Shown piece by piece: positions 1 through 64,000 of a stretch of DNA of 64,000 nt (its first letter is position 1; each line of letters starts with the position of its first letter). Under the pieces are notes generated by a model. The model was not told where the DNA came from. It searched no databases and saw only the letters and a list, made by a program, of their open reading frames with translations. The stretch covers positions 1-64,000 of the forward strand of contig NZ_VJZZ01000015.1 in NCBI RefSeq assembly GCF_009659535.1. Reading direction: 5' to 3'. The position numbers and the translations under genes were made by a program. Source of the stretch: Aggregicoccus sp. 17bor-14 (lineage in GTDB: Bacteria; Myxococcota; Myxococcia; Myxococcales; Myxococcaceae).

Positions 1-91
1 TCCCCACCGAGGACTCGCCTGGGGGCGTTGGCCTTTTTGCGGGCCCTGCGCGCCCTTGCCGCGCCCCCGCGCCGCGCCCCCTCCCGGACAC

Positions 92-154
92 GGGCGCCGT
101 CCCGGACGGGCGCCCTCTCGCCCAGGGCGCCGTCTCGCCCCGGGCGCCGTCTCG
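92..154. repeat. degenerate 16-17 bp GC-rich tandem repeat, four units
   Basis: A 13-base core close to GGGCGCCGTCTCG occurs at 92-104, 108-120, 125-137 and 142-154. The spacing is 16, 17 and 17 bases. The last two copies are identical and the first two differ at one or two positions. The array lies in non-coding, C-rich sequence. Its function is unknown; replication slippage is the simplest origin. Confidence 0.6.
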
Positions 155-542
155 CGCGGGCCCGGCCTCCCCCGCACTGCGGTGCCGCCCGCGCGCCCCC
201 GGCGCCCCCAGGGCCCCTTTCGGGCGCGAGTGCCTCCGGGCTCAGTCGCCCCCGCGCCGCCCCGGGGCTGCCCCCGGGCGGCAGCCCCGGCCGCCTGCGC
301 CCCGCGCACGGCTCCTCCGCCCGCTGCGCACCCTGCGCCTCAGGCTCGAACCTGGCTCGACCGCATCCTGGCTCATCCGGCGGGCGCATCCCCGGCTGCC
401 CTCGAGCTGCAGCCCAGGCCTCCTGCGTCTCCGGTGGACCGCAACTCGAGTCGCGCCTCCGGAGGCTTGGGCTCGATCTCCAAGACTGCCGCGTCTGCCT
501 CACAGCAGTGGCATGGCAGGGGACGGGGGAGGCAGATGCAGT

Positions 543-567
543 GTGTCGACACATTCACTGTCGACAC
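543..567. promoter_or_regulatory. paired TGTCGACA palindromes, possible operator
   Basis: The 8-base palindrome TGTCGACA occurs twice, at 544-551 and 559-566. The left copy extends to the perfect 10-mer GTGTCGACAC and the right copy extends to GTCGACAC. The starts are 15 bp apart, about one and a half helical turns. Two identical palindromes at this spacing in non-coding DNA resemble a site for a dimeric regulator. They lie about 220 bp upstream of the proposed kinase promoter. No cognate regulator can be named. Confidence 0.4.
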
Positions 568-785
568 CGCGAGCTGTGATTGCCCCCGTCATGACTGTCT
601 GACTGATCCAGCGGCGCCTCCCGACGAGTCCGGAAGGGCACGACGCGGACGCAGCGGGGTTCGCCGGGGCGGCTGGTGCAGACAGTGGATTGACGTGCCT
701 CGCAACGCTCCCAATCCTGGCGCCCGGCCGGATCTCTCGCCCGCGTAAGTGCTGGAAAAGTATGGTGAAACTGGCTGGGGTTGGT

Positions 786-815
786 TTGACTCGCACGCTC
801 GGCGAGCACTAAAGT
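786..815 (+). promoter_or_regulatory. sigma-70-type promoter for the PEGA kinase gene
   Basis: TTGACT (786-791), an 18-base spacer and TAAAGT (810-815) form a good housekeeping-type promoter, leaving a leader of about 60 bases before the ATG at 885. The 13-mer GGTTTGACTCGCA that includes the -35 box (783-795) recurs at 36775-36787 upstream of another gene. Confidence 0.5.
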
Positions 816-884
816 CGGCGGACCGCCCGGTCTGTCGCCAGCCTCTGGCTGCGCGGCATCTTCCCGACCCCGCGGCTCCGCTCC

Positions 885-3503
885 ATGAAGAAGCCGACCT
901 TCCTTGGGAAGTACCTCCTCCTCGAGCGCATCAACGTCGGGGGAATGGCCGAGATCTTCATCGCCAAGGAGTTCGGCATCGAGGGTGTCGAGCGGATCCT
1001 GGCCATCAAGAAGATCCTGCCGACCATGGCGGAGGACCAGGAGTTCATCACGATGTTCATCGACGAAGCGCGGATCAGCCTCCAGCTGAACCACGCGAAC
1101 ATCGTGCACATCCACGAGCTCGGGAAGTACGAGGACAACTACTTCATCGCCATGGAGTACGTCTCCGGGCGTGACGTGCGCACGTTGATCGAGCGCTTCC
1201 GCAAGCGGCGAACCACGATGCCCACCGCGCAGGCGGTCTTCGTCGCGTCGAAGATCTGCGAGGGGCTCGACTACGCGCACCGCCGCAAGGATTCGCGTGG
1301 GCGCGACCTGCAGATCATCCACCGCGACGTCTCTCCGCAGAACATGCTCATCTCGTACGAAGGCGAGGTGAAGATCATCGACTTCGGGATCGCGAAGGCC
1401 GCGAACCGCTCTCAGAAGACCCAGGCCGGCATCCTCAAGGGGAAGTTCGGCTACATGAGCCCCGAGCAGGTGCGGGGACAGCCCATCGACCGGCGCAGCG
1501 ACGTCTTCGCCGTCGGCGTCATCCTCTTCGAGATGCTCACCGGCGAGAAGCTCTTCGTCGGCGAGTCCGACTTCTCCACGCTCGAGAAGGTGCGCAACGC
1601 GGAGGTCCCGCTTCCCACCCGCCTCAATCCGCAGATTCCCGCGGACCTGGAGCGCGTGCTGCTCAAGGCGCTGGCCCGCGATCCGAACGAGCGCTACCAG
1701 TGGGCGAGCGAGCTCCAGGAGGACCTCCTGAGGTTCCTCCGCACGGGAGACTCCGTCTACTCGTCGAAGACGCTCGCCGGGTTCATGAAGGAGTCGTTCG
1801 CCGACGACCTGCAGCGCGAGGCGGACCGGATGGAGCGCTACTCCTCGATCACGGGTCCGGATGACGTTCAGCGCTCCGTCAGCGCTGCGCAAACCGAGCG
1901 TGAGGCGACACCCTCGAAGCGACAGTCGCTCCCGGAACCGGCCTCGGGAGAGCTGGGCGTCCCCGACACGTCGTCGGAGGCGGGCGACTCGTCCGCCGAC
2001 AAGACCCAGATCTTCGACCCGACCGCGTCGGAGGCTGTGCCGGAGCCTTCCCCGGATGCCTCTCCGGGTCCCGTCTCCGTCTTCGTGGAGAACCAGGACG
2101 CTGACCTCGGCGCGGCGAGCGGTACTTCCGAGCCCCGCGTTGCCGAGAGCGCGCCGGGAGGAGGGGAGGCCGGCGAGTCCGCGGAACTGGCCGAGGCCGT
2201 TGGCCGCCCGCGGCAACAGGTGGTGCTCGGGGCTCCGGGGGCATCGGCTCCCGCCGAGACCGTGATCGGTCGCGCGCCGAGCCGTCGCTCGCCGGACGCC
2301 GGCGCCACACGCCGGCGCGCGCGCTCCGAAGAGCCCGCTGCGCCTGCCACCGAGGCGGCTCCCGTCGCCGAGGCGACCGCGGAGGTCGATGCCTCGGCGA
2401 CCCAGAACCCGGTTCCCGCGGCCGATGCGGCTGCGCCCACCGCGCGTCCGGAGCCGGCGCCCCGTTCGCCGCCCCGGCGTACGCCCGCATTCTCGCTGCG
2501 CTCGCTCAGCCGCAAGCAGGTGGCCCTGGGAGTCGGCGCCGTCCTGCTGGTCGTGGCCGCGGCGCTGCCGCTCTTCGTGGGTGGGCGGGAGACGGGGGAC
2601 GTTCTCGTCCTCGTGCGCCCCGCGACCGGTGCGCAGGTCCAGATCGACGGCCGCACCGTCACGCCCAACGCCGTCGCTCAGCTGCCGCTCGGGCGCCACC
2701 GGGTGGTGGCGAGTGCGCCCGGGTTCGAGCGGCTCGAGCGGGAGCTCCTCGTCGCAGACGCAGCGACGCCTCCGGTGCTCGAGCTCAACCTGGTCCCCAC
2801 CCCTCAGGTGCAGCCGCCCGAGACCCCTGCGGCGACGGTCGCCGAGCGCGCGGCGCCCGCCGCGCCTCGTGCTGAGGCGGCGACCGGCGGCAAGCCTGCG
2901 GCGGCGGCCTCCACAGCGGACCGCGCGCCTGCCGCTGCCGTCCACCCCGCGGGGCCTTCCACTGCGAAGCCGGTCCTCTCGGCCCCGAGCACCTTCGTCG
3001 CGATCTTCGTCGGCGAGCCGGGTGCCGAGGTCCAGGTCGACGGCAAGCCGGTGGGCAAGACTCCCGAAGCCCGGCTGGCGAACCTCGCGGTGGGGCGCCG
3101 CTATGCGTTCACCGTGACGCGGGCGGGCTTCAAGCCCTTCCACGGTCAGTTCCAGTCCGAGGGCGCTCCCCAGGTGAAGGTGGCCTTTGCGCTGGAGCGG
3201 GAGCTGCCCACGGAGGCCAAGCGGCCGGCCGCGGCGGAGCCGCGTCCCGTGGTGGCGGCCGCGCGCGCACCCGTCACCGCCAAGGGTCGCTTTGCCTGCA
3301 GCACCCAGCCGGCCGGTGCGCAGGTCTGGGTGGATGGGCGCAACACGGGGCGGCAGACGCCGGTCGCGCTGGGCAACCCCCTGATGCTGCCCGTCGGGGC
3401 GCACCGGGTGGTCTTCAAGCTCAACGGGAAGCAGTCCCAGCCCGCGCAGGTGACCATCACGGCGGACGAGGTGGCCAAGCTCGTCAACGTGCCGATGGAT
3501 TGA
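885..3503 (+). CDS. membrane-anchored Ser/Thr protein kinase with PEGA domains
   Basis: This is an 872-residue Hanks-type kinase. The kinase domain fills about residues 8-280, with a variant glycine loop (NVGGMAEIF), catalytic Lys42 in LAIKK, the loop HRDVSPQN near residue 146 and DFGIAKA near 166. A Pro/Ala/Glu-rich linker of about 250 residues follows, then one transmembrane helix at about 545-566. The C-terminal, presumably periplasmic part has three PEGA-type repeats (about 570-630, 705-765 and 800-860; for example VQVDGKPVGKTP). This cytoplasmic kinase, single helix and PEGA sensor layout is common in myxobacteria. PEGA repeats are thought to contact the envelope or other proteins; the ligand is unknown. 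It appears monocistronic. Family assignment is secure, substrates are not known. Confidence 0.95.
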   Translation: MKKPTFLGKYLLLERINVGGMAEIFIAKEFGIEGVERILAIKKILPTMAEDQEFITMFIDEARISLQLNHANIVHIHELGKYEDNYFIAMEYVSGRDVRTLIERFRKRRTTMPTAQAVFVASKICEGLDYAHRRKDSRGRDLQIIHRDVSPQNMLISYEGEVKIIDFGIAKAANRSQKTQAGILKGKFGYMSPEQVRGQPIDRRSDVFAVGVILFEMLTGEKLFVGESDFSTLEKVRNAEVPLPTRLNPQIPADLERVLLKALARDPNERYQWASELQEDLLRFLRTGDSVYSSKTLAGFMKESFADDLQREADRMERYSSITGPDDVQRSVSAAQTEREATPSKRQSLPEPASGELGVPDTSSEAGDSSADKTQIFDPTASEAVPEPSPDASPGPVSVFVENQDADLGAASGTSEPRVAESAPGGGEAGESAELAEAVGRPRQQVVLGAPGASAPAETVIGRAPSRRSPDAGATRRRARSEEPAAPATEAAPVAEATAEVDASATQNPVPAADAAAPTARPEPAPRSPPRRTPAFSLRSLSRKQVALGVGAVLLVVAAALPLFVGGRETGDVLVLVRPATGAQVQIDGRTVTPNAVAQLPLGRHRVVASAPGFERLERELLVADAATPPVLELNLVPTPQVQPPETPAATVAERAAPAAPRAEAATGGKPAAAASTADRAPAAAVHPAGPSTAKPVLSAPSTFVAIFVGEPGAEVQVDGKPVGKTPEARLANLAVGRRYAFTVTRAGFKPFHGQFQSEGAPQVKVAFALERELPTEAKRPAAAEPRPVVAAARAPVTAKGRFACSTQPAGAQVWVDGRNTGRQTPVALGNPLMLPVGAHRVVFKLNGKQSQPAQVTITADEVAKLVNVPMD

Positions 3504-3599
3504 CGCACCCAGGCATCAATTTCCCTTCTCGGTTGTTGTCCTCCGACGGCGCGCGCCGCGCTCGTCCTTGGTGCCCCTTTGGGCTAATGTAGGAGAGCC

Positions 3600-4970
3600 A
3601 TGCACACACCTCCCACCCGAGCGAAGCCCGAGACCGGACCGGCGCAGCAGCCGTTCAGCTACCCCCTGAAGCGCGAGTTCGTCGAGCCGGACTGGACGCG
3701 ACTGCCCGGGTATCGCGGTGTGACGGCGGCCGAGTGGGAGAGCTCCGTGTGGCAGCGCAAGCACACGGTGAAGAACCTCAAGGAGCTGAAGGCGGTCTTC
3801 GGCGAGCTCATCCCCGATGATCTCATGTTCAGCATCGAGCGGGATCAGCGGGAGCGGGCGACCATGTCGCTGCTCATCCCCCCGCAGATGCTCAACACGA
3901 TGGACGAGAAGGACCTGTGGAACGACCCGGTCCGCCTCTACATGATCCCGGCCTACGGCGACCGCCGCACGGACTGGCCCAACCACCCGCGCGCGAGCCG
4001 CGACAGCCTCCACGAGCAGGACATGTGGGTGGTGGAGGGGCTCACCCACCGCTACCCGACGAAGGTCCTGGCGGAGATGCTGCCGACCTGTCCCCAGTAT
4101 TGCGGCCACTGCACCCGCATGGACCTGGTGGGCAACGACGTCCCGCAGGTGGCGAAGCACAAGTTCACCGTGAGCCAGAAGGACCGCTACGAGCAGATGC
4201 TCGAGTACCTGCGCCGCACGCCCAGCGTGCGCGACGTGGTGGTCAGCGGCGGCGACATCGCCAACCTGCCCATCCAGGCGCTCGAGCCCTTCGTGAGCGC
4301 GCTGATGGACATCCCGAACATCCGCGACATCCGCCTCGCCTCGAAGGGGCTGATGGCGATCCCGCAGCACTTCCTGCAGGACAGCGTGTCACAGGGGCTG
4401 GAGCGCCTGGCGAAGAAGGCCAACGAGCGGGGCGTGGACCTCGCGCTGCACACGCACGTGAACAACGCACGGCAGATCACCCCGCTGGTGGGCAAGGCCG
4501 TGCGCCGCCTGCTGGACATGGGCATCCGCGACGTGCGCAACCAGGGCGTGCTCCTGCGCGGCGTGAACGACACGCCCAAGGATCTCCTGGACCTGTGCTT
4601 CACGCTGCTCGACCACGCGAAGATCATGCCGTACTACTTCTACATGTGCGACATGATCCCCAACTCCGAGCACTGGCGTGTCTCGGTGGCGCGTGCGCAG
4701 GAGCTGCAGCACGACATCATGGGGTACATGCCGGGCTTCGCGACGCCGCGCATCGTGTGTGACGTGCCCTTCGTGGGCAAGCGCTGGGTGCACCAGGTGG
4801 CCGAGTACGACCGCGAGAAGGGCATCTCGTACTGGACCAAGAACTACCGCACGGGCATCGAGGCGAACGACCCCGAGGCCCTGACGCGCAAGTACGAGTA
4901 CTTCGATCCGATCGACTCGCTGCCTCCCTCTGGTCAGGCGTGGTGGCGGAGCCAGGCCCAGGCGGCGTGA
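3600..4970 (+). CDS. KamA-family radical SAM aminomutase, divergent paralogue
   Basis: This 456-residue protein belongs to the lysine 2,3-aminomutase (KamA) family. The radical SAM CxxxCxxC motif is present (Cys164, 168, 171; CPQYCGHC). A Lys equivalent to the PLP-binding lysine is Lys394, but in the context DVPFVGKRW instead of the usual PGGGGK loop. Two Asp residues that in true lysine 2,3-aminomutase bind the substrate side-chain amino group appear conserved (in YMCDM and VCDVP). The next gene, a more canonical KamA, overlaps it by one base (TGATG), so the two are translationally coupled. A Shine-Dalgarno AGGAGAG lies just before the ATG. It may act on another diamino acid, or be a subunit of a mixed enzyme. 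Family is certain, substrate is not. Confidence 0.9.
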   Translation: MHTPPTRAKPETGPAQQPFSYPLKREFVEPDWTRLPGYRGVTAAEWESSVWQRKHTVKNLKELKAVFGELIPDDLMFSIERDQRERATMSLLIPPQMLNTMDEKDLWNDPVRLYMIPAYGDRRTDWPNHPRASRDSLHEQDMWVVEGLTHRYPTKVLAEMLPTCPQYCGHCTRMDLVGNDVPQVAKHKFTVSQKDRYEQMLEYLRRTPSVRDVVVSGGDIANLPIQALEPFVSALMDIPNIRDIRLASKGLMAIPQHFLQDSVSQGLERLAKKANERGVDLALHTHVNNARQITPLVGKAVRRLLDMGIRDVRNQGVLLRGVNDTPKDLLDLCFTLLDHAKIMPYYFYMCDMIPNSEHWRVSVARAQELQHDIMGYMPGFATPRIVCDVPFVGKRWVHQVAEYDREKGISYWTKNYRTGIEANDPEALTRKYEYFDPIDSLPPSGQAWWRSQAQAA

Positions 4971-6184
4971 TGGAGGCGCAGTTCCCGTCGAGCCGCGCGC
5001 CCGCCTCTCCCGCGAGCGCGCGGCACCCGCTGTTCGCCGACGTCAGCGCCTCGGACTGGGGCGACTGGCGCTGGCAGATGCGCCACGCGGTGAAGAGCCT
5101 CGAGGCGCTGGAGCGCTACGTGCCGCTCACCGCGGACGAGCGCGCCGGCGTGCAGGAGACGCAGGCGATCTTCCGCATGGGGATCAGCCCGTACTACCTC
5201 TCGCTCATCGACCGCGAGCACCCGTTCTGCCCGGTGCGGATGCAGTCCATCCCCGCCCGCGCGGAGGCGCGCGTGCGCCCGGGCGAGCTCGCCGATCCGC
5301 TGGGCGAGGACAAGACGCGGCCGGAAGAGGCGATCGTCCACAAGTATCCGGACCGGGTGCTCTTCCTCGCGCTCGATACCTGCTCGGTGTACTGCCGCCA
5401 CTGCACCCGCCGCCGCATCACCAAGGGTGGCGAGGCGGAGCTGAGCAAGGAGCAGATGCGCCGGGGCATCGAGTACATCCGGCGCCATCCCGAGGTGCGC
5501 GACGTGCTGATCTCGGGCGGAGACCCGTTCCTCCTCACGGAGGCGCGGCTCGAGGAGCTGCTCGCGCCGCTGAGCGAGATTCCCCACGTGGAGATGATCC
5601 GCATCGGCACGCGCATCCCGGTGTGCCTGCCGATGCGCGTCACCGATGCGCTCGCGCGCACGCTGCGCCGCTACGCGCCGGTCTACGTGGTGACGCACTT
5701 CAACCACCCGAAGGAGATCACCCCCGAGGCGCGCGAGGCCTGTGAGCGGCTCGTGGACCACGGGGTGCCGGTGGAGAACCAGGCCGTGCTCATGCGCCGC
5801 CTGAACTCGGATGCGCGCATCATCAAGGAGCTGTCGCACCGGCTCCTGCGCATCCGCGTGCGCCCCTACTACCTGCACCAGATGGACGTCGCCGAGGGCT
5901 GCGAGCACCTGCGCACGCCCATCGCCAAGGGCGTGGAGATCCTCGAGCAGCTGCGCGGCCACACCACGGGCCTCGCCGTGCCGCACCTCGCGGTCGACCT
6001 GCCGGGTGGCGGCGGCAAGGTGACGCTGCAGCCCGACTACGTGGTCGAGCGCGGCGCCTCCCAGACCGTGTTCCGCAACTTCAAGGGCGAGCGCTACGCG
6101 TACCCGGAGCCCGAGGAGACGGACTGCAGCTGCCCCTACGAGGAGACCTGGCAGCGCCAGGCCGCCTCACTTCCCCGGCGGTAG
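4970..6184 (+). CDS. kamA: lysine 2,3-aminomutase (KamA)
   Basis: This protein of 404 residues is close to the usual 410-420 of lysine 2,3-aminomutase, which converts L-lysine to L-beta-lysine using SAM, a 4Fe-4S cluster and PLP. Seen directly: CSVYCRHCTRRR (Cys138, 142, 145), the PLP loop DLPGGGGK (Lys350), and Asp residues in HQMDVAEG and AVDLPG where the Clostridium enzyme binds the lysine side chain. The length and C-terminus fit KamA better than the shorter EpmB that modifies EF-P. The start is ATG 4970, overlapping the upstream stop codon; an in-frame start 30 bases earlier is less likely. In myxobacteria beta-lysine may serve as a compatible-solute or peptide building block, which is inference. 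Confidence 0.9.
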   Translation: MEAQFPSSRAPASPASARHPLFADVSASDWGDWRWQMRHAVKSLEALERYVPLTADERAGVQETQAIFRMGISPYYLSLIDREHPFCPVRMQSIPARAEARVRPGELADPLGEDKTRPEEAIVHKYPDRVLFLALDTCSVYCRHCTRRRITKGGEAELSKEQMRRGIEYIRRHPEVRDVLISGGDPFLLTEARLEELLAPLSEIPHVEMIRIGTRIPVCLPMRVTDALARTLRRYAPVYVVTHFNHPKEITPEAREACERLVDHGVPVENQAVLMRRLNSDARIIKELSHRLLRIRVRPYYLHQMDVAEGCEHLRTPIAKGVEILEQLRGHTTGLAVPHLAVDLPGGGGKVTLQPDYVVERGASQTVFRNFKGERYAYPEPEETDCSCPYEETWQRQAASLPRR

Positions 6185-6685
6185 CGCCTCGCCGGAGGGC
6201 TCGGCGGGGGGCTCGATGGGAATGGGCGTCCCGTACTCGATCGGGATCTCTCCACCCCCGGCCGCCTCTTCGGGGGGCGTGAGGTCCACCGGCGTCCCGT
6301 AGTCGATCTCGATCTCGCCGGGCGCCGTGCGCTGCGGCGGGCGGGGTGCCGCAGGCGCCCTCAAGCCCTCGAGCGTGGACTCCATGCGCGCGTGCTCCTC
6401 GCGGCTGAGCCCTGCCGTCGCACGGGCGTAGGTCTTGGCGTCCACGCCCTCGCGCCGCTGCGCTGCCTCGGTGGCCGCCGCCTGCTCTGCGATCACCTGA
6501 CGGCGCTCCTCCGCGCTCATCTCGGACGGCGGCCGGTGCCCATGGGCGGCATCGACGCGGGCGAGTGCCTTCTCCTCCTCGAAGCGCACGCGCGCGAGCT
6601 TCTCCGGCGTGAGCGGCTCCTGCGCCCGTGCGGCGGGCACGACGCAGAGCGCGAGGGCGGCGGCGAGCAGGGCGTGGCGCACCAC
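6167..6685 (-). CDS. secreted hypothetical protein with YGTP repeats
   Basis: A 172-residue protein with a signal peptide (VVRHALLAAALALCVVPAARA, probable cleavage after ARA). The middle is charged and helical; the C-terminus is Pro-rich and contains an imperfect repeat (EIEIDYGTPVDLTPPEE then EIPIEYGTPIPIEPP). The start is GTG 6685 or 6682, both preceded by GGAGG at good distance. A promoter, TTGTGG-N18-TAGAGT, lies at 6744-6715. Its 3' end overlaps the convergent kamA gene by 18 bases. No family is recognised; the signal peptide and duplicated motif suggest a small periplasmic or surface protein. Confidence 0.75.
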   Translation of the reverse strand: MVRHALLAAALALCVVPAARAQEPLTPEKLARVRFEEEKALARVDAAHGHRPPSEMSAEERRQVIAEQAAATEAAQRREGVDAKTYARATAGLSREEHARMESTLEGLRAPAAPRPPQRTAPGEIEIDYGTPVDLTPPEEAAGGGEIPIEYGTPIPIEPPAEPSGEALPPGK

Positions 6686-6714
6686 GAAGGCCTCCAGGAG
6701 AAGGGCAGAACCCC

Positions 6715-6744
6715 ACTCTAGGAACGCCGCGGCCGCACCCACAA
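6715..6744 (-). promoter_or_regulatory. promoter of the small secreted-protein gene
   Basis: On the minus strand TTGTGG (6744-6739), an 18-base spacer and TAGAGT (6720-6715) precede the GTG start at 6685 by about 30 bases. The match is moderate but the placement is right. Confidence 0.4.
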
Positions 6745-6777
6745 TGCCCTTCGAGCCTCGAGAGGCGCCGTGAGGCT

Positions 6778-7281
6778 TCAGCGTCGAGGCGCGCTCACCC
6801 GCGCGGGAGGCTCGGGCGGACGGTGCAAGGTGTACCAGGCGGTGAGCGCGAGCAGCAGCGCCACCGCCAGGCGCCTCAGCCACTCGTTGCGGCGGTGCTG
6901 GGGAGAGCGCAACTCCTGCTCCTCGGCCGCCGCGAGCTCGGCGCGAACCGCGGCCGCGTGCTGCTTCAGGTGCCGTGCGCCCACGGCTCCCGGGGCGACG
7001 CGCCCGCCCTCGAGCGCGCGCACGAGCCGCGCGGCCCAGCGCGGCTCTTCGGCATCCGGAACCCGCACGGGCGCGGCGGCGACCAGCGCCGCCTCGAGCG
7101 CGAGGCACGCCCGGAGCAGGTGCACCGCGAGCGCCTCGGGCGAGCTGCCGTAGAGCCCCGCGCACGCCTCCACGCCCTGGCCCTCCAGGAGCACCCGGCG
7201 CAGGAGGGCTGCCTCGCGCGGAGGCAGGGCGCGCAGCGCACGGGCGAGCTCGGCGGGGGTGGGGGAGAGGGCGGGCGGCAT
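6778..7281 (-). CDS. sigma-70 region 4-like HTH protein with C-terminal membrane anchor
   Basis: This 167-residue protein of unassigned function begins with a helix-turn-helix segment (about residues 8-60, LPPREAALLRRVLLEGQGVE...) that resembles region 4 of ECF sigma factors. It lacks a recognisable region 2. A helical middle part contains an AAAVRAELAAAEEQEL stretch. One hydrophobic helix near the C-terminus (RLAVALLLALTAWYTL) suggests a tail anchor. The ATG at 7281 is chosen because the HTH begins right after it and no earlier start fits. It is divergent from the SpoIID-like gene with 69 bases between. It could be a membrane-tethered regulator or a decayed sigma factor. Confidence 0.7.
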   Translation of the reverse strand: MPPALSPTPAELARALRALPPREAALLRRVLLEGQGVEACAGLYGSSPEALAVHLLRACLALEAALVAAAPVRVPDAEEPRWAARLVRALEGGRVAPGAVGARHLKQHAAAVRAELAAAEEQELRSPQHRRNEWLRRLAVALLLALTAWYTLHRPPEPPARVSAPRR

Positions 7282-7313
7282 CCGCGGCAGTGTGCCACCG
7301 ACCGGCCGATTTC

Positions 7314-7341
7314 TTGAGCGTGCGGGCGTCCCTCCTACACT
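7314..7341 (+). promoter_or_regulatory. promoter of the SpoIID/LytB gene, near-leaderless
   Basis: TTGAGC (7314-7319), a 16-base spacer and TACACT (7336-7341). The -10 box ends only nine bases before the ATG at 7351, and no Shine-Dalgarno sequence lies between, so the mRNA would start at or next to the start codon. Confidence 0.5.
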
Positions 7342-7350
7342 GGGCGCCCC

Positions 7351-8460
7351 ATGTTGCGACCTGTTGCGCTCCTCGCCCTGCTGCTCGCCTCCACCCCTGC
7401 CGCCGCGGTGGAGACCATGCGCATCTCGATGGGCGACGTGGAGGGCGCCGAGGTGCGCATCTCGGGGCCCGGCCTGCGCTTCGGGGGCGACAGCGAGGAG
7501 GGGGACTTCGTGCGCGTCGGCGCGGCCGAGGCCCGGGTGCGTCGTCGCGGCGGGGGAGGGCTCGAGGTGAACGGTGCGCCCATCCTGGGCGACGCGGTGC
7601 GCTTTCGCGCCGAGACCGAGAGCCCAGATGCCGGCGTGGCCGAGGTGGCGCCGCTGCGCGCCGGTGGGCGCGAGGTGCGCGGAGAGGTGGTGGTGCGCCT
7701 CGCGGGCACGCGGCTGCAGCTGATCAACGTGCTGCCGCTCGAGGACTACCTCGCCGCGGTGCTGGGCAGCGAGATGCCCGTCTCCTTCCCGCTCGAGGCC
7801 CTCAAGGCGCAGGCGGTGGCGGCGCGCACCTATGCCCTGCAGAAGAAGCTCGAGGCCTACGGCAGCCCCTTCCACATGGGCAGCAGCGTGCTGCACCAGG
7901 TGTACGGCGGGATGGACCGGGAGGATGCGCGCACGCGCGCCGCCGTGGCCGCCACGCGCGGCCAGGTGCTCACCTACGAGCTGGCGCCCATCGAGGCCTA
8001 CTTCCACGCCTCCTGCGGCGGGCGCACCGAGTCGGGCGCCGCGGCGCTGCAGCGCGACCTGCCCTACCTCAAGCCCGTGGACTGCCCCTGCGGGGAGCTG
8101 CCCGCGAGCCACTGGTCCGCCCAGGTGAGCACCGCGGAGATGGACGCCGCGCTGCGCTTCGCCTCCGCGGGGCTGCGCACGGCGGCCCGCACGGCCACCG
8201 GGCGGGTGAGCCGGGTGGCGGCGGGGGCCCGCTCGCTCGATGCGGCGCAGCTGCGCCAGCGCCTCGGCTACACGCGCATCAAGAGCCTCTCGTTCGACGT
8301 GGAGCGCAATGCGCAGGGCTTCCGCTTCACGGGGCGCGGCTACGGCCACGGCGCGGGGCTGTGCCAGTGGGGGGCGAAGGTGCTCGCGGACCGCGGCCAG
8401 GGCTACAAGGACATCCTCGCCCACTACTACCCGGGCGCCGAGCTGCAGCAGCTGTACTGA
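7351..8460 (+). CDS. SpoIID/LytB-domain exported protein
   Basis: This is a 369-residue protein with a signal peptide (MLRPVALLALLLASTPAAA). The SpoIID/LytB core spans about residues 120-365 with the typical motifs LPLEDYLAAVLGSEMP, LKAQAVAARTYAL, ASCGGRTES and the C-terminal GYGHGAGLCQWGA. SpoIID is a lytic transglycosylase acting on peptidoglycan stripped of stem peptides; LytB relatives modify amidase activity. A role in cell-wall remodelling, perhaps in spore or predation-related wall turnover, is inferred. It is followed by queA after 61 bases and is probably transcribed from its own promoter. Confidence 0.92.
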   Translation: MLRPVALLALLLASTPAAAVETMRISMGDVEGAEVRISGPGLRFGGDSEEGDFVRVGAAEARVRRRGGGGLEVNGAPILGDAVRFRAETESPDAGVAEVAPLRAGGREVRGEVVVRLAGTRLQLINVLPLEDYLAAVLGSEMPVSFPLEALKAQAVAARTYALQKKLEAYGSPFHMGSSVLHQVYGGMDREDARTRAAVAATRGQVLTYELAPIEAYFHASCGGRTESGAAALQRDLPYLKPVDCPCGELPASHWSAQVSTAEMDAALRFASAGLRTAARTATGRVSRVAAGARSLDAAQLRQRLGYTRIKSLSFDVERNAQGFRFTGRGYGHGAGLCQWGAKVLADRGQGYKDILAHYYPGAELQQLY

Positions 8461-8521
8461 CCGGCTCCGGCCGACTTCGGCGGTAGTGCCCCGGCGCAAG
8501 GGTTGGTACAAGCCCGCAGCC

Positions 8522-10788
<2,267 letters not shown>

Positions 10789-10812
10789 GCGCCGGGTGTC
10801 GGCGAATGCGCG

Positions 10813-10840
10813 TTGGCGCGGCCGCGCGCCGTGCTAGAGC
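10813..10840 (+). promoter_or_regulatory. promoter of the stressosome operon
   Basis: TTGGCG (10813-10818), 16 bases, then TAGAGC (10835-10840). It lies about 50 bases before the TTG start of the RsbR-like gene, which has the Shine-Dalgarno sequence GGGAGGAG. It is the only promoter-like sequence found ahead of the five-gene run. Confidence 0.45.
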
Positions 10841-10891
10841 GATCGACTGCTCGGCAGCAGCCGCCGCCAGAGCACGGGAGGAGCTGCGACC

Positions 10892-11761
10892 TTGAAGAGC
10901 CTGCTGGCGGAGTTGGTGAAGACGCACGAGCGCGCCATCCTCGACGACTGGTGGCGCAACCTCACGGCCTCCGGCCTGCGCCGCGACCTGTTGATGAAGG
11001 AGGCGGAGCTGCGCGAGCAGTGCGCGGAGTTCCTGCGCCTGCTCGCCGAGGCGCTGAGCGGCGGGGGCCGCGCGGACTTCGGGGGCGCCGCGTGGGTGCC
11101 GATGCGCGACCTGCTCTCGCACATCTCGCGCACGCGCGGGCAGCAGGGCTTCACGCCCTCGGAGACGGCCTCGTTCGTCTTCAGCGCGAAGCAGCCGCTG
11201 TTCAGCCGCCTGCGCGAGGCGCTCGCCGGGGACGCGCAGCGCCTGGGCGCGGAGCTGTGGGAGGTGACCGAGCTCGTCGACCGGATGGGGCTGTTCACCA
11301 CCGAGGAGCACCAGCGCGCGCGCGAGGAGGTCATCCGCCGGCAGCAGGAGGACATGCTCGAGCTGTCCACGCCGGTGGTGCAGCTGTGGGAGGGCGTGCT
11401 CGCGCTGCCGCTCATCGGCACGCTGGACAGCGGGCGCACCCAGACGGTGATGGAGTCGCTGCTCAAGCGCATCGTGGAGACCGAGGCGGAGATCGCGATC
11501 ATCGACATCACCGGCGTGCCCACGGTGGACACGCTCACCGCGCAGCACCTGCTCAAGACCGTGACCGCCACGCGCCTGATGGGCGCCGAGTGCATCATCA
11601 GCGGCATCCGGCCGCAGATTGCCCAGACCATCGTGCACCTGGGCGTGAACCTGAGCGGGGTGCTCACCAAGGCGACGCTGCAGGGCGCCTTCCAGCTCGC
11701 GCTGCAGCGCCGCGGCCTCTCCGTCGGTAGCGGCGGCAGCGCGGGCGGCGGGAAGGGCTAG
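10892..11761 (+). CDS. RsbR-like stressosome sensor with STAS domain
   Basis: This 289-residue protein matches the RsbR family: a helical N-terminal sensor half (about 1-150, starting KSLLAELVKTHERAILDDWW) and a C-terminal STAS domain (about 165-280). The STAS half has LPLIGTLDSGRT, and IDITGVPTVDT with Thr214 in the position phosphorylated by RsbT in Bacillus. RsbR and RsbS build the stressosome shell that holds the kinase RsbT until stress. The start is TTG 10892 behind GGGAGGAG. It heads a five-gene run with RsbS, RsbT, an ATPase/phosphatase and a hybrid kinase. Confidence 0.9.
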   Translation: MKSLLAELVKTHERAILDDWWRNLTASGLRRDLLMKEAELREQCAEFLRLLAEALSGGGRADFGGAAWVPMRDLLSHISRTRGQQGFTPSETASFVFSAKQPLFSRLREALAGDAQRLGAELWEVTELVDRMGLFTTEEHQRAREEVIRRQQEDMLELSTPVVQLWEGVLALPLIGTLDSGRTQTVMESLLKRIVETEAEIAIIDITGVPTVDTLTAQHLLKTVTATRLMGAECIISGIRPQIAQTIVHLGVNLSGVLTKATLQGAFQLALQRRGLSVGSGGSAGGGKG

Positions 11762-11770
11762 GGCCGGGCC

Positions 11771-12139
11771 GTGGACCGCATCCCCATCCTGCGCATGGGC
11801 AGCTTCCTCCTGGTGACCATCCAGGTGGACATGCACGACCAGCTCGCCACCACGCTCCAGGACGACCTGACCAACCGCATCTCGGAGACGGGCGCCCGCG
11901 CGGTGCTCATCGACATCTCCGCGCTGCAGGTGGTGGACTCGTTCATCGGGAGGGTGCTGGGCAACATCGCGATGATGTCGCGGGTGCTGGACGCGCACAC
12001 GGTGGTGGTGGGCATGCAGCCGGACGTGGCCATCACGCTGGTGGAGCTGGGCATGTCCCTGCCCGGCGTGCGCACGGCGCTGAACGTGGAGAAGGGGATG
12101 CAGCTGCTCACGCGGCTGCTGGCCCAGAGCTCGCCATGA
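11771..12139 (+). CDS. RsbS-like STAS antagonist
   Basis: This single STAS domain of 122 residues corresponds in size and sequence to RsbS, the stressosome scaffold that sequesters RsbT. The phosphorylatable serine of the family is visible as Ser57 in [11 protein letters not shown], and the start [20 protein letters not shown] is typical. The start is GTG 11771. The stop overlaps the ATG of the RsbT gene by four bases (ATGA), indicating coupled translation and fixed stoichiometry. In Bacillus, phosphorylation of RsbS by RsbT releases RsbT to act downstream. Confidence 0.92.
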
Positions 12140-12540
12140 GCACCGCGAAGGCCGAGACCCTGCCCATCCGCTCCGCGCAGGACCTGGTGGTGGTGCGCCA
12201 GGCGGTGCGCACCTGGAGCCAGTCGCTGGGCTTCGGGCTGGTGGACCAGACCAAGGTGGTCACCGCGGCGAGCGAGCTGGCGCGCAACACGCTGGACTAC
12301 GGCGGCGGCGGCCAGGTGCGGCTCGAGCAGCTCGAGGACGGGGCGCGGCGCGGGCTGCGACTGGTGTTCGAGGACAAGGGCCCCGGCATCGCAGACGTGG
12401 AGCAGGCGATGCGCGACGGCTACTCCTCCGGCCGCGGGATGGGGCTGGGCCTGGGCGGCGCGAAGCGGCTCTCGCACGAGTTCGAGCTGCACTCGCGGCT
12501 GGGCGAGGGCACCCGGGTGACGCTCACCCGGTGGAAGTGA
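12136..12540 (+). CDS. RsbT-like serine kinase of the stressosome
   Basis: This is a 134-residue GHKL-type ATPase of the RsbT family. The N box reads [15 protein letters not shown], and the G box region reads [29 protein letters not shown]. RsbT phosphorylates RsbR and RsbS and, once released, activates a downstream partner (the phosphatase RsbU in Bacillus). No RsbU or SigB gene follows here; instead its close relatives form the N-termini of the next two proteins. Those are the likely partners or competitors (inference). Confidence 0.92.
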
Positions 12541-13562
12541 GCGGAGGCGCGCCGGGGATGCTGCACTCGCAGGCCATCACCGTGAGGGAGTCCTCCCAGG
12601 TGGGCGAGGCGCGCCGCGGCGCGGTGCTGATCGCCGCGGGCCTGGGTATGAATGCGGAGCTGCAGGCGCGCGCAGGGCTCATCGCGACCGAGGCCGCGAC
12701 GAACCTGCTGCGCCACGGCGGCGGCGGCGAGGTGCTGCTGCGCGCGGTCGAGACCGGGAGCCAGGCGGGCGTGGAGTTGCTCGCGCTGGACCGCGGCAGC
12801 GGCATCGCGGACGTGGCGCGCAGCCTGCGCGACGGCTACTCCACCGCGGGCACGGCGGGCGAGGGGCTGGGCGCCATCCAGCGCCAGTCCACCGTGTTCG
12901 ACCTCTACGCGCCGATGGGCCAGGGCACGGCGCTGCTCTCGCAGCTGTGGGCCGAGGGAGGGGAGCCCTCGGACCGGCCGGTGGTGGTGGGCGCGGTGTG
13001 CGTGGCGAAGCCCGGGGAGAGCGCCTGCGGAGACGCCTGGTGGGTGGAGTGCCACCCGGAGGGGGCGACGGTGCTGGTGGCGGACGGGCTGGGCCACGGG
13101 CCGCAGGCGGCCACGGCCTCGCTCGAGGCGGTGCGGCTCTTGCGCGCCCAGCCCCGGCTCGCGCCCGGCGAGCAGCTGCGGCGCCTGCACGCGGGGCTGC
13201 ACGCCACGCGGGGCTGCGCGGCGGCGGTGGCCGCGGTGGACGTGCGCGCGGGCGTGCTGCAGTACAGCGGCGTGGGCAACATCACGGGCACGGTGCTGCT
13301 GGAGGCGCAGCGCACGCATCTGGTGAGCCACAACGGCACGCTCGGCCACGACACGCCGCTGGTCCAGGAGCTGCCCTACGTGTACCCCGAGGGCGCGCTG
13401 TTGGTGATGGCCTCGGACGGCCTGGGCACGCAGTGGCGCCCGGAGCGCTACCCGGGGCTGCTCGCGCGCCACCCCTCGCTCGTGGCCGGCGTGCTCTACC
13501 GCGACTTCGCGCGGGGGCGCGACGACGTGACGGTGGTCGCGGTGCGCGGCGGGAGGGGCTGA
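12531..13562 (+). CDS. RsbT-like ATPase domain fused to PP2C/RsbX-like phosphatase
   Basis: A 343-residue protein. Residues about 10-140 resemble the RsbT/RsbW ATPase fold (N box IATEAATNLLRHGGGG; DRGSGIADVARSLRDGYS; the glycine-rich lid GEGLGAIQRQS is altered compared with the upstream protein). Residues about 150-340 form a SpoIIE/RsbX-type PP2C phosphatase with VLVADGLGHGP, GVGNITG, LLVMASDGLG and the metal Asp in GRDDVTVVAV. RsbX dephosphorylates RsbR and RsbS to reset the stressosome, so this is the probable reset enzyme. Translation starts at GTG 12531, overlapping rsbT by ten bases. Confidence 0.88.
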   Translation: MEVSGGAPGMLHSQAITVRESSQVGEARRGAVLIAAGLGMNAELQARAGLIATEAATNLLRHGGGGEVLLRAVETGSQAGVELLALDRGSGIADVARSLRDGYSTAGTAGEGLGAIQRQSTVFDLYAPMGQGTALLSQLWAEGGEPSDRPVVVGAVCVAKPGESACGDAWWVECHPEGATVLVADGLGHGPQAATASLEAVRLLRAQPRLAPGEQLRRLHAGLHATRGCAAAVAAVDVRAGVLQYSGVGNITGTVLLEAQRTHLVSHNGTLGHDTPLVQELPYVYPEGALLVMASDGLGTQWRPERYPGLLARHPSLVAGVLYRDFARGRDDVTVVAVRGGRG

Positions 13563-15703
13563 TGGACGCGAAGGCTCAGCTCCTCGCGCAGCTGCCGCTG
13601 CGCACCGAGCAGGACGTGGTGCAGTGCCGCAGGCTCGCGCGCGAGCTCGCGGCGCAGCTGGGCTTCAGCGGGCTCGAGCAGACGCGGATCGCCACGGCCG
13701 TGTCGGAGATCGCGCGCAACGCGTTCGTCTACGCGGGCGGAGGCGAGGCGGAGCTGCGCTACGCCGAGGGCCCTCCACTCGCGCTCTGGGTGCGCGTGAG
13801 CGACCGGGGCCCGGGCATCCCCGCGCTCGAGGAGATCCTCGAGGGGCGCTACGACTCGAAGACGGGGCTGGGGCTGGGGATCGCAGGCTCGCGGCGGCTG
13901 ATGGACCGCTTCAGCGTGCGCTCGGGGCCGGAGGGGACGGTGGTGGAGATGGGGCAGATGCTGCCTGCGGGCCGCACGCCTCCGCAGCCCGGGCAGCTCC
14001 ACGCCCTGCGGCGGCGCGCGCCGCCGCAGGGGCCGGTGGCGGTGCTGGACGAGCTGGGGGCGCAGAACGCCGCGCTGGTGGAGACGATCGGGGCGCTGGA
14101 GGAGCGCCAGGCGGAGCTGGACCGGCTCAACCGCGAGCTGGCCGAGACGAACCGCGGCGTGGTGGCGCTCTACTCCGAGCTGGACGTGCAGGCCGAGGCG
14201 CTCAAGCGCGCGAGCCAGCTCAAGAGCCAGTTCCTCTCGCACGTGAGCCACGAGTTCCGCACGCCGCTGCACTCGGTGCTCAGCCTCTCGCGCCTGCTGC
14301 AGGACGAGGTGGACGGCCCGCTCACGCCCGAGCAGGCCCGGCAGGTGAAGTTCATCCGCCGCTCCGCCGAGGCGCTGAGCGAGCTCATCGACGACCTGCT
14401 GGACCTGGCGAAGATCGAGGCCGGCAAGGCCGAGGTGCGTCCGCGCGCCTTCGGGGTGCCCGAGCTGCTCGCGACCCTGCGCGGCATGCTGCGCCCGCTG
14501 CGCAGCGACGACGCGGTGCAGCTCGTCATCGACGAGGCGCCCGGGCTGCCGCTGCTCTACACGGACGAGGGCAAGCTCGCCCAGATCCTGCGCAACCTCG
14601 TCTCCAACGCGCTCAAGTTCACCGAGCGCGGCGAGGTGCGGGTAAGCGCGCGCCGCGGCTCGGGCGGCCGGGTGGTGTTCAGCGTGCGCGACACGGGGGT
14701 GGGCATCGCCCCCGAGGACCAGGAGCGCATCTTCGAGGAGTACACGCAGATCGCCGGCCCCCACCAGCGCTCGCGCGGCACGGGACTGGGGCTGCCCCTG
14801 AGCCGCCGGCTCGCGGAGCTGCTGGGCGGCAGCCTCAGCGTGCACAGCGTGCCGGGCCAGGGCTCCACCTTCACCGCCTCGGTGATGGGGCTCGCGCCGG
14901 GCCGCACGGACGCGCCTCCCGAGCTCGAGCTCGCGTGGCGGCTCGAGCCGGGCCTGCAGCCGGTGCTGCTGCTGCTCGGCGAGCCCCCGGGCCCGGGCGA
15001 AGCCCTTTCCCCCGAGCCGCCTGCGCTGCGGGAGGCCGGGCTGCAGCTCCTCCCGGTGGCGGGCGAGGAACGCGCGCGGGTGGCGCTCGGGCGGCTGCGG
15101 CCCGCGGCGCTGGTGGTGGACCTGGCGCAGGGGCCCGAGGCGCTCGAGGGCGCGCTCGCGCTGCTGCCGGAGGCGGAGGCGGCGCAGGTGCCCTGCTTCG
15201 GGCTCGGCGAGGGGGCGCACCCGGGGCTGCGGGTCCTGCCCCGCGAGGCGCTGGCGGACGGCACGCTGCTCGGGCTCCTGCGGCCGCCGCCCCCCACGGC
15301 GGCAGGGGAGGCGAGCGCGCACGGGGAGCTGCTCATCATCGACGACGACGAGGTGTTCCGCTACCTGCTGCGGCGCACCCTGGACGAGACGCCCTACCGG
15401 GTGCTCGAGGCGCCGGGAGGGCCGGAGGGGCTCGCGCTCGCGCGCTCGCACCTGCCGCGGCTCATCTTCCTGGACCTGGTGATGCCGGGCATGGGCGCCC
15501 CCGAGGTGCTGGAGGCCCTGCGCGCGGACCCGCTCACCCGCGATGTCCCGGTGATCGTGCAGTCGGCCAAGCGGCTGGCGCCCGGGGAGCTGACCTCCCT
15601 GCTCGCCCGGGCGCAGGGCTTCCTGCCGAAGCAGCACCTGGCGCGCGAGACGGTGCTGCATCAGCTGGAGGGCGTGCTCGGCCCACTCCCCAGGGCGCGC
15701 TAG
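13562..15703 (+). CDS. hybrid histidine kinase with N-terminal RsbT-like domain and C-terminal receiver
   Basis: A 713-residue protein with four parts. Residues 1-145 are a third RsbT-like ATPase (VSEIARNAFVYAGGG, DRGPGIPALEEI, TGLGLGIAGSRRL). A coiled coil covers about 160-220. A HisKA/HATPase_c histidine kinase covers about 220-460 (His230 in SHEFRTPLHSV, NLVSNALKFTERG, DTGVGIAPEDQERIF, GTGLGLPLSRRL). After a poorly conserved stretch, a receiver lies at about 590-705 (Asp638 in FLDLVMPGM). There is no transmembrane helix, so it is cytosolic. The ATG overlaps the previous stop by one base. It is the likely output of the stressosome, replacing RsbU/SigB by His-Asp phosphotransfer. Confidence 0.9.
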   Translation: MDAKAQLLAQLPLRTEQDVVQCRRLARELAAQLGFSGLEQTRIATAVSEIARNAFVYAGGGEAELRYAEGPPLALWVRVSDRGPGIPALEEILEGRYDSKTGLGLGIAGSRRLMDRFSVRSGPEGTVVEMGQMLPAGRTPPQPGQLHALRRRAPPQGPVAVLDELGAQNAALVETIGALEERQAELDRLNRELAETNRGVVALYSELDVQAEALKRASQLKSQFLSHVSHEFRTPLHSVLSLSRLLQDEVDGPLTPEQARQVKFIRRSAEALSELIDDLLDLAKIEAGKAEVRPRAFGVPELLATLRGMLRPLRSDDAVQLVIDEAPGLPLLYTDEGKLAQILRNLVSNALKFTERGEVRVSARRGSGGRVVFSVRDTGVGIAPEDQERIFEEYTQIAGPHQRSRGTGLGLPLSRRLAELLGGSLSVHSVPGQGSTFTASVMGLAPGRTDAPPELELAWRLEPGLQPVLLLLGEPPGPGEALSPEPPALREAGLQLLPVAGEERARVALGRLRPAALVVDLAQGPEALEGALALLPEAEAAQVPCFGLGEGAHPGLRVLPREALADGTLLGLLRPPPPTAAGEASAHGELLIIDDDEVFRYLLRRTLDETPYRVLEAPGGPEGLALARSHLPRLIFLDLVMPGMGAPEVLEALRADPLTRDVPVIVQSAKRLAPGELTSLLARAQGFLPKQHLARETVLHQLEGVLGPLPRAR

Positions 15704-15748
15704 GGCGGGCCCCTGCTGCGGGCCGGGGTAGACCACACCCGGCGCTTC

Positions 15749-15777
15749 TTGCCCGGGCGGAGGCCTGCTGGTAGAAC
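15749..15777 (+). promoter_or_regulatory. promoter of yajC-secD-secF
   Basis: TTGCCC (15749-15754), 17 bases and TAGAAC (15772-15777), followed by a leader of about 70 bases to the GTG at 15856. Confidence 0.5.
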
Positions 15778-15855
15778 GCGCCCCTTCCTCTGCCCGGCAG
15801 TGTCCAGTCCTGGGCTCTGCAGTGGGCCGTTCCTTCTCTGCGCGACGAGGCGTTT

Positions 15856-16218
15856 GTGGCAGACAGCTTTCTGATCCTGGCGCAGGCAGCCGGGGGCAAC
15901 TCCAGCCCCCTCGGCATGCTGCCCATCCTGGTTGCGATGGCCGCCATCATGTACTTCGTGATGATCCGGCCCCAGCAGAAGCAGATGAAGGAGCACCGGA
16001 CCATGCTCGCCGGGCTCAAGAAGGGCGACGAGTACGTGACCCAGGGCGGCCTCGTCGGCCGCATCTACGAGGTCGCGGATCGCACGGTGACGCTCGAGGT
16101 GGCCAGCGGCGTGCGCGTGCGCGTGCTCAAGACCTCGATCGCCGGCCGCTACGCGGTCGAGGCGCCCGCAGCCCCTGCGGCGGCGGTGAAGGTGGAAGAC
16201 AAGAAGGAGGAGAAGTAA
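15856..16218 (+). CDS. yajC: preprotein translocase subunit YajC
   Basis: This 120-residue protein carries one N-terminal membrane helix (LGMLPILVAMAAIMYFVMI) followed by the family signature RPQQKQMKEHRTML, and the small KKGDEYVTQGGLVGRI domain. YajC associates with SecDF at the SecYEG translocon. The C-terminus is a charged Ala/Lys tail. The start is GTG 15856. It lies three bases from secD, the standard yajC-secD-secF order. Confidence 0.96.
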   Translation: MADSFLILAQAAGGNSSPLGMLPILVAMAAIMYFVMIRPQQKQMKEHRTMLAGLKKGDEYVTQGGLVGRIYEVADRTVTLEVASGVRVRVLKTSIAGRYAVEAPAAPAAAVKVEDKKEEK

Positions 16219-16221
16219 GCG

Positions 16222-17994
16222 ATGGAGCGCTCCTGGTATTGGAAGCTGGCGCTGATCGTCCTGGTGACCCTGGGCACGATTTGGTACCTGACCCCGACCT
16301 ACTACTCGCTGTTCGTCCTGGACCGGGCCGAGCGCAACAACATCGCGGCGCTGCAGGCGCGGCTGCCCAAGTGGTCGCCGTCCGCGAAGCACCGGGTGAA
16401 CCTGGGCCTGGACCTGCAGGGCGGCATCCACATGGTGATGCGCGTGGACACCCGCACGGCGCTGCAGAAGCGCACCGAGCGGCGCGGCCAGCAGATCGCC
16501 AACTACCTCAACGAGAAGAAGATCGGCGAGGTGACGGCGGACACGGACCCCGAGGCGCTGCGCCTCACGCTCACCGCGAAGGACCCGGCGACCCTGCCCG
16601 CGATCGAGAAGGAGGTGCTCTCGAGCTACCAGGACTTCACCGTGGCGGCGCGCGAGGGCAACCGGCTGGTGCTCGCGCCGGATGACAGCCAGGTGAACCG
16701 CTTCCGCGACGAGGCGGTGGACCAGGCGATGCTCGTCATCCGCCGCCGCATCGACAAGTGGGGCGTGGCCGAGGTGGACGTGCGCAAGCTGGGCACGGAC
16801 TCCATCCAGATCTCGCTGCCCGGCCAGCAGAACGCCGAGCAGGCCAAGGAGCTGGTGGGCACCACCGCGCAGCTCGAGTTCCGGCTCGTGGACGACACGG
16901 GCACCTTCTTCCAGGACACCTTCCGCAACAGCCCGCCGGCGCCCGAGAGCGGCATCCAGCTGGGCACGGCGGACGGCTTCCCGGCGCTGGTGAGCAAGGA
17001 CCGCGAGGCGCTGCTCGCCTACGTGAAGGGCAAGGTCCCGCAGGACCGCGAGGTGCTGCTCGAGTGCCAGGAGGGGCAGGGCGCGAAGAAGGGCGACTGC
17101 GCGAGCTACGCCACCTACCTGGTGGACAAGAACGTGCCGCTCACGGGCGAGAGCCTCGCGGGCGCGGACGCCTCCATCAGCCAGCTGCAGGAGCCGGAGG
17201 TGAGCATCACCTTCGACGCGGCCGGCGCGCGCGAGTTCGAGAAGCTCACCGAGCAGTGGGTGGGCCGGCGCATGGCGATCGTGCTGGACGAGAACGTGCA
17301 CTCGGCGCCGCGCATCAACGAGAAGATCCCCGGCGGCCGCGCGCGCATCACCATGGGCCGCGGCGCGGGCACCAGCATGGATCAGCGCCTGCAGGAGGCG
17401 AACACGCTGGCGCTGGTGCTCAAGGCGGGCGCGCTGCCGGCGCCGGTGACCACGGGCGAGATCCGCCAGGTGGGCGCGAGCCTCGGTGACGAGCTGATCA
17501 AGAAGGGCGGCCTCGCGGCGCTGGTGGGCCTGGCGCTCGTGGTCATCTTCATGGCCGTCTACTACAAGAAGTCGGGCCTCATCGCGGACGTGGCGCTGGT
17601 GCTCAACGGCCTGCTCATCCTCGCGGGCCTCGCCTTCTTCAACGCGACCCTCACGCTGCCGGGCATCGCGGGCTTCGTGCTCACGCTGGGCATCGCGGTG
17701 GACGCGAACGTGCTCATCAACGAGCGCATCCGCGAGGAGCTGCGCCACGGCAAGACCGCGCGCCAGGCGGTGGACCAGGGCTACGACCGCGCCTTCTGGA
17801 CCATCTTCGATGCGCACGTGACCAGCCTCATCGCGGGCTTCATCCTCTTCATGACGGGCACGGGTCCGGTGCGCGGCTTCGCGACGACGCTGATCGTGGG
17901 CCTCATCGCCTCGCTCTTCACCTCGATCGTGGTGACGCGCACCATCACCACGTACTTCATCCACGGCCGCAACGCGCAGACGGTGTCGGTCTAA
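16222..17994 (+). CDS. secD: protein translocase subunit SecD
   Basis: This 590-residue RND-type membrane protein uses the proton gradient to pull exported proteins out of SecYEG. The N-terminal helix is followed by NLGLDLQGGIHMVMRVD, the large periplasmic P1 domain (about residues 60-400), and a bundle of five helices (about 420-590). The bundle includes GIAVDANVLINERIREE with the conserved Asp, and TGTGPVRGFATTL. Length and motifs agree with the family. secF follows after 27 bases. Confidence 0.97.
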   Translation: MERSWYWKLALIVLVTLGTIWYLTPTYYSLFVLDRAERNNIAALQARLPKWSPSAKHRVNLGLDLQGGIHMVMRVDTRTALQKRTERRGQQIANYLNEKKIGEVTADTDPEALRLTLTAKDPATLPAIEKEVLSSYQDFTVAAREGNRLVLAPDDSQVNRFRDEAVDQAMLVIRRRIDKWGVAEVDVRKLGTDSIQISLPGQQNAEQAKELVGTTAQLEFRLVDDTGTFFQDTFRNSPPAPESGIQLGTADGFPALVSKDREALLAYVKGKVPQDREVLLECQEGQGAKKGDCASYATYLVDKNVPLTGESLAGADASISQLQEPEVSITFDAAGAREFEKLTEQWVGRRMAIVLDENVHSAPRINEKIPGGRARITMGRGAGTSMDQRLQEANTLALVLKAGALPAPVTTGEIRQVGASLGDELIKKGGLAALVGLALVVIFMAVYYKKSGLIADVALVLNGLLILAGLAFFNATLTLPGIAGFVLTLGIAVDANVLINERIREELRHGKTARQAVDQGYDRAFWTIFDAHVTSLIAGFILFMTGTGPVRGFATTLIVGLIASLFTSIVVTRTITTYFIHGRNAQTVSV

Positions 17995-18021
17995 CCGCCG
18001 CAGGCCCGAGGACACGCGAAC

Positions 18022-19176
18022 ATGCAAGTGCTCAAGCGCGACACGCACATCGACTTCATCGGCAAGCGCAAGATTGCCGTCTACATCTCCTCGCTCATCA
18101 ACCTCGCCATCCTGGTGGGGCTCGCCATCTGGGGCTTCAACTTCGGCGTGGACTTCGCCGGCGGCACGGTGGTGGAGCTCAAGTACAACCACCCGGTCAG
18201 CGCGGCGGACGTGCGCAAGCGCGCCGAGGCGGCGGGCCTGCACGACGTGTCGGTGCAGAACATCGGGGCGGCGAGCGAGAACTCGTTCCTGCTGCGCCTG
18301 GGCGGCGTGACCCAGCTGACGGAGGAGGGCGCGGCCAAGGCGCGCACCGCCATCCAGGGGCTGGGCAACATCAAGAGCGTCTACCCGGACGTGGCCAACG
18401 GCATCGTGAACTTCCGCTCGACGCAGCCCGTGGATCCCAAGGCGGCGCGCGAGGCGGTGGCCTCCACCGGCGTGGGCGTGAAGGAGGTTCGCTCGCTGGG
18501 TGAGGCGCAGGGCGGCGGCTTCGACTACCAGGTGGTGGCGAGCGGCATGGCGGAGCGGATCACCGCGGCGCTGAGCCAGGGCCTGGACAAGCCGGACTTC
18601 GAGACCCGGCGCGTGGACTACGTGGGCCCGCAGGTGGGCAAGCAGCTGCGCAACCGCGGCATCATGGCGCTGCTGTACTCGATGGTGGCCATCCTCGTGT
18701 ACGTGGCGTTCCGCTTCGACTTCAAGTTCGGCCCGGGCGCGCTGCTCGCCATGCTCCACGACGTAATCATGGTGTGCGGCTACTACCTGGTGAGCCGCCA
18801 CGAGTTCAACCTGACCTCCATCGCCGCGCTGCTCACCATCGTGGGCTACTCGGTGAACGACACGATCGTGATCTACGACCGCATCCGCGAGGACATGGCG
18901 AAGTACCGCAGCAAGAGCCTCGCCGAGGTCATCAACATCGCGGTGAACGACACGCTCTCCCGCACCATCCTCACCTCGGGCGTGACGGCGCTCTCGCTCA
19001 TCGGTCTGCTCATCTTCGGCGTGGGCGAGATCTGGGACTTCGCCATGGCGATGCTGGTGGGCATCGTGGTGGGCACCTACTCGTCCGTGTACATCGCGAG
19101 CCCGCTCACCATCTGGCTCGACGAGCGCGCGCACGCGAAGCAGCAGCGCGCGCAGATCAGCGCCAAGGCGGCCTAG
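18022..19176 (+). CDS. secF: protein translocase subunit SecF
   Basis: This 384-residue partner of SecD has the first helix near residues 17-37, the motif GVDFAGGTVVELKYN, a small periplasmic domain and five C-terminal helices. The last part contains GYSVNDTIVIYDRIRE and NDTLSRTILTSGVTAL, the SecF hallmarks. It is somewhat longer than many SecF proteins because of an extended periplasmic segment. It ends the yajC-secD-secF operon before a strong hairpin. Confidence 0.97.
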   Translation: MQVLKRDTHIDFIGKRKIAVYISSLINLAILVGLAIWGFNFGVDFAGGTVVELKYNHPVSAADVRKRAEAAGLHDVSVQNIGAASENSFLLRLGGVTQLTEEGAAKARTAIQGLGNIKSVYPDVANGIVNFRSTQPVDPKAAREAVASTGVGVKEVRSLGEAQGGGFDYQVVASGMAERITAALSQGLDKPDFETRRVDYVGPQVGKQLRNRGIMALLYSMVAILVYVAFRFDFKFGPGALLAMLHDVIMVCGYYLVSRHEFNLTSIAALLTIVGYSVNDTIVIYDRIREDMAKYRSKSLAEVINIAVNDTLSRTILTSGVTALSLIGLLIFGVGEIWDFAMAMLVGIVVGTYSSVYIASPLTIWLDERAHAKQQRAQISAKAA

Positions 19177-19208
19177 CTCCTCCGGGTGCCGGGGTGCTGT
19201 TCGCCCGA

Positions 19209-19255
19209 GGGCCTGCCGAACCCAGCGCGGGTTCGGCGGGCCCTTTGCCTTTTTG
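19209..19255 (+). terminator. rho-independent terminator after secF
   Basis: A 15-bp stem with a single G-T mispair (19209-19223 with 19229-19243) and a five-base loop AGCGC is followed by the T-rich tract TTTGCCTTTTTG. It sits 33 bases after the secF stop and just before the convergent outer-membrane protein gene. This is the clearest terminator in the window. Confidence 0.85.
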
Positions 19256-19261
19256 CGGACC

Positions 19262-19867
19262 CTAGAAGCGCGCGCCCAGGGTGAGCGCGGCGTCGAAGAG
19301 GCCGCCGTCGGGGCCGCTCTGCGCGAGCGCCGCATCCGCGAAGGCCTGGTTGAGCAGCACGCGGAAGGTGGCGCGCACCCCGGCCGTGAGGGCGCCCGCG
19401 TTGAACTCGAGCCCTGCCGCGAGCGGCACCTCCTCCATGAAGTCGCTCACGTAGAGGCCGTTGGCCTCGCCCGCCACGTGGACGTAGGTGGCGCCCAGCC
19501 CCGCGCCGATGAAGGGGCGCACGCGCTCGAGGAAGGGCGGCGAGAGCTTGATGAGGCTCGCGCCGCCGTTGCGCAGGAGGGTGGGGGCGTCGCCCGAGGC
19601 GAAGCGGTTGTCGTCCACCGTCTGGCGCGAGCCCTCGTAGCCCAGCTCCACGCCGAGGAAGTCGTAGGGCTGGAAGTTGAGCACGGCGCCCCAGGTGGGG
19701 CCGGGGTGGGTGAAGGCGCCGAGGCTGCCGGTGTAGTCGCCCGCGCCGCCCTTCACGAAGACGTTGAAGTCGCCCTGCGTGCTGGCGGCCGCCGGCGCGC
19801 TCAGGGTCAGGGCCAGCGCCAGGGCGGGGAGGGCGCCCGCTGCGGCCCGCAGGTTTGCGCTTCCCAT
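19262..19867 (-). CDS. outer-membrane beta-barrel protein
   Basis: A 201-residue protein with a signal peptide (ALPALALALTLSAPAAA). The mature part alternates polar and apolar residues in short strands and ends with the aromatic LGARF, the usual C-terminal signal for insertion by BAM. Motifs such as FIGAGLGATYVHV resemble OmpW/OmpA-like small eight-stranded barrels. The ATG at 19867 has AGGAGAA at good distance. It stands alone, convergent with secF and divergent from recJ. The function beyond a small porin-like or structural barrel is unknown. Confidence 0.8.
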   Translation of the reverse strand: MGSANLRAAAGALPALALALTLSAPAAASTQGDFNVFVKGGAGDYTGSLGAFTHPGPTWGAVLNFQPYDFLGVELGYEGSRQTVDDNRFASGDAPTLLRNGGASLIKLSPPFLERVRPFIGAGLGATYVHVAGEANGLYVSDFMEEVPLAAGLEFNAGALTAGVRATFRVLLNQAFADAALAQSGPDGGLFDAALTLGARF

Positions 19868-20137
19868 CCGGTTCTCCTGGCTAGAGGGGGTCGAGCCGAC
19901 TCGCACTGGGGGCGAGGCGGAAGGGGGCTTCCCCGCACAAGCTGTGCACGGCGCGCGGCGCCGCACGGGCCTGTGCGCGGGGCGAGCGGGCGGCAAGAGG
20001 GCAGGGGGGCGGACGGGCGGGCGGGCAAAAAGAGCGGCGGGCTGTCAGGGACCCGCGCTAGCCTTGGGGCGCAAGAGGACTGGGGAGGGGGCAGGCGACC
20101 AGGCCCCCCACGGCTCCCACGCGAGGACCGCAAGCAC
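19868..20137. other. divergent intergenic region between the barrel protein and recJ
   Basis: The 270 bases are G-rich on the plus strand and contain the inverted repeat GCACA-AGC-TGTGC near 19938-19950. No open frame here resembles a protein and no convincing -35/-10 pair was found on either strand. Confidence 0.4.
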
Positions 20138-21862
20138 GTGCGCTGGCTATTGCCGGAGGTGACGCAGGACCAGGCCGCGAAGCTCGCGGCGGCGCTGCAG
20201 CTCCACCCGCTGCCCGCGCGCGTGCTGGTGAACCGCGGCTACCAGACCCCGGAGGCGGCGCACGCCTTCCTCGCGGACGGGCTCGCGGACCTGCCGGACC
20301 CGTTCCGGATGAAGGGGATGGGCGCGGCGGTGGAGCGGCTCACGCGGGCGCTGCGCTCGGGGGAGAAGATCACCCTCTACGGCGACTACGACGTGGACGG
20401 GGTGTGCTCCACCACGCTGATGACGCTGTTCCTGCGCGAGCTGGGCGCGAGCCCCGCGACCTACATCCCGCACCGGCTGGGCGAGGGCTACGGGCTGAAC
20501 CTGCAGGCGGTGGAGCGCATCGCCGCGGACGGCACCCGGGTGCTGGTGACGCTGGACTGCGGCATCACCTCGGTGGCGGAGATCTCGCGCGCGCGGGAGC
20601 TCGGGCTGGACGTGGTGATCGTGGACCACCACACGGTGCTGCCCACGCTGCCGCCGGCGGTGGCCGTGCTCAACCCGCACCAGCCCGGCTGCGACTACCC
20701 CACCAAGGTGCTGTGCGCCGCCGGGGTGGCCTTCAACCTCTGCATGGGGCTGCGCAAGCGCCTGCGCGACGACGGCTTCTTCGCCACGCGCCGCGAGCCC
20801 AACCTGCGCGCGCTGATGGACCTGGTGGCGCTCGCGACCGTGGCGGACGTGGTGCCGCTGCTCGGGGCGAACCGCATCCTCGTGCACCACGGCCTTCAGC
20901 AGCTCACGCAGGCGCAGCGCCCCGGCATCCGGGCGCTGAAGGAAGTGGCGGGCCTCGAGCCGTCCGCCGCGGTGAGCGCGGGGCAGGTGGGCTTCCGGCT
21001 CGGGCCCCGCATCAACGCGGCGGGGCGCCTGCAGGACGCGTCCCTGGGGCTGCAGCTCTTGTGCGCCGAGACGCTGGAGAGGGCGCGGCCGCTCGCGCAG
21101 GTGCTGGATCAGGCGAACGCGGAGCGCCAGGGCATCGAGAGCCAGATCCTGGGCGCGGCGCTCGCGCAGGCCGAGGAGCGCATCGCGCAGGAGGGCGGCG
21201 CGCGGGGCCTCGTGCTGTTCGCGGACGGCTGGCACCCGGGCGTCATCGGCATCGTGGCGAGCCGCGTGGTGGAGCGCTTCCACCGCCCCACGGTGATGGT
21301 CGGGGTGAAGGACGGGGTGGGCAAGGGCAGCGCGCGCAGCATCGAGGCCTTCCACCTCTACGACGCACTCTCGGGCTGCGCCGAGCACCTGGTGAAGTTC
21401 GGCGGGCACAAGCACGCGGCCGGGCTCACCGTGGAGGCGGGGCGCCTGCCGGCCTTCCGTGAGGCCTTCGAGCGCATCGCGCTCGCGCGGCTCAACCCCG
21501 AGGATCTCATCCCGCGCTGCCGGGTGGACGCGGTGGTGGGGCTGCACGAGCTGGACGAGCGCGCGGTGGAGTCGCTGCAGCGCCTGGGCCCCTTCGGCCA
21601 GGGCAACCCCGAGCCCGTGCTCGCGCTGAAGCACCAGGTGGCGCACCCGCGCGTCCTGCCGCACAAGTCCGGCGGGGCCGGGCACCTGAAGCTGAGCCTG
21701 CAGGCGGCGCCCGCGCTGGATGCGATCGGCTTCGGGATGGCCGAGCGCGCCCCGCTGCTCAGCGGCCCGGTGGACCTGGCCTTCCAGGCCGGCATCGACA
21801 CCTTCCGCGGCCAGCGCCGGCTGCAGCTCAAGCTCAAGGCGCTGCGGCCCGCGGGCGCCTGA
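20138..21862 (+). CDS. recJ: single-stranded-DNA-specific exonuclease RecJ
   Basis: This is a 574-residue 5'-3' exonuclease of the DHH superfamily used in recombination and mismatch repair. Catalytic motifs: LYGDYDVDGVCSTT (motif I), VTLDCGIT, VDHHTVLP (DHH), LVALATVADVVPL, GPRINAAGRL, then the DHHA1 domain with GGHKHAAGLT, and a C-terminal OB-like domain. The GTG start at 20138 gives the normal length and directly precedes RWLLPEVTQDQA. In-frame sequence upstream has no similarity to RecJ and is non-coding in composition. Confidence 0.96.
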   Translation: MRWLLPEVTQDQAAKLAAALQLHPLPARVLVNRGYQTPEAAHAFLADGLADLPDPFRMKGMGAAVERLTRALRSGEKITLYGDYDVDGVCSTTLMTLFLRELGASPATYIPHRLGEGYGLNLQAVERIAADGTRVLVTLDCGITSVAEISRARELGLDVVIVDHHTVLPTLPPAVAVLNPHQPGCDYPTKVLCAAGVAFNLCMGLRKRLRDDGFFATRREPNLRALMDLVALATVADVVPLLGANRILVHHGLQQLTQAQRPGIRALKEVAGLEPSAAVSAGQVGFRLGPRINAAGRLQDASLGLQLLCAETLERARPLAQVLDQANAERQGIESQILGAALAQAEERIAQEGGARGLVLFADGWHPGVIGIVASRVVERFHRPTVMVGVKDGVGKGSARSIEAFHLYDALSGCAEHLVKFGGHKHAAGLTVEAGRLPAFREAFERIALARLNPEDLIPRCRVDAVVGLHELDERAVESLQRLGPFGQGNPEPVLALKHQVAHPRVLPHKSGGAGHLKLSLQAAPALDAIGFGMAERAPLLSGPVDLAFQAGIDTFRGQRRLQLKLKALRPAGA

Positions 21863-21895
21863 GTCGCGCGCCTCCGGCGTTCCGGGCCCGGCCCG

Positions 21896-22117
21896 CTAGG
21901 CGATGCCCCAGCGCACCCGCCCCGGCGTCATCAGGGCGCCCGCGCGCGCGAGGTCGCTCACCCGGAAGCGCTCCGTCTGCCGCTGGAAGGCGCTGCGGCA
22001 CCCCTCCGAGCAGAAGAAGTACTGGCGCTTCTTGTACTCGGTGGAGGGCTGCCCCTCCGCCTCCTCCAGCCGCCGCCCGCAGATCGGATCCAGCTGAGGT
22101 CCCTGCCCGCCCTTCAT
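21896..22117 (-). CDS. YHS-domain protein
   Basis: A 73-residue protein made almost entirely of one YHS domain: DPICGRRLEEAEGQPSTEYKKRQYFFCSEGC, with cysteines in the CG...YFFCSEGC arrangement that binds a metal in this family, followed by FQRQTERF. YHS domains occur alone or in metal-transport and metal-dependent enzymes. The ATG at 22117 is selected because the domain starts just after it. A strong sigma-54 type promoter lies 41 bases upstream (22158-22173), suggesting activator-controlled expression. Confidence 0.85.
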   Translation of the reverse strand: MKGGQGPQLDPICGRRLEEAEGQPSTEYKKRQYFFCSEGCRSAFQRQTERFRVSDLARAGALMTPGRVRWGIA

Positions 22118-22157
22118 CCCCGCCCCCTTGTGCCACCCCTGCCCCGGGGCGGTGCGA

Positions 22158-22173
22158 AGCAGTAGGTGTGCCA
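22158..22173 (-). promoter_or_regulatory. sigma-54 (-24/-12) promoter of the YHS gene
   Basis: On the minus strand TGGCACACCTACTGCT matches the RpoN consensus TGGCACR-N4-TTGCW at 11 of 12 defined positions, with the invariant GG and GC at the right spacing. Transcription would start near 22148, giving a 30-base leader with GGGGCGGGG before the ATG. Such promoters need an enhancer-binding activator, a very large family in myxobacteria. Confidence 0.65.
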
Positions 22174-22377
22174 ACGACCCAACCCCCCGGAATCGCTCGG
22201 ACGGGGTGGGGCGGGAGGCGACGCGGAGGGCTGCGATCGGGAAAAACTTTCCGCCCTGCGTGGCAGCGGACGGGGTGCGCGGGAAGGGCGGCGCCGGGGG
22301 GCGCGTTGGCAGCGTAAGCCACTGACTTTTCACCCCTTTCGGGGGCTCGCGGCCGTGGCGCAGCGCGCTGTGATTCC

Positions 22378-22407
22378 TTGACGCCCCGTTTTCGCGCTCG
22401 CTAGGGT
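22378..22407 (+). promoter_or_regulatory. promoter of aspS
   Basis: TTGACG (22378-22383), 18 bases and TAGGGT (22402-22407), leaving a 40-base leader to the ATG at 22452. Confidence 0.5.
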
Positions 22408-22451
22408 GCCGCCCCTTCCGGTTTCACCTCCAGCAAGAAAGCCCAGGCGCC

Positions 22452-24269
22452 ATGGCGGTCCCGTTCATCTCCGAGGTCAAGCGTACCCACACCTGCGGTC
22501 AGCTCACGGCCGCGGACGTGGGCAAGGAGGTCGTGCTCTTCGGGTGGGTGAACAGCCGGCGGGACCTGGGCGGCGCGGTGTTCATCGACCTGCGCGACCG
22601 CGACGGCATCACGCAGATCGTCTTCGAGCCGGACCAGGCCGAGGCGCACGGGACGGCGGGCCAGCTGCGCCTCGAGTACTGCATCGGGGTGCAGGGCAAG
22701 GTGGTGAGCCGCGGCACCCAGGTGAACAAGCGGATGAAGACGGGCGAGGTCGAGGTGCGGGCCACGGCCGTCACCATCTTCAACCGCTCCGAGCCGACGC
22801 CGCTGCCCATCGAGGACAAGATCACCACCTCGGAGGAGAAGCGCCTGCAGTACCGCTACCTGGACCTGCGCCGCCAGCCGCTGCAGCAGAGCCTGATGAC
22901 GCGCTCGAAGATGAACGCGATCACGCGCGCGTACATGGTGGAGCAGGGCTTCCTCGAGCTCGAGACGCCCTTCATGGGCAAGTACACGCCGGGCGGCGCG
23001 CGCAACTTCCTCGTCCCCAGCCGGCTCAACCCGGGCAAGTTCTACGCGCTCGCCGAGAGCCCGCAGCTCTACAAGCAGCTGTTCATGGTGGCGGGCTTCG
23101 ACCGCTACTTCCAGATCGTGAAGTGCTTCCGCGACGAGGACCTGCGCGTGGACCGGCAGCCCGAGTTCACGCAGATCGACGTGGAGATGAGCTTCGTCAC
23201 CCAGGACGACATCTTCACCATCATCGAGGGGCTCATCAAGAAGCTGTGGAAGGACGTGCTGGGCGTGGACGTGCCCACCCCCTTCCCGCGCATGAACTTC
23301 GACGAGTCGATGGCGAAGTACGGCAACGACAAGCCGGACCTGCGCTTCGGGCTCGAGCACGTGGTGCTCACGGACCTCATCCGCGAGCACGGCGAGGCGG
23401 GCGGCGTGCCGCTCATGTACGAGGCGGTGCAGAAGAAGGGCATCGTCAAGGCGATGGTGGTGCCGGCCGAGAAGGCCATGAGCCGCGCCGAGACGGACAA
23501 GCTCGAGGACTTCGTGAAGCAGGCGGGGGCCGCGGGGCTCGCGCGCGCGAAGGTGGGCGAGGGCGGCGAGTGGACCCAGTCCCCGCTCTCCAAGAGCATC
23601 ACCCCCGCGCTGCGCCAGGCCATCAACCAGGCCTGCGGCGCGAAGACGGGCGACCTGCTGCTGTTCCAGTTCGGGCGCGAGTCGCTGGTGCACACGGTGA
23701 TGGCGAACCTGCGCGTGCACGTGGCGAAGAAGCTCGGCTACATCCCCGAGTACGGCAGCGGCGGGGTGTGGAACTTCCTCTGGGTCGTGAACCCGCCCCT
23801 CTTCGAGTACGACGAGGAGACGCACACCTGGGCGGCGGCGCACCACGCCTTCACGCGCCCCCACGACGAGGACGTGCCCTTCCTGCTCTCGGACCCGGGC
23901 CGCGTGAAGTGCCACCGCTACGACGTGGTGCTCAACGGCTTCGAGATCGGCGGCGGCTCCATCCGCCTGCACGACCCGAAGGTGCAGGCCGAGGTGTTCA
24001 AGGCGCTGGGCATCGCCGAGGAGGAGGCGCGCCAGAAGTTCGGCTTCCTGCTGGACGCGCTCAAGTACGGGGCGCCCCCGCACGGCGGCATCGCGCTGGG
24101 CATGGACCGGCTCGCCTTCCTGCTCACCAACGCCGAGAGCCTGCGCGACGTCATCCCGTTCCCCAAGACGAAGACGGGCACGGACCAGATGACCGGCGCC
24201 CCCGGCGACGTGGACGACAAGCAGCTGAGCGACCTGCACGTGCGCGCCGTGCTCCCGCCCCAGAAGTAG
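22452..24269 (+). CDS. aspS: aspartyl-tRNA synthetase
   Basis: This 605-residue class II synthetase is of the bacterial type, with the OB-fold anticodon domain (about 1-110, GWVNSRRDLGGAVFIDLRD), the catalytic core with motif 2 (FRDEDLRVDRQPEFTQID), the bacterial GAD insertion (about 300-410) and motif 3 (GGIALGMDRLAFLL). Length is normal for this type. Whether it also charges tRNA-Asn cannot be judged from the window. It is followed by an unrelated gene after about 100 bases. Confidence 0.97.
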   Translation: MAVPFISEVKRTHTCGQLTAADVGKEVVLFGWVNSRRDLGGAVFIDLRDRDGITQIVFEPDQAEAHGTAGQLRLEYCIGVQGKVVSRGTQVNKRMKTGEVEVRATAVTIFNRSEPTPLPIEDKITTSEEKRLQYRYLDLRRQPLQQSLMTRSKMNAITRAYMVEQGFLELETPFMGKYTPGGARNFLVPSRLNPGKFYALAESPQLYKQLFMVAGFDRYFQIVKCFRDEDLRVDRQPEFTQIDVEMSFVTQDDIFTIIEGLIKKLWKDVLGVDVPTPFPRMNFDESMAKYGNDKPDLRFGLEHVVLTDLIREHGEAGGVPLMYEAVQKKGIVKAMVVPAEKAMSRAETDKLEDFVKQAGAAGLARAKVGEGGEWTQSPLSKSITPALRQAINQACGAKTGDLLLFQFGRESLVHTVMANLRVHVAKKLGYIPEYGSGGVWNFLWVVNPPLFEYDEETHTWAAAHHAFTRPHDEDVPFLLSDPGRVKCHRYDVVLNGFEIGGGSIRLHDPKVQAEVFKALGIAEEEARQKFGFLLDALKYGAPPHGGIALGMDRLAFLLTNAESLRDVIPFPKTKTGTDQMTGAPGDVDDKQLSDLHVRAVLPPQK

Positions 24270-24372
24270 GGGCAGCGCCAGGGGCGGGCGCCGGGGTAGG
24301 CTGCGGGCCTCCCCGGGCCTCGCCGTGTCCATCCGCCCGGGGGACAGCTCCTGGCCGGAGGACCGAGCGCCG

Positions 24373-25290
24373 ATGAAGACCTTCCTCGTGGTGAACCCCC
24401 AGAGCGCCAACGGCCTCACGGGCCGGCGCTGGGCGGAGATCTCCGCCCGCGTCGCGCGCCGCCTCGGCGACGTGGGCTTTGGCTTCACCGAGCGCCCCAT
24501 GGACGGCGAGCGGCTCGCGCGCCGCGCGATCGAGGAGGGCTACGAGTGCATCGTGGCGGTGGGCGGTGACGGCACCATCAACGAGGTGACCAACGGCTTC
24601 TTCGCGGACGGCAAGGCGCTCAACCCCGCCGCCGCGCTCGGCGTCCTGCCGCGCGGCACCGGCGGCGACTTCCGGCGCACCTTCGACTGGGACCTGGAGC
24701 TCGACTCCGCCATCGCGCGCCTGGCCTCTCCGCACACCGCGCCCTTCGACGTGGGGCGCGTGGAGTTCACGGGGCGCGACGGCGCGCCAGGCAGCCGCTA
24801 CTTCGCGAACATCTCCTCGTTCGGCGTGAGCGCGGTGGTGGCGGAGGAGGCGAACCAGGGCACCAAGGCCCTGGGCGCGAAGGGCAGCTTCATGTGGGCC
24901 ACCGTGAAGGGGTTGCTCAAGTACCGCATGCGCCCGGTGCGCCTCTCCTTCGACGGCGGCCCCGCCGAGACCGTGGACGTGACGGCCGTGGCCCTGTGCA
25001 ACGGCCGCTACTTCGGCGGTGGGATGAAGGTGGCCCCGCTCGCCGACACGCGCGACGGCCTGCTCGATGTCACGGTGTGGAGCGGCTACGGCATCGTGGA
25101 CTTCGCGCTCAAGAGCAAGGGCGCCTACAACGGCGAGCACGTGAACTGGAAGGGCACGCGCACGCTGCGCTGCCGCACGGTCACGGCCGAGGCCGAGGAG
25201 CCCACCCTCCTGGACGTCGACGGCGAGGTGCCCGGCTCGCTTCCGGCGCGCGTCTCCGTCCTGCCCTCGGCCATCCGGCTCAAGGTGTAG
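24373..25290 (+). CDS. YegS/diacylglycerol kinase-family lipid kinase
   Basis: This 305-residue protein has the DAGK catalytic fold: VVNPQSANG at the N-terminus, the nucleotide-binding GGDGTINEVTNG near residue 62, LPRGTGGDF, and the C-terminal VDGE segment (LLDVDGEVPGS). Members phosphorylate diacylglycerol, sphingoid or related lipids with ATP; the substrate here is unknown. The start is ATG 24373, with GGAGG eleven bases upstream, in preference to a GTG 48 bases earlier. The 3' end overlaps the convergent gene by 11 bases. Confidence 0.9.
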   Translation: MKTFLVVNPQSANGLTGRRWAEISARVARRLGDVGFGFTERPMDGERLARRAIEEGYECIVAVGGDGTINEVTNGFFADGKALNPAAALGVLPRGTGGDFRRTFDWDLELDSAIARLASPHTAPFDVGRVEFTGRDGAPGSRYFANISSFGVSAVVAEEANQGTKALGAKGSFMWATVKGLLKYRMRPVRLSFDGGPAETVDVTAVALCNGRYFGGGMKVAPLADTRDGLLDVTVWSGYGIVDFALKSKGAYNGEHVNWKGTRTLRCRTVTAEAEEPTLLDVDGEVPGSLPARVSVLPSAIRLKV

Positions 25291-25981
25291 GCAGCGGGGC
25301 GGCGGCGGCGCGGCGCGCGGCGAAGCGCCGCTGGTAGACGCGCTGCCACAGCTTGAGCCCCGGGACGCCCACGAGCACCGGCGTGAGCCACAGGCCGAGG
25401 CCGGTGGAGGGCAGGCCCAGGTGGCGGGCGTTGAGGACGAGGAACGCCACGATCACCCCCAGCGCCGAGCCGCCCATCGCGCCCATGTGCTCGAGCCACC
25501 AGTGCATGCGCGAGGTGGGCGGGCGCAGCCAGTAGTAGAGCTGGCTCGCGCCCGCGTAGATGCCCACCGGCGCGAAGCCCATCAGCAGCGGGTGGCCCAG
25601 GCGCAGCCCGTACGCCTCCAGCGCGAGCGCCGCGAGCAGCAGCAGCGCCGAGAGCCCCAGGTCGAAGGGGTTGCGATGGGCCCCGGTGCGCCCCTTCGCA
25701 CGCAGCACGCGCAGGCCCATGCTCGCCCCGCTCACGCTCAGCAGCGCGATGAAGAGGAGGAAGAGGTTCACGGGGCGCTGGGCGGCAGGGCCCCACAGGG
25801 CGCGCCAGCCGCTGATGTATACGCCGGTGACGGCGAGCAGCCCCATGGCGCCCACGTAGAGCCAGCCGGCGTACCGGTGCAGCCGGCCACCCTTGCGCGA
25901 GACCAGCGGCAGCCAGAAGGAGAGCAGGGCGAGCGCCCCTCCGAGGATGTGCAGCGTGAGGGCGAAGCGGAACAGCGGCAT
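25280..25981 (-). CDS. polytopic membrane protein, DUF2306-like
   Basis: A 233-residue integral membrane protein with about six hydrophobic helices. The order HILGGALALLSFWLPL, GGRLHRYAGWLYVGAM, and later MHWWLEHMGAMGGSALG resembles DUF2306 and related heme-type four-helix membrane proteins, with His residues in and beside helices (LHILGG, RLHRYAG, MHWWLEHM). Ligation of heme or metal by these histidines is a guess. ATG 25981 has GGAGG upstream. It is divergent from the two-component pair. Confidence 0.75.
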   Translation of the reverse strand: MPLFRFALTLHILGGALALLSFWLPLVSRKGGRLHRYAGWLYVGAMGLLAVTGVYISGWRALWGPAAQRPVNLFLLFIALLSVSGASMGLRVLRAKGRTGAHRNPFDLGLSALLLLAALALEAYGLRLGHPLLMGFAPVGIYAGASQLYYWLRPPTSRMHWWLEHMGAMGGSALGVIVAFLVLNARHLGLPSTGLGLWLTPVLVGVPGLKLWQRVYQRRFAARRAAAAPLPTP

Positions 25982-26123
25982 GGGGGACCTCCGGGACACG
26001 TCGTGATGGGCCCCACGGTGCACCCCTCTCCCTGCGCGCACATGTGGCAGTGGTCATGGCCCCGCGCGTGTGACTTCCGGCACATGCCCGGGCGGGGCGC
26101 GGCGCTCTATGCTCGAGCACGCC

Positions 26124-27251
26124 ATGGCTCCCCGCCGCTCCGATCGCCTGCTGAACGCCACGGGCCTGCTCACCTGGCTCGCGGCCGGCGTGCCCGAGCT
26201 GCTGCGGCTCGCCAGCGCGCCCGCGCTGCTGCGCGAGCCCGCCACGCTCGGCCTGCTCACGGCCTTCCTGCTCTTCGGGGCGCTCTACGCGCACAACACG
26301 CGCCGCCCGGGCGCGCTCCCGGTGCCGGGCTTCCTCGCGCAGACGCTGTGCGCCCTCGCCCTGTGCGCGCTGGGGCACTCGGGCTTCGAGCCCGCGCTGC
26401 TGGGCATCACGGCCGGGATGGCGCCGGCGCTCGGCTCGCCGCGGCGTGCGGGCGCGTGGGTGGCCGCGCAGAGCGCGGCGCTGCTCGCGCTGCTGCTCCT
26501 CGGGCTGCCACCCCTGCGCGCACTGGTGACGGCGGGCCTGTACACCGGCCTGCAGCTCTTCGCGTTCGGCGTGGCCTCGCTCGCCGAGCGCGAGGCGAAG
26601 GCGCGCGCCGAGCTCGCCGAGGCGAATGCCGCGCTGCAGGCGGCGCAGGCGCTGCTTGCGGGGCGTGAGCGCGAGGCGGAGCGGCTGCGCATCGCGCGCG
26701 AGCTGCACGACTCGGTGGGCCACCACCTCACGGCCCTCTCGCTCAACCTGGAGGCCGCAGGGCACACCGTGCAGGGGCCCGGGCGCGACCACGTGGAGCG
26801 GGCGCAGGGCGTGACCCGGCAGCTGCTCGCGGACGTGCGCGGCGTGGTGAGCGCGCTGCGGGAGCCTCCGCCCTCCGCGCTCGCGCCGGCGCTGCGCGCG
26901 CTGGTCGCCGAGGCACCCGGCCTGGCCGTGCACCTCGAGGTCCCGGAGTCGCTCGCGCTCGCCACCCCCGAGGCCGCGCTCAGCCTCTTCCGCTGCGTGC
27001 AGGAGCTGCTCACCAACACGCTGCGCCACGCGGCCGCGCGCAACCTGTGGATCGACATCCAGCGCGGTCCGGGGGGCCTGCAGGTGCACGCGCGCGACGA
27101 CGGCCGCGGCGCCGCGGCGGGGCGCGTGCTGCCGGGAGCGGGGCTCAGGGGCATGCAGGAGCGCTTCCGGGCGCTGGGAGGCGGCGTGGAGGTGCGGGGC
27201 GAGGCAGGGCAGGGGCTCGAGGTGCGCGCGTGGCTGCCGGAGGGCGCATGA
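26124..27251 (+). CDS. sensor histidine kinase, NarL/DesK-type
   Basis: A 375-residue sensor with five or six N-terminal membrane helices (residues about 10-150) and no large periplasmic loop, as in intramembrane-sensing DesK-like kinases. A short coiled coil leads into the HisKA_3 domain with RIARELHDSVGHHL (His195), then HATPase_c (ELLTNTLRHAAARNL, DDGRGA, GLRGMQERF). The ATG at 26124 is favoured over an ATG 15 bases earlier that lies within a TATGCT -10-like sequence. The stop overlaps the response regulator ATG by four bases. Confidence 0.9.
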   Translation: MAPRRSDRLLNATGLLTWLAAGVPELLRLASAPALLREPATLGLLTAFLLFGALYAHNTRRPGALPVPGFLAQTLCALALCALGHSGFEPALLGITAGMAPALGSPRRAGAWVAAQSAALLALLLLGLPPLRALVTAGLYTGLQLFAFGVASLAEREAKARAELAEANAALQAAQALLAGREREAERLRIARELHDSVGHHLTALSLNLEAAGHTVQGPGRDHVERAQGVTRQLLADVRGVVSALREPPPSALAPALRALVAEAPGLAVHLEVPESLALATPEAALSLFRCVQELLTNTLRHAAARNLWIDIQRGPGGLQVHARDDGRGAAAGRVLPGAGLRGMQERFRALGGGVEVRGEAGQGLEVRAWLPEGA

Positions 27252-27892
27252 GCCGCGTGCTGCTGGTGGACGATCATCCGCTGGTGCGCCAGGGCATCCG
27301 CAGCCTCCTGGAGCTGACGCCGGACCTGCAGGTGGTGGGCGAGGCCTCCGATGGCGCGGAGGCGCTCGCGCTCATCGCCTCGCTGGATCCGGACGTGACG
27401 CTGCTGGACGTGCGCATGCCAGGGATGGACGGGCTCGCGGTGCTGCGCAGCCTGCGCGCGCGAGACCCGGGCCGCCGCGTGCTGCTGCTCACCACCTTCG
27501 ACGACGACGCCGTGGTCATCGAGGCGCTGCGCGTGGGGGTGCAGGGCTTCCTCCTGAAGGACGTGGGCCTCGCGCCCCTCGCCGAGGCCGTGCGCCGGGT
27601 GGCGCGTGGCGAGACGCTGCCCCTGCCGGCGGCGACCGAGCGCGCGCTGCGCAGCCTCGCCACGGCGGGCCCCGCCTCTTTCCCGAGCGCCGAGCTGCCG
27701 GACGCGCTCACCGCGCGCGAGCAGGAGGTGCTGCGGCTGATGGCGCGCGGCCTGAGCAACCGGGAGATCTCGCTCGCGCTGGGCACGGCGGAGGGCACGG
27801 TGAAGAACCAGGCCTCGAGCATCCTCTCCAAGCTGGGCGTGCGCGACCGCACCCGCGCCGTGCTGCGGGCGGTGGAGCTCGGCTACCTGTAG
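27248..27892 (+). CDS. NarL/LuxR-family response regulator
   Basis: A 214-residue protein with a receiver (residues 1-120, VLLVDDHPLVRQG, phospho-acceptor Asp54 in LLDVRMPGMDG, Lys in FLLKDV) and a C-terminal LuxR helix-turn-helix (LTAREQEVLRLMARGLSNREI, GTAEGTVKNQASSILSKLGV). It is cognate to the upstream kinase, whose stop codon it overlaps. The target genes are unknown; the divergent membrane-protein gene is a candidate by position. Confidence 0.95.
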   Translation: MSRVLLVDDHPLVRQGIRSLLELTPDLQVVGEASDGAEALALIASLDPDVTLLDVRMPGMDGLAVLRSLRARDPGRRVLLLTTFDDDAVVIEALRVGVQGFLLKDVGLAPLAEAVRRVARGETLPLPAATERALRSLATAGPASFPSAELPDALTAREQEVLRLMARGLSNREISLALGTAEGTVKNQASSILSKLGVRDRTRAVLRAVELGYL

Positions 27893-28027
27893 GGCGTGCG
27901 GAGCGTGCCGCGAGGCCGGAAATCCGGGCCCCGGCGCGTTACGAAAGCAGACGCGGGGGCGCCGCCGGCCCTGGTGTCGAGAGCGCCCGCCGCGCCAGAC
28001 TCGCGCGACCTTCCGGAGACCTGACCC

Positions 28028-29077
28028 ATGGCCCCACGGGGACCCGACCAGCTCGATCTCTTCGGCGCTCCGACGGAGTCCGCCGCGCCGCGCCCGCCGC
28101 CGCGCCGCCGCGCAGGCGCCACGCGCAGCGAGCCGGTGGGCGCCGTGGCGCAGCCCGCCGAGGTGCAGGAGGTGGGCGCGCACCTGCCGCAGGGCGTGTT
28201 CCTGGGCACCTCCTCGTGGACCTTCCCGGGCTGGGAGGGAATCGTCTACGACCGCGCGGCCACCCAGGTGCGGCTCGCGCGCGAAGGGCTCGCCGCCTAC
28301 GCGCACCACCCGGTGCTGCGCACGGTGGGCATCGACCGGACCTTCTACGGGCCCGTGCCCGCGGCCACCTTCGCGGCCTACGCCGCGCAGGTGCCCGAGG
28401 GCTTCCGCTTCCTCGCCAAGGCCCACGAGGCCTGCACGCTCGCGCGCTACCCCCTGCACGCGCGCTACGGCGCGCACCGCGGCGAGCTCAACGCGCGCTT
28501 CCTCGATGCCGCCTACGCGCGCGACGCGGTGGTGGCCCCCTTCGTCGAGGGCCTGGGCGACAAGGCCGGCCCGCTCGTCTTCCAGTTCCCCCCGCAGGAC
28601 ACGGCGCAGTTCGGCGGCCCCGAGGCCTTCGTCGAGCGGCTGCACGGCTTCCTCGCAGCGCTGCCCCCGGGGCCCCTCTACGCGGTGGAGCTGCGCAACG
28701 AGGAGCTGCTCACGGAGGACCTCGCCGCAGCGCTCGCGGACGTGGGCGCGAGCCCCGTGCTCGCCGCCTGGCGCAACCTTCCCGAAGTGGAGCAGCAGGC
28801 CGAGCGCACCCGGGCGCTCGCCTCGCGCGCGCTGGTGGTGCGCTGGATGCTGCCGCCGCACCTCGGCTACGACGAGGCCCGCGCGCGCTACGCGCCCTTC
28901 CGCCACCTGGTGGACGAGGACCTCACCACCCGCGAGGCCCTTGCGCGCCTCAGCGTGCAGGCGGTGCGCGCAGGCCGCGCCGCCTTCGTCATCATCAACA
29001 ACAAGGCGGAGGGCAGCGCGCCCCTCTCCGCCCTCAAGCTCGCCGAGAGCATCGTGCTGGAGAACAGTGCGCCCTGA
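28028..29077 (+). CDS. DUF72 protein with N-terminal clamp-binding-like motif
   Basis: A 349-residue protein. Residues about 55-345 are a DUF72 (YecE-like) TIM-barrel domain, with GTSSWTFPGWEGIVY, GIDRTFYGP, FRFLAKAHE, LVFQFPP and YAVELRNE. The biochemical function of DUF72 is unknown. The first 55 residues are an extra, disordered Pro/Arg-rich leader that begins MAPRGPDQLDLFG. QLDLF is the textbook pentapeptide by which bacterial proteins bind the DNA polymerase sliding clamp, which hints at a role in DNA replication or repair. Start ATG 28028; monocistronic. Confidence 0.88.
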   Translation: MAPRGPDQLDLFGAPTESAAPRPPPRRRAGATRSEPVGAVAQPAEVQEVGAHLPQGVFLGTSSWTFPGWEGIVYDRAATQVRLAREGLAAYAHHPVLRTVGIDRTFYGPVPAATFAAYAAQVPEGFRFLAKAHEACTLARYPLHARYGAHRGELNARFLDAAYARDAVVAPFVEGLGDKAGPLVFQFPPQDTAQFGGPEAFVERLHGFLAALPPGPLYAVELRNEELLTEDLAAALADVGASPVLAAWRNLPEVEQQAERTRALASRALVVRWMLPPHLGYDEARARYAPFRHLVDEDLTTREALARLSVQAVRAGRAAFVIINNKAEGSAPLSALKLAESIVLENSAP

Positions 29078-29092
29078 CCCCGGGACAGGGCT

Positions 29093-29108
29093 CGGCACGC
29101 GCCTTGCC
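29093..29108 (+). promoter_or_regulatory. sigma-54 (-24/-12) promoter before the small peptide and Smr genes
   Basis: The core GGCACG-N4-TTGC is matched exactly (GGCACG 29094-29099, TTGC 29104-29107), inside the 44-base gap after the DUF72 gene. The start of transcription would be near 29119, three bases before the ATG at 29122, so the first ORF would be leaderless or translated from an internal start. Confidence 0.6.
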
Positions 29109-29121
29109 TGGGGATGCCCCC

Positions 29122-29343
29122 ATGCATGCGGTGCTGATGGTGGTGGTGGCGACCCGCCTCGTGGTGGCGGGAGGGGCGGGAATGGAGGCGGAGGCGGCGG
29201 GGCGCCGTCCGCCGCCGGGGCGCACCTGGCGGGAGGCGGGAAAGAGTTTCGCCACCCTGAGAAAAGAAGTCGCCACGCTCCGGCAGGACTACGCACGCTC
29301 GCGCGAGGCGCAGGCCCGTGAGGCGCAGGCCGCCCGACGCTGA
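29122..29343 (+). CDS. small hypothetical protein with N-terminal hydrophobic segment
   Basis: A 73-residue ORF: a hydrophobic start (MHAVLMVVVATRLVVAGGAG) that could be a signal or membrane anchor, then a Gly/Pro/Arg linker and a charged helix rich in Lys, Arg, Glu and Gln (SFATLRKEVATLRQDYARSRE) likely to form a coiled coil. There is no family match I recognise. It sits directly after an exact sigma-54 core promoter and overlaps the start of the Smr gene by 26 bases. It may be a real small membrane protein or a leader ORF. Confidence 0.5.
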   Translation: MHAVLMVVVATRLVVAGGAGMEAEAAGRRPPPGRTWREAGKSFATLRKEVATLRQDYARSREAQAREAQAARR

Positions 29344-29680
29344 GGCTCCCGGCCCGGAGGACGCCGGGGACGCCGAGCCCTGGGACCCCGAGGCCCCCGT
29401 GGCGCTGCCGCTGGACGGCGAGCTGGACCTGCACCTCTTCGCCCCGCGCGACGCTCCACTCGTGGTGGAGGAGTACCTCGCCGCGTGCCGCGAGAAGGGC
29501 GTGCTGCAGGTGCGCATCGCGCACGGCAAGGGCACGGGCGCGCTGCGCCGCCGCGTGCACGGCCTGCTCTCGCGCCTCCCCGAGGTGCTTCGCTTCGAGT
29601 CCGCGCAGGAGCAGGACGGCGGCTGGGGCGCGACCTGGGTGTACCTGCGCGCGCCCGGGGCTCAGGAGAGCCAGAAGTAG
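29318..29680 (+). CDS. stand-alone Smr-domain protein
   Basis: A 120-residue protein whose residues about 30-115 form an Smr domain: LDLHLFAPRDAPLVVEEYL, then VRIAHGKGTGALRRRVHGLL, the H-G-K-G-x-G loop typical of the family. Smr domains (also the C-terminus of MutS2) nick or cut DNA and RNA, recently linked to ribosome rescue. The GTG at 29318 lies inside the preceding small ORF. The 3' end overlaps the convergent helicase gene by 19 bases. Confidence 0.85.
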   Translation: MRRRPPDAEAPGPEDAGDAEPWDPEAPVALPLDGELDLHLFAPRDAPLVVEEYLAACREKGVLQVRIAHGKGTGALRRRVHGLLSRLPEVLRFESAQEQDGGWGATWVYLRAPGAQESQK

Positions 29681-32364
29681 GCGGAGGCGATGAGCGAGCG
29701 CTTCTCCACGACCTTGGCCTTCTGGGTGAGGTCCGCGATGGCGCGGTCCTTCGCGAGGTAGCGCTTCTCCTCCTCGTTGCGCAAGCTCGCGAGCTTGCGG
29801 CGGTACTCGCGCTCGAGCCGCTCGGCGTTCGCGCGTGCCTTCACGCGCTCCGAGGGCTCGTCCACGCCCGCCACCTGCTTGCGCGCCTCCATCCACTGCG
29901 CGCGCGCCGACTCCATGCCCTGGCGCGACTCGAGGAGGCAGTCCTCGGCGTAGCGGTCCGCGCGCTCCTTGGCGAGGTCCAGCTCGAGCGCGTTCTTGCG
30001 CTCGGCGGCGCGCACCAGCTCGTCCTTCGCGGCGAGCAGCGCCTGTTCCTGCACGAGCGAGACGCTCACCGCGTCCGGCTGGCGGCGCTTCTCCTCCTTC
30101 GCCGCGAGGCGCACGAAGTGCTCGCCGTCCGCCACCGGCAGCGCGCGGAAGGTGCCGTCCCGGTCCTTCACCAGCACCAGGTGCACGAGCCTCTCCTCGG
30201 GCTTGAGGCCGCTCAGCTCGAACTTGTAGACGAACCACCAGCCCTCGCTGCCGGCGAGGCGCGCGAGGCGGCTCGGCAGCCCCGCCGCGTCCAGCTGCAG
30301 GTAGCTGACGGCGTCGTTGGTGCGCTCGCGCACGGAGTAGGCGGCCTTGGCCACCTGCAGCCGCCCGCTGGCCACGTTGTTGCCCAGCACCGAGCCGGTG
30401 AGGGCGCGCGTGGCCTGGCGGCGCTTGGCGATGGTCTCCTTCGTCTGCTCGCCCGCGACGCGCAGGCGCTTGCGAACGTCGCCGTCGAAGCGCTCGAGCA
30501 GGGTGCTGCGCGCCTCGGTCATGCGCGCGCTGATGCGGCTCTCCATGTCCGCGCGCAGGGCGTCGAAGGCGGCGTTGATGTCCTCGACCTTGCGGAAGCC
30601 CTGGTAGATCTCGAGCACGCGCCGCTCGAAGTCCACGCCGCTCTCCAGCGCGCCGAGGATCTCGTCCGAGGCGCCGAACACGCCGTCGAAGAGGTTGAGC
30701 TTCTTCTCCAGCAGCTCGTAGAGGCGCGCGTCCGCCGCGTTGGAGCGGTTGAGGAAGTTGAGCACCAGCACGTCGCGCTGCTGGCCGTAGCGGTGGCAGC
30801 GGCCGATGCGCTGCTCCACGCGCTGCGGGTTCCAGGGCAGGTCGTAGTTGACCAGGATGTTGCAGAACTGGAGGTTGATGCCCTCGGCGCCGGCTTCCGT
30901 GGAGATGAGCAGCTGGGTGCGGTCGCGGAACTCCTCCACCAGCGCGCGGCGCTCCTCGGGCGTGCCGGCGTCACCGGAGAGCAGGGAGATCTTCCCGCGG
31001 AAGCCGTGGTCGCTGAGCAGGTTGTAGAGGTACTCCTGCGTGCGGCGGCTCTCGGTGAAGATGATCGCCTTCTCGGGCCACTGGTGCGCGCGGGCGACGG
31101 TGAAGGTGCGGTCCAGGGCGCGCTTGAGCGCCTCGCCCTTGGCGTTCACCTTGATGGAGTCCGCGAGGTCCGCGTACTGGCGCAGCTCCCACAGCTCGTT
31201 CTGCAGCGTGCGCACGCTCACCGGGCGGGAAGGGTCGTCGCTCCACTCCTCGCCCTCCTCGGCGAACTGCTTCGCCTCCTCGGGCTCGAAGAGCGCCAGG
31301 GCCTGCGCGCCGAGCTGCGCCGCGTGCAGGCGCTTCTCCAGGTTGTCCGAGAGCCTGCGCAGGGTGGGGGCGATGGCGTAGGTGCTGGAGGCGAGCAGCT
31401 TGCGGTAGACGAGCGTGAGCAGGGTCTTCTTGCCCGGCTCGATGGCGGCCGCCTCCGAGCGGCGCAGGTACTCGCTCACCTTGTCGTAGAGGTCCTGCTC
31501 CTCGGGGGAGGGGGTGAAGTCCTCCACGATGCTGCGGCGGTTCGTGTAGCGCACGAACTCGCGCACCTGGCGGCGCAGGGTGCGCTGCACCACGGGGGCG
31601 AGCCGCTCCTTGAGCTCCTGGCCCGCGTCCTCGCGCAGGCCGCCCGCGTCCGGGTCCACCTGGTAGCGGCTGCGGAAGGCGTGCTCGGGGCCGAGGATCT
31701 GCTCGTCCAGCAGCGAGATGAGCCCGAAGAGCTCGAGCAGGTCGTTCTGCAGCGGCGTCGCGGTGAGCAGCAGCTTGGGGCGGCCCGCGAGCGAGCTGCG
31801 CAGCGCCTTGCCCGTCTTGTTGCTCGCCTTGTACGCGTTGCGCAGGCGGTGGGCCTCGTCGATGACCACGAGATCCCACGGAATCTGCGCGGTGAGGTCC
31901 GCCTTGTTCGCGGCGAAGGGGTGCGAGCAGATGACGGGGAAGGGCTGGTCGAAGCAGTTGCCGGTGGCGCGCACGGTGCGCCCGTCCACCAGCACGCTCT
32001 CCAGGTCGAACTTCTCGCGCAGCTCCGTCTGCCACTGCGCACGCAGGGTGGCGGGCGCGAGGATGAGGATGCGGTTCTTCCCCTCGGCGACGAGCTGGGC
32101 GATGACGATGCCCGCCTCGATGGTCTTCCCCAGCCCCACCTCGTCCGCGAGCATGCAGCCGCCGCGGCTCAGCGAGTCCATGGCGAAGGTGGCCGCCTCC
32201 ACCTGGTGCGGGTTCAGGTCCACGCGCGCGTCCGAGAGCGCGCTGGCGAGCCGCTTCTGCGTGTCACCGCTCTTCGCGGTGAGCTCCTCGGCGAGCAGCC
32301 GCTCGTGGAACCGGGTGAGCCCCGTCACACCCGCTGCTGACTCCACCCTTGCGAGCTCCGCCAA
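29662..32364 (-). CDS. SNF2/RapA-like DEAD/DEAH-box helicase
   Basis: A 900-residue SWI2/SNF2 ATPase. Walker A is in LADEVGLGKTIEAG, motif II is VVIDEAHRLRN, motif III LLLTATPLQNDLLELFGL, and the second RecA-like domain has LISTEAGAEGINLQFCNILVNYD-type sequence and QRIGRCHRYGQ. A long C-terminal helical region (from about residue 560) is Arg/Glu-rich. The RapA group remodels RNA polymerase or DNA-protein complexes. The TTG at 32364 is preferred because GGAGG lies seven bases upstream; an ATG 75 bases earlier (32439) has no ribosome site and encodes a Gly/Arg-rich stretch. The exact target is unknown. Confidence 0.88.
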   Translation of the reverse strand: MAELARVESAAGVTGLTRFHERLLAEELTAKSGDTQKRLASALSDARVDLNPHQVEAATFAMDSLSRGGCMLADEVGLGKTIEAGIVIAQLVAEGKNRILILAPATLRAQWQTELREKFDLESVLVDGRTVRATGNCFDQPFPVICSHPFAANKADLTAQIPWDLVVIDEAHRLRNAYKASNKTGKALRSSLAGRPKLLLTATPLQNDLLELFGLISLLDEQILGPEHAFRSRYQVDPDAGGLREDAGQELKERLAPVVQRTLRRQVREFVRYTNRRSIVEDFTPSPEEQDLYDKVSEYLRRSEAAAIEPGKKTLLTLVYRKLLASSTYAIAPTLRRLSDNLEKRLHAAQLGAQALALFEPEEAKQFAEEGEEWSDDPSRPVSVRTLQNELWELRQYADLADSIKVNAKGEALKRALDRTFTVARAHQWPEKAIIFTESRRTQEYLYNLLSDHGFRGKISLLSGDAGTPEERRALVEEFRDRTQLLISTEAGAEGINLQFCNILVNYDLPWNPQRVEQRIGRCHRYGQQRDVLVLNFLNRSNAADARLYELLEKKLNLFDGVFGASDEILGALESGVDFERRVLEIYQGFRKVEDINAAFDALRADMESRISARMTEARSTLLERFDGDVRKRLRVAGEQTKETIAKRRQATRALTGSVLGNNVASGRLQVAKAAYSVRERTNDAVSYLQLDAAGLPSRLARLAGSEGWWFVYKFELSGLKPEERLVHLVLVKDRDGTFRALPVADGEHFVRLAAKEEKRRQPDAVSVSLVQEQALLAAKDELVRAAERKNALELDLAKERADRYAEDCLLESRQGMESARAQWMEARKQVAGVDEPSERVKARANAERLEREYRRKLASLRNEEEKRYLAKDRAIADLTQKAKVVEKRSLIASAYFWLS

Positions 32365-32617
32365 GACCCGACCTCCGAGGTTGCTCAGACCTGCGCCCCT
32401 CCCCACGCCGCGGGGGGCCGCGCCACCGAAGCGCCGCATTGTGGGGAGCGGGTCCGGTCTGTAAAGGGGGTCTTCTCCAGGGCCGGTAAATCGGCTCCGC
32501 AGCGATCGGCGTCATTGAGGCCGGGCGGCGCGAAAGGGCCCTTTTTCGAGGGCCAAGACGCGCCAAAGATCAAGCCTTGACTGCGCTGAATTTTTTCTGC
32601 GCGCCGTGCCCCGCGTC
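32365..32617. other. intergenic region upstream of the helicase gene
   Basis: These 253 bases include a locally AT-rich GAATTTTTTC patch (around 32587-32596) and a short hairpin GGCCCT-TTTTCG-AGGGCC near 32537-32554. No convincing gene is present. A minus-strand TTTACAGA near 32458 may be the -10 element of the helicase gene, without a clear -35. Confidence 0.35.
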
Positions 32618-33262
32618 CTACGGGGCGGGGTCGCGCAGCGCGAGCAGCGCTCCGCCGAGCGCGCCCAGCGCCCCGAGCAGGGCGAGGAAGAGCCCGAAGG
32701 AGGGGGTGGAGCGCACGATGGCGTAGCTGCCCGAGGCGGACGGCAGGCTCGTGCTGTCGGAGGCGAGGCGCAGGCAGACGACGCACCAGAAGACGCAGAA
32801 GGCCGAGGTCCCCAGCTGCAAGAGCCACGCGCCGTGGGCGCCCAGGCGCGGGTGGGCGGCGCGCACGCGCGCGTAGAGCGCCCCGAGCGCGAGCAGCGCG
32901 CCCGCGAAGGCGAGCGCGCCCAGGCTCATCAGCCCGAGGATGTCCCCGTCCTCCGCCGTCTCGCGCCAGGGCATGAAGCAGGAGAAGAGCAGCAGCCCCA
33001 GCCCACCGAGCGCGAGGCGGTCGGAGCGGGTGCGCTCGAGCACGAAGGCGCGCGCCTGGGCGAAGAGCTCGGCGGGATCCGTGATGGTGGGGGCACCTGG
33101 CAGCGCGGCGGCGGCCGTGGCGCTCGCTCGCGGGCCTGCGGCCGGCAGGGGCTCGGGCGCGGCGGCGGCGCCCGAGATGAACGAGCCGTCGATGATGAAG
33201 TCACAGTGGGGGCAGATGGCGGCGTCCTTCGCCACCTGCGCGCTGCAGCCTGGGCAGTTCAT
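32618..33262 (-). CDS. zinc-ribbon membrane protein
   Basis: A 214-residue protein starting with a zinc ribbon, MNCPGCSAQVAKDAAICPHC (CxxC...CxxC), followed by an Ala/Pro-rich linker and four hydrophobic helices (LGGLGLLLFSCFMPW, LGALAFAGALLALGALYA, LLQLGTSAFCVFWCVVCL and a last FGLFLALLGALGALGGALLAL). This architecture is common among uncharacterised bacterial envelope proteins. ATG 33262 is used because the ribbon begins there. It is divergent from the HEAT-cyclophilin lipoprotein gene, 94 bases away. Confidence 0.8.
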   Translation of the reverse strand: MNCPGCSAQVAKDAAICPHCDFIIDGSFISGAAAAPEPLPAAGPRASATAAAALPGAPTITDPAELFAQARAFVLERTRSDRLALGGLGLLLFSCFMPWRETAEDGDILGLMSLGALAFAGALLALGALYARVRAAHPRLGAHGAWLLQLGTSAFCVFWCVVCLRLASDSTSLPSASGSYAIVRSTPSFGLFLALLGALGALGGALLALRDPAP

Positions 33263-33356
33263 GCCGCGGAATCCTTCCGGGGCAGGTGCCGCCAAGTCAA
33301 ACCCCGCGGCGCCGCGGCGTGGATCTCCCCGGAGAATTCGCCTAAGCGATCGCCCC

Positions 33357-35435
33357 ATGGGCACGACGCAAGGAGCCGGTTTCCGCTGTTGCGCAGGAAT
33401 GCTGCTGACGCTGTGGCTCGGCTGCTCGCACGGGCCGCCGTCCGCACCGCCCCCGCAGGCCGCCGCGGCGCGCCCGCCGGATGCCGCGCGCATTCAAGAT
33501 TGGGAGGACCGGCGCGCGCTAGGCGAGCTGCAGGTGCTCACCCTCAGCGCGCAGGACCCGGCGCTGCGGGCCCGGGCGCTGCGCGCACTCGGCCGCATCC
33601 AGGACCCGGCAGGGCTGGACGCCGTGCTCGCGGGGCTCGCGGACCCGGTTCCGCACGTGCGCGACGAGGCCGCCTTCGCCGCGGGCGAGCTCGCGCTCTC
33701 CTGGGAGCCGCTCGCGGAGGACGTGAAGGCGCGCCTCACCCAGACGCTGGTGGGCGCCGAGCCGCGCGAGCAGGACGCGGCGGTGCGCCTCACGCTGCTC
33801 GAGTCGCTCGGAAAGCTCGCGACGCCGGACGCCCTCACGCTGCTCCTCCAGGAGGCGCACGGCGCGCCCGAGAGCCCGCGCACGGCGCGCGCCGCGCTCT
33901 CGCTGGCGGTGGCGGCGCGCAGGGGCGCGGCGCTCCCGTCCGAGGCGGTGTCCGCGGCCCAGGCGCTGCTCGCGCCCGCGCTGCCGCTGGCCTCGCGCTA
34001 CGCGGGCGCCTACCTCCTCTCGCAGACGAAGCGCCCCGAGGCCGCGCCCGCGCTGCTCGGCTGCCTCGCGGATGCGGAGCCCGACGTGCGCGCCCTGTGC
34101 GCGAAGGGGCTCGCGGACGGCGGGCAGCCCTCGGACGTGGCGCAGCTCTCGCCGCTGCTCGCAGACCCCGTGGCGCGCGTGGCGGCCGAGGCGGCGCGCA
34201 CGCTGGCCAAGCGCGCCGCGGCGTGCAGCGGCCCCTGCCGCGCACTCGAGGCCCTGGAGACCCTGGCGCAGCGCGCGCCGGCGGTCGCGGCGGGGGAGGG
34301 GAGCGCGGGCCATCCACTGCTCGCGCTCGCGCAGGCGGGGCTCCCCGCGCAGGGGCGCCCGGTGCTCGCGAAGCTGCGCGCGGCGCTGAAGGCCGAGCTG
34401 CCCCGCGCCGCGGGGACGGGGGCGCAGGATCTGGGCAACCTGGACTGCCGGCTCGCGGGCGCGATGGACCGGCAGGGCGGCAAGCTGGACCAGGTGCGCG
34501 ACTGCGGCTTCGGCCAGGTGCCCGGTGCGCGGCGGCTCACCCTGGGCCTGCGCGAGGTGGCGCAGGCGCAGGCGCCGGACGTCGCGGCGGTGCCCGAGGC
34601 GCTCTCGCACCCGGACGCGCGGGTGCGGCTCGCCGCGCTGGAGCTCGCGGCGGCGAGCCCGCAGCCCGAGTGGCTCCCGCGGCTGCGCGAGCTGATCGCG
34701 AGCCCGGATGTCATCGAGGCGGCCGCGGCAGCCGGAGTGGCCGCGAAGCTCAAGGACCCCGCCTCGTTGCCCCTCGTGCGCGCGCTCGCCGCGCGCGTGC
34801 CGAAGGTGCCGGACGTGGCGGAGCCGGTGGGCACGGCGCTGGTGGCCTTCATGGGGCGCGCGGCGGAAGGGGACCTGCGCCCCTGGCTGCAGTCGCCGGA
34901 CGCGAACGTGCGCCACGTGGCGGCGCGCCTGCTCACGGAGGCCACGGGGGTGAACGTCCCGGCCGGGCAGGTGGTGCGCCCCGAGGGAGCGCCCCGGCCC
35001 GAGCCCGCCCCCGCGGGCGCGCAGCTGCGGTTCCGCACGGCGAAGGGGACCTTCCGGGTGGCGCTGGACACGGCCGAGGCGCCGCTCACCTCGGGCAACC
35101 TCTGGGCGCTCGCCCAGAAGGGCTACTTCAAGGGCGTCACCTTCCACCGCGTGGTGCCGGACTTCGTGGCGCAGGGCGGAGACCCGCGCGGCGACGGCGA
35201 GGGGGGCCCGGGCTACAGCATCCGCTGCGAGATGACCCGCCGCCCGTACACGCGCGGCACGCTGGGCATGGCGCTCTCCGGCAAGGACACCGGCGGCAGC
35301 CAGTTCTTCGTCACCCACGCGCCCCAGCCCCACCTGGACGGCCGCTACACGGCCTTCGGACAGGTGGTGGAGGGCATGGACGTGGTGGACGAGCTCCTCG
35401 AGGGCGACGAGATCCTCGAGGTGACTGCCGGCTAG
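33357..35435 (+). CDS. lipoprotein with HEAT repeats and a C-terminal cyclophilin domain
   Basis: A 692-residue protein with a lipoprotein signal (MLLTLWLGC, lipobox Cys about residue 30). The middle, about 50-550, consists of repeated helical pairs of the HEAT/armadillo type (ALGRIQDPAGLDAVLAGLADP; VRDEAAFAAGELAL). The C-terminal 140 residues are a complete peptidyl-prolyl isomerase: FHRVVPDFVAQGGDPRGDG, GTLGMALSGKDTGGSQFFVT, HLDGRYTAFGQVVEGMDVV. The catalytic Arg, Phe and Gln positions of cyclophilin appear kept. An envelope-tethered foldase on a protein-binding scaffold is the simplest reading. The gene ends four bases into the convergent HD-GYP gene. Confidence 0.88.
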   Translation: MGTTQGAGFRCCAGMLLTLWLGCSHGPPSAPPPQAAAARPPDAARIQDWEDRRALGELQVLTLSAQDPALRARALRALGRIQDPAGLDAVLAGLADPVPHVRDEAAFAAGELALSWEPLAEDVKARLTQTLVGAEPREQDAAVRLTLLESLGKLATPDALTLLLQEAHGAPESPRTARAALSLAVAARRGAALPSEAVSAAQALLAPALPLASRYAGAYLLSQTKRPEAAPALLGCLADAEPDVRALCAKGLADGGQPSDVAQLSPLLADPVARVAAEAARTLAKRAAACSGPCRALEALETLAQRAPAVAAGEGSAGHPLLALAQAGLPAQGRPVLAKLRAALKAELPRAAGTGAQDLGNLDCRLAGAMDRQGGKLDQVRDCGFGQVPGARRLTLGLREVAQAQAPDVAAVPEALSHPDARVRLAALELAAASPQPEWLPRLRELIASPDVIEAAAAAGVAAKLKDPASLPLVRALAARVPKVPDVAEPVGTALVAFMGRAAEGDLRPWLQSPDANVRHVAARLLTEATGVNVPAGQVVRPEGAPRPEPAPAGAQLRFRTAKGTFRVALDTAEAPLTSGNLWALAQKGYFKGVTFHRVVPDFVAQGGDPRGDGEGGPGYSIRCEMTRRPYTRGTLGMALSGKDTGGSQFFVTHAPQPHLDGRYTAFGQVVEGMDVVDELLEGDEILEVTAG

Positions 35436-36553
35436 GAGCCGGTGGCGCGGATGGGGGCCTCGGGCAGCGGGAAGCTGCCCGCCTTGCCCCAGCGCGCGCT
35501 CTCGGCGGCCTCCATCTGCTCGACCTGGGTGCGGATCTTCTCCCACTCGCTGTCGGGCACCGCGAGGAAGGCCTGGCTGAGCACCGGGTCGAACTGGGTG
35601 CCGGCGCAGCGCTGGATCTCCGCGCGCGCCACGGTCATGGGCCGGCCCTTGCGGTAGGGCCGGTCGCTGGTGATGGCGTCCACCGTGTCCGCGATGCAGA
35701 AGATGCGCGCGCCGATCACGATGTCGTGGCCGGTGAGCCCCTGCGGGTAGCCCTTGCCGTCCCAGCGCTCCTGGTGCTGCAGGACGATGAGGCTGGCCTC
35801 GTGCAGGTAGGGCATCTTGGCGAGCATCCGGTAGCCGAACTCCGGGTGCTTCTTCATCTCCACCCACTCCTCGGGGGTGAGCGGGCCCGGCTTGAGCAGG
35901 ATGGAGTCCTTCACGCCGATCTTGCCGATGTCGTGCAGCAGCGCGCCCTGCTCGACCACGTCCAGGTCGTGCCCGGTGAGGCCCACCTCCTGGGCGAGCC
36001 GGCGGCTGAACAGCGAGACGCGGCGGCTGTGCCACTGGGTCTCGGTGTCGCGGTAGTCCAGCGCGCTGATCATCCCGTCCAGCAGGCCGTTGGTGCGCTC
36101 CACCACCCGCTGCTCGAGGTGCGAGTTGATGGTGGTGAGCGCCTCGTTCTTCTCCGCCACCTCGCGGGTGAGCCGCTCGTTCTGCTCCACGAGCCAGTAG
36201 TGCTCCACCGCCTGGCGCACGCAGCTGATGAGCTCGCCGAGCGTCCAGGGCTTGCCCAGCAGGCGGAACACCTCGCCGCGGTTCACCGCGTCCGAGGCGA
36301 TGCGGAAGTCCGCCGCGGCGGTGAGCATGAGGCGCACGGCGCGCGGGTTCTTCTCGCGCAGCGCCGCGAGCAGCTCGATGCCGTTCATCCCCGGCATCAT
36401 GAAGTCGGTGAGCACCACGTGGATCCCCTGCTCCTGCGCGGCCGCGAGCGGGTCGTTGTGCGTCACGACCTCGTAGCCTTCGGACTGGAGGATGCGCGAG
36501 AGCGCGGTGAGGATCAGCGCGTCGTCGTCCACCACGAGGATGCGGGTCGTCAA
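35432..36553 (-). CDS. receiver-HD-GYP response regulator (c-di-GMP phosphodiesterase)
   Basis: A 373-residue protein with an N-terminal receiver (ILVVDDDALILTAL; Asp50 in TDFMMPGMNG), a coiled linker of about 40 residues (LTREVAEKNEALTTINSHLEQ) and an HD-GYP domain with ALLHDIGKIGV, HPEFGYRML and the family motif HQERWDGKGYPQGL. HD-GYP enzymes hydrolyse c-di-GMP to pGpG/GMP; the metal ligands seem complete, so activity is likely. The TTG at 36553 is preceded by CGGAG. Divergent from the dehydrogenase operon. Confidence 0.92.
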   Translation of the reverse strand: MTTRILVVDDDALILTALSRILQSEGYEVVTHNDPLAAAQEQGIHVVLTDFMMPGMNGIELLAALREKNPRAVRLMLTAAADFRIASDAVNRGEVFRLLGKPWTLGELISCVRQAVEHYWLVEQNERLTREVAEKNEALTTINSHLEQRVVERTNGLLDGMISALDYRDTETQWHSRRVSLFSRRLAQEVGLTGHDLDVVEQGALLHDIGKIGVKDSILLKPGPLTPEEWVEMKKHPEFGYRMLAKMPYLHEASLIVLQHQERWDGKGYPQGLTGHDIVIGARIFCIADTVDAITSDRPYRKGRPMTVARAEIQRCAGTQFDPVLSQAFLAVPDSEWEKIRTQVEQMEAAESARWGKAGSFPLPEAPIRATGS

Positions 36554-36647
36554 AACTTTTACTCCGGAAGCGAGGCTGTCCGGCTTTATACACGCCGGGG
36601 CGGGCGCGGCACAGCAGGGGGGGAGGCGGGCGGCGGGTGGGACACTG

Positions 36648-36664
36648 CGGGGCTTTTTTCCCCG
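36648..36664. other. short hairpin with T-rich loop in the divergent region
   Basis: CGGGG (36648-36652) and CCCCG (36660-36664) enclose the loop CTTTTTT. The 261-base gap around it (36554-36814) separates the HD-GYP gene from the dehydrogenase operon and holds the promoter at 36733-36761; no gene is seen. The hairpin itself may be incidental. Confidence 0.3.
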
Positions 36665-36732
36665 AACTTTGCCCCGCGGCGCGGGAAGCCTGCGGTTACG
36701 GGAGGTTGCACCGTGGACTTTCGCAGTGACGC

Positions 36733-36761
36733 TTGCCTGCCTGCACCCACTGGATTATGGT
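36733..36761 (+). promoter_or_regulatory. promoter of the dehydrogenase-dehydratase operon
   Basis: TTGCCT (36733-36738), exactly 17 bases, TATGGT (36756-36761). It is followed by a leader of about 47 bases that contains the 13-mer GGTTTGACTCGCA (36775-36787) shared with the kinase upstream region, then AT-rich sequence and the site TGGAGA before the ATG. Confidence 0.55.
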
Positions 36762-36814
36762 CCGCGACCACGCCGGTTTGACTCGCAAATCGTTGATTTT
36801 TGGAGACTTCTCGG

Positions 36815-37822
36815 ATGGCTAAAGCCCCTGAAGGGCCGGTCCCGGTGCTGGTGATGGGGCTGGGCTCCATCGGGCAGTCGCTGGTGCGCTCGGCCCTCGC
36901 CTCTCCCGAGGTCGAGCTGGTGGGGGTGGTGGACTCCCACCCGAAGCTCGTGGGGCGCCCGCTCTCCGAGGTGCTGGGCACCCCTGCGCCGAAGCTCACC
37001 GTGGAGCCGGACCTGGCGAAGGCCCTGGGCAAGGGCAAGTACGAAGGCGCGGTGCTCCTGCACGCGACCGGCAGCCGGCTCGAGCAGGTGATGCCCGAGC
37101 TGCTCGCGGCGCTGAAGCTGGGGCTGTGCGTGGCCTCCACCTGCGAGGAGCTCGCGTTCCCGCACCTCAAGTACCCGGAGCTCGCGGAGAAGCTGGACCG
37201 CGCGGCGCAGAAGGCGAACGTGGCGGTGCTGGGGGCCGGGGTGAACCCGGGCTTCGTGCTGGACCGGCTGCCGGCCACGCTGGGGCAGGTGTGCGGGCCC
37301 GTGCGCCACGCCACGGTGACGCGCGTGGTGGACGCGCGCACGCGCCGCGAGGCGCTGCAGCGCAAGGTGGGGGCGGGCCTGAGCGAGGAGGAGTTCTTCG
37401 CGCGGGTGGACCGCGACGAGCTGGGGCACGTGGGGCTGGTGGAGAGCGCGGCCCTGTGCGCGCTCGGGCTCGGCATGGACTGCGACGACTTCGAGGAGGA
37501 GATCGTCCCGGTGTTCGCCGAGGAGGACATCGCGGGCGGCGCCTTCCCGGTGAAGAAGGGCCAGGTGGCCGGCATCTTCCAGTCCGCGGTGGGGCTGGAG
37601 GAGGGCCAGGAGCGGGTGCGCCTGGAGCTGACCATCGCGGTGGGCGCGGATGCGCCCGGAGACCGCATCGAGCTGGACGCTGATCCGAAGCTGACGCTGG
37701 AGATTGCGGGTGGAGTTCCCGGGGACGCGGCCACGGCCAGCCTCCTGGTGAACGCCGCCCCGCGCCTGACGGCCGCAGAGCCGGGGCTGCTCACCGTGCT
37801 GGAGCTGCCCGCGGGCCGCTAG
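36815..37822 (+). CDS. DapB/2,4-diaminopentanoate dehydrogenase-like NAD(P)-dependent oxidoreductase
   Basis: A 335-residue protein with an N-terminal Rossmann fold (VLVMGLGSIGQSLVRSALASP) and a C-terminal domain similar to dihydrodipicolinate reductase-like dehydrogenases such as 2,4-diaminopentanoate dehydrogenase (LLHATGSRLEQV, LGAGVNPGFVLDRLPATL, FEEEIVPVF). It is longer than true DapB (about 270 residues), so an amino-acid-amine dehydrogenase role is more probable than lysine synthesis. The start is ATG 36815, with GGAGA upstream. It is followed by two dehydratase genes after about 50 bases. The substrate is unknown. Confidence 0.8.
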   Translation: MAKAPEGPVPVLVMGLGSIGQSLVRSALASPEVELVGVVDSHPKLVGRPLSEVLGTPAPKLTVEPDLAKALGKGKYEGAVLLHATGSRLEQVMPELLAALKLGLCVASTCEELAFPHLKYPELAEKLDRAAQKANVAVLGAGVNPGFVLDRLPATLGQVCGPVRHATVTRVVDARTRREALQRKVGAGLSEEEFFARVDRDELGHVGLVESAALCALGLGMDCDDFEEEIVPVFAEEDIAGGAFPVKKGQVAGIFQSAVGLEEGQERVRLELTIAVGADAPGDRIELDADPKLTLEIAGGVPGDAATASLLVNAAPRLTAAEPGLLTVLELPAGR

Positions 37823-37875
37823 CCTCACCTGCGCGCCCGACACTGCAAGACCGCCGACCGTTGAGAGGAGACACC

Positions 37876-38325
37876 ATGCTGGACAAGAACGCGATCGGCC
37901 GGGCCAGCCCGCCGACGCTCAACGAGGTCGAGAAGGGGGCCATCCGGCGCTTCGCCGAGGCGCTCGGGGACTACAACCCGGTGTACTACGACGAGGAGTA
38001 CGCCCGGGCCTCCGGCTACCCCACCATCGTGGCGCCGCCCACCTTCCCCGCGAGCTTCCACTCGGCCGCGGACCTGCGCGAGCTGCTCGGGGTGGGCATC
38101 AAGAGCCTGCTGCACGCCGAGCAGGCCTTCGAGTACGAGCGGCCCATCTTCGCGGGAGACCGCATCTTCGTGTCCACCCGCGTGGCGGACGTGCTCGAGC
38201 GCACGGGCCCTGCCGGGAAGATGGACGTCGCCATCATCGAGGACGAGGGCCGTGACGAGGAGGGCAACCTCGTGTTCCGCGCCCGCCGCACGCTCGTCGT
38301 CCGCGCCGCCAAGGAGAACGCCTGA
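37876..38325 (+). CDS. FAS1-like dehydratase (HadA-type subunit)
   Basis: A 149-residue protein of the FAS1-like dehydratase fold: NEVEKGAIRRFAEALGDYNPVYYDEEYA, then YPTIVAPPTFPASF, and a hot-dog strand pattern to the end. In actinobacteria and relatives such proteins pair with a MaoC-type partner to form a (3R)-hydroxyacyl dehydratase; the next gene supplies that partner and overlaps by one base. The ATG at 37876 has GAGAGGAG upstream. The pair may act in fatty-acid or beta-oxidation-type steps. Confidence 0.85.
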   Translation: MLDKNAIGRASPPTLNEVEKGAIRRFAEALGDYNPVYYDEEYARASGYPTIVAPPTFPASFHSAADLRELLGVGIKSLLHAEQAFEYERPIFAGDRIFVSTRVADVLERTGPAGKMDVAIIEDEGRDEEGNLVFRARRTLVVRAAKENA

Positions 38326-38993
38326 TGCCCGCGCGCAAGCTGTACTTCGAGGCCGTCCGCGTCGGTGACGAGCTGCCCGCGCTCGCCAAGAGCCCCATCG
38401 ACCGCGTGCAGCTCAGCCGCTACGCCGGCGCGAGCGGGGACTACAACCCCGTGCACGTGGACGAGCTCTACGCGAAGAGCGTGGGCATGCCGTCCGTGTA
38501 CGCGCCCGGCATGCTGATCATGGGCATGCTCGGCCAGCTGGTGAGCGACTGGGGACGCGGCGGCCAGCTGCGCCGCTACAACGTGCGCTTCATCAAGATG
38601 GTGTGGCCGGCGGACACGGTGGTCTGCAAGGGCCGCGTGACGGACCGCCACGGCCAGGGCGGGCGCTACTTCGCGGAGATCGACCTCTGGGCCGAGAACC
38701 AGCGCGGCGAGCTGGTGATGAAGGGCGCGGCGCAGCTGCAGCTCTTCTACTCGCTCGAGGACGAGAACCGGCAGCGCTCGGGCCAGGCGCCGCTGGTCGT
38801 GGACGTGCCGCGCGAGAGCCTGCGCGTGCCGGCCGCGGGCGGCGAGGGGGCCGCGGCCGCCCCCGAGACCCGGGGCGAGGAGACGGGGGCGAAGAAGGCC
38901 CCGGCCTCCGCGGCCGCGAAGAAGAGCAGCCCCCCGCGCGAGAAGCCCGCGGCGGCGCCCGCCGCGCCCGCGGCGAAGAAGCCCAAGAAGTAG
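38325..38993 (+). CDS. MaoC-type dehydratase (HadB-like) with Lys/Ala-rich tail
   Basis: A 222-residue protein. Residues about 10-140 are a MaoC hot-dog domain with the catalytic pair in AGASGDYNPVHVDELYAK (Asp and His), GMLIMGMLGQLVSDWG and YNVRFIKMVWPADTV. The remaining 80 residues are an Ala/Pro/Lys/Glu-rich low-complexity tail ending in AAKKPKK, not found in typical HadB (about 140 residues). The tail could bind membranes or nucleic acid. The start overlaps the HadA-like stop (TGATG), so the heterodimer partners are translated together. Confidence 0.87.
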   Translation: MPARKLYFEAVRVGDELPALAKSPIDRVQLSRYAGASGDYNPVHVDELYAKSVGMPSVYAPGMLIMGMLGQLVSDWGRGGQLRRYNVRFIKMVWPADTVVCKGRVTDRHGQGGRYFAEIDLWAENQRGELVMKGAAQLQLFYSLEDENRQRSGQAPLVVDVPRESLRVPAAGGEGAAAAPETRGEETGAKKAPASAAAKKSSPPREKPAAAPAAPAAKKPKK

Positions 38994-39006
38994 CCGCAGG
39001 GCCCCG

Positions 39007-39049
39007 GGGCCACCGGGCCGTGCCTCTTCCGGGGCGCGTCCGGTGGCCC
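39007..39049 (+). terminator. GC-rich hairpin after the dehydratase operon, weak terminator
   Basis: GGGCCACCGG (39007-39016) pairs perfectly with CCGGTGGCCC (39040-39049), with a 23-base loop. The following sequence, TGTCCTTCG, has only a poor T tract, so it may slow but not reliably stop transcription. It separates the dehydratases from the acyl-CoA dehydrogenase gene. Confidence 0.4.
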
Positions 39050-39104
39050 TGTCCTTCGCGACGCCCGCTCCCGCCCGGTGGCGGACGCTTGCGGGCTGCC
39101 TTCT

Positions 39105-39128
39105 GACGCCTCCTCAACGCGAGGCGTC
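39105..39128. promoter_or_regulatory. perfect inverted repeat upstream of the acyl-CoA dehydrogenase promoter
   Basis: GACGCCTC (39105-39112) and GAGGCGTC (39121-39128) are separated by eight bases and end nine bases before the -35 box. A perfect 8-bp arm at this place is typical of an operator for a dimeric regulator (TetR or similar) controlling fatty-acid genes. No T run follows, so it is unlikely to be a terminator. Confidence 0.45.
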
Positions 39129-39137
39129 AATCGAAGG

Positions 39138-39165
39138 TTGACTCCAGAATCAGCGGACGTAAGAC
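39138..39165 (+). promoter_or_regulatory. promoter of the acyl-CoA dehydrogenase gene
   Basis: TTGACT (39138-39143), 16 bases, TAAGAC (39160-39165). The leader is about 65 bases and contains AGGAG seven bases before the ATG at 39237. Confidence 0.6.
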
Positions 39166-39236
39166 TTGCAGTGTTCGATCACGGGCCGCGGACCCCGGAG
39201 GGCGGGGCAGCGAGCCTGGGCGATCAGGAGCCCTGC

Positions 39237-41081
39237 ATGTCCACCGGCGTGAACCATTACAAGAGCGACCTCCGCGAGCTGTCCTTCGTCCTGCTGGAGC
39301 AGTTCGGCTTCGGCCAGGTGGCCGGCAGCGCTCCCTACGAGGCCTGGGGGCCGGACGAGGCGAAGGCGGTGCTGCAGGAGACCTACCGCTTCGCGCGCGA
39401 GGTGCTCGGGCCCCTCAACTCCTCCGGTGACCGCGAGGGCTGCCGGGTGGAGGCGGGCGCGGTGAAGACGCCCAAGGGCTTCAAGGAGGCCTGGAAGGGC
39501 ATCTACGAGGGCGGCTTCAAGACGCTCGCCATCGACCCGGGCCACGGCGGCCAGGGCGCGCCCCTGATGCTGCAGGTGCTGGTGGAGGAGCTGCTCTCGG
39601 GCGCCAACGTGGCGTTCAACATGTACCCGGGCCTCTCCTACGGCGCCGCCGAGGTCATCGCCGAGTTCGGCACCCCCGAGCAGCAGAAGCTCTACGTGGA
39701 GCGCATGCTGAATGGCACCTGGGGCGGCACCATGTGCCTCACCGAGCCGCAGGCGGGCAGCGACGTGGGCGCCGCGAAGACGACCGCGAAGAAGAACGCG
39801 GACGGCACCTACAGCATCCGCGGCACCAAGATCTTCATCTCCGGCGGTGACCACGACCTCGCCGAGAACATCATCCACCTGGTGCTCGCGCGCATCGAGG
39901 GGGCGGCCCCCGGCACCAAGGGCCTCTCGCTCTTCATCGTCCCCAAGCTGCGCCTGGGCGCGAACGCGGAGACCCTGGGCTCCAACGACGTCGCCCTGGG
40001 CGGCATCGAGCACAAGATGGGCATCAACGGGTCTGCGACCTGCGTGCTCAACTTCGGCGAGAACGACGCCTGCGTGGGCGAGCTGGTGGGCACCGTCGAG
40101 AACGTCGGCATGAGCCAGATGTTCAAGATGATGAACGGCGCGCGCATCGCGGTGGGCATCCAGGGGCTCAGCCTCGCGGCGGCCGCCTACTACAACGCGC
40201 TCGAGTACGCGAAGGACCGCAAGCAGGGGGGCCACTTCACCAAGTGGAAGGACCCGACCGCGCCGCGCGTCGCCATCATCGAGCACCCGGACGTGCGCCG
40301 CATGCTGCTCGAGCTCAAGGCCCACACCGAGGGCATCCGCGCGCTGGTGGTGAAGCTCGCCATGCACACGGACAAGGCGAAGCAGCTGGCGGGCAAGGAC
40401 GACGAGCAGGCGGCGTACCACCGCGGCCAGGTGGAGGTGCTCACCCCGCTGGTGAAGAGCTACGCCTCCGACCAGGCCTTCCGCCTCAGCGCCCAGGCCA
40501 TCCAGGTGTACGGCGGCGCGGGCTTCATCCAGGACTACCCGGTGGAGCAGTACTGCCGCGACTCGAAGATCTTCTCCATCTACGAGGGCACCAACCACAT
40601 CCAGGCCATGGACCTGGTGGGCCGCAAGATGGGCCAGGCCGGCGGCATGCACTTCCAGCAGTTCATGGGGGACGTGCAGACCTTCATCGAGGCGAACCGC
40701 GAGCACAAGACCTTCGGCGCCGAGGTGAAGCTGCTCGCCGCGGCCCAGGAGGGCCTGCTCTCCAGCGCGATGGCGCTGCTGGGCTGGAGCCAGGACCCGG
40801 AGAAGACGCCGCTCATCCCGCTGCAGGCGAACCGCTTCCTCAACATGATGTCCGAGGTCGCCGTGGGCTGGCTGCTGCTCGAGGCGGGCGTGCTCGCGGA
40901 GAAGAGCGCCGCGGGGCTGAGCGCGGACCACCCGGACCGCGCCTTCTACGAGGGCAAGCGCTACAGCGCCGTCTGGTACGCGCGCAACGTGCTGCCCAAC
41001 GTGGAGCACGGCGCGAAGATGATGGCGCTCGAGGACAGCACCCCGCTGCAGATCGCGGACGCGATGTTCCAGAGCGCCTAG
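39237..41081 (+). CDS. acyl-CoA dehydrogenase
   Basis: This is a 614-residue acyl-CoA dehydrogenase of the larger FadE-type, about 200 residues longer than short- and medium-chain enzymes. Signatures: MCLTEPQAGSDVGAAKT and ISGGDHD (FAD and substrate binding), INGSATCVLNFG, SAQAIQVYGGAGFIQDYPVEQYCRDSKIFSIYEGTNHIQ with the catalytic Glu in IYEGT. It transfers electrons from acyl-CoA to FAD and on to ETF in beta-oxidation. The ATG at 39237 is chosen for its AGGAG site; longer in-frame starts run through the promoter. It has its own promoter and operator-like repeat. Confidence 0.94.
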   Translation: MSTGVNHYKSDLRELSFVLLEQFGFGQVAGSAPYEAWGPDEAKAVLQETYRFAREVLGPLNSSGDREGCRVEAGAVKTPKGFKEAWKGIYEGGFKTLAIDPGHGGQGAPLMLQVLVEELLSGANVAFNMYPGLSYGAAEVIAEFGTPEQQKLYVERMLNGTWGGTMCLTEPQAGSDVGAAKTTAKKNADGTYSIRGTKIFISGGDHDLAENIIHLVLARIEGAAPGTKGLSLFIVPKLRLGANAETLGSNDVALGGIEHKMGINGSATCVLNFGENDACVGELVGTVENVGMSQMFKMMNGARIAVGIQGLSLAAAAYYNALEYAKDRKQGGHFTKWKDPTAPRVAIIEHPDVRRMLLELKAHTEGIRALVVKLAMHTDKAKQLAGKDDEQAAYHRGQVEVLTPLVKSYASDQAFRLSAQAIQVYGGAGFIQDYPVEQYCRDSKIFSIYEGTNHIQAMDLVGRKMGQAGGMHFQQFMGDVQTFIEANREHKTFGAEVKLLAAAQEGLLSSAMALLGWSQDPEKTPLIPLQANRFLNMMSEVAVGWLLLEAGVLAEKSAAGLSADHPDRAFYEGKRYSAVWYARNVLPNVEHGAKMMALEDSTPLQIADAMFQSA

Positions 41082-41110
41082 GCCGCGCCGCTCAGAGCCT
41101 GAAACGCCAC

Positions 41111-41142
41111 GAGGCCGTCCGGGAGCACTCCCGGGCGGCCTC
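41111..41142. terminator. bidirectional hairpin between convergent genes
   Basis: A 15-bp stem with one mispair (41111-41125 with 41128-41142) and a two-base turn lies between the acyl-CoA dehydrogenase stop (41081) and the exbD stop (41174) on the opposite strand. On the plus strand GCTGCTTTC follows, on the minus strand GTGGCGTTTC. It probably serves both convergent genes. Confidence 0.65.
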
Positions 41143-41173
41143 GCTGCTTTCACGAGACACCGGAAGGGCCGCT

Positions 41174-41632
41174 TCAGTGCCCCGGGTCGCGCACGCCGAT
41201 GGCCAGCTGCGCGAGCCCCGCGGCCTTCGCGGACTCCATCACCTCCACCACCTTGCCGTGCGGGACGCCCTCGTCCGCCTGCACGATGACCATGGTCTGC
41301 GGGTTCTGCGCCTGCGCCTTGGCGAAGGCCGCCTTGAGCTCGTCGGCGCTCACCACGTTGCCGGAGAGCACGAGCCGGCCATCGGAGAGGATGGCCACCG
41401 AGAGGTCGCTGGTGCGCGCCTTCACGTCCGTGGCGGCGCCCGAGGGAAGGTTCACCTTGAGGCCGGCCTGCGCGCCGCCGCCGGGGCCCTGCTGCACGAT
41501 GACGGTGCTGGTCACCATGAAGATGATGAGCAGCACGAGGAAGATGTCCGTGAGCGGGGTGATGTTGATCTCGGCGAAGACGCCGTCTCCGCCCTCGTCC
41601 TCACCGGACCCCGGTGCCTTTCCCATCGCCAT
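41174..41632 (-). CDS. ExbD/TolR-type biopolymer transport protein
   Basis: A 152-residue protein with the ExbD/TolR layout: short cytoplasmic start, one membrane helix beginning ITPLTDIFLVLLIIFMVTS with the conserved proton-carrying Asp in PLTD, and a periplasmic domain of about 100 residues (VNLPSG, VQADEGVPHGKVVEVM). Together with the ExbB-like protein encoded nine bases upstream it forms a proton-driven motor that energises TonB- or Tol-type transport. A second in-frame ATG lies at 41626. No TonB gene is adjacent. Confidence 0.92.
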   Translation of the reverse strand: MAMGKAPGSGEDEGGDGVFAEINITPLTDIFLVLLIIFMVTSTVIVQQGPGGGAQAGLKVNLPSGAATDVKARTSDLSVAILSDGRLVLSGNVVSADELKAAFAKAQAQNPQTMVIVQADEGVPHGKVVEVMESAKAAGLAQLAIGVRDPGH

Positions 41633-41641
41633 GGCGCGCGC

Positions 41642-42346
41642 CTAGCTCCCCACCGCGGGAGGCGGCGGCGGGGGAGGGAGCTCGGCGCCGGGCACGCCCG
41701 GGCCCGTGGGGCGCTCGCGCAGCAGCTCCACGAACTCGTCCGCGAGCAGCCGCAGCTCCACCACCACGCGCCCCAGCCGCGCCTGGAAGTAGTTGTAGAA
41801 GATCATCGCCTGCACCGCGACGAGGATGCCCACCGCCGTGGCGATGAGCGCCTCGGAGATGCCGGTCATCACCGCCGCCGTGCCGCCGGTGCCTCCGGAG
41901 GACACGTCCAGGCCCAGGTCCTTGAACGAGCGCATGATGCCGGCCACCGTGCCGAACAGGCCCACGAAGGGCGTGATGGAGCCGATGGTGGCGAGCAGCC
42001 AGAGGTTTCGGCGCAGGCGCAGGCCCACCTGGGTGCGCTCGCGCTCCACCGCGCCCACCACCGCGTCGTCCACGCGGCGGCTGCGCTCGAGGCGCTGGAA
42101 GCCCGCGAGGTAGATGTCCGCGGCGACCGCGTCCGAGCGCTCGGCGGCGGTGCGGGCGGCGGTGAGGTCCCCGCGCAGCAGGTGCTTGTGCACCACCTCG
42201 CTCAGGGTGCGCGAGCGCTCGCTCACGCCCCACAGGGCGATGAGGCGCTCGACCGCCACGCCGAGCGCGAGCACGGAGGCCAGGAGCAGGAGGGCGAGAG
42301 TGACGCCTCCCAGACGAAGGTAGTGGAGCAGATCGGAGAAGCTCAT
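41642..42346 (-). CDS. ExbB/TolQ/MotA-type proton channel protein
   Basis: A 234-residue protein with three membrane helices: near residues 12-35, then a pair starting TIGSITPFVGLFGTVAGIM (about 115-140) and ISEALIATAVGILVAVQAM. These carry the family signature of ExbB/TolQ proton channels. The last ten residues are a poly-Pro tail (PPPPPPPAVGS). It is the upstream partner of the exbD gene and is divergent from the lipoprotein gene, 43 bases away. Which outer-membrane system it drives is not shown. Confidence 0.92.
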   Translation of the reverse strand: MSFSDLLHYLRLGGVTLALLLLASVLALGVAVERLIALWGVSERSRTLSEVVHKHLLRGDLTAARTAAERSDAVAADIYLAGFQRLERSRRVDDAVVGAVERERTQVGLRLRRNLWLLATIGSITPFVGLFGTVAGIMRSFKDLGLDVSSGGTGGTAAVMTGISEALIATAVGILVAVQAMIFYNYFQARLGRVVVELRLLADEFVELLRERPTGPGVPGAELPPPPPPPAVGS

Positions 42347-42389
42347 GCAGTAATGGCCAAAGGCCGACTCCTCGGCGGAGACTTACTCC

Positions 42390-43232
42390 ATGAACCGCGT
42401 AGCCGCCGCAATGTTCCTGACCCTGTTGTGCACGGGCTGTCCCAAGCGCCTGGACTTCGGCCCCGAGGGGGAGGTGAAGGACCCGGCCGCCCTGCTCGCG
42501 CTCGTGCGCCAGGCCGAGGCCAGGGTGGCGACCCTGCAGGGTGAGAGCCGCCTGCGCGTGGAGTCGCCGGACGCCAAGGGCACGGTGACCCTCTACGGCG
42601 CCATCGCGCGCCCCGGAATGCTGCACCTGGAGACCCTGGACTTCTTCGGCAAGCCGCTCGCGGTGCTCGTCTCGGACGGGCAGCGCTTCGGGCTCTACCA
42701 GGCCCAGGAGAACCGCTACTACCGCGGACCCGCCACGCCGGAGAACCTCTCGCGCTTCCTGCCCGTGGTCATCCCCGGCGACGAGCTGGTCTCGCTCCTG
42801 CTCGGCGAGGCGCCGCGCATCGCCGAGCAGCCGGTGTCCCTGCGCGTGGACGCGAAGGCGGGCGGCTACGTGCTCACGCTCGAGGGAGAGGTGCCCTCGC
42901 GCAGCGGCGCGCCGACGAAGGTCACCCAGGTGCTCACCGTGCACCCCACCCACTACCGCGTGCTGCACAGCGAGGTGCACGGCATGGACGCGTACGAGCT
43001 GGGCTTCGGTGACTTCCTTCAGTCCGGCAAGCTCTCCTTCCCGCGCACCGCGAAGCTGCAGGCCCCGCAGGCGCAGACCACGCTGGAGCTGCGCTACACG
43101 GACGTCACGCTCAACGGGCCTCCGGACCTCACCATGTTCGAGCTCGCAGCGCCCGAGGGGGTGCCGGTGGTGGAGGTGGACGGCCAGGGGCGCCCGCTGC
43201 CCCAGGCCCCCCTCGCGCCGCCCGGCTCCTGA
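42390..43232 (+). CDS. LolB/DUF4292-like lipoprotein
   Basis: A 280-residue lipoprotein: a signal with lipobox LLCTGC (Cys at about residue 17), then a mature domain with two beta-rich halves ([51 protein letters not shown]) like DUF4292 and LolB, which receive lipoproteins at the outer membrane. The C-terminus is Pro/Gly-rich. It is divergent from exbB and 95 bases before the oligopeptide ABC genes. GGAG lies 11 bases before the ATG. Confidence 0.8.
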
Positions 43233-43327
43233 GCCTCCCCGCCTGGCGGGCAGTCGCGTGCAGGAGGGGAGGGCTCACGCGTTGTGGTAGATCTGCTCCT
43301 CCCGCGCCCCGCCCTCGACTCCGCCTC

Positions 43328-44367
<1,040 letters not shown>

Positions 44368-44371
<4 letters not shown>

Positions 44372-45348
44372 GCGGGCCCCTGGTGCAGGTGAAGGACCTG
44401 CGCACCCACTTCCCCGTGCGCGGCGGGGTGCTCGGGCGCGTGCGCGGCACGGTGCGGGCCGTGGACGGGGTGAGCTTCGAGGTGGCGCGCGGCGAGACGC
44501 TGGGGCTGGTGGGCGAGAGCGGCTGCGGCAAGAGCACACTGGGCCGCAGCCTGCTGCGGCTCGTCGAGCCCACCTCGGGCTCGGTGCGCTTCGACGGCCA
44601 GGAGCTGGTGGGGATGCCTGCGCGCGAGCTGCGCGCGCTGCGCCGGCGCATGCAGCTCGTCTTCCAGGACCCCTACGCGAGCCTCAACCCGCGCCTCACG
44701 GTGCGCGAGATCGTCGGCGAGCCCTTCGCCATCCACGGGCTCGCGCGCGGGGCCGAGCGCGAGCGGCAGGTGCTCTCGCTGCTCGCGCTGATGGGCCTGC
44801 CGCGCGACGCGATGGACCGCTTCCCGCACGAGTTCAGCGGCGGGCAGCGCCAGCGCATCGGCATCGCGCGCAGCCTCGCGGTGCGCCCGGACCTGGTGGT
44901 GGCGGACGAGCCGATCAGCGCGCTGGACGTCTCCATCCAGGCGCAGATCGTGAACCTGCTGGTGGACCTGCAGCGCGAGCTGGGGCTCACCTACGTGTTC
45001 ATCGCGCACGACCTGAAGATCGTGGAGTACATCTCCACGCGCGTGGCCGTGATGTACCTGGGGAAGATCGTGGAGCTGGCGGGCGCGGAAGACCTCTACC
45101 GCCGCCCCCGCCACCCCTACACGCAGGCGCTGCTCTCGGCGGTGCCCGAGGTGGACCCCGCGCTGCGCAAGGAGCGCCTCCTGCTGCAGGGAGACGTGCC
45201 CTCGCCGCTCGCGCCGCCGCCGGGCTGCGCCTTCCACCCGCGCTGTCCCTACGCCTTCGAGCGCTGCCGCCGCGAGGTGCCCCCGCTCTACGACGTGGGC
45301 GGCGGGCACGTGGCGGCCTGCCACCTCAACGATCCCGCTACCTCGTGA
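44368..45348 (+). CDS. oligopeptide/dipeptide ABC transporter ATPase, OppF-type
   Basis: A 326-residue ABC ATPase with Walker [12 protein letters not shown], signature [16 protein letters not shown], Walker [17 protein letters not shown] and the C-terminal cysteine-rich [15 protein letters not shown]. OppD and OppF form the asymmetric ATPase pair of peptide importers (or occasionally exporters). The ATG at 44368 overlaps the oppD stop. The operon continues within eight bases into the DUF2085 gene. Confidence 0.93.
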
Positions 45349-45355
45349 GGCGCAC

Positions 45356-45811
45356 GTGTTCTGGCTGAGTCACCACCGGGCCTCTGAGCGGCACCGCACC
45401 GTGCGGCTGGGCGGCGTGCACGTGTGCGCGCGCTGCCTCGGCACCTATCCGGCGCTGGCGCTGGGGCTCGCGCTGCTCTTCACCCTGCGTGCACCCCTCG
45501 CGTGGCGCTGGGACGTGCCGGGGGTGCTGCTGCTCACGCTGCCCGCCCTGGTGGACTGGAGCGTGGGGCAGCTGCGGCCTGCGTGGGGCGGCAACGTGCA
45601 GCGCGCGCTCACGGGCGTGCTGCTGGGCGCCGCGCTCGCCCGCTCGCTGCACGTGCACCTGCAGCGCCCGCTGCCCCCGGTGCTCCTCGCGCAGGGCGCC
45701 CTGGTGACAGCCGTGGCGCTCCCTGTCATCGTCCTCCGGCTGCGGCGCGTAGACCCAAATGCGGGCCCGGCCGTTGAAGGAATGCAGGACGAGGGCCCGG
45801 ATGGCCCGTGA
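45356..45811 (+). CDS. DUF2085 membrane protein
   Basis: A 151-residue protein with the DUF2085 signature near its start, SHHRASERHRTVRLGGVHVCARCLGTYPAL (His, Cys and CxxC ligands), followed by about four hydrophobic helices. The fixed HH...CARC motif suggests metal binding at the membrane surface. The start is GTG 45356. Its last eleven bases overlap the ECF sigma factor gene, so it may belong to the same transcript. The function is unknown. Confidence 0.8.
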   Translation: MFWLSHHRASERHRTVRLGGVHVCARCLGTYPALALGLALLFTLRAPLAWRWDVPGVLLLTLPALVDWSVGQLRPAWGGNVQRALTGVLLGAALARSLHVHLQRPLPPVLLAQGALVTAVALPVIVLRLRRVDPNAGPAVEGMQDEGPDGP

Positions 45812-46451
45812 CGGGGGTGCGGTGGCAGCGGAGGCCTCAGACGAGCAGCTGATGCTCGCGTTCCGCGCGGGCGACGCGAGGGCGTTCGAGGCCCTCGTGC
45901 GCCGTCATCGCGGGCCCGTCTTCCACTTCATCCTCCGGTTCTCCGGGCAGCGGGCGCGCTCGGAGGACCTGCTGCAGGAGACCTGGCTCAAGGTGGTGCG
46001 CAGCGCCCGGGAGTACGAGCCGCGGGCCAAGTTCACGACCTGGCTCTACACGATCGCAAGGAACCTCTGCGTGGACAGTGCGCGAAAGGAGAGCTACCGG
46101 CAGACGGAGTCGCTCGAGGCGCCGGCCTCCGCGCGCGCAGAGGAGGGGGCGCGTCCGCTGGGCGAGGCGCTGCCGGACGGCGGCGCGAGCCCGGAGCGCG
46201 GCGCCCACGCGGCGCGGCTGCGCCCCCTGCTGGAGCGCGCGCTCGCGCAGCTCCCCGAGGAGCAGCGCGAGGTGTTCGTGCTGCGCGAGTACAGCGGCAT
46301 CGCATTCAAGGAGATCGCCGAGGTGACGGGCGTGTCGGAGAACACCGTGAAGAGCCGCATGCGCTACGCGCTGGAGTCGCTGCGCCGCACGCTCGCGGCC
46401 CTCGGCGTGGACGGCGACCTCGCGGACGGCGAGAGGACGGTGGCCGGATGA
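45801..46451 (+). CDS. ECF-family RNA polymerase sigma factor
   Basis: A 216-residue sigma factor with region 2 (FEALVRRHRGPVFHFILRFSGQRARSEDLLQETWLKV, then the -10 recognising FTTWLYTIARNLCVDSAR) and region 4 (LPEEQREVFVLREYSGIAFKEIAEVTGVSENTVKSRMRYALESLR). A 45-residue linker is Ala/Gly-rich. The ATG at 45801 is preceded by GAGGG. Its stop overlaps the anti-sigma gene by four bases. Genes downstream, including the Tad-like cluster, are candidate targets (inference). Confidence 0.93.
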   Translation: MARDGGAVAAEASDEQLMLAFRAGDARAFEALVRRHRGPVFHFILRFSGQRARSEDLLQETWLKVVRSAREYEPRAKFTTWLYTIARNLCVDSARKESYRQTESLEAPASARAEEGARPLGEALPDGGASPERGAHAARLRPLLERALAQLPEEQREVFVLREYSGIAFKEIAEVTGVSENTVKSRMRYALESLRRTLAALGVDGDLADGERTVAG

Positions 46452-47725
46452 AGCCCCAGTCGCCCCAAGGTCACGAGGACCGGCTGCTGGAGTACGCCTA
46501 CGGGGAGCTGCCGCCCGCCGAGGCGCGCGCCGTGGAGGTGCACCTCGAGGACTGCCCGCGCTGCACCGAGTCCCTGCGGGAGATCCGCGGCGTGCGCACC
46601 GCCATGGCGCCGCTCGCCGAGGAGCCCGTGCCGCACGCGGGGCTGGACTCGCTGCTCGCGTATGCGCAGAGCACCGCGCGCCGCAATGCCGAGCCCTCGC
46701 GTGCCCCGGCGCGCGGCGGGTGGCGCCGGCTCGTGCTCCCGCTCTCCGGTGCGCTCGCCGCGGGCCTCTTCGGCATCGTGGTGGTGCGTCAGCACGAGGC
46801 GCTCGATGCGCGCGGCCCCGAGGCCCTGCGGGAGGTGGTCTCCGCTCGGGCCGAGCCGCAGGCCTCCGGTGTGGAGCAGCCTCCGCCTGCGCCTTCGCCC
46901 ATGCTCGGCGAGGCGCAGGAGCAGGAGCAGAAGGCTGCGGACTCGGCCGGTGCGCCCCTGCGTGCCGAGGAGCAGCGCCGCGCGAAGGTCGCGGCGGACG
47001 AGCGTTCGCGCGCCGAGCGGGGCGTGCTCGCCCAGCGCAGCGCCGCGAAGAAGGCCGCGCCCGCGTCTGCGGAGGCTCCGGCGGAGCTTTCCGGCGCACT
47101 CGCCGACAAGGAGGACGAGGCAGCTGCCGGCGCGGCGGCCAACGCCGCTGCGGCGGGGGTCGCGCAGGCAGAGCCCGCTCGCCCCCAGGGGGCGCGCGCC
47201 GGGGCTTCCGGCGTGGACACGTTCAGCGCCCACTCGACCGGGACCGGTTCGTACGGAGCCGCTGCGTCCTCCGCGCCCGCCTCGCCGCCGCCCGCGCAGG
47301 TGGCGGCCGCTCCCTCGAAGGCGGCGCGGAGCGCTCCCGCGGCCTCGAAGGCGGAGGCAGCGCCGGCAGCGGCGGCGCCCTCTGCGGCGCCGTCCAAGGA
47401 CGAGCAGCGCGCCGCCAACCTCGGGTATGCGAACGCGCCCGGGGCGCAGACCGCCACGCTCTCGCGCGAGGCGGATGCGGCGCGCAGGGCAGGGGACCGC
47501 AGCGGCGAGGCCGCGCTGCTGCGCGAGGCCCTCGGCGGGGCGCCGGCTCGCGAGCGCCCCGCGCTGCTGCGGCGGCTGTGCGAGGCCGAGGCGGCACGCG
47601 GCCAGGCTGTGGCCGCGCGCGAGGCCTGCCGCGCCGTGCTTGCCGAGAGCCCGGGGTCGGCCGAGGCCCGCGCGGCCCAGGCCGTCCTCGAACGGCTCGA
47701 CCGCACTTCCGTTCCGGCTCAATAA
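46448..47725 (+). CDS. zinc-finger anti-sigma factor with long periplasmic Ala-rich region
   Basis: A 425-residue protein. Residues 1-60 hold a ZAS-type zinc finger (VEVHLEDCPRCTES, Hx3CxxC) that binds the cognate sigma factor. A membrane helix lies near 96-115 (LVLPLSGALAAGLFGIVVV). The long C-terminal part (about 300 residues) is outside the cytoplasm, Ala/Glu/Gln-rich and disordered-looking up to about residue 320. It ends with helical TPR-like pairs (AALLREALGGAPARERPALLRRL). ECF/anti-sigma pairs of this kind respond to envelope signals. It is co-translated with the sigma factor. Confidence 0.9.
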   Translation: MKPQSPQGHEDRLLEYAYGELPPAEARAVEVHLEDCPRCTESLREIRGVRTAMAPLAEEPVPHAGLDSLLAYAQSTARRNAEPSRAPARGGWRRLVLPLSGALAAGLFGIVVVRQHEALDARGPEALREVVSARAEPQASGVEQPPPAPSPMLGEAQEQEQKAADSAGAPLRAEEQRRAKVAADERSRAERGVLAQRSAAKKAAPASAEAPAELSGALADKEDEAAAGAAANAAAAGVAQAEPARPQGARAGASGVDTFSAHSTGTGSYGAAASSAPASPPPAQVAAAPSKAARSAPAASKAEAAPAAAAPSAAPSKDEQRAANLGYANAPGAQTATLSREADAARRAGDRSGEAALLREALGGAPARERPALLRRLCEAEAARGQAVAAREACRAVLAESPGSAEARAAQAVLERLDRTSVPAQ

Positions 47726-47800
47726 GAGCGCAACTGGCGGAATCGGACGTGGGTGGGTCGGCCACCTGACCGATGGGCGCCCCGGTGTGACTCCGGGACA

Positions 47801-48778
47801 ATGCTCCGCATGGGGATGAGCCGCGCGGGTGCACAGCGAGGGCAGGTGGCCGTGGAGGCCGCCCTCGTGCTGCCGCTGATGACCTTCATGGTGCTGGGGA
47901 TCATCCAGCTCACCATGATGCAGCACGCCAAGCTGATGACCGAGTACGCGGCGTACCAGGCGGCGCGCGCGGGCATCGTGTGGAACGGCAACAACGAGCG
48001 CATGCACGACGCCGCCGTCGTGGCGCTGCTGCCCACGCTCGGGCGCACGGACGACGTGTTCGAGCTGGGCAAGACCTGGGCGCTGCACAAGGGCTGGGAC
48101 CTCGCCATGCGCCAGCTGCAGATGGGCAAGGGCAAGGTCATCGATCCGGCGGCCTTCAACGGCTCGAACCTCTTCGGCTTCATCCGCGTGGACACCATCC
48201 GGCCCTCGCTCTGGGATCCCATCGGCAGCATCTGGAAGCTGCGCGCGGGCGCGAACTGGAAGGAGCTGGACTTCGACGGGGCGGACACCTACCCGGAGAT
48301 CCCGGGCTTCGAGGACAAGATCCGCAAGTTCTTCAACCTCCCGGAGCCGGACTCCTCCGAGGTCCAGTACCGCAAGGCCACGCTGCTGCAGATCCGCCTG
48401 CGCTACTGGTACGAGCTCACGGTGCCCTTCGCCAACTGGGTGATCTTCACCGCCTGGTTCGCGTCCAACTCGGACGTCGCGCTCTCGGGCGGCATCGACA
48501 AGCCCACGGTGGAGCCGGGCGCGAACATGACGGCGGACGGCAACCTCGAGCCGCTCGGCAGCAAGGGCAAGGGCATCGCGCACAACCAGGGCTACGACTC
48601 GGTGTACCCCACCGAGATGGTCGTGCTGTGGCGGCTCTCGCAGGGCACCGTGCCGCTGCTCTCGCGCGTGGTGGGCAAGAAGTACTTCATCCCGCTCACC
48701 GCCACGCAGTCGATGCGCATGCAGTCCAACTTCCACAAGAAGTGGATCATGCACATCAACCCGGACTGGAACCTCTAG
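47801..48778 (+). CDS. TadE-type pseudopilin with large extracellular domain
   Basis: A 325-residue protein. The start, MLRMGMSRAGAQRG then QVAVEAALVLPLMTFMVLG, is a class IVb-like leader with Gly14 and Glu19 (position +5), and a hydrophobic stem. The remaining 290 residues are a soluble domain, far larger than in a normal TadE (about 150). Three ATGs compete (47801, 47810, 47816); the first is given. It starts a closely spaced run of seven genes. It resembles the large pseudopilins of Tad-like Kil apparatus in Myxococcus, by memory and not by alignment. Confidence 0.8.
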   Translation: MLRMGMSRAGAQRGQVAVEAALVLPLMTFMVLGIIQLTMMQHAKLMTEYAAYQAARAGIVWNGNNERMHDAAVVALLPTLGRTDDVFELGKTWALHKGWDLAMRQLQMGKGKVIDPAAFNGSNLFGFIRVDTIRPSLWDPIGSIWKLRAGANWKELDFDGADTYPEIPGFEDKIRKFFNLPEPDSSEVQYRKATLLQIRLRYWYELTVPFANWVIFTAWFASNSDVALSGGIDKPTVEPGANMTADGNLEPLGSKGKGIAHNQGYDSVYPTEMVVLWRLSQGTVPLLSRVVGKKYFIPLTATQSMRMQSNFHKKWIMHINPDWNL

Positions 48779-48786
48779 GAGCCCGC

Positions 48787-50811
48787 ATGCTCACCCGCTC
48801 CATCCGCAACGGCATGCGCCGCCAGGAGGGCCAGGCGCTCGTGATGGCCTGCCTGCTGATGCTGGTGCTCGCCATCGCCGTGCTGACCACGGTGAACATC
48901 GGCCACAACGTGAGCGAGCGCATCCGCCTGCAGAACACGGCGGACTCCGCTGCGTACTCCATGGCCGCCATGGAGGCGCGCGCCTTCAACTTCTACGCGT
49001 ACGCGAACCGCACCCAGGTCTCGCACTACGTGTCCGCGATGATGTGGCAGTCGCTGCTCAGCCTCATCTACTTCGCGGAGGCCTTCTTCACGGACATGTA
49101 CGGGTTCATGCGGACCCTCAGCCCGTGCGGAGGCAAGGGGAGCCTCTTCTGGAAGGTGGCCTGCAAGCTGCTCGAGGCCATTCCCGTCATCGGGGAGATC
49201 ATCATCGCGATCGAGGAGGTCATCGACGTCTTCCGAACCGTGCTGGTGGGCTTCCAGGACATCGTGAAGGGGCTCAACCCGGACAAGATCATCGGCAAGT
49301 ACGTCATCCCTGCGCACCGCACGCTCAACTCGGCGATGTTCTTCGCGTCGCAGGGGGTGATGTACTCGACCTCCACGCACATCCTGCAGACGGTGGACAG
49401 CCTCATTGCGCAGAACGACCCGGACCTGGACCCCAAGTTCTCCCAGGCGCTCTCGGGGCTCGCGAGCCAGTGCCTCTTCAACCGGGCGCACTTCGAGGAA
49501 GCCGGCGGCAGGCCCCTGGACCTCAAGCCCAAGAACCCCTTCAAGCCGCTGGACCCCAACGCCTACCAGGGCAACGACGACCGCACGGCGCGCGCCAAGC
49601 GGGTCATGGGCAACATCACCAACGCGAGCCGCTACCCCTGCGACTCCGAGGGCGGCGTGTGCCCCGAGGGCTTCGTCACCAGCCGCCAGCTCGGCGACCT
49701 GCTGCCGCTGCCGGACTCGCTCAAGGTCATCAAGAGCTTCCTCAACGGCTGCAGCGACACGTGGTGCAAGATGGGGCAGACGCGCTTCCTCACGCGCAAC
49801 AACCCCAACGCGGACAAGGTGAGGAAGAGCAACAACTTCATCCGCGAGTGGAAGGACGGCCCCACCGTCCCCATGGGCATGCTGGCCCAGGGCGACAACA
49901 TGGGCTCGGACGACATCTACTGGCTCAACATCGGCCCGGACAAGTTCGGCCTCGGCCCCATCAGCGTGGACAACCCCTTCTCGTGCGGCAAGAACGACAA
50001 CCCCAACGAGTGCTGGGGCGATCCGCGCAAGGGGCTGGGCAACTCGAAGACCGAGTACACGCCCTACCGCAGCACGATGAAGACCAGCATCTGGGCGATG
50101 AACGAGTTCGAGAAGTCGCCGAGCAACGGCGGCGTGCACTGGCGCGTGAACTACGCCCAGAACTCGGAGGGCTGGGCCTGGCACCAGTCACCCAAGGGGC
50201 CCGAGAAGGACGTCGGGGTGAACGAGTCGAAGATCTCGCTCGCGCCGAAGGTGGAGATCTCCGTCTTCAGCGCCTTCGTGCGGCCGGTGGGTGACGGCAA
50301 CCACCCGTGGAAGGGCATCGTCCCGTTCATGCATTTCGAGCCGATGGACTTCAGCAACGACAACTGCAGCCCCAGCGGCAAGCCCAACGACAAGCTCGCC
50401 GTGAGCCGCCACCGCGACTTCAACCAGCCCTCCACCTGGGTGGCCCTGAGCAAGAGCACCGCGCAGCTGCGCAACGAGAAGGACCCTTCGGCGGGCAACA
50501 ACGTGCCGGCGCTGCTCAACGACCAGGGCACGCTGAAGTACAGCTTCGGCGGCTCGGGCGGCCAGACGCTGGTGATGGAGAACAACCGCAAGGGCTTCCT
50601 CGGCTACAGCAGCCCCTTCGTCATCGCGCGCGGGCAGACCTACTACCACCGGCCGGGCAACTGGGCGGAGCAGCCCAACTTCTTCAACCCGTACTGGCGC
50701 CCGCGCCTCGCCTCCGTCTACCAGGGCCTGGATCAGCTGCCCCTGCTGGACAAGGTGAAGGGCTTCCTCGGGCCCGCCAACGTGGCGCTGCCGAAGATCG
50801 TGACGCACTGA
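48787..50811 (+). CDS. very large TadG-like pseudopilin-related protein
   Basis: A 674-residue protein with an N-terminal Tad-type segment (RRQEGQALVMACLLMLVLAIAVLTTVNIG), the TadE/TadG-like putative pilin-assembly motif, followed by NTADSAAYSMAAMEARAFNFYAYANR and a long soluble domain of more than 600 residues. That domain is rich in Asn, Asp, Lys and Trp and has several Cys. The +5 position after the Gly is Met, not Glu, so normal prepilin processing is doubtful. It starts eight bases after the previous gene and has an unusual composition for the region (Asn-rich). It may be the tip or effector-presenting unit. Confidence 0.8.
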   Translation: MLTRSIRNGMRRQEGQALVMACLLMLVLAIAVLTTVNIGHNVSERIRLQNTADSAAYSMAAMEARAFNFYAYANRTQVSHYVSAMMWQSLLSLIYFAEAFFTDMYGFMRTLSPCGGKGSLFWKVACKLLEAIPVIGEIIIAIEEVIDVFRTVLVGFQDIVKGLNPDKIIGKYVIPAHRTLNSAMFFASQGVMYSTSTHILQTVDSLIAQNDPDLDPKFSQALSGLASQCLFNRAHFEEAGGRPLDLKPKNPFKPLDPNAYQGNDDRTARAKRVMGNITNASRYPCDSEGGVCPEGFVTSRQLGDLLPLPDSLKVIKSFLNGCSDTWCKMGQTRFLTRNNPNADKVRKSNNFIREWKDGPTVPMGMLAQGDNMGSDDIYWLNIGPDKFGLGPISVDNPFSCGKNDNPNECWGDPRKGLGNSKTEYTPYRSTMKTSIWAMNEFEKSPSNGGVHWRVNYAQNSEGWAWHQSPKGPEKDVGVNESKISLAPKVEISVFSAFVRPVGDGNHPWKGIVPFMHFEPMDFSNDNCSPSGKPNDKLAVSRHRDFNQPSTWVALSKSTAQLRNEKDPSAGNNVPALLNDQGTLKYSFGGSGGQTLVMENNRKGFLGYSSPFVIARGQTYYHRPGNWAEQPNFFNPYWRPRLASVYQGLDQLPLLDKVKGFLGPANVALPKIVTH

Positions 50812-50822
50812 GAGGGCCGCCG

Positions 50823-52061
50823 ATGCGATCGAACCCCGCCCGAAGCCTGCGCTCGCGCCGCGGCGCCGCCACCGTCGAGTTCGCGCTCGTGGTGCCGCTG
50901 CTCGTGGTCGTCCTGCTCTTCAGCATGTACCTGACCGAGCTGGTGCGCGCGAAGCTCAAGATGCACGAGGCCGCGCGCCACGCGGCCTGGGAGATGACGA
51001 GCTATCCCTTGAGCGACTTCGCCACCGGGGACCACGACAAGGCGTGGACGGAGGCGCACGACAAGGTCCACGAGGACGCCGTGAACCGCTTCGGCGACAT
51101 GGACTCGGTGGAGGTGGACCTGCAGCCCAGCTTCATCGCGGACGTGAGCAACCTGCAGGTGACCATCGAGAAGAGCGAGATCCCCTTCATCGAGGCGGGG
51201 CTGGTGCTGGGCAATGACCCCGAGGGCGGCTGGGCCAGTGACGTGCTCGGCGCCGTGAACGGCGGCGCCAATTACCTGCTGGGCTTCTGGGGCTTCAACA
51301 AGGAGGGAATGGTCACCTCCCGCGTGAGGATGGACTTCAACAACCGGCTCCTGCCGCGCCACTACCTGGACGAGGGCGAGAGCGGCCTCTTCACCACGGA
51401 CTTCACCGGCGGCCACGACCTGACCACGCTCACGCTCAACAGCCACCTCTCGCTCTACGCGGACTCGTGGGCCATGGCGGACGGCAAGGATGCCGTGGTG
51501 CGCTCGCGGCGCGCCGGCGCCCACCGCGACGGCGACCTGAGCAAGCCGCACGGCCTGTACAAGCAGGTGAGCCGCATGACCTTCCTGGGCCTGCGCGACA
51601 AGCTCAACAACGTGGGCATCGGGCAGGTGCTCGACTACATGGGCAAGGCGCTGCCCAACCCGCTGGGCACCTTCGTCATCGCGCGCAACTACGGTCCGCA
51701 GAACGCGGCCGACGCGCCGGACTGCGCCGGCATCCCGGGCTACCCCGGCTACGCGAACAACCCTTCGCAGGACGCGCGCGGCGGCCTGCAGAGCTTCTAC
51801 CGCAAGGGCAAGTACGAGAACCTGGACGGCGACGACGTGTACCGTCCCCGCTGCTTCGACACCGCGCCCTTCCGCGACCGCATGGACTACAACAACAAGG
51901 GCTCGGACGGCCGCGACCTCAATGGCTACATGGCCATGTTCAAGTCGCGCGGGGAGTACTTCCTCGGGTGCAAGAACGCGCAGGCCGAGGACCCCTCCGA
52001 GCTCAACAGCAAGGAGGCCACCACGGCGGACGAGAACACCTCGGTGGTGAACTGTGAGTAG
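50823..52061 (+). CDS. TadE-type pseudopilin with large extracellular domain
   Basis: A 412-residue protein with a textbook class IVb leader: RRG then AATVEFALVVPLLVVVLLFSMYL (Gly14, Glu19, +5) and the post-TM motif AKLKMHEAARHAAWEMTSY. The following 370 residues are soluble, with no domain I recognise, and contain four Cys. It starts 12 bases after the TadG-like gene and overlaps the next gene by eight bases. It most likely forms a minor pilin with the two previous proteins. Confidence 0.85.
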   Translation: MRSNPARSLRSRRGAATVEFALVVPLLVVVLLFSMYLTELVRAKLKMHEAARHAAWEMTSYPLSDFATGDHDKAWTEAHDKVHEDAVNRFGDMDSVEVDLQPSFIADVSNLQVTIEKSEIPFIEAGLVLGNDPEGGWASDVLGAVNGGANYLLGFWGFNKEGMVTSRVRMDFNNRLLPRHYLDEGESGLFTTDFTGGHDLTTLTLNSHLSLYADSWAMADGKDAVVRSRRAGAHRDGDLSKPHGLYKQVSRMTFLGLRDKLNNVGIGQVLDYMGKALPNPLGTFVIARNYGPQNAADAPDCAGIPGYPGYANNPSQDARGGLQSFYRKGKYENLDGDDVYRPRCFDTAPFRDRMDYNNKGSDGRDLNGYMAMFKSRGEYFLGCKNAQAEDPSELNSKEATTADENTSVVNCE

Positions 52062-52809
52062 GGCGCTCGTTTTCATGGCGGCGCTGCTCCTCGCGGGACT
52101 CGCGCGCGCCGAGCAGCAGCTGCCCGTGTACCCGGGCGTGGTGCACACCCGCATCGGCAACGACCTGGTCATCGGCGGCGAGTTCTACCGGCTCGCGTAC
52201 TTCACCACGACGGACCCGATGGAGCAGGTGGCGCGCTACTTCGAGAAGCAGTGGAAGGAGCAGGGCTACCCCACGGTGGTGGACGGGGACCTGCACGAGG
52301 AGGCGGTGGTCTCCGCGCTCTACACGCGCGAGGGGCTGCAGCGCGGCGTGGTGCTGCGCCGCCACGACGGCAAGACGCTGGGCTTCACGGTGCTGCGCGA
52401 CCTGTGGGAGCGTCCGCCCGCCTCCGCCACGCCGGGCCTGGTGAAGCTGGAGGGCGCGATGTACAGCGCGGACGTGGGCAGCCGGGACGCGGACGGCGAC
52501 TCGCAGCACCGCACCTCGCTCATCGAGCAGTCGCTCGCGAGCGTGCAGAAGGAGCTGGAGGCGAAGCTCGCGAGCGCGGGCTTCAGGCGCACGCGCGAGA
52601 CGCGCCAGCAGGTGGACGGCCGGCCCCAGCTCACGCTGGAGTTCGCCTCCGGCGCGCAGCAGGTGGTGGCGAGCCTCACCGAGATGGAGCCGCAGCTCAC
52701 CGCGGTGGTGCAGATGTCGGTGGGCTCGGACCGCCTGGACGGCGTCTCCAACGACGCGGCCGTGCGCGCGGGCAAGGCGAAGCGCGAGGAGAAGGGGGCC
52801 CAGCGATGA
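52054..52809 (+). CDS. exported protein of unknown function
   Basis: A 251-residue protein with a signal peptide (ALVFMAALLLAGLARA) and a soluble domain that begins EQQLPVYPGVVHTRIGNDLVIGGEFYRLAYFTT. The pattern VYPG...Y.T.D. resembles periplasmic helper proteins that act with pilus-like machines, but I cannot name a family. It begins with GTG 52054, eight bases inside the TadE gene, and overlaps the following gene by four bases, so it is tightly bound to the Tad operon. Confidence 0.75.
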   Translation: MSRALVFMAALLLAGLARAEQQLPVYPGVVHTRIGNDLVIGGEFYRLAYFTTTDPMEQVARYFEKQWKEQGYPTVVDGDLHEEAVVSALYTREGLQRGVVLRRHDGKTLGFTVLRDLWERPPASATPGLVKLEGAMYSADVGSRDADGDSQHRTSLIEQSLASVQKELEAKLASAGFRRTRETRQQVDGRPQLTLEFASGAQQVVASLTEMEPQLTAVVQMSVGSDRLDGVSNDAAVRAGKAKREEKGAQR

Positions 52810-53567
52810 GGGCCCTGGTCCTCGGAGTGCTGCTCGCGGCGCTGCCTGCGCGCGCGCAGACGCCCCCGGCCGTGCGCACGCTGGTGGAGCACATGGCGCG
52901 CGGCATCCGCAAGACCCAGGTGGGCGACTGGGTCACCTACAAGCTGGATGGCGGCGGCAAGCGCGTGCACTACTGGCGGCTCGCGGCGGTGTCCGCGGAG
53001 AAGGACCGGCTGGGCCGCGACGCGCTGTGGATCGAGGTCGACATGGGCACCCACCCCGGCATGGCGGCGCCGCTCGCGCAGATGAAGATGCTGGTGGCGA
53101 AAGACGTGGGCCTCAGCGCGCAGGGCATCACGCGGCTCATCGTGGCCACCGGCTTCGACCGGCCGCAGGAGTACTCGCCCGAGGCGCTCGCAGCGGCGCT
53201 GCGCAAGGAACCGTCAACGGCCGCGCCCGCGCCGCCGGGGCCCGGGCAGGGGCCGCGCCCTGCCATCCAGGCCGGTCGCGAGGTACAGCTGATGACCCTG
53301 GCTGGCACCGTGCCGGCGGTGCCGCTGGAGATGCGCTACCGCAACACGGTGGTGAAGCGCCTGTGGTTCAGCCGCGAGATCCCGGTGCTGCAGATCGCGA
53401 AGATCGAGATCCCGGGCATCGGCCAGGCGATGGAGGTGCGCGACTTCGGCGTGGACGCGAAGCCGCTGATGCAGATTCCGCCACCGGATGCGCCGAAGGT
53501 GAGGCTCGAGTACCTGGACGAGGCCTTCGCGAAGCTGCCGCAGCTGCCGGAAGGGGAGGGCGAGTGA
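52806..53567 (+). CDS. exported protein of unknown function
   Basis: A 253-residue protein with a signal peptide (LVLGVLLAALPARA). The mature part starts QTPPAVRTLVEHMARGIRKTQVGDWVTYKLDGGGKRVHYWRLAAVS and contains a Pro/Ala-rich linker near residues 135-155. The two halves look beta-rich. No family is recognised. It is co-translated with the preceding exported protein (ATGA overlap) and with the Flp-type pilin gene downstream (one-base overlap). Confidence 0.72.
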   Translation: MRALVLGVLLAALPARAQTPPAVRTLVEHMARGIRKTQVGDWVTYKLDGGGKRVHYWRLAAVSAEKDRLGRDALWIEVDMGTHPGMAAPLAQMKMLVAKDVGLSAQGITRLIVATGFDRPQEYSPEALAAALRKEPSTAAPAPPGPGQGPRPAIQAGREVQLMTLAGTVPAVPLEMRYRNTVVKRLWFSREIPVLQIAKIEIPGIGQAMEVRDFGVDAKPLMQIPPPDAPKVRLEYLDEAFAKLPQLPEGEGE

Positions 53568-53797
53568 TGCGACCCGTGAAGAGGCCGGCGCGCGCTCCGC
53601 GCCGCAGCGAGCGCGGCCAGGCGATGCTCGAGTACTCGGTCGTCACCTGGTTCCTGGTGATGGCGCTCGCGCTCGGCGCCTCGGTGCGCATCGAGTGGAC
53701 CGACGACGTGAAGGGCAGCGTCATCGAGCTGTTCCTGCGCAGCTACCAGACCTACTACGACTCCTACCTGTTCGTGCTGAACCTGCCCATCCCGTGA
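53567..53797 (+). CDS. Flp-type major prepilin candidate
   Basis: A 76-residue protein with a 17-residue basic leader ending in Gly17 followed by QAMLEY. This is the exact GxxxxEY processing signal of Flp/class IVb prepilins (Glu at +5, Tyr at +6), then a 21-residue hydrophobic helix (SVVTWFLVMALALGASVRI). The mature peptide is about 59 residues, as expected of a Flp major pilin. The ATG at 53567 overlaps the upstream stop. A prepilin peptidase gene is not in the window. Confidence 0.82.
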   Translation: MRPVKRPARAPRRSERGQAMLEYSVVTWFLVMALALGASVRIEWTDDVKGSVIELFLRSYQTYYDSYLFVLNLPIP

Positions 53798-54561
53798 GAA
53801 GCGCCTCCCCGTCCCGCGCCGCGGCCTCGCCGCTCGCGCTGCGCGTCCTCCACGCGCTCGTCTTCCTCGCGCTCGCGGCGCCCGTGCTCTGGGGCAGTGC
53901 GCCCGAGTGGCGCCACCTCGCGCACGCGCTCTCGCAGCCCTTCCACGCGGGCGCGCCGCCCAGTGCCGCGCTGCTCGCGGGGGCGCTGCTCGCCGCGGCG
54001 GGCGCGCTGCGGCTGCTCGGGGGGCTCGTGCGGGGCCGCTCCGCGCCGCTGTGGGCCTCGGGCGCGGTGCTCACGGCGCTGCTGCTCGCGTGGGCCGCAC
54101 AGGGGCGCGGCGCGGGCACCGGGCTGGAGCGCTCGGAGGCGCGCGCGAACCTCGCGTTCCTGCAGGTGGGGCGGCGCGTGCACCTCGCGATGGTGGGCGC
54201 ACTCCAGAAGGACGGCGAGGTCGCCCGCGACGAGGCCACGTGGGCGCGAGCGCTCGCGGGCGCCACGGCGCGCGAGGACCGCGTGCGCGACCGTCTCCTG
54301 CGAGCGCAGCCGCCGCGGGTGCGCGTCACCGCTGCTGCGGACGCCGTGCCCGAGGGCCTCGTCCCGGGCGAAGTGCTGGTCTGGGTGTCCCCGGACGGGG
54401 CCACCTTCGAGCTGCGGCTCGCAGGCTTCGCGCCCGACGGGGGACAGCCTGCGCTCCTGATGGATCCGGAGACGCATGGAGCGCTCGTGCTCAAGGGGCT
54501 GTTCAACCCGGATCTGCCGCGCGCTTCCGAGCCCGCGTCCGTGCTCCCGGCGGTGCCATGA
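53794..54561 (+). CDS. membrane protein of unknown function in the Tad-like operon
   Basis: A 255-residue protein with about three N-terminal membrane helices (VLHALVFLALAAPVLWG, AALLAGALLAAAGALRLLGGLV, LWASGAVLTALLLAWAA) and a cytoplasmic or periplasmic C-terminal domain of about 130 residues (FLQVGRRVHLAMVGALQKDGEVARDEATW; VLVWVSPDGATFELRLAGF). The GTG at 53794 overlaps the Flp-pilin stop by four bases (GTGA). No family is recognised. It ends the first half of the cluster, before a 222-base gap and a new promoter. Confidence 0.75.
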   Translation: MRSASPSRAAASPLALRVLHALVFLALAAPVLWGSAPEWRHLAHALSQPFHAGAPPSAALLAGALLAAAGALRLLGGLVRGRSAPLWASGAVLTALLLAWAAQGRGAGTGLERSEARANLAFLQVGRRVHLAMVGALQKDGEVARDEATWARALAGATAREDRVRDRLLRAQPPRVRVTAAADAVPEGLVPGEVLVWVSPDGATFELRLAGFAPDGGQPALLMDPETHGALVLKGLFNPDLPRASEPASVLPAVP

Positions 54562-54598
54562 GGCCGTTTTCCCGGCTCCAGCGCGCATGCCGCAGTGC

Positions 54599-54608
54599 TG
54601 CAATTGCA
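54599..54608. promoter_or_regulatory. TGCAATTGCA palindrome upstream of the cpaB promoter
   Basis: A perfect 10-base palindrome in otherwise GC-rich DNA, 46 bases upstream of the -35 box of cpaB. Its position and symmetry suit an activator or repressor site for a dimeric regulator; a chance palindrome is possible. Confidence 0.4.
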
Positions 54609-54654
54609 ACTGGGCGGCAAGACGCACGGCGTTCATGGAATGGGGACGCGCGCT

Positions 54655-54684
54655 TTGACACCCTCGAAGCGCGCTCGCTAGCAT
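54655..54684 (+). promoter_or_regulatory. strong sigma-70 promoter of the cpaB-tadB-tadC operon
   Basis: TTGACA (54655-54660, a perfect -35), 18 bases, TAGCAT (54679-54684). It is the closest match to consensus in the window and starts the second half of the Tad-like cluster with a leader of about 90 bases. Confidence 0.65.
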
Positions 54685-54783
54685 CGAGCAGCACGCTCGC
54701 GGCGCAGCGCTCCCCGCATCGTCGTCTCATCGACTCAACTGCCCGCCTCGTCCCTGCGGGCGCGCCTCTGGAGAACTCGAGCC

Positions 54784-55605
54784 ATGCTGAAGGGTAAGAC
54801 CCCCCTCGTCGTCGCCCTCGTGCTCGGCCTGTTCGCGGGCGTGCTCGCGTACACGGCCCTGAAGACGAAGGAAGCGGCGGTGCGCAAGGGCTGGACGCCG
54901 GTGATGGTGGTGGTGGCCAAGCAGGACATCCCGCAGGGCACCGTGGTGACCGCGGACATGATGGCCAACCGCAAGGTGCCCGAGCAGTTCGTGACCTCGT
55001 CCGTGGTGAAGCCGGAGTCCGCGAGCTACGTGGAGGGCAGCAAGGTGCTGGTCCCGCTGCAGGCGGGCGACCCGCTCTTGTGGAGCCAGTTCGCGAGCAA
55101 CAAGGGTGGCGAGCGCCTCAGCACCAAGGTGCAGAAGAAGGGGCGCGCGATCACCATCGATGCGAGCCCGAAGACCTCGGTGGGCGGGTGGATCCGCCCC
55201 AACGATCACGTGGACCTCATCGGCACCTTCCGCGACCCGCAGAGCAACGACACGGTGTCGGTGACGCTGCTGCAGAACATCATCGTGCTGGCTACCGGGA
55301 AGATCACCGGCACCACCAACGTGAACCTGCTGCCCGAGGCGGACCGCGACTACAACAACATCACGCTGCTGGTCATCCCCGAGGAGGCGGAGATCATCAC
55401 GCTCGCGCAGGAGCTCGGCAGCCTCACGGTGAGCCTGCGCAACGAGGACGACGTGGACATGATCGAGGAGCGCGGCCGCGCGACGATCAGCACGCTGCTC
55501 TCGGGCGAGCGCACGCGCGTGCTCGAGCAGCGGCGCCAGGAGGTCATCCAGATCATCAAGGGCTCGGGCGAGCACAGCGCGGTGGGAAGCCGCAGCGCGC
55601 CGTAG
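54784..55605 (+). CDS. cpaB: CpaB/RcpC-type Flp pilus assembly protein
   Basis: A 273-residue protein with one N-terminal membrane helix (LVVALVLGLFAGVLAYTAL) and an SAF domain (MVVVAKQDIPQGTVVTADMM, VPLQAGDPLLWSQF) as in CpaB/RcpC. The C-terminal half is the RcpC-like domain (NDHVDLIGTF, NNITLLVIPEEAE). CpaB is an inner-membrane/periplasmic component of Tad pilus and Tad-like secretion systems. The usual neighbours cpaC, cpaE and cpaF are missing: tadB follows after 27 bases. Confidence 0.9.
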   Translation: MLKGKTPLVVALVLGLFAGVLAYTALKTKEAAVRKGWTPVMVVVAKQDIPQGTVVTADMMANRKVPEQFVTSSVVKPESASYVEGSKVLVPLQAGDPLLWSQFASNKGGERLSTKVQKKGRAITIDASPKTSVGGWIRPNDHVDLIGTFRDPQSNDTVSVTLLQNIIVLATGKITGTTNVNLLPEADRDYNNITLLVIPEEAEIITLAQELGSLTVSLRNEDDVDMIEERGRATISTLLSGERTRVLEQRRQEVIQIIKGSGEHSAVGSRSAP

Positions 55606-55632
55606 CCCGTCGCCCTCGCGAGCGCGCTCCCC

Positions 55633-56478
55633 ATGCTCTCCGGACTCGTCCTCCTCCTCGTCACCGGCTCGGTCTTCTTCTTTAGCCTGGTCATCGCGAC
55701 CGTGCTGGCGAAGGCGTACGAGCAGTACCAGGAGCGCTACGTCGTCAAGTCGATGAACGACTTGAGCGACATGTTCCTGTTCATCGACCCGCGCCAGATG
55801 CTCGCGCTCAACGTGGCGTGCATGTGCCTGCTGGGGATCCTGAGCTACGTGCTCTTCAATCCTCTGCTGTGCATCGTGGCCACGGTGTTCGGCTTCTTCC
55901 TGCCGATGCTGCTGGTGCGCCACTACCGCAAGCGGCGCATCAAGAAGTTCAACGTGCAGCTGGTGGACGCGCTGCAGGCCATGGCGAACGCCTTCAAGGC
56001 GGGGCTCACCTTCCCCCAGGCCATCGAGACGGTGTCGAAGGAGGCGCTCGCGCCGCTGGGCCAGGAGTTCGGGCTCTTCGTGAAGGAGATCAAGCTGGGC
56101 GTCCCCATGGAGGACGCGCTGATGAACATGGGCCGGCGCGTGGGCAGCGACGACCTGGAGCTGGTGGTGGTGGCCACGAACATCTCGCGCCAGCTGGGCG
56201 GGAACATGGCGGAGATGTTCGAGACCATCTCCAACGTCATCCGCGAGCGCTTCCGGCTCGAGGGGAAGATCGACGCGCTCACCAGCCAGGGAAAGCTGCA
56301 GGGGTGGATCGTGGCGGCGATGCCGCTGGTGCTGGGGCTGGTGCTCAACGCCATGCGCCCGGACCTGATGCAGCCGATGCTCGAGCACCTCTTCGGCTAC
56401 GTGCTGGTGACGCTGGTGGCGGTGATGGAGGTCCTCGGGGTCCTCATCATCCGGCGCATCGTGAACATCGACATCTAG
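55633..56478 (+). CDS. tadB: TadB-type inner-membrane platform protein
   Basis: A 281-residue protein with two N-terminal helices, a cytoplasmic type II secretion system F domain (about 115-240: VQLVDALQAMANAFKAGLTFPQAIETVSKEALAPLGQEF) and C-terminal helices (IVAAMPLVLGLVLNAM, GYVLVTLVAVMEVLGVLIIRRI). TadB and TadC form the membrane platform on which the motor ATPase acts. It is followed by tadC after 16 bases. Confidence 0.93.
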   Translation: MLSGLVLLLVTGSVFFFSLVIATVLAKAYEQYQERYVVKSMNDLSDMFLFIDPRQMLALNVACMCLLGILSYVLFNPLLCIVATVFGFFLPMLLVRHYRKRRIKKFNVQLVDALQAMANAFKAGLTFPQAIETVSKEALAPLGQEFGLFVKEIKLGVPMEDALMNMGRRVGSDDLELVVVATNISRQLGGNMAEMFETISNVIRERFRLEGKIDALTSQGKLQGWIVAAMPLVLGLVLNAMRPDLMQPMLEHLFGYVLVTLVAVMEVLGVLIIRRIVNIDI

Positions 56479-56494
56479 GGGCAGGGCCGGCGCG

Positions 56495-57379
56495 ATGGAG
56501 ATCCTCTCGAACATGATGCTGGGCACGGCGGCGGTGGCGGTGGCCGCCTCCGTGAGCCTGCTGGGCCACGGCCTGTACCAGAGCTACCTGGGGCGCCTGC
56601 TCACCGAGGTGCGCGAGGAGTCCTCGGGCGGCGTGAAGGGCGCCGGCATGGTGCTGGTGCGCAAGCTGGGCGTGGTGAACCGGCGCTTCATGACGCCAGC
56701 CTACGAGGCGCGCGTGCGCCGCAGCCTGGTGAAGGGCGGCGACCCGCAGGCCTACAAGCCCGAGGACATCCTCGCGCTGCAGGAGCTCTCCGCGGTGGTG
56801 GGGCTCTTCGCCGGGCTCATCCTGGTGAACGGGGTGGGGCAGAGCCTGGGCTGGAGCGTGCTCTTCCTCCTGCTCGGCGCCTACTACCCGCTGCTCTGGG
56901 TGAGCGATCAGGTGAAGAAGCGCCACCTGCTCATCGGGCGCGCGCTGCCCTACAGCCTGGACCTGCTCACGCTCTCGGTGGAGGCGGGCCTGGACTTCAC
57001 CGGCGCGCTCGCGAAGGTGGTGGAGAAGGGCAAGGACGGCCCGCTCAAGGAGGAGCTGCAGCTGGTGCTCAAGCAGCTGAAGATGGGCAAGACGCGCGAG
57101 GAGGCGCTCAAGTCGATGATCGCCCGGGTGGACCTGCCCGCGCTCACCACCTTCGTCACCGCGCTCATCCAGGCGGACAAGATGGGCACCAGCCTGGGCA
57201 AGGTGCTGCGCATCCAGTCCACCCAGATGCGCATCGACCGCACACAGCGCGCCGAGAAGCTCGCGGGCGAGGCGCCGGTCAAGATGCTCTTCCCGCTCAT
57301 CGCGTGCATCTTCCCCACGGTGTTCATGGTCCTGTTCGGGCCCATCGTGTTCAAGATGCTCTTCGGGCAGATGGAGTAG
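56495..57379 (+). CDS. tadC: TadC-type inner-membrane platform protein
   Basis: A 294-residue protein, partner of TadB. It has an N-terminal helix, two central helices (LSAVVGLFAGLILVN; VLFLLLGAYYPLLWV), a T2SSF domain (LPYSLDLLTLSVEAGLDFTGALAKVVEKGK, RVDLPALTTFVTALIQADKMGTSLG) and last helices (MLFPLIACIFPTVFMVLFGPIVF). It has the normal length for the family. The next gene, encoding an FHA protein, starts six bases downstream. Confidence 0.93.
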   Translation: MEILSNMMLGTAAVAVAASVSLLGHGLYQSYLGRLLTEVREESSGGVKGAGMVLVRKLGVVNRRFMTPAYEARVRRSLVKGGDPQAYKPEDILALQELSAVVGLFAGLILVNGVGQSLGWSVLFLLLGAYYPLLWVSDQVKKRHLLIGRALPYSLDLLTLSVEAGLDFTGALAKVVEKGKDGPLKEELQLVLKQLKMGKTREEALKSMIARVDLPALTTFVTALIQADKMGTSLGKVLRIQSTQMRIDRTQRAEKLAGEAPVKMLFPLIACIFPTVFMVLFGPIVFKMLFGQME

Positions 57380-57385
57380 GCGCGC

Positions 57386-58774
57386 GTGGGCTACTCGCTG
57401 CGGATCTCGAAGGGGGAGCAGGCGGGGCGCGAGCTCGCGCTCGGGCAGGGCGAGCTGCGCATCGGACGCGGGCCGGAGAACGAGCTCGTGCTGCCGGACG
57501 CGGGGGTGTCGCGCCGCCACGCGCGCATCTATGCGCAAGGTGGAGCGCTGCTGGTGGAGGACGTGGGCAGCGCGAACGGCACCGAGCTCAACGGCGTGCT
57601 GCTCGAGGGCCCGCAGGCGCTCGAGGACGGCGACTGCATCTGCCTGGGGCCCGTGGAGCTGGTCTTCTCCCACGCCGCAGCGGACAGCACGCGCATCCTC
57701 GCCGCGGCCGAGGTGCGCCCGCGCGCGCCTGCCCGCGCCGCGGCGCTGGAGACCGTGACGCCGCGCCCCGGTGCGAAGCTGCCTGCCGGGGCGGCGGCAC
57801 GCACCGAGGCACCGCTTGAGACAGCTCCCACCGCCGCCGAGCGCGCCCGCCGGCGCCGTGCGGTGAGCGGCACCCTGGGCGGGCAGCTGCGCCTCGCGTG
57901 GGAGGGGTTGGATCGCCGGGGCAAGTCGGTCGCGGGTGCGCTCGCGCTCGCCGCGCTGCTCGCCATGGCGGGAACGCTGGTGGCGCTGTTCCAGCCGCGC
58001 AGCGCCGCGCGAGAGGAGCTCGGCCCCGAGCCCACGCAGCTCACGGCCACGCCCCTGCGCGGCTCCTTCGGCCTCGGGGACGGGGTGACGTGGGAGCGGC
58101 CGGACATGAAGGTGTTCACCTTCGAGTTCACCGCGCCCACGCGCGCCGTGGCGCTGCTGCGCTACCAGGCGAGCGGCATCTCGAAGGACGAGGTGAGCGT
58201 CAGCGTCAACGGCATCGACCAGGGCTGGGTCCCGCCGGACGCGGGCGGCGCCTCCGAGCGCGAGCTGGAGCTGGTGCTCCCGCCCTCGGCGCTGCACCGC
58301 AACGCGCGCAACCAGCTCATCTTCGACAACGTGAAGAACCCGCCGGGCCACGAGCCCTGGCGCATCGAGGGGCTGCGGGTGGAGATCATCCCCGTGCCCG
58401 AGCTGCCGCCCGCGGAGCTGCTCGCGAGCGCGCGCGAGTCGGTGGCCAAGGCGCGCGCCTACGACGTGCAGCGCGCGGCGGGGAGCGAGAACCTCTTTCG
58501 CGCCTGGAAGAACTACCGCTTCGCGTGGGTGACGCTCGAGGCCCTGGACGAGCGCCCCGAGCTGTACCGGGACGTGCGCTACGCGCTCGCCCAGGTGAGC
58601 GCCGACCTGGACCGGGAGTGCGCGCGGCTGATGCTGGAATTCCAGCGAGGGGTGCAGTACCGGGACGCGAAGGCGGTGCGCGAGGCCTTCGAGGACGTGC
58701 TGCGGCACTTCCCTACGACCGAGCATCGCTGCCACACTCTCGCACTCGAACAGCGAAACCGGTACGCGCTGTAG
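57386..58774 (+). CDS. FHA-domain membrane protein of the Tad-like operon
   Basis: A 462-residue protein with an N-terminal FHA domain (about 1-95: LRIGRGPENELVLPDAGVSRRHARI, NGTELNGVLL), which binds phospho-threonine peptides, a linker, one membrane helix near 193-213 (VAGALALAALLAMAGTLVALF) and an extracytoplasmic beta-rich domain with a helical end. The GTG at 57386 gives a complete FHA. It probably tethers a Ser/Thr-kinase-phosphorylated protein to the membrane base of the machine. Confidence 0.88.
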   Translation: MGYSLRISKGEQAGRELALGQGELRIGRGPENELVLPDAGVSRRHARIYAQGGALLVEDVGSANGTELNGVLLEGPQALEDGDCICLGPVELVFSHAAADSTRILAAAEVRPRAPARAAALETVTPRPGAKLPAGAAARTEAPLETAPTAAERARRRRAVSGTLGGQLRLAWEGLDRRGKSVAGALALAALLAMAGTLVALFQPRSAAREELGPEPTQLTATPLRGSFGLGDGVTWERPDMKVFTFEFTAPTRAVALLRYQASGISKDEVSVSVNGIDQGWVPPDAGGASERELELVLPPSALHRNARNQLIFDNVKNPPGHEPWRIEGLRVEIIPVPELPPAELLASARESVAKARAYDVQRAAGSENLFRAWKNYRFAWVTLEALDERPELYRDVRYALAQVSADLDRECARLMLEFQRGVQYRDAKAVREAFEDVLRHFPTTEHRCHTLALEQRNRYAL

Positions 58775-58804
58775 CGCGGCGGCCGGGTTGGAAGGGGTCT
58801 CGCG

Positions 58805-60547
58805 ATGTCCACCGGAACGCCGCCCGTGCGCCGCGGGGCGCGCACGCTCCCGCCCGAGGCGGAGCGTCTCGCGCGCACCGAGCCGAACACCGCCATCGTG
58901 CAGCTGCCCGAGGCGCCGCCCTCCAGCGCGCGCCTGTGCTTCACCGCGGGACCGCGCGCGGGCGAGGAGCTGCAGCTGCCGGAGCTGGACGAGGTGGTGG
59001 TGGGCCGCGCCGTGGACAACCCGGTGGCGATTCCCGACAGCTCGGTGTCGCGCAAGCACGCGCTGTTGCGGCGGGTGGGCGGCGGCTGGGCGGTGAGCGA
59101 CCTGGGCTCGGGCAACGGCACGCTGGTCAACGGCGAGCCGGTCGAGGAGGAGCGCCCGCTCGCGAGCGGCGACACGCTCACCCTGGGTGACTCCGAGCTG
59201 CGCTTCGAGGACGGCGGGCAGGCCACCACCCTGATGACGCTGCCGGCGCGGCTGCCGGTGCCTGCGCCCGTCACGGTGCACGCGGTGCCGATGGCGGACG
59301 CGGGCGGGGGGCCCGCGCGCCCCGGCCCCCGCGTGCGCAGCGCCCGGGCGAGCCGGGCGGCCGCGGCGAGCGCTCCGGAGGCGCAGGCGCTGCGCAAGAA
59401 GCGCCTGATGATCGCGGGCGGCGCGTTCGCGGTCCTGATGCTGCTGCTCATCGGGCTCAAGGCGAAGCTGGATGCGGACGCGCGCCACGCGCAGGAGAGC
59501 GCGCGGGTGGCCGCGGCGCAGCGGGCGCGGCTCGGCGCGCTGTTCCAGGAGAGCAAGAACCTGGTGCGCGAGGGGAAGTGGGCCGAGGCCAAGGCGCGCC
59601 TGGACACGCTCGCCGCCGCCCGGCCGGACTACCCCGGCGTGCAGGACTACCTGGAGCGCGCGGCGAAGGAGGTCCCCAACCAGGCGCACCTCGAGGAGGC
59701 GCGGGGCGCGCTCGCCAAGAGCGCGCTGGGCCCTGCCGCCATGGCGCTCGCGCAGGTGACGCCGGACACCACCCAGTACGACGCGGTGCGCGCGCTGCGC
59801 GCCCAGCTGCTCACGCTCTCCGGGCAGCGGGTGCTGGAGGCGAAGCGCCTGCTGGACGCGCGCGAGCTGGACGCGGCGAAGGCCGTCACGGCGGACGTGC
59901 TCGTGGCCTTCCCCGACCAGCGCGACGCGAAGCTGCTGGACGAGCAGGCCGCGCAGGCCATCCGCCTGCGCGATGCGCCGCCGCCCTCCGCGCAGGGCGC
60001 CGCGCCCAGGCCGTGGGAGCCCGCGGTGGCGCGCTTCATCGATGGGGATCTCACCGGCGCTGCCGCCCTGGCCAACGCCTGCGTGGGGCGCGCCCCGCGC
60101 TGCAAGGCGCTGCTCGGGCAGATGAGCGAGTTCGGGGGCCTGTACCGCAAGCTCGAGGACCTGGACGCGAAGGGGCTCGCACGCCTGCTCGCGCTGGACC
60201 GGGAGATCACGGACGGCCGGGCGAGCAAGATGGCCCGCACTGCGGGTACGCGCGCGGCGAGCATCTTCTACAAGAGCGCCTCGGCGGCGAAGGCGAGCGG
60301 GCAGTGGGGCAAGGCGGGCGAGTACGCGCGGCGCACCCTGCAGGCGGATCCCGGACACGCGGGCGCCTCGAACCTGCTCACGGAGCTTCGCACGCGGGCC
60401 AAGGACCTGTATCTCTCCGCCTACTCCCTCAAGGACACCAGCCCGGACGAGGCGCTCCCGCGCTTTCGCGAGGTGATGCAGATGACGGCACCTGGCGACG
60501 AGACCTACGAGAAGGCCAAGGGCTGGGTGGACAAGCTCTCCCGATGA
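58805..60547 (+). CDS. FHA-domain protein with membrane helix and TPR-like repeats
   Basis: A 580-residue protein. An FHA domain covers about residues 40-130 (VVVGRAVDNPVAIPDSSVSRKHALLRR, LGSGNGTLVNGEPV), and a membrane helix lies near 200-220 (LMIAGGAFAVLMLLLIGL). About 340 residues of helical hairpins (LVREGKWAEAKARLDTLAAARPDYPGVQDYL; YARRTLQADPGHAGASNLLTEL) resemble tetratricopeptide repeats. Its FHA is a paralogue of the one in the preceding gene. The stop overlaps the start of xseA by four bases, linking the cluster to exonuclease VII. Confidence 0.88.
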   Translation: MSTGTPPVRRGARTLPPEAERLARTEPNTAIVQLPEAPPSSARLCFTAGPRAGEELQLPELDEVVVGRAVDNPVAIPDSSVSRKHALLRRVGGGWAVSDLGSGNGTLVNGEPVEEERPLASGDTLTLGDSELRFEDGGQATTLMTLPARLPVPAPVTVHAVPMADAGGGPARPGPRVRSARASRAAAASAPEAQALRKKRLMIAGGAFAVLMLLLIGLKAKLDADARHAQESARVAAAQRARLGALFQESKNLVREGKWAEAKARLDTLAAARPDYPGVQDYLERAAKEVPNQAHLEEARGALAKSALGPAAMALAQVTPDTTQYDAVRALRAQLLTLSGQRVLEAKRLLDARELDAAKAVTADVLVAFPDQRDAKLLDEQAAQAIRLRDAPPPSAQGAAPRPWEPAVARFIDGDLTGAAALANACVGRAPRCKALLGQMSEFGGLYRKLEDLDAKGLARLLALDREITDGRASKMARTAGTRAASIFYKSASAAKASGQWGKAGEYARRTLQADPGHAGASNLLTELRTRAKDLYLSAYSLKDTSPDEALPRFREVMQMTAPGDETYEKAKGWVDKLSR

Positions 60548-62292
60548 CGAAGCGCAAGGGCGCCCCCGAGGCGCCGCCCCAGTCCCCGCTCCAGCAGGCC
60601 GACCTCTTCGGCACCGCTCTGCCGAAGAGCGCCCCTCCCACCCGCGCGGGGGCCGTGCGCCCTGCGGCCGAGCGTGCGCCGGCGCCGCCTCCCGCTCCCG
60701 CCCCTGCTCAGGAGGTTTCCCAGCCCCTCGCGCCGCTCGCGGGCAGCCCCGCCGCGAGCGCGCCCAACGGCGCCGCCAAGGCCGCGCGCACCGTGCTCAC
60801 GGTGGGCGAGCTCACCCGGCAGATCAAGAACACGCTGGAGACGAAGTACACGCGCGTCATCGTGCGCGGCGAGGTCTCGAGCTTCCGCGGTGCGAACGCG
60901 CGCGGGCACCTGTACTTCACGATGAAGGACGCGGGCGCCTCCATCGACGCGAAGCTGTGGGCCTCGCAGGCGGCGCGCCTGCGCTTCGCGCTGCGCGACG
61001 GGCTCGCGGTGGTCGCCGAGGGGAGCGTGGACCTCTACGAGCCCCAGGGGCGCTACAGCCTCATCGTGAGCCGGCTGGAGCCGGAGGGGGAGGGGGCGCT
61101 CGCGCTCGCCTTCGAGCAGCTCAAGGAGCGGCTCGCGGCCGAGGGGCTCATCGGCGACCGGCGCATCCGGCCGCCCAGGCCCGTGCCCTTCCTGCCCCGG
61201 CGCATCGGCGTGGTGACGAGCCGCACGGGCGCGGCGCTGCAGGACTTCCTGCGCGTGCTGCACTCGCGCCACCCGCGCCTGCCGGTGCTGGTGTGCGACG
61301 CGCGCGTGCAGGGGGAGGGGAGCGCCGAGGAGGTGGCGCGCGGCATCGAGCGGCTCGCCCGCACGGACGTGGACGTGATCGTGGTGACGCGCGGCGGTGG
61401 CTCGGTGGAGGACCTCTGGACCTTCAACGAGGAGCGCGTGGCGCGCGCCATCCACGCGAGCCCCGTGCCGGTGGTGAGCGCCATCGGCCACGAGATCGAC
61501 TTCACCATCGCGGACTTCGTCGCGGACCTGCGCGCGCCCACGCCGAGCGCGGCGGCCGAGCGGCTCGCGCCGGTGCTCGCGGACCTGCAGTTCACGCTCG
61601 CGACGCAGGAGGCGCGGCTGCGCCAGGCGGCGACGCGGCGGGTGCTGGAGCTGCGCGGGGGGCTGAGCGCGCAGTCGGGGCGGCTCGTGGACCCGCGGCG
61701 GCAGCTCGGGCAGCAGCGGCTGCACCTCTCCGAGCAGCTCGAGCGCGCGATGCGGGTGCTGCGCCCCTCCCTGCGCCAGCGGCGCGCGGGGCTGCAGGCG
61801 CTGGACGAGCGGCTGCAGCGCGCGGCGCCCCAGGCGCGGCTCGCCGAGCAGCGCCAGCGCCTGCTCAAGCTGCATGCGCGGCTCACCGAGGCCCTGCGCG
61901 CGCAGCTCAGCGCCCAGCGCGCGCAGCTCACGGGGGACCGCCTCCGGCTCGAGCGCGCCTCGCCCGCGGCGCTCGTGGCCGCCCAGCGCACGGCCCTGCT
62001 GGACCGGCGCGCTCGCCTGCTTGCTGGCGAGCGGCTCGCCCAGGGGCAGGCCCAGGCGCACTTCCAGCGGCTCGCGGCCCGGCTGGACGCGATGAGCCCG
62101 CTCAAGGTGATGTCGCGCGGCTACGCGGTGGCCTTCCGCAAGGCGGACGGCCGGGTGGTGCGCAGCATGGCGGACGTGCAGGTGGGGGACGCGCTGGGGG
62201 TGAAGTTCGCCAACGGCGGGGCCCGCACGCTGGGGGCCTGCGAGGAGATCGAGGCCACGGTGACGGCGCTGAGTGGGCCGGGCGACTGTTGA
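60544..62292 (+). CDS. xseA: exodeoxyribonuclease VII large subunit with long N-terminal extension
   Basis: A 582-residue XseA, longer than the usual 400-460. The family part begins near residue 80 (LTVGELTRQIKNTLETKYTRVIVRGEVSSF, OB-fold), followed by the catalytic core (RIGVVTSRTGAALQDFLRVL, VDVIVVTRGGGSVEDLWTFNEE, IGHEIDFTIADFVADLRAPTPSAAAE) and the coiled-coil C-terminus. The first 80 residues are disordered, Pro/Ala-rich and contain QQADLFG, close to the beta-clamp binding pentapeptide QL(S/D)LF. It overlaps the FHA gene, which is unusual for xseA. Exonuclease VII degrades single-stranded DNA from both ends. Confidence 0.94.
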   Translation: MTKRKGAPEAPPQSPLQQADLFGTALPKSAPPTRAGAVRPAAERAPAPPPAPAPAQEVSQPLAPLAGSPAASAPNGAAKAARTVLTVGELTRQIKNTLETKYTRVIVRGEVSSFRGANARGHLYFTMKDAGASIDAKLWASQAARLRFALRDGLAVVAEGSVDLYEPQGRYSLIVSRLEPEGEGALALAFEQLKERLAAEGLIGDRRIRPPRPVPFLPRRIGVVTSRTGAALQDFLRVLHSRHPRLPVLVCDARVQGEGSAEEVARGIERLARTDVDVIVVTRGGGSVEDLWTFNEERVARAIHASPVPVVSAIGHEIDFTIADFVADLRAPTPSAAAERLAPVLADLQFTLATQEARLRQAATRRVLELRGGLSAQSGRLVDPRRQLGQQRLHLSEQLERAMRVLRPSLRQRRAGLQALDERLQRAAPQARLAEQRQRLLKLHARLTEALRAQLSAQRAQLTGDRLRLERASPAALVAAQRTALLDRRARLLAGERLAQGQAQAHFQRLAARLDAMSPLKVMSRGYAVAFRKADGRVVRSMADVQVGDALGVKFANGGARTLGACEEIEATVTALSGPGDC

Positions 62293-62336
62293 CCCCTGCT
62301 CCCCGGGACAAAGGGGGGTGCAAGCCAGCGCGCCGT

Positions 62337-62348
62337 CCTCTATAGAGG
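62337..62348. promoter_or_regulatory. CCTCTATAGAGG palindrome containing a -10-like sequence ahead of xseB
   Basis: A perfect 12-base palindrome whose centre includes TATAGA, a plausible -10 element for xseB (GTG 62388). A clear -35 is not seen. It is followed by a CT-rich stretch. It could be an operator overlapping the promoter. Confidence 0.4.
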
Positions 62349-62387
62349 GCCCAAGCTCTCTCTCTTCTCGAAGGCGGCAAGCACATC

Positions 62388-62732
62388 GTGGCCAAGGACA
62401 GCGCGAAGGACACGGCGAAGGACGGCAAGGAGCCGGGCAGCGCCCCGCCCGAGCAGTACGGGGACGTGGTGGGCCGGCTCGAGGGGGTGGTGGCGCAGCT
62501 GGAAGCCGGCACGCTCTCGCTGGAGGACTCGCTCAAGGCCTTCGAGGAGGGCATCAAGCTGGTGCGCCGCGGCGAGAGCCTGCTCAATGCCGCCGAGCAG
62601 CGCATCGAGCTGCTGCTGAGCGAGGACGGCAAGGACACGGCCGTGCGGCTGCAGACGGGCGTGAAGCCGCCCACCCTGCCGGCTGCCCCGCGCAAGGGGC
62701 CTCCCTCCGCGGACGAGGACGTGCCCTTCTAG
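62388..62732 (+). CDS. xseB: exodeoxyribonuclease VII small subunit
   Basis: A 114-residue protein with the XseB core (about 25-80: [50 protein letters not shown]), the two-helix fold that binds the large subunit. The Lys/Asp-rich start and Pro-rich tail ending DEDVPF are extra. The DEDVPF end resembles the C-terminal acidic DxDxPF tail of SSB proteins, which suggests an interaction surface. The start is GTG 62388. It follows xseA by 95 bases. Confidence 0.92.
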
Positions 62733-62748
62733 CCCCCTCGTGAGCGCC

Positions 62749-63153
62749 ATGGGAAAGCTCAAGGTCACCATTGTCGACGATGACCGCGACACGCGGGAGC
62801 TGCTCGCGGTCGCGCTCGAGGGCGAGGGCTTCGAGGTGACGGCGGCGGCCAACGGGCTGCGCCTCATCGCCTCGCTGCAGCTCAACCGCCCGGACGTCAT
62901 CCTGCTGGACGTGAACATGTCCTGGATCGACGGCTTCGAGCTGTGCCGCGCGGTGAAGAAGAACGAGGGCTTCCGGGACATCCCGGTCATCTTCGTGAGC
63001 GGGCGCTCGAGCCCGGAAGACCTGCAGCGCGGCAAGGAGGTGGGCGCCTCCGACTACTTCGTGAAGCCGCTGGACCTCGATGCGCTGATCACGCGCATCC
63101 GTACGCTGGTTCCCGGCTCTGGCTCCGCGCCCAGCCCCGGCCGGGCCCCCTGA
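62749..63153 (+). CDS. single-domain response regulator
   Basis: A 134-residue receiver domain without output: VTIVDDDRDTRELLAVAL, phospho-acceptor Asp54 in VILLDVNMSWIDGFE, VIFVSGRS and the Lys in DYFVKPLD. The tail is short and disordered. ATG 62749 or GTG 62740 are both possible. Such stand-alone receivers pass phosphate in phosphorelays or bind a partner. The hybrid kinase at 13562 lies far away, and no kinase is adjacent. Confidence 0.92.
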   Translation: MGKLKVTIVDDDRDTRELLAVALEGEGFEVTAAANGLRLIASLQLNRPDVILLDVNMSWIDGFELCRAVKKNEGFRDIPVIFVSGRSSPEDLQRGKEVGASDYFVKPLDLDALITRIRTLVPGSGSAPSPGRAP

Positions 63154-63172
63154 TTCTCCCCTGAGTCCCCAC

Positions 63173-64000
63173 ATGACGTCCGACTTCGTCCTGGAACCCT
63201 ACCTGCGCCGCCAGGCGGCGCGCGTGGAGGCGCTGCTCGCGGCGCGCATGGATTCACTCGCGCCCGCGGTGCCGCCGCGCCTCCTCGAGGCGATGCGCTA
63301 CTCGCTGCTGGGCGGTGGCAAGCGGCTGCGCCCGGTGCTGTGCCTCGCCTTCGCGGAGGCCGTGGGCGGCAGCAGCGGCGCAGGCGGGCGCGCGGCGGAG
63401 GACGCGGCGTGCGCGCTCGAGTACGTGCACACCTACTCGCTCGTGCACGACGACCTGCCGGCCATGGACGACGACGACCTGCGCCGCGGCCGCCCCACGA
63501 ACCACAAGGTCTACGGCGAGGCGATGGCCATCCTGGCCGGCGACGCGCTGCTCACCGAGGCGCTGGGCCTGGTGGCGGCGGGGGCGGAGCCCTGCCGCGC
63601 GGGCCTCTGCCGCGAGCTCGCGCAGGGCGCGGGGGCCGCGGGGATGGTGGGCGGGCAGGTGCTGGACATCGCGGAGGACCGCCCCGCCGAGCTCGGCTAC
63701 CTCACCCGCCTGCACCGTTTGAAGACGGGCGCGCTCATCCGGGCCGCCTGCCGCATGGGCGTGCTCGCGGCGGGCGGAGACGCCGGCGCGCTCGAGCGCG
63801 CGCACACCTACGGCGAGGCGGTGGGGCTCGCGTTCCAGATTGCCGACGACCTGCTGGACGTGACGGGCAGCGCGGCCGAGCTCGGAAAGCCGGTGGGCGC
63901 GGACGCGGCGGCGGGGCGCTTCACCTTCCCCGCGGTGCTGGGGCTCGAGGGCTCGCGCGAGCTCGCGGCGCGCAAGGTGGCCGAGGCGGTGGAGGCGGTG
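63173..64000 (+). CDS. polyprenyl (farnesyl/geranyl-type) diphosphate synthase, truncated by the window edge
   Basis: The first 276 codons of a polyprenyl synthetase, cut by the right edge of the window. The two Asp-rich motifs are present: DDLPAMDDDDLRRGRPT (first) and FQIADDLLDVTG (second). GGGKRLRPVLCLA binds the diphosphate. The enzyme joins isopentenyl diphosphate units to short allylic chains, the start of isoprenoid synthesis; ispA-type is likely by size and by the xseA-xseB-ispA neighbourhood. In many genomes dxs follows; that part is outside the window. Confidence 0.93.
   Translation, partial: MTSDFVLEPYLRRQAARVEALLAARMDSLAPAVPPRLLEAMRYSLLGGGKRLRPVLCLAFAEAVGGSSGAGGRAAEDAACALEYVHTYSLVHDDLPAMDDDDLRRGRPTNHKVYGEAMAILAGDALLTEALGLVAAGAEPCRAGLCRELAQGAGAAGMVGGQVLDIAEDRPAELGYLTRLHRLKTGALIRAACRMGVLAAGGDAGALERAHTYGEAVGLAFQIADDLLDVTGSAAELGKPVGADAAAGRFTFPAVLGLEGSRELAARKVAEAVEAV

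Follow-up and report, generated by a model that had tools for sequence, protein, structure and literature searches.

The window, that is the whole stretch of 64,000 nucleotides that was analysed, covers positions 1 to 64,000 of contig NZ_VJZZ01000015.1 of Aggregicoccus sp. 17bor-14 (assembly GCF_009659535.1). It contains a gene for a DUF72 protein, which is listed with its features and neighbours in Table 1. The protein begins with MAPRGPDQLDLFGAP. An in-frame stop codon lies two codons upstream of the ATG, with a GGAG also close upstream; the ATG at 28028 is therefore the natural start, and a wrong start codon was ruled out on the same grounds. The Pfam DUF72 domain spans residues 84-340 and scores 125.6 bits (cut-off 25.3). 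In Myxococcaceae, the DUF72 gene is followed by a Smr-domain gene and a convergent SNF2/RapA-like helicase gene, and in the window a two-component pair is also found among the neighbours. The neighbours vary outside Myxococcaceae, and no repair gene common to all orthologous loci was found. None of four simple patterns for a LexA-type (SOS) box matched the DNA upstream of the gene. A plasmid or phage origin was considered and rejected, as tblastn found no relative among plasmids, phages and viral contigs.

Table 1. Positions of the DUF72 gene, its features and its neighbours in the window
Feature	Position	Strand	Basis
DUF72 (PF01904) protein, 349 aa	28028..29077	+	ORF; Pfam
Leader, residues 1-56, first 24 predicted disordered	28028..28195	+	pLDDT; outside the motif unconserved
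Clamp-binding-type pentapeptide QLDLF, residues 8-12	28049..28063	+	Sequence; conserved in orthologues
DUF72 TIM barrel with family-wide conserved residues at strand ends	28196..29074	+	Model; conservation over 91 DUF72 proteins
Smr-domain protein, downstream neighbour	29318..29680	+	Pfam PF01713; homologue in 21 orthologous loci
SNF2/RapA-like helicase, convergent neighbour	29662..32439	-	Pfam PF00176, PF00271; homologue in 20 orthologous loci

The preliminary description had reported an exact QL(S/D)LF pentapeptide in a disordered leader ahead of the barrel, and a motif of the same kind in XseA of the window. The translated ORF confirms QLDLF at these residues, which agrees with the clamp-client pentapeptide pattern QPhix[LM][FL]. 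In the AlphaFold2 model (mean pLDDT 91.6), residues 1-24 have a pLDDT below 50 and the first barrel strand is formed by residues 57-61, which agrees with a placement in a leader that is predicted to be disordered. XseA, identified by Pfam as the exonuclease VII large subunit (60544-62292, + strand), likewise carries such a motif, QADLF, at residues 18-22 (60595-60609) of an N-terminal extension. The genome holds four DUF72 genes; the other three paralogues show no such motif at either end. A further pentapeptide, QLQLF, is encoded at 38733-38747 (+ strand) within another ORF (a frame of 245 aa), away from its termini.

DUF72 proteins were sampled from related genomes, a GTDB contig collection, plasmid and phage records and E. 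coli. Dereplication at 85% identity left 91 proteins, from which a maximum-likelihood tree was calculated. The window protein falls into a well-supported clade (100/99) of sequences from Myxococcota, Planctomycetota and one proteobacterial metagenome bin. Counts were made by clade membership, with one row that is cut by a contig end (L027) left out. Among the 40 dereplicated members with an intact leader, 37 carry Q-x-x-[LMI]-[FW] ahead of the barrel, two carry a hexapeptide version (QLDLPM, QLALQL) and one (L108) has no motif of any kind. Composition shuffles of the same leaders gave an expectation of 0.38 for the relaxed motif, and of 0.001 for the exact form QL[SD]LF, which was observed in 17 of the 40. 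The relaxed motif was found in none of the leaders of 49 other DUF72 proteins. In an alignment of orthologues, Q8 never varies, conservation of L11 and F12 is 90% or more, and positions 9 and 10 drift, as does the remainder of the leader; the rows of this alignment had been picked for having the motif, so 37 plus 2 of 40 is the fair figure for conservation. Within the clade, between 5 and 46 residues separate the motif from the barrel, and the motif is kept in orthologues from Planctomycetota and Plesiocystis at 44-47% identity. A chance occurrence of QLDLF is ruled out by this conservation together with the shuffles. Absence from orthologues had been named beforehand as evidence against a clamp-binding motif; nearly all orthologues of the clade have it. 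Fixed Q, L and F in a drifting leader is the pattern expected of such a motif.

The genome encodes one DnaN, which aligns with E. coli DnaN at 34% identity. All twelve residues of the subsite-I pocket, as listed for the E. coli protein in PMC11139829, are kept in the resident clamp: R152, L155, T172, G174, H175, R176, L177, P242, R246, V247, V360 and M362. Positions 344 and 346 differ between the two proteins. According to PMC11139829, QLDLF came out strongest among pentapeptides in several studies of such peptides.

Two further clades of DUF72 proteins carry the motif at the opposite, C-terminal end. One is formed by proteins of Bacilli, the other by YecE and its relatives, in which the form is weaker. 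All six of the sampled proteins from Bacilli end in the motif or a near form of it, with the terminal residues KQLDLF in Enterococcus, QMDLFSE in Listeria, QQLKLF in S. aureus, EQLSLF in Paenibacillus, KQLDFFNEF in Priestia and TQMDLF on a contig filed as Listeria phage. When viral contigs were searched with the alignment of the Bacilli proteins, there was no match. YecE ends in QQSSLF in E. coli, Salmonella and Klebsiella; the DUF72 proteins of Aeromonas and Nonomuraea end in QGVLPF (a hexapeptide pattern) and in PLTLF, which lacks the Gln. By the published consensus these tails are all weaker, and QSSLF of E. coli, in which position 2 is Ser and not aliphatic, fails it (PMC11139829). The remaining 37 DUF72 tails have no motif, and clades without a motif separate the two C-terminal groups on the tree. 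Clamp docking is not general to the family, as most of the other DUF72 clades sampled lack a motif at either terminus. It is difficult to account for motifs at opposite ends in different clades if the fold does not benefit from docking to the clamp.

Across all DUF72 clades among the 91 proteins, the polar residues Y107, K131, Q186, E221, R223 and R272 are conserved, and N324-N325 are conserved in most. In the AlphaFold2 model these residues lie at the C-terminal ends of the barrel strands or close to them, which in a TIM barrel is the usual site of activity. No histidine occurs among the columns conserved family-wide in the 91 proteins, which means that DUF72 lacks the metal site found in endonuclease IV. 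In a comparison of the model with solved structures, the highest Z scores, 20.9-22.2, were obtained for DUF72 entries. The best match is 1ztv (Z 22.2 over 243 residues, rmsd 2.9). The window protein thus shares its fold and the conserved residues of the barrel mouth with the DUF72/YecE/EF0366/TM1631 family (PF01904; PDB 1ztv, 1vpy, 1vpq), and differs from its relatives in Bacilli and the YecE group in that the motif is located in an N-terminal leader and not at the C-terminus.

The DUF72 protein is quite probably a sliding-clamp client whose barrel is held near DNA and acts on a lesion or on a damage-associated end or nucleotide. It is most likely a clamp-tethered enzyme at lesions or stalled forks. 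The flexible N-terminal leader would dock QLDLF into the hydrophobic pocket of DnaN, and docking would keep the TIM barrel close to the DNA in the wake of the replication fork or where repair takes place. The conserved mouth, made up of Tyr, Lys, Gln, Glu, two Arg and Asn-Asn, could then act on the DNA lesion or the damage-associated end or nucleotide. Published hints in favour of this proposal are an enrichment of DUF72 genes near polB2 operons and a UVDE-like fold, both reported in PMC11791011, and the modelling of Tm1631 that is described below. Binding of the clamp by the leader is strongly predicted from its sequence; that the clamp is actually bound, that DNA is the substrate, and the chemistry are what we infer for this protein.

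The nature of the barrel allows two other readings. In a narrower form of the proposal, the protein would belong to the endonuclease IV/UVDE superfamily as a lesion nuclease or abasic-site lyase that works without a metal. The clamp would bring it to damaged DNA, which it would nick, with the invariant Lys131 as the catalytic residue. The nearest solved fold outside DUF72 is indeed endonuclease IV (5zhz, Z 15.1), UV-damage endonuclease also shares the TIM barrel (4gle, Z 13.6), and the strand ends hold an invariant Lys along with Tyr, Glu and two Arg. Published modelling of Tm1631 proposed that it binds DNA in the manner of endonuclease IV (PMC3828134). However, identity to both enzymes is 10-15%, there is no Pfam match to them, the metal-binding histidines are not conserved, and IolE and sugar isomerases and epimerases, at a Z of about 14, come within about 1 of endonuclease IV. 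A nuclease or lyase of this kind is a serious possibility, although somewhat short of probable. The same structural matches, with rhamnose isomerase and tagatose epimerase among them, would suit a metabolic sugar-phosphate isomerase or epimerase, in which case the terminal motif would be due to chance or bind another partner. Since isomerases and epimerases score as well as the DNA endonucleases, the fold gives no preference for DNA or for sugars as the substrate. A metabolic enzyme is very unlikely in view of a motif conserved far above chance that recurs at opposite ends in different clades, and of DUF72 genes located next to lexA, imuB and dnaE2.

These gene clusters bear on another alternative, namely that the protein is a non-catalytic or accessory subunit of the translesion mutasome, a clamp adaptor that replaces ImuA in some cassettes. 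On the Desulfosarcina plasmid Do28_1 (L203:963-6738) the order is lexA-DUF72-imuB-dnaE2, and in the Myxococcota genome G068 (L215:3700-9050) DUF72 directly precedes an imuB-like gene and dnaE2. The linkage was thus seen twice, in two phyla, with a DUF72 of another, motif-less clade. The ImuB-like product of each cluster has a clamp-type motif of its own (QRPLF and QLELF), and the DUF72 protein of the imuB-dnaE2 cluster matches nothing but DUF72 in Pfam. In both clusters, DUF72 occupies the usual place of imuA. The window gene, in contrast to the DUF72 genes of these ImuA-ImuB-DnaE2-type cassettes, is not beside imuB or dnaE2, and the conserved barrel mouth looks catalytic in the model; we regard a mutasome subunit as unlikely. 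For the clamp-tethered enzyme proposed here, a wider reading may be put forward tentatively, and with some doubt. DUF72 would be a family that processes damage at the replication fork, in E. coli and Bacilli as well, in which the clamp tether was gained or moved more than once, lying at the N-terminus in Myxococcota and Planctomycetota and at the C-terminus in Bacilli and YecE, or in which the gene instead adjoins that of an ImuB that binds the clamp; the metal-independent, Lys-based active site would be new to the endonuclease IV superfamily.

The family is widespread, occurring in nine of 14 control genomes and in many bacteria and archaea, and its structures have been solved since 2004, yet it is without an assigned function. 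A conserved clamp tether gives it a concrete place in the cell and a partner. A clamp tag in several unrelated branches of DUF72, including that of E. coli, suggests a role in DNA repair or damage tolerance. The preliminary description had deduced a replication or repair role for the domain from the pentapeptide; this is supported by the C-terminal motifs of Bacilli and YecE and by the DUF72-imuB-dnaE2 clusters, and has to be qualified for the domain as a whole, since the motif is restricted to some clades. With its motif the window protein would join the beta-sliding-clamp clients, a known class, and may possibly have been noted earlier. Pol II, Pol IV, Hda, UmuC and DnaE likewise have a QLDLF-type pentapeptide in a disordered terminal region; here the predicted motif is attached instead to the TIM barrel of DUF72. 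In the literature covered, clamp binding by DUF72, YecE or YunF is nowhere stated. The 2001 paper that defined the motif lies outside this literature and may mention DUF72, and priority is uncertain for this reason. The N-terminal position of the motif is that of Hda (PMC11139829).

Some other DUF72 loci are of note. In one genome, a generic and a motif-bearing DUF72 gene are located within about 4 kb (L210; G086:C14). In the Rhizobium phage RHph_TM61 (L140), a DUF72 gene overlaps a gene annotated as a DNA recombination-mediator protein. A motif-bearing DUF72 gene (L060:6939-7886) abuts a downstream 2-thiouracil-desulfurase/DUF1722 (YbgA-like) gene; ybgA of E. coli adjoins the photolyase gene.
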